A stretch of DNA of 64,000 nucleotides from assembly GCF_037975245.1 (NCBI RefSeq), contig NC_092576.1, positions 40,552,111 to 40,616,110 of the forward strand, written 5' to 3'. A program made the position numbers and the translations under genes. This document shows positions 1 through 64,000 of this stretch, piece by piece (within the stretch, counting starts at the first letter, position 1; each line of letters opens with the position of its first letter). The notes below the pieces were generated by a model. That model saw nothing but the letters and a program-made list of their open reading frames with translations, did no database searches and had not been told where the DNA came from. Source of the DNA: Apostichopus japonicus. Its lineage: Eukaryota; Echinodermata; Holothuroidea; Aspidochirotida; Stichopodidae.

Positions 1-1490
1 AGGACAACTCTAACAGTTTTGAGCTGCTAGACTTTACAATGAAATAATAACAAAGCAAAGAAGCACAGCCCTGACAAACTTGTACAATAACAAACTACAA
101 AATAACAAATTTTGAAAGGGAAAGGATCTTGTCACGAACAAGGAAATTTTTCCCTGTTATTGAATAAGACAAAGCCGAGTGTCATAATGAGAGTTACGAA
201 AACAATCTGCTGATTTTAAAAGTAAAAAATTGGGTTTTTCCCTCTCCTCAAACTTATTATTCTCTCGGAAGAAAGTGAAACATGTCTCGTGTCTTGCTTT
301 TCATCTTCCTCTGTAAATAATTAACCTTTTCCACAAAAATTATTTCTGACAGAAATCACGGTCAGGTGATTTGATGATCTCATTATTCAAATATAAAAAA
401 TTACTTGAAGAAATGTTGCAGCATGCTGCAATACTTCCCTTAAATACATGAACATTTAAAACCCTGTCAAACTGATGTAAATGTTGGGTGTAATAGCCCT
501 CGAGTGACATTGTCAAACTGCATCTCTCTGGTTAAAAATAGCTAAAGTTAGAGGCAAGGGTTACAATATCTGAAGGGAAGAAATATGGAAGTGGTTGTCA
601 CCACAACTGGGGGTGGGGGAGGACTTAGTTGAGGTGTCCCTTCCCCATTATTGAAAATAATTCTTGTAAATGGTGGCTCCATGAATATATGTTTAACAAA
701 TTTGTGGAAACTACTTACAAATATGGACATTTCCTAAAGCTTGGTAAATCCACCCGGACACTCAGATAAGAAAGAAGGAAAAAAATGTAGGACATATCCG
801 GGGGAAATACAGACGTCGGGTAAACCTAAAGCCTCTTAACTTTACATTTCTGACAATGCTAAGAAATTTAGAAAATGAAAAATATGAGTTATGATTTAAC
901 AAAACTGATTTGTGAAATGAAGACATTTTAAAATAGAAAGATTTATATTAAAAGCTTCTGAGCATGTTGATGTTGCAGGGATCCGTGCCAATCAGAAAAG
1001 TCATTGAAAGTTTTTAGATGACTTTTTACTCCACTCGACTATTTCAATGGAAAACAACTCCTGAAATAACTTCAGCTGTGTGGATTATCTTGTTTATGTA
1101 AATGTGCCAGAATTGTATTTTCTTTTCTTTTTGTTTACAAGTTCTTGGTACAGTTAGAAGTCATATGTCCAAGTGTTGTAAATGAAAGTAATCCTTTCCT
1201 GCTGGTTGTGAAAGCAATCAATGTACTTGTAAGACATTGAGGAGTGTTATATTAGACAGTTAAATATCTTATTGATTAAAGAAATACTTGATTAATTGAT
1301 TTTTGATTATTAATTATTGATTAAAGAAAAGGGTGGTAGCTAAAATGCTTAACTAAGTTGTTGAGTTAGTGACCATTTTTGATTTTCTAGTATATTTTGT
1401 GACAATAATTGATAACTTTGTCAGAAGCATTCAAAGCCAAAAATATGTATCTTTTTTTTTACTCTTACAATTGTTAAAAGTTAATGTAAA

Positions 1491-2110
1491 CATTTTGTGA
1501 AATGATACTAAAAATATCGATATAAATTTTAGAATACCTCAAAATCGTTTTATTTTTCTCCAATAATATGTTACTACATACAACTCTGCATTTTGAACAG
1601 ATATGTGTAGAAGATAGCCCAATACTGTCTTCATACCATGCACCAGTCTGTATCCAGCTGTGCAGATTACACTATTGCCGGTAGGCTGGTTATACTTTTC
1701 CAGTGTCATGCTGTGTAGGTTACAGTAGGCTACACATTTTGTAAAATGATACGGAAAATTATGAATACAAATTTTGATACTGCATAATCATTTTATATAT
1801 CTCATCCAGTCACCTGTATGACATTATATTTTATTTTGTACATTGGTTTGACACTCTCGTATGTTACAGTTCCGCCTTTGCTGACAACAACTTACGATTT
1901 GAGTTAGCTTCTTGTATTATACGCATTTGATTGACTAAAGTTATAATTATGCGAGGAATCCAGTTACATATTCGGTTGTGGAATGTTAGCTCCGATCAGC
2001 CTCTTACCATGTACGAGTCTGCATCTTGTACTGGTATGCGTAGGAGATTGTCTTCATACCATGCCCCAGTCTGCATCCAGATGTGGAGCCTACACTTAAT
2101 GTGCAATTTC
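1491..2110. repeat. Diverged duplicated segments
   Basis: ACATTTTG followed by AAATGATAC occurs near 1491 and again near 1733. TCTTCATACCATGC followed by CCAGTCTG occurs near 1628 and again near 2051. The copies are imperfect, as expected from old local duplication. No coding potential is visible. Confidence 0.45.
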
Positions 2111-3054
2111 TGTGTTAAGGTAACCCCTACCGTTACACTCGTTTCAATGGAAGCAATGTGTTGGAGTATACTTGCTTATATAACCTTAATCATACTCATA
2201 CTCAATAGTAAATGTCATCTACTCTCCTCTAAGAATAGATTTAAAAGTGAAATAATTCACGTTTTTCTGTGATGAGAAAGACAAATTTGATATGTTCATG
2301 CGAAAAGTAACAATAACGATTTTAACATTCACTATGTGAATATTCTAACACTATTGTGAAAGTGTCATTGTTTTTGAGCACCTCATTCTACCGTGTCTAG
2401 TATTTCTTGGTAATCTTTTAACACTGTGCACCCTCAGCGACCGGCTCCCCCGGTCGTTGCCCTTCCTTCTCATTCTACCATCCAAAGTGTTTTACACATA
2501 CGTTTTTGTAGTGGATATAAAATCTTACGGAAATTGCACGGAATACATTGGATTTTTACCTTCTATACATCAAGTAATATGGCTTCCATGGTTGAACCTG
2601 TTTCATGTTATCGGATACTTAGTAACTTCATCCTGCAAAAAACTCATGGAAGTGTATAACCAGGCCTGCCAGGAGGGGGCTGTGAGGACGGCTACAACCC
2701 CAGACCCAAGTCAATCCGGGGGTGGGGAAAATATGTGGGGGGAACCGGGAAAATATTGGATAAAGGATAGTGTGCTCTCGGAAATTCCGATGGGGCAAAT
2801 TGATTGTTTAATTAAAATGTTTGACGTTTTCTGCATTTTTTTGTTTAGGTGGTAACTGCCTCCTCGTAGCATTTTGTGTGGCAGAGATACATTTTGTTTT
2901 CAAATTTTGTAGTATTTTATGATTGTATCTGGCAATAGTAGAATGAAATGATGTCATCCTGGTAAAATGTGGTTGGTTTTTTGTATAATATTGTTCATTT
3001 GTTCAGAGAGGGTAAAACTTATACCCAAAAAATGTTTAATTTTGATGAAATTCT

Positions 3055-3155
3055 TAAGAGGACATTACTATGGAGGACATTACTAAAGAGGACATTACTT
3101 AAGAGGACATTAGTAAGGAGGACAGTTTAGTGAGGACAGTTAAAGAGGACAGCTA
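3055..3155. repeat. Minisatellite, GAGGACATTACT unit
   Basis: About six imperfect head-to-tail units of 16-18 bp, each beginning GAGGACA and mostly continuing TTACTAA, run through this stretch. The last two units drift to GAGGACAGT. Confidence 0.8.
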
Positions 3156-4410
3156 AGTAAGCTGAACAGGTGTATCAGGTCTAAACAGATCATAATAGGG
3201 GAATGTAAAGCATTTAAGGACATTCACCATTATGACATCACAGACCAACTACTATGATCCACTTCAAGGAAGAATCGAGGGTGTAACCTGCGAATTATTT
3301 TACTTTCAATTTACAGTATCTTGAGTTAGGTACAAGATATTGAGATAAGGTTTTCAACCTGAAAGTGTAGAAAACATCTTTCTCTTCCAACCGAGTTGTC
3401 TGCCACCAGAATATCCCTTTAAGGAAAACTTGGGGACCCTGTGACATATATGTTATTATGTCCAGGATTCAATCTAGCTCTTAATACCTCCCTGTGCAAC
3501 TGAAGACACTCCACCTTTAAGTTGTATTGGTATCTCTACTATCAACTATAAAAGCAGCTTCTTCTTTTTTAAGTGGACCACAGAAATATCATAACCATGT
3601 CCTTGATAAATTGTTAATATGAAATTTCTTTTGTAATACCACTGTAGCCGATCGTTTTGTATGAGGCTTGGTGTGTGCTTCATTTCCATTAGTTAGAGGG
3701 TTTCTTCCTGTAAACTTTCAAGACGTAACTGTGAATAGAAAAGTTAATGGTAATAAAATTTCAAAATGATAAAAATTTTAACTTCATTGTTTTTTTTCTT
3801 TCATTTATTTTCACATTTAAATATGATTTTTTGTGAAGTTGTATTGTCTGAAATTTTAAGACAGTCTGGCAATTCTCAGGCAAAATTTGATCAAGCTCCC
3901 TTCCTCCCCCCACCCATCCCCCACCCAACCCCACCTGTCATTGCACTGATGAGAAACTAAGTTCTGTTCCTCCAAACACTTGTACCTGATTGGCAAGTTT
4001 ATCACACCTAATGTAAAATACTTACAATAAGATTGGAGTCAAATTTAAGACACCCTTCTATTAATTAAGTTCCACCAAATGTAAGTTAATTAGGCTGTAA
4101 TTAATTCAACCGGATCCATGTTTAATTCGGTGCCCAGACATAGTTCCATCACACGTAAAAGGTAACTTGAGAGATGTCAAAACAACATTCAAATTTTACA
4201 TGATATGGAATGTCGTTTTTAATACTGTCAAACTAATGATCTATGTTAGCAATAAATGGGGGTCCTCTGGCTGAATCAATGCTTTGGACCTCTGATACAT
4301 TCCTTGATCCCTTCACTTCCCCCCCCCCCTCACTACCATCCCTCCTGTTTTGTGAAAAAAATCTCAAAAGTGTCATGTTCATATCAATAAAAAGTGCCCC
4401 CTCCCCCCCT

Positions 4411-4696
4411 GTTCTTTTCAGAGCCTGAAGTTTTTGTCACTTGTAAACAAACCTTTTCACACTGTACTAAACAACTTTCGTACGTACGCTGCTCCTGAGA
4501 GGCCTAAAAGGGTCTAAAATTGCCTCAATTGACACAATTGTTCACCACCTGTACTTCAATTCATGCTCTTCAACATCCAAGCCACAAAAAACTAGATCAT
4601 GATTGATAACAAGTTTTTAACTGCATTTTGCCAGTTTTCCTGGTATAGGAGAACGTCCAGGCGGATTGATACAGACTCTAATAGGTGAATGCCACC
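4411..4696 (-). repeat. Dispersed repeat, copy 1 (inverted)
   Basis: This is the reverse complement of a repeat also seen on the + strand at about 30308-30662 and 49300-49652. Shared marks are the end GGTGGCATACTCCTATTAGA (here diverged and inverted, finishing at 4696), the phrase CTTCAACATCCAAGCCAC (4570s) and GTACGCTGCTCCTGAGAGGCC (about 4482-4503 with small changes). Copies are roughly 290-355 bp with no open frame. It looks like a SINE- or MITE-class element; the class is not determined. Confidence 0.6.
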
Positions 4697-4802
4697 AAGA
4701 GAATTGTTTCAGACAAGCGCCCTCGATATTCCTTTTCCGTATAGCCTTGCAAGGGTGAAGTGCAACTTATTCGGTCGTGTCCAAAATCGGGCTCATCCGA
4801 CA

Positions 4803-4815
4803 CTTTCCCTTCTTT
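4803..4815 (+). promoter_or_regulatory. RPL12: 5' terminal oligopyrimidine (TOP) tract, likely RPL12 TSS
   Basis: A C followed by twelve uninterrupted pyrimidines (CTTTCCCTTCTTT) begins 48 bases before the RPL12 ATG. Ribosomal protein mRNAs of animals normally start with such a TOP tract, which puts their translation under growth (mTOR/LARP1) control. Start at C4803 is inferred; another short pyrimidine run at 4731-4738 is a weaker alternative. Confidence 0.6.
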
Positions 4816-4850
4816 ATATCACTTAAAAAGTGCCCATATCATTCGCAAAA

Positions 4851-4887
4851 ATGCCTCCAAAGTTTGATCCAAACGCAATTACTGTTG
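4851..4887 (+). CDS. RPL12: RPL12 exon 1
   Basis: Encodes [12 protein letters not shown] plus the first base of codon 13, then GTACGC donor. The ATG is the first after the TOP tract and is preceded by CAAAA. Confidence 0.95.
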
Positions 4888-7800
4888 GTACGCGTAGTAT
4901 TAACACTCAATTTTTGCCAAGTTTCTTTCTTATATTTCATGTTCACGTGCAGTAGGCTACTGTAGCTGTCCGTATGCTTCATAATATTAGAATGGGTTAT
5001 GCGAATAGAGCAAGAACTCCGTAACTTTACGACCAAAGAGTGGATCTTACATTAACTAGCATAGCTTCATCCACGATTGAAACCAGGCAATTTTTAGTTC
5101 TTAGTTTTAAGCTTCCTTAGGGTTCAATGTTATTGGCATTTGTGATACAAGTTTCATGCGCTAGTGTAATTTTGTGTCATAGTCATAACGTATGCAATAC
5201 AACACATAGGCCTAAAATACGCTGTCTTTCAATTTAAAATGTGCCTTCCGGAACCCAATGATTCACCTGTATTGACATTCTCATAAAAATGATATAGCCT
5301 AAGCTACAGTTAAGTGATAACTGATCTTGTGAACAGAGTCTGAGCTGTACGGTATATTCTGAAGATTGAAACCCAGGCTAATATAAATTATTATAGCCTA
5401 GGCCGGTCTTAGTTAACGTTAGGCTAAGCTCGGTTCAGCCTATGAGAAATATAAGTTGCGAATATGCTGCTTGACAACAGCATTGACAGTCCATAACGTT
5501 TGTTTTGCTAGTACTGGCTTACCATAATCTTTACTCTGTAGGCCAATACCTTTGACTTGGTAGTTTAATCGGCCTGTTTGGAATCGATGTTGCTAAGGCC
5601 TACTTGTATGATCAAACTGTGGGATCAAGTCCATAAGTGGTCGCCTTAGCATTGTTAGGGAACTTACTGTGCCATTGCAAAATAGAGAATACAGAAATCA
5701 AAAGGCAAGTTTATTAGTGTACTTTTGTTAGATCGTAGCAATGCACAAGTAATAACTAATTTTTTATGATTTTGTTCAATAAAATAGAACATTAACAAAT
5801 GTTCAAGCAATTCTTTCTTTGTTAAAATGCACAAGTAATATCTCAATGCTGATGATTTTGTTTAAAAAATATTGAACATAAACTTATGTTAAAGAAATTC
5901 TTTTCTTTGACTTAATTGGACACTGTTTCGTACATACTCAAAAAATATATAATCTTACACCAAAATAATATCATAAAGCATGTTGTATATTGCTGTGTTT
6001 GTGTTAAATTCGTACAAACATGAATTAAATATGTCATTTCTGGTTATTTCATACGAAAATAAAAGAACTTTTGAAAGAATTCAAACTGTGAATGAACTTC
6101 TGACTATCTACTAGGGCTAGGCAAGGTAGCTTTCTTACGGCATTAATAGATCTCTTTACATTTATGAAACTATAGCATTACCCAAAAGATCACTAGATCT
6201 GGATATGCCTTGACCCATATTCTATCGAATGGAATGTGCAGTATATATGTAACACCTGTCTAGGCCTATAAATCAATTTTAGACCTAATGATTTTGTTTT
6301 ACATGCTGGCTTGATTTTCTAAAGAGTAGTTTTACTTTTCATTGTTCAGTGTACCTGAGGGCTGTTGGTGGAGAAGTTGGAGCAACCTCGGCTCTTGCCC
6401 CCAAGATCGGTCCTCTCGGTTTGGTGAGTCACAAACGTTTATGCAAGAAACAGTGTCATAATAATCGGCAGTTATTTTTACAAAGCTCAGGCGACTGCAA
6501 AATGTGGGGGAAACATGCAAGGGCTTATGGAATTACAACTTACACATCGGGTAGCTTCTAGTTCAACATTTCAACTAAAATTTGGAATATTTTCAATTTA
6601 GAAAGTCATTTCCGATGGGAAACCGTAGATTGCTCTTAGATGAAAAACAGACCTTACTATGACCTGGCCGTGTATGTAACCCAGATCCTCCGGATTGCTA
6701 AGCCTCATTGCTACAAATTCCACCGCCTTTACCCACCCGGCCACAGCACCGGTTTATTCCAGTGTTGGACCGCAAAATGCTATGGAAAATTATCAAATTT
6801 GCGTTGACACAAAGATTTATAAGCCTCCGTAACTTACAGATAAACAGTAGTGTTTTATATGAGACAACATTCAAAGACATCAAATCAACTAAACAAAAAT
6901 TGAACACTCAATTCATCTCGGAATATATATTGATTTTTCTCCTTTTAGTAAATTGATACAGAAAGTTTTATCAAAGATAAATTGTCATATTGCTTTTCCT
7001 GCAAAATGTAAGAAATACAACTTTGAGCATCTTTTAGAGAATTTGGGTTTTCATGAAAAATTTTCAGTTATTCAATAATGAATTCCCTTACAGTATCTGT
7101 GATATATCAGCTGTTTTCAATTTTCCTTTTTTTTTTAAGTCAAAATGATTGCAAAATGTTTCAACATAATGCAGTGGTCTAGTGGCTGTTCGCTAAAGAA
7201 ATTAAGTCTGTAAACTATGCTTGAGTTTGTAAGCTTTAAATTATTGTAAGAGGTGATAATGTAGATGTTGAAAGGGGAGGGGATTTGGGAGAACGTTGAT
7301 GGAGTGGTTTTAACATTTTTGGTTAAGTGTAAGCAAGAATGGAGAATATTTGACATCCAAGCAGATTTATGATGACATTGATAGTCTAAAACATTTGCTG
7401 TTTTCTTTTTACTCTGTCCAGTCTCCCAAGAAAGTCGGAGATGACATCGCCAAGGGAACCCAGGACTGGAAGGGTCTCAAGATCACCGTCAAGTTGACCA
7501 TCCAGAACAGGCAGGCCACCGTCAGCGTGGTCCCCAGCGCCTCCTCTCTCATCATCAAGGCACTGAAGGAAGCCCCAAGAGACAGAAAGAAGGTCAAAAA
7601 TAGTAAGCATTGAAACTAGGATTTGTTCCTGTAGGAAGAGGGACAAGGCAATGCGTTTAGGGCAAGTAGAAAACTGCCCTGGGATTAACTCACCTGGGTG
7701 CACCGTGGCAGTTTTTCAGATCTCAAAAGGTCATCGAGGGCAAATATAAAAAAGATTCCAGGCCATGTTTTTTAACCCCTTAATGACAAGAAAAAATAAA

Positions 7801-9513
7801 GTTATGACCGTGAGGAGGGGCAAGGCAATGTGTTTAGGGCAAGTAGAAAACTGCCTTGTGATTGATTAACCTGGGGGCATCGCGGGCAGTTTTTCACATC
7901 TCAAAAGGTCATCGAGGGCCCAAAAAAGAAGATCAAAAATAGAAAAGATTCCAGGGCATTTTTTTTTCCCCTAAATGAAAAGAAAAAATACAGTTATCAC
8001 AAAAAAACAGGAGTGATTCATGTTTTTAAATATCTAGTTGGCTGGTACATCTAGAATTTTATGTTATAATGGGACAAATTTTGAGCCCTGACTTAAGCCG
8101 ATAACAAAGTTGAATGATAATCTAGATAATTATGCGGGCATGAATGTCAACTGGATCAAAAGGAGCACAGTCATTGTTAACATGATGAGTTTTCAAGGGC
8201 ATTATGGCACTTGATAGGGGCACCGACTTGACAGTGAGGTCAGTTTCATTTTAGATATTAATATGCAAGTTCAGTATTTTCAGTTTTGCAATTTGATACC
8301 TGATTTGTAGTTTTCTCTGCATTGGAATTCAACAAACTTATTATACCCGGCTGGTTAAGCTTCATTTGTTGAAAAAACCAAGTCTTTAATTTTAAGTTAT
8401 ATTTTAGGTTTCCTCAAATTATGAACAAAACACCAAGGAGTTGCTTCAAAGTGTGACTTTAATCTTTCTCAGTTCAACACAATGGCAACATTAGCATGGA
8501 TGACGTCATCAATATCGCCAGACAGATGAGGGAACGTTCCATGGCCCGGGACCTCGTGGGGACCGTCAAGGAGATCCTAGGGACCGCCCAGTCCGTCGGC
8601 TGCACCGTGGACCAGGAACATCCCCACGATGTCATCGAGAAGGTCAACGAAGGAGAAATTGAAATACCAGATGTAAGTGTCAGGGAGGGAGGCAAAGCTT
8701 TTGTCTGTGTGGAATATTAAAAAAATAATAACAATAATAATAACAATAAAAAAAAATTTAAAAAATATTGCCTCGATCATCCATCCTTATCTTGTCAAAC
8801 TCTCCAAGTTCAAGGGGTTATTCTGGTTGCAAGCAATTTAACTCTTTTATTAGAGGAAAAAAAAATCCACAGGCTGTTGAATTAACCCCCCCCCCCAATT
8901 GATTATCTTGTTCATAACCAGGTGTTATGGTTGATATTGAGGGTGACCTGTTTTGCCTGGCTGAACAACTCCCTCACTCTAGGGTAGGGAAAGGTTCAAA
9001 GTAGTTTGTCTATATTATGTCATAATAATGGTCAATGTTCTTGAAAAGATTGTCCCATCCTATTATAATCATCATATTGAGTTATCGTTATATTTAAAAA
9101 CAAACAAAAATGACATTTCAGCTTAATTAAAAATTAAATCATGATGACATATCTCTTGTTCTTTTGTGATTGATGCCTTATCAAAATATCATAAAAATTT
9201 CAAAACTGATGAATTTGCCATGTATACATAAAGATATAAGAATGTGGCTTTTACTGTAAAATGGTGAAAATTTCCTGCGGCCTCAGCCACTGAAATATTT
9301 ATTTAAATGGACTATACAGCTAACGCTTGGCGGCAGAAGGCCCATAATTTTCCTTTATCAAACCAACTTGAATTTGTCAATCTACAATAGGTCTTATCTG
9401 AATTATTCTTGTGTATAGTTTAGCTCTTTTGTTATATTATTTCTCCCATCATTATTCATTTTTGATTTTTTTATTGACATTTTGTTTCCATCCATGTTTT
9501 TTTTTAGGAATAG
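4851..9513 (+). CDS. RPL12: 60S ribosomal protein L12 (uL11), five coding exons
   Basis: Joining 4851-4887, 6350-6423, 7422-7602, 8473-8672 and 9508-9513 gives an unbroken 165-residue protein, the usual length for animal RPL12. It is the uL11 protein at the base of the 60S stalk, where translation factors dock. The sequence is unmistakable: MPPKFDPN start, [19 protein letters not shown] (exon 2), [16 protein letters not shown] and [10 protein letters not shown] (exon 3), then [12 protein letters not shown] and HPHDVI (exon 4), ending IPDE. Exons 1-3 encode the N-terminal domain that contacts factors and stalk; exon 4 encodes the C-terminal 28S-rRNA-binding domain. All four introns have GT-AG ends and phases agree at every junction. 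Coding bases are visibly richer in G and C than the introns. The 5' TOP tract and the AATAAA at 9814 frame a complete gene. Confidence 0.97.
6350..6423 (+). CDS. RPL12: RPL12 exon 2
   Basis: Preceded by TTGTTCAG. Completes Val13 and encodes [18 protein letters not shown] and then IGPLGL. Ends on a codon boundary before GTGAGT. Confidence 0.96.
7422..7602 (+). CDS. RPL12: RPL12 exon 3
   Basis: Follows CTGTCCAG. Encodes residues 38-97 ([19 protein letters not shown] through [10 protein letters not shown]) plus one base, then GTAAGC. It carries the [10 protein letters not shown] signature. Confidence 0.97.
7631..7965. repeat. Tandem duplication in RPL12 intron 3
   Basis: Two copies of about 179 bp lie head to tail. 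Both contain AAGGCAATG, TTTAGGGCAAGTAGAAAACTG and CTCAAAAGGTCATCGAGGGC, with scattered differences. It is intronic and has no open frame of interest. Confidence 0.8.
8473..8672 (+). CDS. RPL12: RPL12 exon 4
   Basis: Follows TTTCTCAG. Completes Ile98 and encodes residues 99-164, including [28 protein letters not shown] and [18 protein letters not shown], then GTAAGT. This is the rRNA-binding C-terminal domain. Confidence 0.97.
9137..9213 (+). ncRNA. Candidate C/D-box snoRNA in RPL12 intron 4
   Basis: A box C match (ATGATGA, 9141-9147) and a box D match (CTGA, 9206-9209) lie 58 bases apart, with a possible C' (TGATTGATG, about 9168) between and a weak 4-bp AAAT/ATTT end stem. Ribosomal protein introns often host snoRNAs. 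No clear D' box and no guide target could be checked, so this is only a candidate. Confidence 0.18.
9508..9513 (+). CDS. RPL12: RPL12 exon 5 (last codon and stop)
   Basis: After a poly-T tract and TTTAG the exon begins GAA TAG, giving a final Glu165 and stop, as in other RPL12 proteins that end in a short acidic tail. The exon continues as 3' UTR to about 9835. Confidence 0.85.
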   Translation, partial: E

Positions 9514-9813
9514 AATGGGCTTAAGAAATCTCCACCTGTGGCTTACCAAGCCTTGAGATGCTGTTTCCAACCAGACCAGCCTTGAAGATCTGTTCTGTAA
9601 ATTTTCAGTGAACGGTGGAGAGATATAATATATTAACGGCCAGAATTCTAACTGAAATTTCACATTGGTTGGTCTTGTTATTTTTCTTTTGTTGTTTCTC
9701 AAAGTTTTTGGCAGGAAGACTTTCAGGATACTACTTCTGCTTTAGACGTTCGGAAAAATTTGTGTGAAGGCACCTATTATATAAAGATATCAAGTTGGTG
9801 TTTGTCTCCCTGA

Positions 9814-9819
9814 AATAAA
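9814..9819 (+). terminator. RPL12: RPL12 poly(A) signal AATAAA
   Basis: Canonical AATAAA 300 bases after the stop codon. Cleavage is expected about 15-25 bases further on. This gives a short 3' UTR. Confidence 0.75.
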
Positions 9820-9849
9820 GTTAACTCTTTCCAAAAAGTGTTCTGAAAA

Positions 9850-12752
9850 GTATGAGGCAGTTTCTTCACATTCTCAAAGAGTGATAGTTTAGTTTAGTAG
9901 AAAAAAAGGATCAGGAGGGACACTCAAGTCCCCACCAAAGACCCTATAGGAGAAAAAAAAACTGAAGACACAAACTTTCAGACCCGATTACAATGCTTAA
10001 AGTTCTTGTCCAAAGCATTCTTAAACCCATTGACACTACTTGCAAGTACAACTTTCTCAGGCAAACTGTTCCACTCATTCACAACCCTATTAGATAAAAA
10101 GTTATGCCAAATATTAATCCTACTTTGTGATTTTTGGAGTTTAAGACAATGACCTCTGGTACAACTACTATTTTGATGGCAGCTTATTCAGTGCAGTTAT
10201 GGTAGACAAAGTTATATTTAGCAAACCAGTTATACCATATCCATGATCATCCACAACACTGCAGCCAGTTGGGACAATTTCCTAATGCTAATACCTCTCT
10301 AAACTGTACTCCAATATCATGCTGCAAAGCACTGGTATTGTCAGTACAAACAGTTCCTAACCTCGATCTGATAGAAACATGATATTCATACTGCTCGTAC
10401 TGACAGTACGAGTGCTCTGAAGAGGGACATGACACTACAGTATAGAAAAATATTGTCCCAACTGGGTGAACACTGCTCAACAGCAAATTGGAATGGGTCA
10501 AAGAGAGGTTGGGGGAGGGGGGGGGAAATAAATGCACATTTAAATTTCAATTGTTTTTATTGCAAATTGTATATTTTTCATGCCTTTTTCAAATATAAAT
10601 CTCTGCTTTCACTACAAGTTGTATGGAATAAGTATAGAACAGGGACATCCTCCTATCATACCGATAAAATATGCATGCAATGTAAACTGAAGCATGCTAC
10701 GCAATGTCTGCTATCCTTAAACCAGACAAACAAACTCAACAAAATTGTTCCAAAATGTGCTACAAAAGACCCAGACATGATAACTAGGTGTAAGAAGTAC
10801 AAAATCAGCTGTTTAATCTATTTTCTTTAGTCTTTGACACTCAAATCACAAGGAATGCCCATATCTGAGCGGTTCCCCTAACTCAGGCATTCATGACTTT
10901 ATTTGTCCAGTATGTATAGTCATGTTATGACCAGAAAGTGTTTCTAAATGGTCACCCCTGATGACCATTAACTACTGACTAGTCTCAAACCATGTAAAAT
11001 AAGTCATTAGATTTATATATATTAGACCCATAACCATAAACTTTGCAACCTTCAGAAAGTTTCAAGTAAAAAGGCTTAACCTGATTAAAAGAGCATTTGA
11101 AATCCAGTCTATAGAATAGGTATAATATATATAATATATTTGTATGTATATCATGCAAGCATTATGCAAATGGTAAATGGATGCTTGTGTAAATGAATCG
11201 TTAAGCAAGGCTGTCTACAGCTATTTGTGAGGGGCAAGGGGAGGCTCTGCAGTGGGGGTCCAGGGTGGGGGAAGGATCCAAAGCTGGTTTGAACAGAGAC
11301 CTCAATTGTTATGTACCTCAATTGTAAAGTAGGGTTTAGTCTACTGTAGGGCAAGCACTTAACCCACTTCCTTCCCCCATGCCCTACCCATACCCCACTC
11401 TTACCCCCATTCAAACACGCACCATAGTAATGACCTTGACTGAATTGAAAAGAAATAACATAAACACGTTGTGATATAACTTAGTACAAAATAAGATGTA
11501 TCTCAAATAAACAATGTAATTTAAAGTCTCCGATATTACAACAGAAATATCCTGTTCAATAATGGTCCGTGTATACACATAACAAAATCATGCTACCCAT
11601 CACATGAAATAACCTTAACTCTACAACCTTAAATCTAACAAATTAAATCTACAAACCTTAAATCAATTTAAATTTACTGTGTGGATAAATCCAAACTACA
11701 TTACAACTCAAAATGAACATTATCAGCTCATTAGAAACTAAGCGTTAACATACACAGAGAGAATATTTCAGAAAATCGTTTTTAGGCCCACGCTTTGATA
11801 TGTCTCTCTTTTGCTCTAGGCTAAAACATGATCTCTCTTTCAAATCCCGAAGCAAAATCTGAAAAGAAGTTTCATCTTAATGTATAGTTCTCGCCAGTAA
11901 TGAGTCCACGCTTGTATGCTGGGTTAGTTTTCTGTACTTTTACCCAGTCTTATGGATTTTTACTCAAGTCCTTCTGGACTCTAGTGTACACCCAAGTGGA
12001 AACTTAAGTATTTGGATTCTCACTTGAGTCTTGTACTCACACCAAGGATAACTCTACATGTTCTCACTGTACTACTCAGACTGTTGTACTTGTATTACAA
12101 GTCTTCAATGCGCTATTTAATAACTCCCAGAGGTGAGTCACATGGGATAGTCGAATTTCTTGGAGAGGAAAATAACTGTAAGGTTGATAAACATATAAGA
12201 AGGTAAAATGAAAGTTTGACCAGAATTCACTTTTACTGCTTGAATGAAGAAGACTATAAAGTGATGCAATAACAACCATCTCTGGATAACACTGACATCC
12301 AATGAAAAACTCAGCCTCTCTCAGTTTATGTCACCATGGAAACTTGTGAAAACAATAGTTGTCACAAAAGTTATGAGTACCATGAAAAAAAGATACTTCA
12401 AAATGGTCTATTATGAAGTACTCAAAAATAGTGTAAAATTTGTTTGTGCTTTTCAACAATATTTCATGTAATATATCAATATAATATATATCATACAACA
12501 TATGTAGAAACTCTGAACAAATTTTCAAACCCATTAGTGAAAGGAATTAATTTTGGTCAGGATCCAAGAGGGATGCTGGAGTGTACAGACTCCTCCTATC
12601 TTCAACCTAGCACAAAACTTCAAAAAGTAGTTATCAGCACAACCCTGGAGAAGGATGTTCCCAGATATACCCTGCAATGACCCCTGGGCCAACCATCCCC
12701 CCCCCACCACCCTTTCTGGGTCTGTCCCTGTTTCCGCTGCTTAAAGTATCGC
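9850..12752. other. Intergenic region between RPL12 and ALDH3 gene A (tail to tail)
   Basis: The two genes converge here. Apart from a MITE (10265-10465) I see only AT-rich DNA, homopolymer runs and a diverged ACTCAAGTC-rich patch at about 11940-12060. The low-coordinate part of the gene A 3' UTR must lie just below 12753. A variant ATTAAA (minus strand, 12113-12118) and a canonical AATAAA (minus strand, 10898-10903) are possible ends; neither is convincing. Confidence 0.5.
10265..10465. mobile_element. MITE with CCAGTTGGGACAAT inverted ends
   Basis: The left end CCAGTTGGGACAAT (10265) is mirrored by ATTGTCCCAACTGG (10452-10465). The 200-bp body has no transposase and holds short inverted motifs such as TACTGACAGTACGAG. 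Related sequence occurs at 15468-15908 and 60850-60880. No target-site duplication is certain. Confidence 0.7.
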
Positions 12753-12906
12753 TTATGCGAGCACCAACTTCAATGCCACTGCCATCAGAGCAACAACAAT
12801 AATCAATTTGATTCCATAGAAGAACCTTCTCTCAGATTTCGAATAGACCTTCGTTAACATCGATGTGATGTTCTTCTTGGTCTTGGAGAATGGAGGGTAG
12901 CGAATT
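12753..12906 (-). CDS. ALDH3: ALDH3 gene A exon 12 (C-terminal anchor)
   Basis: After TCTCACAG. Encodes residues 452-501 ([12 protein letters not shown], then a basic stretch, then the hydrophobic segment [16 protein letters not shown]) and TAA at 12753-12755. IRYPP is the usual ALDH3 lead-in to the C-terminal tail. Confidence 0.93.
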
Positions 12907-15900
12907 CTGTGAGACGGAAACAGAAAAGTCAAAAATGATCATTCCAGTCGATGAAAATTATAGAAATTGTTTCTTTTAAATGAAGAGTCTTGTTCTTCCA
13001 AAAACACTGTACATATAGAGCAAGTAGGTTGAGGTCAAGGGTCGCATCACAAACATCTCTGCTGGTTATATATAGCTCTCTCTAAATGTCATTAATTTGA
13101 CCTTGAATGTCCAGTAGTATTGACCTTTAATACATAGATCCTGACCTGAAGTTCCTCCAAGCAAATCTACCGAACGACCTAACTTGAGCATGCTGATTAT
13201 CTCAAGTAGTATGGTCACAGGGGTCAAAGTTCATCACTGACCAAGGAGCTGCTGCTTACACACTTAAAGGGTGTGAAGACTCGCACAAAAAGAAATGTCT
13301 AATGCCGGTAATTTGACCTAGTTTCAAATGAGGTGTAACAGAAGTGTTAAACACCACCATCGATCCCAGAAAATACATGCACAGCTTGCTGCCGTCTGTA
13401 ATTAGACACTAGTGTACAGTCAGTACATACAGCTGCGGTCAATACCCACAGCACAGTGTAAAAACGATACAGCGATGGACATCTCAGGTCCAGCTAAAGA
13501 TAACAAGGTATCACGTTTCATTACTGTCTGCATTTTGTAGAGACACAAACAAAACGTCACTTGCAAGCAACAGAAAGTTATCTTTTTCAGATGGCCTCAC
13601 ACAGTTTGGGGCGAGTCTTCAATGCCTTTAACTGACCAATTAACACTAACATGAATGTGCCAGGGATATGCACAGCCTACAAGTGACCCAGAGTTTCCTC
13701 ATGCTCCATATCAAAGCCAGGTCTACATAGCTTGGAGCTGTGCCAATGAAGTACGTCTATGTGTAGCGTATACCCTCCATAGCTTTATGCAATGAGTAGG
13801 TCTGTGTGCAATGGTACAGCTTCCACATTCATTCATACTGAGGTCTTAAAGTGTGACTATTGTAGGTTCATAATTACCCATAGTGACATGGTGCATCATT
13901 CTGATGAGTGACTGGTGTAATTTATTATCAAGAAAAAAAATTCTAAAATTAGCAAAGATTTTTAAGAAAAATTTCTGAGCAAATTTTGTTAAGCAACCAA
14001 GGTCGACCACCAGAAGATCGCTTTATTAAAATTCAAGTAGATACCTACCCCATTACCAACTCAGACGGTACCGGTCGTGGATCAATGATGCAGGCCTTCT
14101 TATGTGAGAGTGCCTCCAACGTGAAGTTGCCATGGTAACTACCCATTCCACTATGACCGACGCCTCCGAAGGGTAATGCAGGCACTGTGTAATAAAGTTA
14201 AGTGTGATCTTGTTGTAGGATGCAAGGCACAATGAAGTTCATGTTAAAATTTACACAGTGGATGGTTCAGAATTTAACAAGGTCACTTTGGCAAATTCAG
14301 GTTTTAGCACTAGGGTTAGTTTAAATCAAAGGAAAAGTGTTTTTAAATACCATACAGGATTTGAGAGGTCTTTTGCTACTTAAGATTTTTTTTTTTTCTT
14401 CAAAGGTCTCCACTTTTCAGTAGGCTACTGATTCTTTCTTCTACTGAAAATTTTGAACCAAAGGATTGGCAACATTGGCCAATTAAGGAAATGTTTTACC
14501 TATGGGATGGCATTTCTTTTTAATTTCAATCAAAATATTTAATTTAACTATGTACATTATCAGTCACCAAGATGTAATTCTGTTTATGGCTTCACATTAA
14601 CTGTTTAAAGTATAAATACGTACATCATTGTTAAAAGTTACACTATTATAGTTAATATATTTATGATGTCACAATATTAATATTCCAACCTCCAGTCAGA
14701 GTTGAGATTTTTCAATCTAATCCAAGTCGCAACTTTACTCTGCAGTAGTAGATCTGTACTCCATTCCCCACCCCCCCCCCAACCCCCCCCTACTGCCTAG
14801 GGTAGAAACCTTGAGATATCCAGCAAAATAATACCTGGTGATTTCAAGAAAAAAATCAAATGAATGGTTATTGTTTTAATAATCTAACAATGCAAACTAC
14901 ACACAACTCCACATAAATCTGCTTCAGTTTGTTAAATTACCAGTTTTTGAATTTTGGAGATTCTACAAAGATATTAAGAGACCATGTATATTGTATATTG
15001 TGATAACATCTCTTACAATGGCCTACCTGTTGCTTGTATTAGTAGTTCATTGAACATCAAACTTCCACTCGATGTCTCCTTCATAAATCTCTCATGCAGT
15101 CTCTTATCACCGGTGAAAACGTACAACGCCAATGGTTTCTCCCTGTAGAGAGGGGAGGGGGGAATAAAAAAAACTTTTGAAACGAAAATTCACGTATTTC
15201 CTACTTTTGTATGTTAACCTTTATGAGTACGACAACCATTTTTGATGAAAGGGGGGTGGGGGGGGGGGAGAGAAGGAACACTGTTCATATTGGGGTACAT
15301 AATGCTAAGAAGTTATAGAATTACAACCCATGGGTGGTGAAGGGTTTATAAAGGCTCCTAATAATAAAATGGTCAAATAAATGTTATTGGTTTAGACAAA
15401 TTGTGTAGTTGAAGAATGGAAAACCTAACTGGTAAATTATAAACAAATTTTAAATAATCCAGGAAGTTGGGACAATTTTCCAATGCTTACACAACACTTT
15501 ACTATCCTCTCATATCATGTTTCAAAGCACTCATACTAGCAGTATAAACAGTTCCTAACCTTTAGCTGATTCTAGTGCTAATACCACTCTATACTGTCCT
15601 CTCATACCATGCTTCAAAGCACTCGTACTGACAGTATGAACAGTTCCTAACCTTCTAATGCTAATACCACTCTATACTGTCCTCCCATATCATGCTTTGC
15701 AGCATTCATACTAGCAGTATAAACAGTTCCTAACCTTGATCTGATTCTAATGCCAATACCACTCTACACTGTCCTCCCATATCGTGCTTCAAAGCACTTG
15801 TACTGACAGTATGAACAGTTCCTAACCTATATCTGATAATTCATACTGACAATATAAGTGACTTGAACTGTCACATGAAGGTACCTAACTGACAACATTT

Positions 15901-18900
15901 TCCCAATTGTTTGTAAGAGCAGAGCAATATTTCACTTGAAAGGGATTTGAAACATCAACCTCAGAGGTCTCCCTTAAAAGCTGTATTCTGGGATGTATCA
16001 AATAAAGTTGGGTTTGATCCTGAGGTACACGGTATGAAAGGTACCAGGGCTTCTGACTGGTATCCCCCTCCCTCCCTTCCCCCCTCCCCCCCCCCCACAC
16101 GATCCACAAAGCTAAGCTATGGCAGTACATGGATCGCAACATCCCAAGAGCTGGCCAAATATTTCTTGCTCAGATTTTCAGGTTTAGACATCCAAAATCT
16201 AACAAGAGTTTATCATACTGACAAGTCAATTAGAAACAAACCTTTTCAAATTAAGAGAAAAACTGTTATTTCCAAGATATAATTTAAATCAATAGTATCA
16301 CATTTAAGGGGACCATCTCAACATATACCTTGTTTGAGCCTGCTTATGCGTTGTATATTTCAATGTTCTTATTACATAGTCAAGCCTACATATGTCATAT
16401 TCTATATATCTAATATATCTTGAGGGATTCAATGCTGAATTCTCAAAGCAAATGTCACCCTTGTGACCTCTGAACCCTCACCCTGAGTTGATCAATTTAA
16501 TGGCTTCGTCTGCGCCTTGGACAGAAACGATCGGCAGTAGAGGACCAAAGATCTGAAACGAAAAGACAGTTTACTTTTGAATCACATCAGATCTTTCTTT
16601 TTTGCAAATGGTATTATTCAAACCATGTAAAACAAGCAACTTCTTAATGCCTTTTTGTCAAATTAATCAAAACTATTCCAACAGAATTAGCTATGCAAAA
16701 TCTGGATCGGAAAATTGATTAATTCAGTGCTTTATAGTTTCGCTACTGATCCAATTTCATTTCCCCAGTGTCATGTGGTAAGAGTAATCAATGACTTAAG
16801 ACAGTTTGAAATAGGTCCTAAGATGCCTAAAATTTCAGGTTCTTAGAATTATTTTTTTGGGGGGGGGTTCTAAATGAGGAAACCTTATATTGGGAGCAGA
16901 GGACTTGAAGTAAGACCAAATAAATGAATTCCATATTTACAGAATCCTGCATTACATATATATATATATTTTTAAATCTCTCATTTTGATTGTATTTACT
17001 TCCATGGATGTAGACATATATATGCATTTACTATAAAAAGATACGATTATCCTAAGATTTCCAAACAAGTGCAAGTTAACATAATCATGAATTATCTGTT
17101 TTGTAATTTTACATCTAGATATTGTGTATAGATATTAATAAATATGTAACTTTGCAGGGGTTCGTACAATCGTTGGAACATGGTTCATGCATGACTAGCG
17201 TTATCATATCATCTCTTTGCTTCCTTGACATGTCATTAATGGTTGTATGAAAATCCCAGTTCGTTACTTATCAAAATTTTCAAATATCTCGCATAAAGTA
17301 CCTCCTCCTTCATGATTTGATCACTAAATGTGATGTCATCAAAGACGGTCGGCTCGATGAACTTTTCCGTCCGATCAGATTTTCCTCCGTGGACGATGTT
17401 CTTTTTCTGACTCTCCATCAGTTTATTAAGTCGGCTGTGAGCGGAAGAGAGATGGCATTAACTATCGATCATAAATTGGTCACGTTATATTCCTTTTGAG
17501 ACGTAGTTCCATTTTCATTTTTTGAAGTACACACGTTATCATATTTAAATCATGTCTATCAGAATTTGCTGCAAAAGTTTAAATAGCATACTAAAAAATT
17601 GCTAGAAGTTTTTAATAATGATGATTCAAAAATTTCATCAGGGTGTTTAAGAATTATTAAAATGCCTGTTGTTGATCAACAACTAAACAAAAAGTATCAG
17701 TACTGTTAGAGAGATAGTAGCATACTGGTTGAAATTCAGCTGGGTGACCATTATCAGACTATCTAGCATATTTGAAGGTAATACTGATGGCCTGAAAGTA
17801 GCTAGATTTATATTCAGCAACAACACTCTGAAATTCTCTCTCCTCACCAAACCACGTTCCCAATGGGGACAATCATTACCAGCTTGTAACTGAATGAAAT
17901 TAACAACTTCTGTTATTGGCCATATAATCATCATTTCTCTGTATGAATGTTGACTATACTTTTCATGAACACACAGTTTGTCCATACACCTCTTGTGTGA
18001 ATGTTAGCCATACTTGTGAGCAAGATAATTCTCATTACATTTCTAAAATATGTGATAACTATAAACAGGGCACAAACAAAGGACAGAGAGAGGCAACTTG
18101 GGGGGGGGCAGAGCAAACCTTTCTTTAGGGCACGTTAGAAATTATCTACGATTTTCATTGGAATGGGAGGGGCTTTCACCCCAGCTTTATCAGCATTCAA
18201 AAGGGCACCACAGGCAATTTTCAAAACCCTGAAAGGGCACGCAATGTATTTTCCCTCAAAGTGGGAATATTTAATGTAAGGAAATGTCAGAAAATGATAA
18301 GGATCCTTGTAAATGTTCATAAGCTACACATCTAGAACTGAATGCTTCCCAAAAGCGATTATTAGCTGCTTTCTGGCGACAAATATCTCTCTGGTAAAAA
18401 TACCCCATGCATTTTGGATGAGCTTTGAGCCCTGCTTGGCTTCTTTATGAGTGCACCTACAGCTAACTTTATAACAAGGCACACAACAGCTTTTGTCATT
18501 TTGTAACATGATTTTGAAGGACATTACATGCCCTGCTGGAGAGGAAGGCAGCTATTACACGTACACCACTGCTCTTTGCTTCAAAGTAGCAATTAATCAA
18601 TTAATCAATCAATCGCCTATTGTTCTCAGTGTCTGTTGAATGTTCCCTTTGGTTTGTTTCATTCATTCACAGTCTCAGTTTGAGCTTTCAGCTTTTATAT
18701 CTAATGTCTTCACATAAACATCCTTGTCTAACTGTCTGGGGAGGAAGGCAGCGATTACACAAACACTGCTGCTATTTGCTTCAACGTATCAATCAATCAA
18801 TCAATCACATATTTTTCTCAGTGTCTGTAGAACAGGGATGGGCAACCTATTTGAATGAATGGGCCAGATATAAGGAGTGAAAAATTGACTGGACCACACC

Positions 18901-21900
18901 TTGCCAACGATTTCAAACCTTTGATTCCGAGGACTTTCAAGCAATAGGTGTGTGTACTTAATCTGTATTCACAAAAACATAATATCAATACAGTACAGTT
19001 GATAATTGATGGGGATAATAGGCCTACCTGACAGCATCATTAGTGCCGATAAATTCTAAGCAGCTAGCTTTTTTTTTGTGATGATGTAAAATAGATTGAT
19101 TTTTTTCTTGAGACATCTCACGGGCCGCATAAAAATCACTGGCCGCGCCGCATGTGGCCCGCGGTTCGTAGGTTGCCCACCCCTGCTGTACAATGTTTCA
19201 CAGATAGATCCTTTATCTAACTCACTCAAAATGTCTTTCGTTAATTATTCTCCCGTAGTCTTCGTGTTCTTTCGGATTTTCCCCATAGAATTGAGTCATA
19301 TATTTCTTCACTTCTTCGATGAACTTTTCCTTCACGTCGGCGTGGCACAGAACGTAATCCGGTGCGATGCACGTCTGACCGCAGTTCATCAGTTTTGCCC
19401 AAGCTACTCTCTTGGCACTCACCCCCACGTTGACCGTGTTGTCCACGTAAACGGGGCTGAAGAATACATGAATTACATAACAGGGGCTAAATTATACGGT
19501 ATAGTATCAGAAAGTTGGTATGCAAAATGAGCGAAATTGCTATGCGAAATGGGCAAATTGCTATGCAAAATGGGCAAACTGCTATCCAAAATGGGGGAAA
19601 TTGCTATGCAAAATGGGCAAATTGCTATGCAAAATGGGCAAATTGCTATGCAAAATGGGGGAAATTGCAATGGAAAATTGGCAGATTGCTATGCAAAATG
19701 CGCAAAATTGCTATGCAAACGGGGCTGAAGAGTACATGAATTACATAACAGGGACTAAATTATATGGTATAGTATCAGAAAGTTGGATTGCTATGCAAAA
19801 TGGGCAAAATGCTATGCAAAATGGGCAAATTGCTGTGCAAAATGGGCAAATTGCTATGCAAAATGGGCAAATTGCTATGCAAAATGAGGGATTGCTATGC
19901 CAAATGGGCAAATTGCTACACAAGGGCATAGATGTATGTATAGGAGTGTACACAGGAAACATGGTATTTAGTAAAGGAACGTTCACCGACTTCAAAGTTG
20001 CTTTTTGAAAAATTTAAGCATGATCTGAAAAGGCCATTCAATTTATTTTGTGTAATGAGATTTAGAAATGAAATTTTCAAGAGAACCCTGTTAGTGACCT
20101 ACGGAACTAGTTTATTGTTTATTCCTGTCAAATGATGCATGAATTTACTTTGCTTCATTCCAACTAAGAAATCTGTCAAATATTTAAATTCAATTGGAAT
20201 ATTTTCATTTCACACCCCCCCCCCCCCCTTGATTTTTAACTCATTTCCAAACACTTACCTTTTTCCTCCGAGTTCTAACGTGACTGGAGTCAGGTGTTCT
20301 GCGGCTGCACGCAGGACAATCTTGGCAACGTGTTGGCTGCCGGTGTATAGGATGTGATCAAACCTCTGTTTGAGGAGTGTTTGGGCCACCTCGGCACCGC
20401 CGTTAACGATGCGATAACAATCCTAGATAGAATGAGAGAGAAGAAAAACCAAAAACATTTTAAGGTCATGGATGAAGGGAAAACATTATACAACTCATGA
20501 GAGCACATGGGTTTATTTCACCAGAATTTTTTACTTTTAAGATTGCTTGATGGACTTTAAAATCATATTACCTCATCAAGATATTTTGGGAGGATTCTTT
20601 CCAGCAACTCAGCGGTGGCTAACGCAAGCTCGGAGGGCTTAATGATTGCTGCATTACCTGTAAGAAGAAACCAATAAAATAGATGTTTATTGTCGCTAAA
20701 GAGAAGGCAGTATACAGAATCTCTCAAAACAAGATTCGGGGTTTGTCAAAGCCACCTGGTGCCCAATGCACAAACCCATTTGCAATGAGTGAAGATTAAT
20801 GAGTGGAGTTACTAAAGGAATATTTCGTTGGCATACGATGTGAGACTAATATTGATGAGAGAAATATTACAAACACTTATATAGTTGAACACCCTCCATC
20901 TCAATGTCTTCTCTCAAGCCACTTTTTTATTCAATCTGTTTTGACTAGCTTAAAACTTCCACAGTTATTCCAAGAAGTTCCTCACAGTAGGTGGTCTGTG
21001 TTATCAACATGGCATATATGTTATTCAGAAGCTATAGCTTGGCTATGATAACCACTTTGTTGATTTATCTGCAAAGCTTCATACATGATTTGTAAGTTTT
21101 GCTTAGCAGTCAATTTCCTCGGTAGTTAGTATGCCATCAGAATGCAACTTTTTTTGTAGAAATTTTATTTTCCACTGTGAATAAACGATGGAAATGTTAT
21201 CAAACAATTACCCTGACTTCATCATTTACTCTCCATATTGCTTGATGCACACGAGAAAATATCACTGAATTGGGATTCTAAGTCCAGTGAGGGATAAGTG
21301 AGTTGTCTTGCTACTAAATCATTTTGTACATATATAATGTTTGGTTTGCTTTGTTACACCTACCTGTAGCAATAACTCCCACTAACACCATAAGGGTAAG
21401 CTGTATGGGGTAATTCCTTTCTTACACCAACCTGTAGCAATAGCTCCCACTAGCACCATAAGGGTAAGCTGTATGGGGTACAGCTTACACCAACCTTACA
21501 CCTACCTGTAGCAATAGATCCCACTAACACCATAAGGGTAAGCTGTATGGGGTACAGCTTACACCAACCTTACACCAAACTGTAGCAATAGCACCCACTA
21601 ACACCATAAGGGTAAGCTGTATAGGGTAATTCATTTAATACACCTACCTGTAGCAATAGCGCCCACTAACACCATAAGGGTAAGCGGTATAGGGTAATTC
21701 ATTTGATACACCTACCTGTAGCAATAGCTCCCACTAACACCATAAGGGTTTACAAGCTGTATGGGGTAATTCCTTTGTTACACCAACCTGTAGCAATAGC
21801 CCCACTAACACCATAAGGGTAAGCTGTATGGGATAATTCCTTTGTTACACCTACCTGTAGCAATAGCTCCCACTAACACCATAAGGGTAAGCATTATGGG

Positions 21901-24900
21901 GTAATTCCAAGCACCAATGATCAAACACAACCCGTAAGGATCTCGGTGAATATACGCCTCTCTGCCAAAGAGAATTAACGAGCCATCGTGTACCTGAAAA
22001 AAAAATCAAGTTTTAGAAAAGTTTAAGAAATTACTACTAACTAAAGATCAAATTTTGTTTCTCAACCCAATGGCTCTAACATGTTTCAAGAAATAAAAAA
22101 ATAAAAAAAAAATAATAATAAGTAAATAAAACTGTTAGCAAACTGCTTATCCACTAGAGAGCCTGTGTAAGAGAATGTGTAAAAGTAAGTTGGCCTGACG
22201 TTTAGATCCTAGCAGGATCTTCTTCAAAGGCTAAATGACAAGTAACAGTAACAGAAGGGACAAAAACATGCACAGAATACAGACAGGTTATTGAGCACGG
22301 TGAACACAAAGAGATAGATGTAAGGGGATTAGTAGACAAGGGATGGAGAGAAGAAAGAAACCAACAGGGGAAGAGGAGAGGTAGGAGATAAACAGTGGAG
22401 GGACAAAGAGAGGATAAGAAAATCAGAACTAAGTTGGCTGGGTGATGGCCAGATCCATCCATGGTCCTCTAGGGGAGTGATTATAGATTCCAACATGCAT
22501 ATACATGCATATGCATGCCAACATGCATATATGCACGTTGGCATGCATACATGCATGCCCCTATGTATATGCATGCCTGCTGTTGGTGGTGGCTATGGTC
22601 AGGTCAATTTGAGGCATACAAACACACAAGGAGGTATTATATATTTGTACATACTGCCCTGTGTATGTTAGGAAACATAACAGAGATAACTGCTAAATGA
22701 GTTTGCTGTTTTGTGGAGTGTTTTTAGTGTAGTAATGATGTAGTATTATTTCAATATAACATCAGTGTAATATAACATCAGTGTGATATCACTGAAGTAC
22801 CAGTGTAGTGTAGTGGCAGTGTAGTATCACTGTAGTACCAGTGGAGTGTAGTGTCAGTGTAGTGTCAGTGTAGTGTCACTGTAGTACCAGTGGAGTGTAG
22901 TGTCAGTGTAGTGTCAGTGGAGTGTTGTGTCAGTGTAGTGTTGTGTCAGTGTAGTGTCAGTGGAGTGTAGTGTCAGTGTAGTGTCAGTGTAGTATCAGTG
23001 TAGTGTCAGTTTAGTGTAGTGGCAGTGTAGGATCAGTGTAGTGTAGTACCAGTGTAGGGTAGTGTCAGTGTAGGATCAGTGTAGTGTCAGTGTAGTACTA
23101 GTTTAACAAGAGCCCAAGGGCACTGTGGTTCCTTGCTTGGGGTATATGACAATACACATAATATTATCAAGCAAGATTGGGCTCAAATAGTCAAAGTAAT
23201 TGTGGTCCTACATGTTCCCATAAAGTAACCAACACTATAGTCAACACTTTTGTGATCACAAAATGTGATCAGATTTTTTATCAAAAGGCACTTTTGAGAT
23301 CTAAATATGGCGTCGAAAATGTAAGAAATATAAGAGATCTACAAGCGTGTCAACAGATATGATAACATTGGTGACCTCAGATGACATGACCTTTAAGTTT
23401 CAAAATGTTCCACCACCCCATTCACAACTTGTCCCAAAATATCAACCATGTCACATCTTGGCATTGAGATTTAATTGCATTAAATGTCAAAAAATTAACT
23501 TTGAACTTGTATACATAACTTCACACACAAAGGTCACCCGGAGGTCAACCAATGGACATTTTTGATCGGTGAGACCTAAATATAGCATGACTGTAAAAAT
23601 TCAAACATTTTTTCTTTGCCCATTTTCTCCCCCCAAAATACTACTTTTTTAACATTAGCTGACCTTTGGTGACGTTGGATCACATGACCATTAGGTTTGT
23701 AAATATTCCCCTTACCATTTGCAACTTGTCCAAAAAAATCAACCTTGTCACACCTTGGCACTGGGAGTTATTGCTTTAAATGTCTGAAAATTAACTTGAC
23801 CTCATATAACTTCGCACACGAAGGTCACACGGGGGTCAACCCATTGACATTTATGATCAGAAGGTACCTTTAACATCTGAAAATAGCATCGAAACTGTAA
23901 AATTCCACAAAACACGAAAAGGTCACCAGAGGTAAAATTGAGGTCAGGGGTCACCCAGATGCGGGTCGACAAATGGATTACATTGAAGCAACTCCCAACC
24001 CTAACGGACAATTTGTTCTCAAGTAATCGCAAAAATACTACTTTTTTAATCATTAATTGACCTTTGGTGACCTTGTATCACATGACCGTAACGTTGGAAA
24101 ATATTCCCCTATACCATTTGCAACTACTCCAAAAATATCAACCTTGTCACACCTTGGAACTGGGAGTTATTGCATTAAATGTCTGAAAATTAACTTTGAC
24201 CTCATATAACTTCGCACATGAAGGTCACACGGGGGTCCACCCATTGACATTTATGATCAGAAGGTACCTTTAACATCTGAAAATAGCATCGAAACTGTAA
24301 AATACCACAAAACACGAAAAGGTCACCAGAGGTCAAATTGAGGTCAAGGATCACCCAGATGCGGGTCGACAATTGGATTACATTGAAGCAACTCCCAACC
24401 CTAACGGACAATTTGTTCTCAAGTTATCGCAAAAATACTAGTTTTTTTTATCATAAATTGACCTTTGGTGACCTTGTATCACATGACCGTTAAGTTTGAA
24501 AATATTCCTCTATACCATTTGCAACTACTCCAAAAATATCAACCTTGTCACACCTTGGAACTGGGAGTTATTGCATTAAATGTCTGAAAATTAACTTTGA
24601 CCCCATATAACTTTGCACATAAAGGTCACACGGGGTCAACCTGATGACATTTATGAGCAGAAGGTACCTTTGACATCTGAAAATAGCATCAAAACTGTAA
24701 AAATCCCCAAAAACATGTTAAGGTCACCAGAGGTCAAATTGAGGTCAAGGGTCATCCAGATGCGGGTCAACAATTGGATAACATTGAAGCAACTCCCAAC
24801 CCTAACGGACATTTCGTTCTCAAGTTATCGCAAAAATACTAGTTTTTTATCATTAATTGACCTTTGGTTATCTCGGATCACATGACCGTTAAGTTTGAAA

Positions 24901-27665
24901 ATGCTCCCCTAACCAGTTCACAACTTGTCCTAAAATATCAATCTTGTCGCACATTGGCACTGGGAGTTATTGCAGTTTTAATATTTTCGGTTTTTGGACC
25001 ATAACTGACCTTTAGTGACCTTTGTGGGCACCAGAAACAATAGGGCACACCTTCTCCATATGGCGGATCTAAAGTCCAAGTTTGGCCTCAATCCAACATT
25101 CCCTTATTGAGATAGAGCGTACCCAAGCAAGTGTCACAGACACACACACACACACATACACACACACATACACACATACACACACACATACGCCAACCTG
25201 ACTGCATAGGTTCCTTTTGCTAAAGCAAGGAACCAATAATAATAATAATAATTAAACAGTTCTTATTAAGCGCCTGTAACAGAAGTCTCAGGGCGCTTTA
25301 CAAATATAAAAGTCATAAAATACAAAAAGAATACAAGACAAACACACAGCAAAAGAAGCAAATGACCGCTGACCAGACAAGGAACATGCAACGAAAGAGC
25401 AAACCAATAAGAAAACCAGTATAATAACTGTGAAGTGTAAGTGACATATCAGTATATTGTCAATATAACATCAGTGATATATCAATGAAGTATCATTGTT
25501 GTATCACTGTAGTGTCAGTGTATTACCAGTGTAGTGTCAGTTTAGTGTCACTGTAGTGTCAGGGTAATATCAATGTAGTGTCAATGTAGTATCAATGTAG
25601 TGTCAGTGTAATATCACTGTAGTACTAGTGTAGAACCACTGAAGTGTCAGTGTAGTGTCACTGTAGTGTCAATGTAGCATCACTGTAGTACCAGTGTAGT
25701 TACCACTGTAGTACCAGTGTAGTACCACTGTAGTGTCAGTGTAGTATCACTGTAGTACCAGTACAGTATCAACGTAGTATCATTTCAGTGAAGTATCGAT
25801 AACACAATATATGTAGTAGCAATATCAAAAAACCTAAACAATAAATGAATGAAAAGCAAGAAAATTACAGAAGTTTTGCTCCATATACTTACATTTTGAG
25901 GGTCAACAACTTTATCTATTTCTGAAAGAAAATGAACTGCTTCATTAACCACCTCATCAATTTCACCATTCTGTGTTTCTTGGGGAGACTAGAGGATAGG
26001 AGAAAATGAAAAGTGAAAATAGGTCAGTTTAAATAGCATTCCATAAATCAATTAATCAAGAAAGCATTCAACCAGACGATTTTCAACGCTATGTTTGCCA
26101 TGCATTGTGCCACGTCACGCTAACATAGCTAGACATACTAGGCAAAGTATTTGTGTTATAGTGGCGATGTCATGATGTTTGGTAAGGCAAGAAAACTAGG
26201 TCGTGTAGAGATTCTTGCCAGAACAGATAGGGATACCGCTTTACAATGACACAAGCAATAACAAATAACCTTCATTAATTTGTGAAAAGAACGCTTCTGG
26301 AGTCTAAACTTTACCCCAAAATCTTATAAATACATCGTAAGTAATAAAAAATACATAGTAAGTTTAAAATTAGATAGTAAGTTTTTAAAATACATAGTAA
26401 GTAAAAAATACATAGTAAGTAAAAAATACACGTTTAGTAAGTAAAAATACAGAGTAAGTAAAAAATACACGTATAGTAAGTAAAAATACATAGTAAGTAA
26501 AATAATTAGTAAGTGAAAAGTACATAGTAAGTAAAAAAATACATGTATAGTAAGTAAAAAAAAACATAGTAACCAACAAATAGTAAGAAACCAACAAATA
26601 GTAAGAAAATAATATACATGTAAGTAAAATGAAAAACTTTTATCTCCACTCTTGATCTCTTGACCTAAACTAAATGTACTTGTACTAAACAAATTGAAAA
26701 TTATTCTTTCATGTATACATATCTATCTAGGTCCCATTACACAACTTGGTATGACAAATATTGTGGACAGTAGATCATAACTTCATCACGTCTCATTGCC
26801 TAGATCAAGAATAAACTTAATTATCATAATAAAAACAGCTATAATAATATAAATATAATCATAATAAAAAATAATAATAATAAAATATAATTATAATATA
26901 TATAGATAATATAAACAGCTTTTTTTCATGATGATAAAATGCTCGAGGCATTTTGATGCTCAGGCATTACATACCTTACGTAGGTCCTTGAACACTGCAT
27001 CAAGATTTAAAAAATACATAGTAGTAAGTTTTAAAAGTACATAGTAAGTAAAAATATATAGTAAGTCATATAAAATACATAGTAAGTTAAAACTACACAC
27101 CTTACGTAGGTCCTTGTACACTGCATCATAGATATCCTCTTGATGATCTTTAATCAGTCTCAGTACCGCCTTTAAATTCTTCACCCTGGAGGCTTTTGAC
27201 CTGGTCTTCCCTGCGTTGAAGCTAGCACGCAACTGCTCCACGATCTGACATTTGCAAACGAATGGAAAGATATATACTTTGGTTATGAACTCAAAATATG
27301 TAGATTTTTCCTTTGCCATTATAGACTACAACCGAGGCAACTTAGATCGGATCTCAAAAAAACCAGCGAAAACAGACAGCTAACAACTCACTGATTTCTC
27401 ACACATTTTCAGCAAATAACATTCTGAACTGTAAGCTGGTCAAGTGGTGATGATTATTTGACCTCAACTGACCTTTGACATCCACCAAAATCAGTAGGGA
27501 CCTTATTACTGCTCGAGTAATATTTTACTATATATATGTGTTCATATAAACTTATATACAGATCGGCTGTCAAGATCCCTTAATCTGTACAACAGAAACA
27601 GTTTTTCTTTTCAGTCGAGTCGAGCTTACCTTCTTTATTTGCTCTTCTGATGAAGCTGACGCCAT
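12753..27665 (-). CDS. ALDH3: ALDH3-family aldehyde dehydrogenase, gene A (12 exons, complete)
   Basis: Twelve coding exons on the minus strand (27665 down to 12753) join without a frame break into 501 residues. The family is NAD(P)-dependent class 3 aldehyde dehydrogenase, oxidising fatty or aromatic aldehydes to acids. Visible marks: IIGAWNYP with Asn122; the cofactor region KPSEL; LYTG; LELGGK with general base Glu217; [11 protein letters not shown] with nucleophile Cys251; MKEE/IFGP with Glu343; [24 protein letters not shown]. The last exon ends in about 20 hydrophobic residues ([20 protein letters not shown]), like the tail anchor of ALDH3A2 (fatty aldehyde dehydrogenase), so attachment to the ER or a related membrane is likely. 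All introns are GT-AG and all phases agree. Exon lengths 1-11 are identical to those of gene B. Substrate is not shown by sequence. Several introns carry large tandem arrays next to exons. Confidence 0.95.
14049..14184 (-). CDS. ALDH3: ALDH3 gene A exon 11
   Basis: Encodes [20 protein letters not shown] through SELVM (residues 407-450), the conserved FGGVG/SGMG/YHG block near the active-site tunnel. Acceptor ACACAG, donor GTAGGT. Confidence 0.95.
15027..15142 (-). CDS. ALDH3: ALDH3 gene A exon 10
   Basis: Encodes [19 protein letters not shown] and [18 protein letters not shown] (residues 368-405). Acceptor CTCTACAG, donor GTAGGC. Confidence 0.95.
15468..15908. mobile_element. MITE of the CAGTTGGGACAAT family with internal tandem expansion
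   Basis: Begins GTTGGGACAATTTTCC and ends near TTTTCCCAATTG, like the element at 10265. The inside holds about four units of roughly 85-90 bp, each with CCACTCTA..CTGTCCTC, CATGCTTCAAAGCACT and ACAGTTCCTAACCT. It lies in intron 9 of gene A. Confidence 0.6.
16482..16552 (-). CDS. ALDH3: ALDH3 gene A exon 9
   Basis: Encodes [20 protein letters not shown] and INS (residues 344-366) plus two bases. The preceding exon supplies the EE of the EEIFGP motif. Confidence 0.95.
17302..17434 (-). CDS. ALDH3: ALDH3 gene A exon 8
   Basis: Encodes residues 300-343, including [21 protein letters not shown] and IMKEE with Glu343, which positions the nicotinamide ribose in ALDH structures. Acceptor GCTCACAG, donor GTACTT. 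Confidence 0.95.
18540..18832. repeat. Tandem duplication of about 190 bp in gene A intron 7
   Basis: Two copies share GGAGAGGAAGGCAG (second: GGGGAGGAAGGCAG), GATTACACRHACACY, TTTGCTTCAA, an (AATC)n run and TCTCAGTGTCTGT. The second copy ends where a MITE is inserted at 18833. Confidence 0.7.
18833..19185. mobile_element. hAT-type MITE with 8-bp target-site duplication
   Basis: Ends are CAGGGATGGGCAACC and GGTTGCCCACCCCTG, an inverted pair typical of hAT/Charlie-like non-autonomous elements. Flanks are CTGTAGAA (18825-18832) and CTGTACAA (19186-19193), an 8-bp duplication with one mismatch, as expected for hAT. The 353-bp body has no transposase. It sits 40 bp downstream (in gene sense) of gene A exon 7. 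Confidence 0.8.
19226..19456 (-). CDS. ALDH3: ALDH3 gene A exon 7 (catalytic cysteine)
   Basis: Encodes residues 223-298, including [17 protein letters not shown]; the second Cys (251) is the catalytic nucleophile. Also [20 protein letters not shown], a strong ALDH3 block. Acceptor TTCTTCAG, donor GTGAGT. Confidence 0.96.
19518..19922. repeat. 21-bp minisatellite in gene A intron 6
   Basis: About sixteen imperfect units of TTGCTATGCAAAATGGGC plus three bases. The period is a multiple of three and units contain few stops, so several frames stay open and mimic a repetitive protein on the + strand. The array is split by a second copy of the exon 7 acceptor region (19719-19785). Confidence 0.9.
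19719..19785 (-). repeat. Duplicate of the exon 7 splice-acceptor region
   Basis: Repeats the sequence at 19451-19515 with few changes, including the last intron bases and the first bases of exon 7 (AAACGGGGCTGAAGA on the + strand). It therefore carries a second copy of the CTTCAG acceptor about 270 bp upstream of the true one in gene sense. Confidence 0.85.
20259..20422 (-). CDS. ALDH3: ALDH3 gene A exon 6
   Basis: Encodes residues 168-221: [29 protein letters not shown] and [10 protein letters not shown]. Glu217 is the general base. Acceptor ATCTAG, donor GTAAGT. Confidence 0.95.
20572..20657 (-). CDS. ALDH3: ALDH3 gene A exon 5
   Basis: Encodes residues 140-167, [20 protein letters not shown] then [13 protein letters not shown] binds the cofactor. 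Acceptor TTCTTACAG, donor GTAATA. Confidence 0.95.
21363..21854 (-). repeat. Tandem array of seven exon-4-end/splice-donor fragments
   Basis: Seven extra copies (period about 66-76 bp) of the last ~55 bases of gene A exon 4 plus the first ~14 bases of intron 4 directly follow the true exon end. On the minus strand each unit reads roughly [17 protein letters not shown] and then a splice donor. Four units keep GTAGGT (starting near 21363, 21502, 21645, 21714), two have GTTGGT (near 21429, 21785) and one (near 21579) has lost the donor. None has a splice acceptor of its own. Confidence 0.9.
21855..21993 (-). CDS. ALDH3: ALDH3 gene A exon 4
   Basis: Encodes residues 93-138, with [20 protein letters not shown] (Asn122 of the oxyanion hole) and [14 protein letters not shown]. 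Acceptor poly-T CAG, donor GTAGGT. I chose this end because its length (139 bp) equals gene B exon 4 and because only this copy has a full exon before it. Confidence 0.95.
22494..22576. repeat. ATGCATGC-rich simple repeat
   Basis: Alternating purine-pyrimidine words (CATGCATATACATGCATATG and similar) run through this stretch in gene A intron 3. Such sequence can form left-handed or cruciform DNA; that is inference. Confidence 0.7.
22740..23104. repeat. CAGTGTAGTGT minisatellite, left block
   Basis: Dozens of near-copies of a 10-11 bp unit (CAGTGTAGTGT, CAGTGTAGTAT, CAGTGGAGTGT). A second block of the same family lies at 25440-25790, so the two enclose the AGGTCA-rich array. Confidence 0.9.
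23105..25230. mobile_element. About 400-bp-period array with inverted ends, rich in AGGTCA half-sites
   Basis: Four to five units, the last three spaced by about 400 bp, share GCGGGTCRACAA.TGGAT, GACATTTATGATCAGAAGG and CTCCCAACCCTAACGGAC. The stretch begins with GGTTCCTTGCTT (about 23129) and ends with AAGCAAGGAACC (about 25222), so it looks like one mobile unit with inverted ends and internal tandem copies. Three units contain clusters of AGGTCA. No transposase frame is seen. Class unknown. Confidence 0.6.
25138..25191. repeat. (CA)n microsatellite
   Basis: ACACAC repeats interrupted by CATA, within gene A intron 3. Confidence 0.95.
25234..25300. repeat. AATAAT run with GCGCCTG/CAGGGCGC fragment
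   Basis: An (AATA/AAT)n run precedes TATTAAGCGCCTGTAACAG and CTCAGGGCGCTTTACA, a short motif pair that I associate with dispersed repeats of marine invertebrate genomes. The association is from general knowledge, not from a search. Confidence 0.35.
25440..25795. repeat. CAGTGTAGTAT/CACTGTAGTACC minisatellite, right block
   Basis: Degenerate 10-11 bp units of the same family as 22740-23104, including CACTGTAGTACCAGTGTAG. It ends about 100 bp from gene A exon 3. Confidence 0.85.
25893..25988 (-). CDS. ALDH3: ALDH3 gene A exon 3
   Basis: Encodes residues 61-92, [20 protein letters not shown] then [12 protein letters not shown]. Phase 0 at both ends, 96 bp as in gene B. Acceptor CCTCTAG, donor GTAAGT. 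The segment is the variable helical region after DLRK. Confidence 0.93.
26325..26620. repeat. 17-18 bp minisatellite AAATACATAGTAAGTAA
   Basis: About seventeen degenerate units. Every unit contains GTAAGT on the + strand. A shorter block of the same repeat lies at 27005-27095, abutting the exon 2 donor of gene A. Confidence 0.9.
26983..27005 (-). repeat. Duplicate of the 3' end of gene A exon 2
   Basis: The minus strand reads DAVFKDLRK and then GTATGT, almost repeating the true exon end DAVYKDLRK plus donor at 27101-27129. Minisatellite units separate the two copies. No acceptor of good quality precedes it, so I do not call it an exon. Confidence 0.8.
27101..27244 (-). CDS. ALDH3: ALDH3 gene A exon 2
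   Basis: Encodes residues 13-60, [20 protein letters not shown] through [16 protein letters not shown] and the DLRK end match the ALDH3 N-terminal helix. Acceptor TGTCAG, donor GTGTGT (weaker than average). Confidence 0.94.
27630..27665 (-). CDS. ALDH3: ALDH3 gene A exon 1
   Basis: Encodes [12 protein letters not shown], then GTAAGC. ACCATGG gives a good Kozak context. The 36-bp length and phase equal exon 1 of genes B and C. Confidence 0.92.
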
Positions 27666-27735
27666 GGTTGATACTAGAGCCTTGTCTAGATTCTATCAGT
27701 CAGTAGGTCTGTACTCTACAGTGTTACCAGCCCAG

Positions 27736-27750
27736 TATTACTCTTCAATG
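27736..27750 (-). promoter_or_regulatory. Conserved 5' UTR word shared with gene B
   Basis: CATTGAAGAGTAATA on the minus strand lies about 70 bases before the gene A ATG. Gene B has CATTGAAGAGTAGTA (59230-59244) about 25-40 bases before its ATG. This may be a 5' UTR element or simply shared ancestry. Confidence 0.4.
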
Positions 27751-27977
27751 CAGTCTATGACCGGTCTTCAGACTCGATGGAGCTAAACGTCTAATATCTT
27801 CTCCAAACACCTGTCAGAAATCAATATATATATTATATAGCATTTTTCAATCCTCAGTGATGACTTTCAGTTAACCTAGAACATATTTCACCAATACTTA
27901 TTTCTTGTAGGATTATAACTTTTGGTAAAAATGTCATCCAAGGATACTCTGTTGGAACTTTTTATTAAGGTTGTGTC

Positions 27978-28001
27978 TATTGGCACGTGCACGTGCCAAT
28001 A
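27978..28001. promoter_or_regulatory. 24-bp perfect palindrome with two CACGTG E-boxes
   Basis: TATTGGCACGTG is followed directly by its mirror CACGTGCCAATA, about 310 bases upstream of the gene A ATG. It holds two CACGTG hexamers, binding sites of bHLH factors (MYC/MAX, USF, CLOCK, HIF-related). Promoter function is inferred from position. It may instead be the end of a foldback element reaching to 28757. Confidence 0.35.
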
Positions 28002-30307
28002 CCAACCGTTATTGTTACGTTGACGTACCAATAAGCATCGATATTCGCACGAACATACTCGTGCTTATAGACAGTGACTTTACACACGAAGGCGTGCCAG
28101 TAAGGTAGTTATTCGCACGAACGTGTATGTGGTATAAGTAGGCATGTTAGCATGTAGTGATTAGAAAAGCACTGAGTAGGCGGGGAAGGTAAACCATGGC
28201 CCCAACCACAGTGTTGGGTGTGCACGGTCGATTTCCCCCCCCTCGCCCCCCCCCCTCAAGATTTTGGTCGATGAAAATTTGCTGATTCTCAAAAAATGGT
28301 TATCTTTTTCAAAATCAATAGCCAAATCTGTAAAATATGAGAGAAATCAGAGATGTGATCAATTCTGGGAAAATTCAGAGAAATAATTAAAGATTTTGTT
28401 GGAATATTTCAGAAAAGATTTGTTGCAAACTTTCTTAAAATGCATAAGGAATATGATAAATTTAATTCATCTAGTCGCTTGTTTGCTGCTTCAACGGTTT
28501 TGGAATCCTTTATTACAAAAATAGAAAAAGTATCCGCAGATTTCCTTTGAACATAACCCTGAGAATCACCATAGTTATCAAATTCCTGTTCCATTGTCAT
28601 GCACTGCTGTGTTATTGTCCATCGATGTCCTGTTCATCCCTCCCAGCCAGCACATATCAGGACAGTTCATTGGTTACATCAACCACGAGCGCTGATTGGT
28701 CAAGTTACATGTGTGCTAATAGTCAATGTTATTCGCACGATTACGTTCGTGCGAATAGCCGCAACGTTTTATTAAAGTCAGAAGAACCTGTTTGGTTGAG
28801 TTACTATAGTATAGTGCTTGGTTACAAAACATTGAATTGATCAATATTAGGCTTATACCCTACACTTGAAACTGTTTGACAATTCACCGTCCCCCCCACC
28901 TCCCACCCCCCAATATCTGCTACACAGAATCATGTGAGGACGGCACCTTGAAATTCACTTGATGGAAGTTGATGGGGACAGGACAAAGACAATACATTCT
29001 GGTCCCCTTCCCTCCTCCCTCGATCCCCCCTCCATATCACAGCTCTCAAGATAAAAGAATATGTATTTTTCATACTTAACAAAAAAAACTTTGTTGCCCA
29101 ATAACTTACAGTGTATAAGCGCTCATTTTCAGCTTTTACAAAAGGCTGGAAAACATCGTAAAATTCATCATGCATTAAAATGTACCCACTATTCTTTAAG
29201 AGAACCTAGCCTACATAAACTGGATGGTTAATCAAATAGTGTCCTCATTGTGAAAATTCCAGTGGTCAGCTCAACAAACAAGGAAAACGAATATTCTGTT
29301 TTTGTTTGTTCTACGGCATTACACATACTGACTATGGTGTAGACATAGGTCTACAAACAGTACAATATCACAACACACTGTAGGTGTGGGCTGTGAACTT
29401 AAAGTGTAGCTTAGTATGGCCTTACAGTTGGTGGACACTGTGTTATATTCTGAAGAAACATGAATCTTAAGGACAACCATGATGGAGGCGTAAAAATGAA
29501 ATATTCCTCATCCCTATACTGTAGGGTTAATGTTATAACATATTTACTACTTTAGGCCTAGACAAGTACTATTATTATTAGGCCTAGAGCCTAGAGGTCT
29601 ACTACTTTCAGACATGTTCATAATAACTCATTTCAGTACATTTCTTTGCAAGAAACTATTAGGCCTAGGCCTAAACTGTATTCACTTTTCTTCATTGACC
29701 TACTGGCAGTGGCTTAGGTTGGTATGTACTATTATACTTACTGTTTTGCAAAATTTGGGAAGAATTTATGCTTCCAAACTTGTTCCTAATCCTAGTATAA
29801 TAAACTTAAGACATTAACATTAGCCTATTCCTAGTTCCAAGTAAGTTGATGACTAGATATTGAACGTACGTAGCAAATAGGCTACGCTTAGCCTACACCT
29901 AGCCTAAGTATAATGATTCAGTATCATTGACCTTGCTTTGGTCACACCATAGTTATTATACGATAATAGAATGTAGTATAATAACTATGGTGACACTAGG
30001 TGATTTTTATCAACGGATTAAATCAATGTTTATACTTTTCTACGAACCTACCTAATAAACCTATATAAATCTATATCCTATATAAACAATAACAAAGCCA
30101 GGTGTACATAGGCCTACGTTGACGATTGAACTGCTCAACAAAGCTTACATTGACAATCCCCAGGCAATGATCGTAATATGTATTTGTATGTTTCGTAGCA
30201 GTTATAAACTAAGTTGTTGTGGCTGACTAAACATTACTAAAAGTAGCCTGCTGTATAGAGCAGCCCTGCTCGTGACTATTACTATGCATAAAATGTTTTG
30301 TTTACCT
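28002..30307. other. Intergenic region upstream of gene A, part 1
   Basis: Holds several TATTCGCACGA words and a short minus-strand open frame (28409-28600) that I do not recognise. The rest is AT-rich with no exon seen. Confidence 0.4.
28728..28757. repeat. Hairpin TATTCGCACGA / TCGTGCGAATA
   Basis: An 11-bp perfect stem around a short TTACGT loop. The same TATTCGCACGA word recurs near 28030 and 28108, suggesting a foldback element between about 27978 and 28757. Confidence 0.7.
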
Positions 30308-30662
30308 GGTGGCATACTCCTATTAGAGTCTATATCCATCCGCCCGATTGTTCTCCTAGCTCAGGAAAAGTGCCAAAAAAGCAACAGGAGAACAACTTTT
30401 TTGACCTATTATCAATTATGATCTAGTTTTTTGTTGCTTGCATGTTGAAGAGCATGTATGGAAATACATGTGGTGCAACACTTGGGTCAATTGAGGCAAT
30501 TTTATACCCCCTTTAGGCCTCCCAGGACCAGCGTACGAACACTGTTTACTACGGTACTGAGTGAAGAGGTTTGTTTACAATTGGCGAAAACTTCAGGCTC
30601 TGATAGCAAAAATTCTGCACGGTCATGGTACGGAAAATTGATGGTGCCATGAAAGGCCAACT
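30308..30662 (+). repeat. Dispersed repeat, copy 2
   Basis: Starts GGTGGCATACTCCTATTAGA and ends near GATGGTGCCATGAAAGGCC; close to the copies at 4411-4696 (inverted) and 49300-49652. Confidence 0.7.
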
Positions 30663-30764
30663 TGTTAGTGTGCAACTATGACATCCAGGGACGTCGCTAG
30701 AGGGGGGTGTGGGGTGTCTCACCCCCCCCCAATCTTGGTAAAAATGACGATAGTTAGAAAATTT

Positions 30765-30815
30765 GAGTGCGACAGTCGGAATTTCCGACTGTCGGAATTT
30801 CCGACTGTCGCACTC
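30765..30815. repeat. 51-bp near-perfect hairpin
   Basis: GAGTGCGACAGTCGGAA at the left is mirrored by TTCCGACTGTCGCACTC at the right, with a further internal copy of CCGACTGTCGG. It lies just inside the left end of the outer hAT-like element. Confidence 0.85.
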
Positions 30816-31109
30816 TAATTTTTCTGACTGTCGCACTCCTATTTTCAGATGTTCTTGTAATTTGTGGGTGACATAAAATTTTCTATCAAAATCGACCTTA
30901 ATCAGTCATATTTACCACGTTTTCCTCGTCAAATTGAGAAATTTTATCTCGCGATCCTTATACTCCACCATACACAGCTTTGTATGATTTTGAATACTCT
31001 AAAAAAAAAATACAACGTTCGCCAGCTTTAATTCGGATAATTTATGTATTAATTTTGCTATTGGGTGGGTCGACCCTGTTCGCTAGCTTCAAGTAAGTTC
31101 AGGATATAC

Positions 31110-31972
31110 CAGGGACGTAGCCAGGGGGAGCAGGGGAGCGACTGCTCTCCCCTTTGAGTGTCGAAAATAATGTTTAAAAAATGTTGTTTTTTAGCATGGT
31201 ATTTTGTCAGTGCTCTTTTGATCTTGAATACTCGTCAGCTCCGTTAACTCGATTATAATCGTAATAACATTCAGGCCTACTGATTCAACTACTTACTTAG
31301 TTTGGCAGATGCAATTAGCTAAATTTAGCCTATAGCCTATTTCAAACCTACAGTTGGCCACTGCGTAATAAAATACATATTGGCTACCTAACCTCACTCG
31401 ATGCATGTAATGTCAAGAACCGTATGCAGAACGACGACGACAACGTGCGTTCTCATCCTTTCTATGATTCTTCCTAAGTTGTTGCACGAACAGCATGTTA
31501 TGAAGCTAAGCTAGCAATCATACGTGATACGCACTTCCTATAAATAATTATTACACTGCTAATACACGGCGATAACGGTATTTTTTTTAGGCCACTGCAA
31601 ATCTGGCTGTCTTACAAAATATGAAAGTTTATATTGTCCATCAGTTAAGTTCGTCAAATGTATTTAAGTCCAGACATTGGACAATAAACAAGAATCATCC
31701 TTCTGGAAAAATTGTAAAAGAGCACTATGTTTGTCTTTCTGATATATTATATAAAAGAACATGTAAAAGAGAATTCAAACAGGAAACAAAATCTGCTGAT
31801 AATATGATATCATATGATAATAATGAAACTGGCAAAACATTGCACCAGATCGCATCTAAGGACCTTCAATTGTTCAAAAATATCTCCACTCCCTCCCCTC
31901 CCTCCCCTAAGACCCCTCTCCCATATCAATCGCAAAAAATCTCCCTTTCAAATTCCTGGCTATACGTCCTTG
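31110..31972. mobile_element. hAT-like element (inner) nested in the outer one, perfect 8-bp TSD
   Basis: Ends are CAGGGACGTAGCCAGG and CCTGGCTATACGTCCTTG (inverted, one-base slip). Flanks are GGATATAC on both sides (31102-31109 and 31973-31980). The 863-bp body holds an open frame starting at 31621 that I do not recognise as a transposase. It must have inserted after the outer element. Confidence 0.85.
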
Positions 31973-34900
31973 GGATATACATTGTCTCTATGGTTAACAA
32001 TTAAAACGCTCAATGCTAATCTACGGAAGTTTAAAAGGGCCATCAACATAAGCAAAAACTTTGCCCCATAAGGTACAAATGTTTCGAAAAAAGTTCGGAA
32101 CAAAAGTGCAGTCGCGAAAGATGGGGTGTCTGACTGACACTGAACGTATCGTTGACGATTATTGCGGGGGGGGGGGGTACAAGGCAGCAGTCGGAATTTT
32201 CTGGCTCCAAAACCCATCCAGTTGGAAAATCAGCCACTACACCCCCCCCCCCCCCCCAATCATCAGGCCTTAGCAACGTCCCTGATGACATCACACCTGT
32301 TTGCTTTAAGTTCACATTTGGTAGAATATCAGATCATTTCAACTGTCAATATCTCGAAAACGGCACATAGGAATTGAAGGCAAATTTATCCAAAATGCTT
32401 AGATTATGTTCCTCTTTAACATATCAAAAAGGAATTTTGAAAAAAAAAATGAAAATTCTTTTAAGGTCTTATCCCGAGAGGATGGGTTTGCCAAGTCTGG
32501 AGAGCATGGGAGTTGTTATAATAAATCCCTGCAGATCTGGAACAGCCTCACACGTAGTTGTACAGCTTCCAAGATGTGTATTGCTCGTCTGCTTACCTTC
32601 ACCATTGTATCAAGTAATGGTCTTTTTTCTTTTTTCTTTTTCGTTTAGAATTATTTTGCTAACCTGCAATCAGGCTTGCCACACTCTGACCATCGTCGAA
32701 CTAGTTTAAAGGGGTTCCTCGACAGTTTAACCCTGAAGGATGACAGGTGGGGTGATGGCGGAGGAGCTATAGGCGCGGGATGTTTATGAGATAAGCGTGG
32801 AGAGAGGATTTCGGTTGGCTGTGTTCTGCATGCCGGATTAGGGTAGAATAAGAAGCTGAAAATCACCATGTCGAGTGATGGAGTATAGATAATTTATATA
32901 AGTATGCTAAACACCTCTCTTTTCCGTTGTTCCTTTTAATTCAATGCTGTCCTTTAAAAACACAACAACAAAAAACAGTTTAAATGGAGAATAAGAACTG
33001 ATACATTTTATTTCGAAATGTCTACAAAGCGTATGGAATATATGCGGTTTGCCTAGTAATTTCTAGATTTAAATTGACATCGATTACCAACCTGTATTAA
33101 TTAGGCCAAAACCTACATGGTGTGACTTTTTTTCAAGACAATATCCCAGATATAACATACTTAGGGGTTGATTTCCGGCCGCTGTAGCCCTGTCACTCCC
33201 GCTTATAAAACTGGCGTTCAATATTTTGAAAGAGTTAAAGAGCATAAAATAGCAACTATACGCCAAGGGGGTAATTCGTACTAGAATAGTTAAGACAAGG
33301 GTCTGCTACGATCATGAAGTAACACTGAAAGTTTTAACAAAAATAATATTAATAAATTTGATGGCCATGATAACTATTATGATAATGATATACAATACAA
33401 CGCAATCCTATATACGTGATGTGTAGTGGACGGTGAGTAGGCCTACGTATACTTTAAGCGGTTCAAAGTTCATCTGTATATTGTCTCCAAATTTCAGTTC
33501 GTGGTACTAATAATTAACTACCGTCCTTAACATATAACAAATAACAAATCATAATAATTAACTATAAGCTTTTGACAACATAACCCTTGATATGCCCATT
33601 GTGATCATATAATTGTCCCCCTGGGGGAAAATATTTACACATTGTAATTACTTAAAATCTGTTCATTTTGTCAATAGGGACCCCAAGTATTGACAGATAG
33701 GTATTGAAATGAAGTTTTAATTTTTATAATTTTTTTTTATAATTGAGCTAATTAGATATGTAAATAAGCAAATGAGGTTATGATACAAACAATGCACTTT
33801 TTTTGCCCATTTGAAATTATTTTGATGAAATCTGCTGGACTTTTGATAGTTTGATGAGTTCAAGACATGTTATTTCATAAGTAAAATATTATTTGATGCT
33901 TGAATGTGAGGAATATGACTGATTTTCCCCCCTCCAAACAAACAAATGTATTCTGTAATACATTGGTAGCCACGCGTAACGGTAAGTCTATATATACCAA
34001 TTGCGCTACATACACAATACATAGTACATACAGTGTGCAAACAGTGTGCATACAGTATGCGGCTTACCGTATCAGAATTTCAGAATTTCATGGTCAGAAT
34101 CTTCTTCTCCAAAGGCTTGATGGTCAAATTGCCCATAAAAAGAAGGTCTAACGCCTCTTAGAAGTATTTAGCCATGATAATATGTGCTAAATAGTTACCG
34201 TTTCATTTACGTGAGTGATTGCATTGACCCTAACGACGCAAGCATATCAACTGTGGTTGACCGAAATTCTATACCGTAGAAATGCTCGAGTTGAATTGCT
34301 AGGGATTACTCACAAAGTGGAGGCGCTATTGCTCAATTGTTTCTATGTAGAGTTGAATTTCAGTGTGGCGCTTCTGGAGAGCTAAAAATCTTTTCTGTAG
34401 GGTGAGGCATTCGGGAGAAATATTTTCAGAAAGTTGACCGTTTTTTGGCCTTAACATAGACCGAAAAACGTTATTTTTTGACATATTTTCCCCAAATATA
34501 GAGCCATCTCTCTACATATGCCTCTGAGGCTCCTGATTTGATTCCTTGTATGTATTAGATAGTTGTATAAGATAGGGTCAGGTTGACTGACATTTTTCAC
34601 TGTTCTCACGATTTTTTTGAAAAAAAGGTCAAAACGACCGGTGTTTTGAATGTAAACAAATCTTTGAAGACCAAAAAAAAAAAAAGGTTCCTGTGACCCC
34701 TCGGAAAAAGCTTGTTTATTGATGCAGGCTGTCTTGTGTGCAAAATAAAGCTATGGGAAGCTCTCTAGTGTATTCCTATCTCGAGTAATGATTTTCTAAA
34801 GCATGTCTTCACTTATGTTCATTAAAGGGCAATCGGGAAATAAGGAGATAATATAGGCCATACTACATTCCATTTTCCTATAGATGTAAGGCCTATATGT

Positions 34901-36069
34901 TGGGATACCGGTATTTCCATATTCGGCACCCCTGTGTAGACATGAAAAGTATACAGTTTAGAAAACAAAAACTGTCCCCAACTGGGTGAGTAGATGCAGC
35001 CCATATTACCCATGATGCTTAGGGTGGGCCGCAGTGTACCATGTTTCATAAATAAGTTATCCAAAAAAGTGACTTGATTTCGAGTTTTTATTTCCTGGTA
35101 TATAATTGTAATTGTGGTGCTTTGGAAAGCAATCACAGCATACTATATCATTTAACCGACACAATCATTTTTTTTTTTCATTCCGACTGATCTATTCTTT
35201 TAAAGTTTTAGTGTCAGAGAGCCCCATATACTGGATTCAGCTACTAACTCGGTATGTGATGCATGTGTAGGGCCAAATTAAGCTATAGTGAGGTGCCTGT
35301 AACATGCAGAATAAAATATGCGTTCCATTTCAGTTTTTATCTTTGTGCAGCTATGAATTCAATTTCAAATATTTTGCGTCGAATGTATAACATAGATACT
35401 AAACTTCCGTTGATTTCGGTGTTAAAATAATAACCTCAATTGAAGGTGATAATTGGCTAAAATCGCTAACCTTACAACACCCAGTCTTTCGTAAAAAGTT
35501 GAAGGGATTCTAGTACTATAGTAATAGAGCAAGTGCATGAGTCACCGAATCAGAATTTATAGTTTGCAAGCAATATAACGCGGGGCCCGTTGAAAATGCG
35601 GGTTCCCGTAGCATATGCTACTTTAAGCTACTTGGTTAATCCGGCACTGTGTATATGTACACGTTCTAACATAAAGATCTTATCACGATGTACTGTAGGC
35701 GTTCATAATAAAAATGGTGGATGCAATTTGTTGTGTATATTATTATAGGTGACCATTCTTTGTATTTCTAGCATTTTGTGGGGCCATATACTGATGCCCA
35801 AGTAACTTTGACGGATCGCAACACATGGTATCTTTTCAAAATGGCAGAAAAAGCAGTGTAAAGAGAAGAAATGTTGGCCACTGAAAGAGCAAAACCCTGT
35901 ATGCATGTTGGTCGTTGTGCGATGAAGTAAAAATTCAAAACCAATTGACTGACAATATTCGATTATAAGAGGCCACCATTTGAACTTGAAATAGCTAGAG
36001 CGCTCTCCTTGGTTACAACATAATATTTTTCATACATATGCTGGTATTAATTTTAGTTTGATTCCGACG

Positions 36070-36390
36070 CTGTTAAGGTCGTTGGTCCATACGAAATTAT
36101 ATTAACGACCACTTGTTATGCATGCATCCGGCTTCACGAATCTTATGACCAGTCAATATTGTCGTTTTATTACGGGATATCAGGCGATGACGTAACATTA
36201 TATAAAGGTCATGCAAAGGTCACGTTTAAGATACTATTCAAGCACTTTCAGTTTTGGTTGATTGTTTTTTGTTTTGTTTTGTTGTGTGGTTTATGATATT
36301 GTTTGCTTAAGTTCACTGTATGTTTGCACGTATAACAATAAAGTTAATACATGCATCGAAATATGAATTGTTAATTTGTCGGTACAACAT
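36070..36390 (+). mobile_element. Possible solo LTR: CRE-like site, TATA box and poly(A) signal in 160 bp
   Basis: TGACGTAA (36188-36195), TATATAAAG (36199-36207) and AATAAA (36337-36342) are spaced as in the U3-R-U5 part of an LTR. The candidate borders TGTTAAGG and GTACAACA are TG..CA, but no 5-bp target duplication matches. A short RNA gene is the alternative. Confidence 0.25.
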
Positions 36391-37889
36391 TAAGAGCAAT
36401 GATTCGTAGGCATATAAGTATATATCAACTCTTCAAGTAGTGATTGTTTAAAATTTCTGGTAAATTCGCGAATCGCTTAAATTATGATACCGCTCTTTCA
36501 GCAGCTATGATAACCTTGTATAAGGTTTCTACAGCTTAGGCTTATTTTGGAAATCTTTCGTCCAAATATTACGAAACTAATTAACTGGTATTATGCAATA
36601 AAATGAAAAATTACGAAATGGCATGTCACACATGTGAAATTTAAAAATTTAAATATTAAAAATTTATTAGCTTTTACTAAAAACTATGCCAATTATTATT
36701 CATTTATTTACTTTTTCGTTCAGAAATATGACTGATATGAATATATGGTGCACGATGCAAACGTTTTGTTACTTTGCAGAAACTTAAAAAAGAAAAAAGT
36801 TGGCCAATATTTTACCCAACACCATTCATGTAACACAATGTCGGGTAAAATATGTAATTCGACCAAAAGAAATGTATCCGATCAAATTTTGATTTTGCCA
36901 CAAAACAAATAAACTTACGACATCACAGTTTAATCAATGTGATCGCAAAAAGGGGTGACACACTTGTCAAAATTGTTTGCTGGGGTGGAAGGGGAGCACG
37001 GCTTTAGAAAAAACTGGTTGGATACACTGCTTATCAAGTGTGGAGGAAATATTTGCAAAACGTTTTCAGTATGCACAATAATGAAAATGATGAAAAAATG
37101 ATTAAATATTTTAGAGCTTCCTTCATGATTATTTTGTAGAAGTTAGCACGTTGCCGATAGTTTTACAACTCTGTGTTCCTCGTATTGCCATAGTGACAGA
37201 AAATCACAAATTTTGATAAACTGTTCCATTTTGTTTCAATATATACAGTTCTGTTATTAAAAATATCTAAAGAATGGAGAAAACTTAAGAAAAGTTGGCA
37301 ATTTTGGCATTCCTTTGGTCGTTATATATTGATATTAAAACAGGAACTTAAGGTGTTGGAACAATTTTCACCAAACCTATACCGATTATTACATAAATTA
37401 AGATTGGTAATTTACCAACATAAGACACCCAACGTAAGTATTCAAGTAATTAAACATTAATTGCTAATAATGTTAAAAGTCCTAACAAATTCGTCGCCCA
37501 GACAATTGCTTATTTATCTAGATTATTCACAATTAAAATATCAAATCCAAAAATATTATTTGAAAGAAAAAAAGAATACTTTATTACTTACAAAATTTAT
37601 CCAAGTTTTTTACAATTTATCAAATAATATATATAATTTTCATATTTATGATGGAATGTCTGGTCCCAGCAGTCATCTCAGATGTGATTCATGATTTGAT
37701 TTCTGACCTGATTTTGGAGTAAATTTTATGTTTTTTCGGCGATTTTTATGCTCTCGGAATTAATTTTTCAATTCAACCATAAAATATCCCGTCCAGACCC
37801 AGCATCTGAAATACAAACAACAAAATATATGATCATATGAAACTAATGAATGAGGACTGGATTGGGTGCGTAATTAGTTGCTACCGGAT

Positions 37890-37937
37890 CATAACGGCCA
37901 TAACGAACCATAACGAACCATAACGGACCATATATAA
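37890..37937. repeat. CATAACGRAC short tandem repeat
   Basis: Four to five copies of CATAACGGCC/CATAACGAAC head to tail. Confidence 0.8.
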
Positions 37938-39071
37938 CGGCCTCGCTGGAGCCAGTTGAAGTGGAAGAGAGTTCGATCTGGGTGCGGGGAGGCACAAACT
38001 TCAAAAAGGCAATGTGACTTTCATTTTCATGAAATCACATCCAAAACGCCCCAACAAATTGGACCAACCGTATGCATTCTATAAAACAAAAACGGCCCAT
38101 TTTTAATGATTTTATGTATTTCTTTCAACGAAATTGCACTTTCTCATTACATTTTCAACCATGTATCAACAAAAAGCACCTTCCATTCAGGGTTGTTGTA
38201 GCCGGGGGACACGTGCCCCCCACCCCCTCCCCCTGTGAAAAAAAATGATAAATGTGCCCCTTTTTAAAATGAAAAGTATCCCCTCCTTTTGGAATCTGTA
38301 TTTCCTGTTAAAAGATGTAAATTAACACTGCGTTTTCTTATTTTTGGTCTCAGCTTTCGTTTGAAATGTTTGTTATATGGCGCTCCAAAAATCTCTACTG
38401 GATTACTTTTAGCATATTATTTTCTGCGGTTGTATGGCCTAATTCATTGAAGTGAATCTGGTCAGTTTGGTGCCTACAATGCAAACTGTACAACCAGGCA
38501 ACAACATAGTAAACAAACACTCACAAAGACAAAATGGTAAAAGAGTGAAAGAAGTTGGAAAGTGCCTTTTTAGAATTGGTACCCCCTCCCCCCCCCCCCC
38601 CACACACACACACGTTTTGACACGTTGATGCACACCTACATTAATGACAGAAAAGTATATATAATTCTGTTAAAAAACTTGGGCGATTCTGATATTTATG
38701 AAAATGGGTAAATTTTCCACAAAGCTGGAGTCATATAACCCTACCGTCCCTCCCCTTTCCCCACATTGTACCTGAAATTAGAAAAGTGAAGAAGATGACA
38801 TACCGGTACCGACAGTGGATGATGGGTAAGGAGAGGTTAGTTTGAGATCGAAATAATAAAGATTGCCATCTTATTTCACTAAATTTTGAAAATGTTAGGA
38901 AAAGGCCAACTTCTAGCACAACATACCAAGTTATGTCACACTGCAGTTAATATTGATAAGAAAGTTATACTATACAATGGAGTTATGAATTAACGAGTCG
39001 TTAAAGATATCTAATAGGTCAACATGTCCATGTGACAATGTAGGCTTGTTAAACCATGTCTATAAATTTAC

Positions 39072-39152
39072 CTTTGCTATGGCCTGTGCCTGTTGCAGAT
39101 TCTTCCTAAACCAAGCCGTGTTCCACAAGATTTCTATTAAGTATTTCAGCCT
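39072..39152 (-). CDS. Candidate extra exon (13) of gene B
   Basis: An 81-bp open segment starts after ATCTTTAG and ends before GTAAAT, phase 0 at both ends. It encodes 27 residues, RLKYLIEILWNTAWF then RKNLQQAQAIAK, with a protein-like amphipathic composition. It could follow gene B exon 12 if the donor at 39883 is used, since the phases match. No final exon was found with confidence; a possible acceptor at 38773 opens a frame of about 33 codons. I do not recognise the peptide. Confidence 0.35.
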
Positions 39153-39386
39153 CTAAAGATTTAAATTTGAAAGAATCAACTAACTACAGATGTCGAGCAG
39201 TTTTAAACTTCAGAATTGAATGTTTCTGGATCGTGGACTTTATACGTAACGTCGAAAATGACATTTTTCATGTGATGTTACCAAAAATTAAATTTCATTT
39301 TTTCATGCTGCCTACTGGGCAAATCGTCATTATATGAATTCGGAACTAATTTGAGCAATCAATAATACCACACCCTGTTTTTCCAC

Positions 39387-39417
39387 TTTATTTGTAAGTA
39401 CACATTCATCATTTATT
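39387..39417 (-). terminator. ALDH3: Two poly(A) signals for gene B
   Basis: AATAAA occurs on the minus strand at 39417-39412 and 39392-39387, about 370-400 bases after the read-through stop at 39785. They would fit an mRNA that ends in exon 12. Confidence 0.45.
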
Positions 39418-39784
39418 TCCATCCATAATCTTTCGGAGGGATGAAAATTCTTAGAGTTTTTGTGAAAACTCATCATTTTTTGCAGCTTAAACAGACGGAC
39501 AGCTATTTGTCGGCGGAAACTATACTGCTACTGATAGATTTTTAATCTGATAGGGAACAATACATCAGGAAATGGGAAATGTCAAATTTGAGAAAATCTA
39601 AAACGAAAATTCCACAGTAAGAGAGACAACCTTGCTGAAACGGAAATACCATACAATCAGCCAATCATAACGTTACATAATAACACATAATAATACATAA
39701 TATAACATAAAAGAGCATACACAGTCAGGTAATTAACCTCATAATTGCAGACTATTATACCAAAGAGATACTGTCAAAAACCAA

Positions 39785-59204
<19,420 letters not shown>

Positions 59205-59229
59205 TTTGAAGAATTCCCGTGCAATGTCT

Positions 59230-59244
59230 TACTACTCTTCAATG
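59230..59244 (-). promoter_or_regulatory. 5' UTR word shared with gene A
   Basis: CATTGAAGAGTAGTA on the minus strand, 26-40 bases before the ATG; counterpart of 27736-27750. Confidence 0.4.
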
Positions 59245-60259
59245 GCGTTTTCCGTTATAGGTCTGTAATAGGAACAGCATGGAAGTATCTGGTATATCAG
59301 TTTAAGACTAGACAATAAAAGCTCCCGTTGTATCATGAACTTTACCCAGTATTATTTACTTTACGATCTAGCCGATTTCTTTGCATTAATGATGGTCACA
59401 TGGTATCATTTACACTCGGTATCGTGTTACGAAGGTCCTTTATTTGTTTGACTTTCAAGATGCTGATACCACAAAGCTGATTGCAAGCGATATTTGTATG
59501 TCATTTGCATAAATCTATGACACCGAAGCAAATTTTTGTTTTTAAGAGATTTCTGTTGGAACCTGTTCGCATGATTTGATTCAATTAAACCGTGATAACT
59601 CTGTCAAACTCGGCATCTGCTGGATCATATCTAACAGGAACTATTTCGAAATTCCTCTCTGTGTTATTTTCAAACCTGGACTGACTTGGTTAGGTGTCCT
59701 TCGGTTATAGTCGATACTACCCCTCAGATATCGGTGTTTTCTAGTAGTATTTATTGTAATCTGGTTGCCTACTCCCCACTCTCCCTAGTTTAGCTCAAAT
59801 AATACAAAAATAATAACAAGAGAGTTCCATTTGTACACCATGAAATGTTACATTTATGATCTAAGCAAGTCTTAAAATGTGGTATTTGACGTCAATCTAA
59901 TATTTATCCTGGTGTGGGGGAGTAATGGATAGAGAAGAGGCTCTCAGAGCCCACATACATGGGCAGACGACTTCAACATGCCCAGGGCCACATTCCTCCT
60001 ATGTGGAGCATCTCTTTATAGATATAATCTGGTAAAATGTGCAGTCGCTCGGAGTAATTAGAAAACCGATAATGGAGTGTCCTGTCGTCCGTAATAAAGC
60101 CCATACTACCAAGACATTTAGTATGTCGATTGTGGTCGTTGTCTGAAAAACCTCTTGTCAGGAAGTGGTGACCTTTTGACCCGAAGGTTGTCATGGCAAC
60201 ATCAACCATCTGTAAAGGAACTTGAGGTACACGCAAGGTATATATACAAACAGTGTTGT

Positions 60260-60475
60260 AATGACACGAGTCTTGTTCGAGTCCCTTATTTTATGGACAA
60301 TAGACTCGATTTGGGTCATTGCCTACAAGTGACTCGAATTAATTCTACTCGGGTCCATTTAATTCGTGTCTAAACTTATTGTGACTCGACTCGACACTCT
60401 ATCTTTGGCGAATTTTACTCGAGTCAGTCCCTAATGCCGGAGTCCAAAATGACTTGGGACTCGAATTATAAAGTC
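60260..60475. repeat. GACTCGAGTC-rich degenerate repeat
   Basis: More than ten GACTCG/ACTCGAG/CGAGTC words in both directions make the stretch strongly self-complementary. A diverged ACTCAAGTC-type patch occurs near 11940-12060. Confidence 0.65.
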
Positions 60476-61084
60476 AATGACACTTACAGTCGTACAGTGT
60501 ACACACTATAGCAGACTGTAACGGCGTAAACGTCGAGTGGTCTATACCGGTCACACTTGTTTGTCACAACATCATTACTCATGCACTAACGTTACCGTAA
60601 TTACGCCATTTTGGATTTTCGGAATTATCAGCTACATTGTTGGTTCATTTTATGAACTACTGAATAGTGATTTATGTTTCAAAATATTTAAACATGCAAT
60701 TTAATGTCCGTTAATTGTGTTTTAACTATTCTTATTGTGACATGAACTTTGAAAAAATTGTAGCAATAAAGTAATCCAGTAGCCTAGGTCAGATCTAGAA
60801 ATAGGTCAGTGCGGAGTGCACTAGTAAACCTCGGTTGGTACAAACAGCCAGTTGGGACAATTTCCTAATACTAACACCACCTCTCTCGGTGTATTACTAA
60901 GGCCCGTATATATGGTGTTCGTATGCAAAAAAGGAACTGAATTGTAGGCGTGTCTGTATGTACCAACGGCTTGCCATATCTCGCGGCAGGTTTCACACGT
61001 CGCCGTACACTGTACGTGTTTACCGTACCGTACAACATAATGTGTAGGACCGCGAAAACGCAGTTACAATACATCATCATTTCT

Positions 61085-61290
61085 AATAACAGTAGCGACG
61101 TATGTTTCAGTATAGAGCGCCATCTATTTTAGGTACGTTGCCGTATATTTTAGGTACAGCGACATATGTTTTCAGTACGAGGACGCTTAGTTTAGGTACA
61201 ATGGCATATCTATTAAGTACAGCGACAAATATGTTTAGTACAAAACGTATGAGTTTAGTACAGCGACGGATATTTTAGCTACCACGGCAT
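61085..61290. repeat. Degenerate tandem repeat TTTAGGTACAGCGACATAT
   Basis: About seven units of 25-30 bp, each roughly TTTAGGTAC.GCGACATAT, with heavy drift. Confidence 0.65.
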
Positions 61291-62216
61291 ATATCGCGGC
61301 CCTTTTCGCGTTCCACATTTTAGTAGTTAACGTCGTCTATGTTGCGATGACAGTTAATTCTCAAACGACGAGCTGTTTCTCAAACGACGAACTGTACGTA
61401 TTGGTCGGGAATCGTCTGAAACTGTTCCACCTAACCGTCATTACATATCGAATAATCGCATATAGGTCATATACAGATTAATTATTCGATGGAATTTATA
61501 TTCGATGCATATTATTTCATTAATTTCATTAAGTCTTGCCAGTGTAAACTGATGTCCGATTACCTCATATAGGGTACGTCATGATAAAACAATGCGACAA
61601 TTGTTCTTTTCAAGTATTGTCTTAACTTTTTAATTTACAGATAAAATCTTTAACAAAATATATTTATTATGCATGCTAACCGAAAGACTGCTATGTATCC
61701 GTTTAAACGTGGTAACCAATCTCATAAAAAAAAAAATTTTTTTAAATAATTTCATAATTGCGAATCATACATAAACAACAACAACAACAAAAGATTTCCC
61801 TTTTTAAATAAAATACTCTCTTTCGAATGTGAGTCCTGACATGCGAACCTTTTCTTTATCCACATTTAAACTATGGTGTCACAGAATATTAACAATCGAA
61901 AATTCCTAACGGAACGCATATATGACCAGGAACCATTAACATGTCATGATAGTGTGTCTGCATAGCGTTGTACCCATTTAACGTTAAAAATGATAACCAT
62001 TTTATAATAAATCATTTTTCTTCCCATCGGCCTGCCCACACACATAATATTATCACCTGTTTATTAGACTGACCCCTACTCCTCGACGTGTGCAAATAAA
62101 GAAATTAAGATAATAAACGGTTGACTAGTTATCTTGTTTTGTTAACTCACAGAATTCAGAGCGCAAAGTCCAACACAGATTGAACCGTGTGTCCATGCAT
62201 TGTACAATCCGGTGCC

Positions 62217-62224
62217 TATATAAG
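62217..62224 (+). promoter_or_regulatory. TATA box of gene C
   Basis: TATATAAG, 115 bases before the ATG. Transcription is expected to begin at about 62247, giving a 5' UTR near 90 bases. Confidence 0.55.
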
Positions 62225-62338
62225 TACCTGGGAATCAATCTAAGAATTTTCAAACCATCGCTGTTCCTCGAGAGACCCAAAGCTGTTTAACTCTACCAGA
62301 CGGAAGATAACGAAATAAACCGAAGAAGAAAAATCAAA

Positions 62339-62374
62339 ATGGCATCAGCCGTAGCAACAACAGACATGGAGAAG
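62339..62374 (+). CDS. First coding exon of a third ALDH3-like gene (gene C, partial)
   Basis: Encodes MASAVATTDMEK, then GTATGT. Length (36 bp), phase and sequence match exon 1 of gene B (8 of 12 residues, and the same GTATGT donor) and of gene A (length and phase, MAS start, final K). A TATA box lies upstream. The remaining exons must lie past the window end, as no exon 2 with the GKTR motif is seen to 64000. The ALDH3 call rests on this short exon and on the cluster, so it is likely rather than certain. Confidence 0.65.
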
Positions 62375-64000
62375 GTATGTCGCTTCTATTCTATTCAATT
62401 CTGTTTTCAACCGAGAAAGATTGTTCAATTATATTAATAATAAGATGATTCGTAAATTATTGTTTGGGTTTTAAAAAGCAGCCGTTTGCGGTTGACCGAC
62501 AATTTTCACAAACCTACCGAGTAGTACCCAAGATAAGATGGATTATTAAAATTAAGATACCTTTCGATATTTTTTTCTTTTCACAAAATAAGATGGTTAT
62601 CTATCAAATTAGGATACGTTACGATATTCGTTATGTTCACAAAATGATAGTTAATGTGCGATTACGTAATGAATTTTAAATAAACTCTTAACATTTTTGT
62701 CGACCAGAAACTTTTCATAATATATAGGCCTAGTAATCAATCACTTGTCGAAACAAGAAACTGGAAAAAAATCCAATTATACTAATATTTTGTAATACAT
62801 CTAAACTATATAGGTGAATCTAATGATCTTCATTGTCTTGTAATGTTGTTAACGATGAGCATTACAAAACTTGATCAACGTTAACAACAAAATTTATTTT
62901 AACATTTGTCATGACAACTTTCTGTGAGCGATTTTCATTATTGCGGCAGATGCTGGTTTATTCACTATGCAAAGCGACCATGCTTCAACGTAATTGCTAT
63001 GTATATACATCGTGTGTGTATCAATTTATTTTTTTATCTTTTTTCGAACCTTTCATGTATTTGCTGTGATTCTGAATATCCCAATGTCCCGTGTGTTACC
63101 GTGTGACGAACAGTGACTTTGATCTAACCTTATAGTTTTGTTCGAATATATTTGAGGTGAAAACAATTCTTGGTGAAATCAGTTAACTTAAATCTGTCCT
63201 CTATGCCTTAGTTTTCGCATCCTAATTAGTTGCTGTACCTTAACATCCCATCCTACCTCTAAATAAAGGCTAAAAAAATTATTAACGTTACAAAAACATG
63301 GTCAGTTGGTATTTCTTGCATGTAAAGTGTCCATAAGGGCGCATCGATATTGAGGTCTACTTATCAGAGCGTATAGAGGTGTCGCACTACAATTATAGTT
63401 ACGCTCTATTGACTTTCACACTAATTTCGTCACTTTGGCATGCGTGATGGCTAGAGAATAGTTGTTTTCAACCTGACATATCGTACGCACAATATGATAG
63501 CTGATGGCTTAGGCTACCACGGCACTATAATTGTCGTAGCCTACCACAATTAATTGCTCCCTTTGAAGTACACACTAAGCTCGTCATTTTCCAAGGTCGC
63601 TAGAGCATCGTATAGATAAAATTTTCCAACTGACATGTCCTACCCACCACTATAGTCTTGGGCTATCACATCACATTCCTTTTTTTGCAACCATGGCCGT
63701 TTAGAATTTGAGCTAAAAGAGGTAGAAGGTTAACATATAGTGCTCCCCCAACTCATGCGCCATGTCTCATTTAGAAATCTTCCTATTTCGTCAAAGAAGT
63801 TCTAAAACGCCTTAAATCTCTTCCAATCCTGATTTTTAGACCATCAGAAGTTTATTTCATCCTCGTCAGCATTTATACATGTACAATAATGACGATCACT
63901 ACATGCAAACTTGCACCAAAAATATGAAATTTTCAGTGTTGGCCAATGTAGGGACTTTTCCCCGATCACGTTTACCTTTACATGGTTCGTCAGCAGTTTA
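62375..64000. other. Presumed intron 1 of gene C
   Basis: AT-rich sequence with no exon recognised. Long first introns are also seen in gene B (8.6 kb). Confidence 0.45.

Follow-up and report, generated by a model that had tools for sequence, protein, structure and literature searches.

The window, a 64,000-nucleotide stretch of the Apostichopus japonicus genome, carries two features of the ALDH3 family that matter here, both on the minus strand:

14045-27244, minus strand: ALDH3 gene B, exons E2-E11, first exon unplaced (Aldedh E=4.5e-88)
41131-47079, minus strand: paralog ALDH3 gene A, exons 4-11, end approximate, with exons 2-3 further upstream

Gene B is intact, its model holding 439 codons open before the stop and GT-AG at all nine introns. 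No Rfam family matched within the window at gathering scores. The fourth exon of gene B and the intron that follows it are organized as follows:

21993-21855, minus strand: exon 4 of gene B, 139 nt, acceptor tttttttttcag, frame continuous with exon 5
20658-21854, minus strand: intron 4 of gene B, 1,197 nt, phase-1
21854-21364, minus strand: tandem array in intron 4, seven units of 67-74 nt
21854-21788, minus strand: unit 1, 67 nt, donor GTTGGT
21787-21716, minus strand: unit 2, 72 nt, donor GTAGGT
21715-21648, minus strand: unit 3, 68 nt, donor GTAGGT
21647-21580, minus strand: unit 4, 68 nt, broken donor TTTGGT
21579-21506, minus strand: unit 5, 74 nt, donor GTAGGT
21505-21432, minus strand: unit 6, 74 nt, donor GTTGGT
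21431-21364, minus strand: unit 7, 68 nt, donor GTAGGT

The product of exon 4 matches class 3 ALDHs and their relatives in the PDB (best 9.1e-10), and the exon closes at the authentic donor ACAG|GTAGGT. Each unit of the array consists of the start of the intron (~15 nt or more) followed by a ~50 nt tail of exon 4, and closes at the position of the donor; units 5 and 6 open with a block containing a further donor-like AAGGTTGGT. The initial annotation had described seven extra copies of the exon end on the minus strand, and the unit coordinates bear this out; reading the unit ends likewise confirmed its count of GT donors, which are kept in 6 of the 7 copies, four identical to the true site and two GTTGGT. 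The array has a TRF score of 766, as compared to a best of 84 among 30 first-order Markov shuffles of the window, and the repeat unit has at least 8 matches in the genome, all of them at 21349-21908 of the window, that is, in the array or the exon.

The copy number comes from one assembly, and an array or copy number created by misassembly is an explanation with a precedent, since one mirage (a minisatellite across an exon/intron boundary; see below) was seemingly misassembled in the amphioxus draft, according to the available part of PMC3087553. We regard it as very improbable here: the cores of the units differ by 2-12% (indels left out), the units also differ by indels, and other genes show the same structure. 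Variants are common to the neighbouring units 3 and 4 and to units 5 and 6, at sites too few to speak to likeness among the inner units.

Comparison with the paralogs bears on the age of both the intron and the array. The phase-1 position of intron 4 is common to genes A, B, C and D, whereas the donor array at exon 4 is absent from A, C and D; the array was thus added to a pre-existing intron. As directly as the repeat anatomy itself, the letters show when the array arose relative to a single codon change: the ATG codon of exon 4 occurs in none of the seven repeats, which carry CAG (six) or CCG (one), and the same codon in the three paralogs is CAA, CAG and CAG. Since six repeats agree with the paralogs in this way, the repeats keep the older codon, and this comparison indicates that the array was copied from exon 4 before the exon changed from CAG to ATG. 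Over exons 4-11, gene B compared with A and C gives dN of 0.28-0.30 with dS saturated, and aligned residues at which one gene alone differs number 91 in B, as compared to 22 in A and 25 in C. Gene B may simply be an older branch, though relaxed constraint may also account for its 91 unique residues.

Two further splice boundaries of gene B have second copies:

26969-27002, minus strand: duplicate of the end of exon 2 with its donor (AAG|GTATGT), in frame
19717-19786, minus strand: duplicate of the last part of intron 6 with its acceptor and the adjoining 8 nt of exon 7, 67/70 identical

The exon-2 donor copy follows the authentic donor at 27101 by 126 nt and scores 9.38, as compared to 7.84 for the authentic one; the exon-7 acceptor copy precedes its authentic counterpart by 268 nt, scores 9.30 (authentic, 9.19) and, if used, would lead into stops. 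Gene B thus has three splice-boundary duplications: at the exon-2 donor, the exon-4 donor and the exon-7 acceptor.

The array had been presented as a single oddity, but there are similar ones at other places in the genome. A genome-wide search for donor arrays gave 397 matches, about 100 of them listed, a figure for matches and not for independent arrays. An intron of KRI1, 1,778 nt long, holds 27 strict donors at 53-54 nt spacing between exons that join in frame, and Kri1_C was found at one locus in the genome; an exon of Saf4/Yju2 has a similar boundary array. Among the cases observed here, extra donor copies span 1 to 26. Donor arrays were also present in 2 of 32 control exon matches, both of them related ALDH genes (L014 and L015) whose arrays include only ~7 nt of exon. 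One boundary-crossing minisatellite, that of exon 4, passes the 8-nt rule, and L014 and L015 are related cases; with ~1.1 random crossings expected at a nominal 132 boundaries, these small numbers give no sign of duplication targeted to splice sites. The corresponding acceptor-array pattern was uninformative (1,837 matches, with the reversed pattern giving 1,138), the matches listed being mostly one dispersed repeat (TTTTCAGTCCGAAAATAAAATACACG). Of the 8 AAA codons among the first 200 residues of mitochondrial COX1, 7 line up with Asn in solved COX1 chains, and the mitochondrial gene order is COX1, ND4L, COX2; AAA as Asn and this order are both echinoderm traits, and the mitochondrial DNA thus points to an echinoderm host. 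A search for the GFP family, taken as a lancelet marker, found no match in this genome or in the control genomes of that search, and ARAGORN found 0 tRNAs at locus L061.

Structures of this kind were described in amphioxus as 'mirages', minisatellites across exon/intron boundaries, in Adh3, BflGb6 and BflGb9 (available part of PMC3087553). A number of features tie the ALDH3 array to them: firstly, its units hold exon and intron sequence across the boundary, as tandem copies beside the authentic one; secondly, that boundary and the reading frame (439 codons) are intact next to the array; thirdly, many but not all units (6/7) carry AG/GT, comparable to amphioxus mirages, which lie at 5' or 3' boundaries, have units of 10-160 bp and in many cases carry AG/GT (PMC3087553, in part). 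By its sequence organization, we class the array as a boundary-spanning minisatellite of this known kind. The host in which mirages were described is a cephalochordate, whereas the ALDH3 and KRI1 arrays lie in an echinoderm; the ALDH3 array therefore appears to extend mirages beyond lancelets. In contrast to the amphioxus cases as far as that text describes them, up to 27 strict donors occur here in one intron (KRI1), and gene B has all three of its boundary duplications in one gene. Human internal tandem repeats are similar in being minisatellites at exon-intron boundaries with possible effects on splicing, but they are variable, lie in segmental duplications and include novel introns with transcript support (PMC2812944, in part).

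The initial annotation's idea of an amplified exon end and donor is supported, and the extra donors are good ones: four equal the true donor in score and exceed 88% of the 32 family donors. Within 500 nt, intron 4 offers 4 donors that score no lower than its own, as compared to 0-3 in the other 31 introns. It had also been proposed that any extra donor would lead to a TAG, and it does; all seven extra donor positions reach the same TAG, at residue 143 of the E2-E11 model, and this TAG precedes later exon junctions, as in a poison extension. These features would suit a regulatory ladder, in which the extra donors are used to a meaningful extent, the premature stop leads to destruction of the mRNA and copy number sets ALDH3 output. 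By contrast, RT-PCR data for Adh3 and the globins suggest that published mirages leave regular splicing undisturbed (PMC3087553, in part), minigenes spliced by exon definition favour the upstream donor (PMC9225289, in part), paralogs A, C and D lack the array, and KRI1, found at one locus, carries its 27 strong donors. We consider such a ladder unlikely: although the donors are good enough, the evidence overall leans against tuning by nonsense-mediated decay. Local RNA folding was rejected as a cause of donor choice, as predicted openness fails to separate the true donor, which ranks 12th of 32 in order of rising openness, and the repeats show no consistent loss of openness.

The repeats could alternatively act as zero-length exons or new introns, with AG|GT units serving as recursive splice sites or delimiting 67-74 nt introns of the sort that Rogers' AGGT duplication model describes. 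ACAG|GT is present at exon 4 and in 6 of 7 repeats, intron gain through such duplications is documented, and the unit 1 acceptor scores 2.9, in the low range of real acceptors (above 12%). In the remaining six repeats the acceptor scores lie between -5.2 and -2.9, lower than any of the 34 real ones (median 8.6, minimum 0.9), so functional acceptors abutting these donors are not indicated, and intron 4 is not new, its position being present in A, B, C and D. Given mostly poor acceptors and an old intron, we rejected recursive splicing and intron gain as the main reading and think them highly unlikely. The known cases differ accordingly, in the available part of PMC4974935: the potato RdRp gene shares a tandem duplication across a splice boundary, but in potato the duplication involves the acceptor side and RNA-seq shows splicing of a new intron, whereas the seven ALDH3 copies are of the donor side; the Rogers model and the 24-bp AGGT arrays of fission yeast share repeated AG|GT units, but the fission-yeast units were exonic and became introns, whereas ALDH3 combines an older intron with mostly poor acceptors.

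We think it probable that the ALDH3 array is a mirage expanded by slippage or unequal exchange and removed with intron 4 through exon definition. A tandem duplication would have fused the terminal ~53 nt of exon 4 to the first ~15 nt of intron 4, giving a 68-nt unit that slippage or unequal exchange could then have expanded to seven extra intron-side copies, leaving the body of exon 4 intact. Because both flanking introns are long (3,899 and 1,197 nt), exon 4 would be defined across its 139 nt and the donor nearest the upstream acceptor chosen; use of this donor would mean that the whole array is probably spliced out with intron 4. The expansion mechanism and splicing outcome proposed here draw on what has been published about such structures. 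Minigenes whose identical donors lay between introns of 365 nt spliced exclusively from the upstream one; these engineered two-donor constructs, assayed in cells, resemble the natural ALDH3 array of seven extra copies in having identical tandem donors after one acceptor and long flanking introns (PMC9225289, in part). The same text cites Reed and Maniatis, in whose work the intron-proximal donor won, and reports a human survey in which, with strength unmatched, ~60% of events favoured the downstream donor (a majority in every intron class) and, at near-equal strength, the upstream donor won in only 60%. Some leakage to the extra donors is therefore possible. On balance, we take the array to be, most likely, a passenger that the gene tolerates rather than a switch.

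A broader proposal, which we hold to be rather doubtful, is that mirages are common genome-wide in echinoderms as natural competing-donor series (1 to 26 extra copies), and that in some genes, ALDH3 gene B with its three duplicated boundaries among them, changes in copy number leak into unproductive splicing and so provide a heritable expression dial or a source of new introns. The array is a natural counterpart of the duplicated-donor experiments on splice-site choice, and the KRI1 array, at its one locus, suggests that cells may pass over dozens of good donors as long as these lie downstream of the correct one. Because the ALDH3 array preserves an older version of its exon, it also places a codon change in the protein in order.

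The ALDH3 gene at 14045..27244 on the minus strand (gene B) is modelled from its second exon onward, and E2-E11, separated by GT-AG introns, give a 439-codon open reading frame that matches the Aldedh profile at 4.5e-88. The initial annotation had placed seven extra copies of the exon-4 end with the adjoining intron start directly behind the exon, and these were recovered as units of 67-74 nt:

21993-21855, minus strand: exon 4 of ALDH3 gene B
21854-21364, minus strand: seven-unit tandem array, directly 3' of exon 4

The units (u1 to u7: 67, 72, 68, 68, 74, 74 and 68 nt) each duplicate roughly 50 nt from the exon-4 end together with the beginning of intron 4. Six of the seven close with a GT donor, as had been claimed, four reading GTAGGT like the true site and two GTTGGT; the seventh reads TTTGGT. 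The array reached a TRF score of 766, against 84 for the best among 30 Markov shuffles of the window, and the eight genome matches found for its unit, a lower bound, all lie within the array or exon 4. Repeats differ from one another by 2-12% in the core (indels excluded), and variants common to u3 and u4, and likewise to u5 and u6, suggest local copying among units. Core positions 38-40 (AGC after GTGGG) are changed in five of the seven repeats, each distinctly, and elsewhere the core hardly varies. The exon-4 array is a mirage, the term used in amphioxus for a minisatellite spanning an exon/intron boundary (PMC3087553); it most likely arose by a boundary-crossing duplication at exon 4, followed by expansion on the intron side. 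PMC4974935 describes a potato intron created by duplication across a splice boundary and summarises Rogers' model and fission-yeast arrays, and PMC2812944 reports novel introns formed from human repeats at exon-intron boundaries.

Gene B has a paralog in the window (gene A, exons 4-11 at about 41131..47079, minus strand) and two more on the same contig (C and D), making four ALDH3 genes in the comparison. Intron 4 occupies one and the same position, in phase 1, in all four, and no array was found there in A, C or D. Compared with A and C across the 359 residues of exons 4-11, B shows 60-61% identity, a dN of 0.28-0.30 and saturated dS, values that fit long purifying selection. Residues at which one gene alone differs number 91 in B, 22 in A and 25 in C; A and C are 80% identical, and the excess in B may merely reflect their being the closer pair. 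The codon at 21892-21894 in exon 4 is ATG; its counterpart is CAG in six of the seven repeats and CCG in one, and CAA in A, CAG in C and CAG in D. Because CAG prevails in the repeats and in two of three paralogs, the repeats preserve the older codon and exon 4 was altered, by a doublet change from CAG to ATG, after its first copying; on these codon comparisons, the array predates this one change. Pro to Val and Ala to Thr, relative to the paralogs, occur in both exon 4 and the repeats and are therefore older changes.

We scored splice sites with a donor matrix built from 32 donors of the four genes, the exon-4 donor excluded. The true donor and four repeat donors scored 9.17, above 88% of real donors; the two GTT sites scored 5.95 and the broken site -0.40. 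Within 500 nt downstream, intron 4 has four donors scoring at least as high as its own; the corresponding count is 0-3 in each of the other 31 introns and includes some donors of the next exon. Acceptor-like ends of six repeats (-5.2 to -2.9) fell short of every one of the 34 real acceptors, whose minimum is 0.9 and median 8.6, and that of unit 1 (2.9) above 12% of them; these poor acceptors oppose recursive splicing or new introns in the array, less clearly at unit 1. Predicted accessibility did not set the true donor apart and was rejected as a basis of donor choice.

Boundary duplications were sought in 35 exons, each against its own gene, with D covered for five exons only. The end of gene B exon 2 and its donor recur 126 nt downstream, and the extension up to this copy is open and keeps the frame:

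26969-27002, minus strand: exon-2 donor copy, score 9.38 vs 7.84 for the authentic site

Use of this copy could lengthen the protein by 42 residues. ACTTACTATGTATTTTT-rich repeats at 26328-26627 and 27006-27097 (minus) adjoin it, and their complement contains GTAAGT. A second copy of the intron-6 end, including its acceptor and reaching 8 nt into exon 7, lies 268 nt upstream (67/70 identical; 9.30 for the copy and 9.19 for the authentic acceptor), and use of the duplicated acceptor would run into stops. A 21-nt array at 19515-19918 (TTTGCATAGCAATTTGCCCA on minus) is interleaved with this duplication. In gene D, 31 nt of the exon-7 acceptor region are copied 854 nt upstream at 90% identity (region L010, reversed, 5996-6026); no such copies were found for 10 exons of A or 10 of C.

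Contig 35 of the genome is mitochondrial. Of the eight AAA codons in the first 200 residues of COX1, seven sit opposite Asn in solved COX1 chains, which means that AAA is read as Asn; ND4L and COX2 follow (Pfam). This code and the COX1-ND4L-COX2 order mark echinoderms, and the host is accordingly taken to be one. Several COX1-like pieces also lie at C29:14745-31219, beside the full gene on C35, and represent either copies in the nuclear genome or another mitochondrial contig. A genome search for the GFP family, which had no working control, gave no hit.

As controls we took all 13 Aldedh and all 19 ABC exon hits listed, from 13 scored of 132 and 19 scored of 195 candidates, some of them related genes, each exon match with 2 kb on both sides. 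A long donor-repeating array ran from the exon end in two of the 32, both in ALDH genes, which are related to each other and lie about 1 Mb from one another:

L014, 2227-3243: array starting ACAAA/GTAGGTG, copies diverged
L015, about 2025-960, minus strand: array with the same start, copies diverged

On our reading of the exon end, these units contain only about 7 nt of exon. Among 35 sources totalling 216 kb, 56 arrays of period 20-150 were found, and chance predicts about 1.1 crossing the nominal 132 exon boundaries (profile-match limits in the controls) by at least 8 nt on each side. We observed exon 4, and the arrays of the two related ALDH genes narrowly miss the 8-nt limit; within these small numbers, there is thus no sign of duplication aimed at splice sites or of strong purging of boundary-crossing arrays.

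Searching the genome for runs of three strong donors at 30-60 nt spacing gave 397 matches (vs 195 with the pattern reversed), counted as matches rather than independent arrays. From the roughly 100 matches listed among the 397, 17 arrays were grouped by eye and their upstream flanks taken; starts were read for all 17 and frames for 11. Pfam supports an exon end at two, Saf4/Yju2 (2.8e-12) and Kri1_C (5.6e-28). Four (L044, L046, L047, L048) begin, by reading, within an open frame that follows an AG acceptor, their fragments giving no Pfam match (0/4); the remaining 11, six with frames unread, lack exon-end support. The dispersed repeat TTTTCAGTCCGAAAATAAAATACACG occurs at many places on C1-C3, often as inverted pairs. 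The KRI1-like gene, Kri1_C being found at a single place in the genome, carries the following array:

C2:28048941-28050344 (L049, L060): 27 strict donors, MAGGTRAGT

These donors are spaced 53-54 nt apart in one intron of 1,778 nt, and the exons on either side of it join in frame; each of the first three extra donors, those tested, leads straight into a stop, TAA.

At exon 4 of gene B, the earlier prediction of a TAG behind any downstream donor held, every extra donor reaching the same one at residue 143 of the model. In PMC9225289, with identical donors and 365-nt introns, the upstream donor alone was used; the human survey there is less one-sided on donor preference. Since long flanking introns favour whichever donor is closest to the upstream acceptor, the array is most likely spliced out whole together with intron 4. 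The extra donors are good enough to leak, so regulation of gene B through such leakage is conceivable but unlikely.
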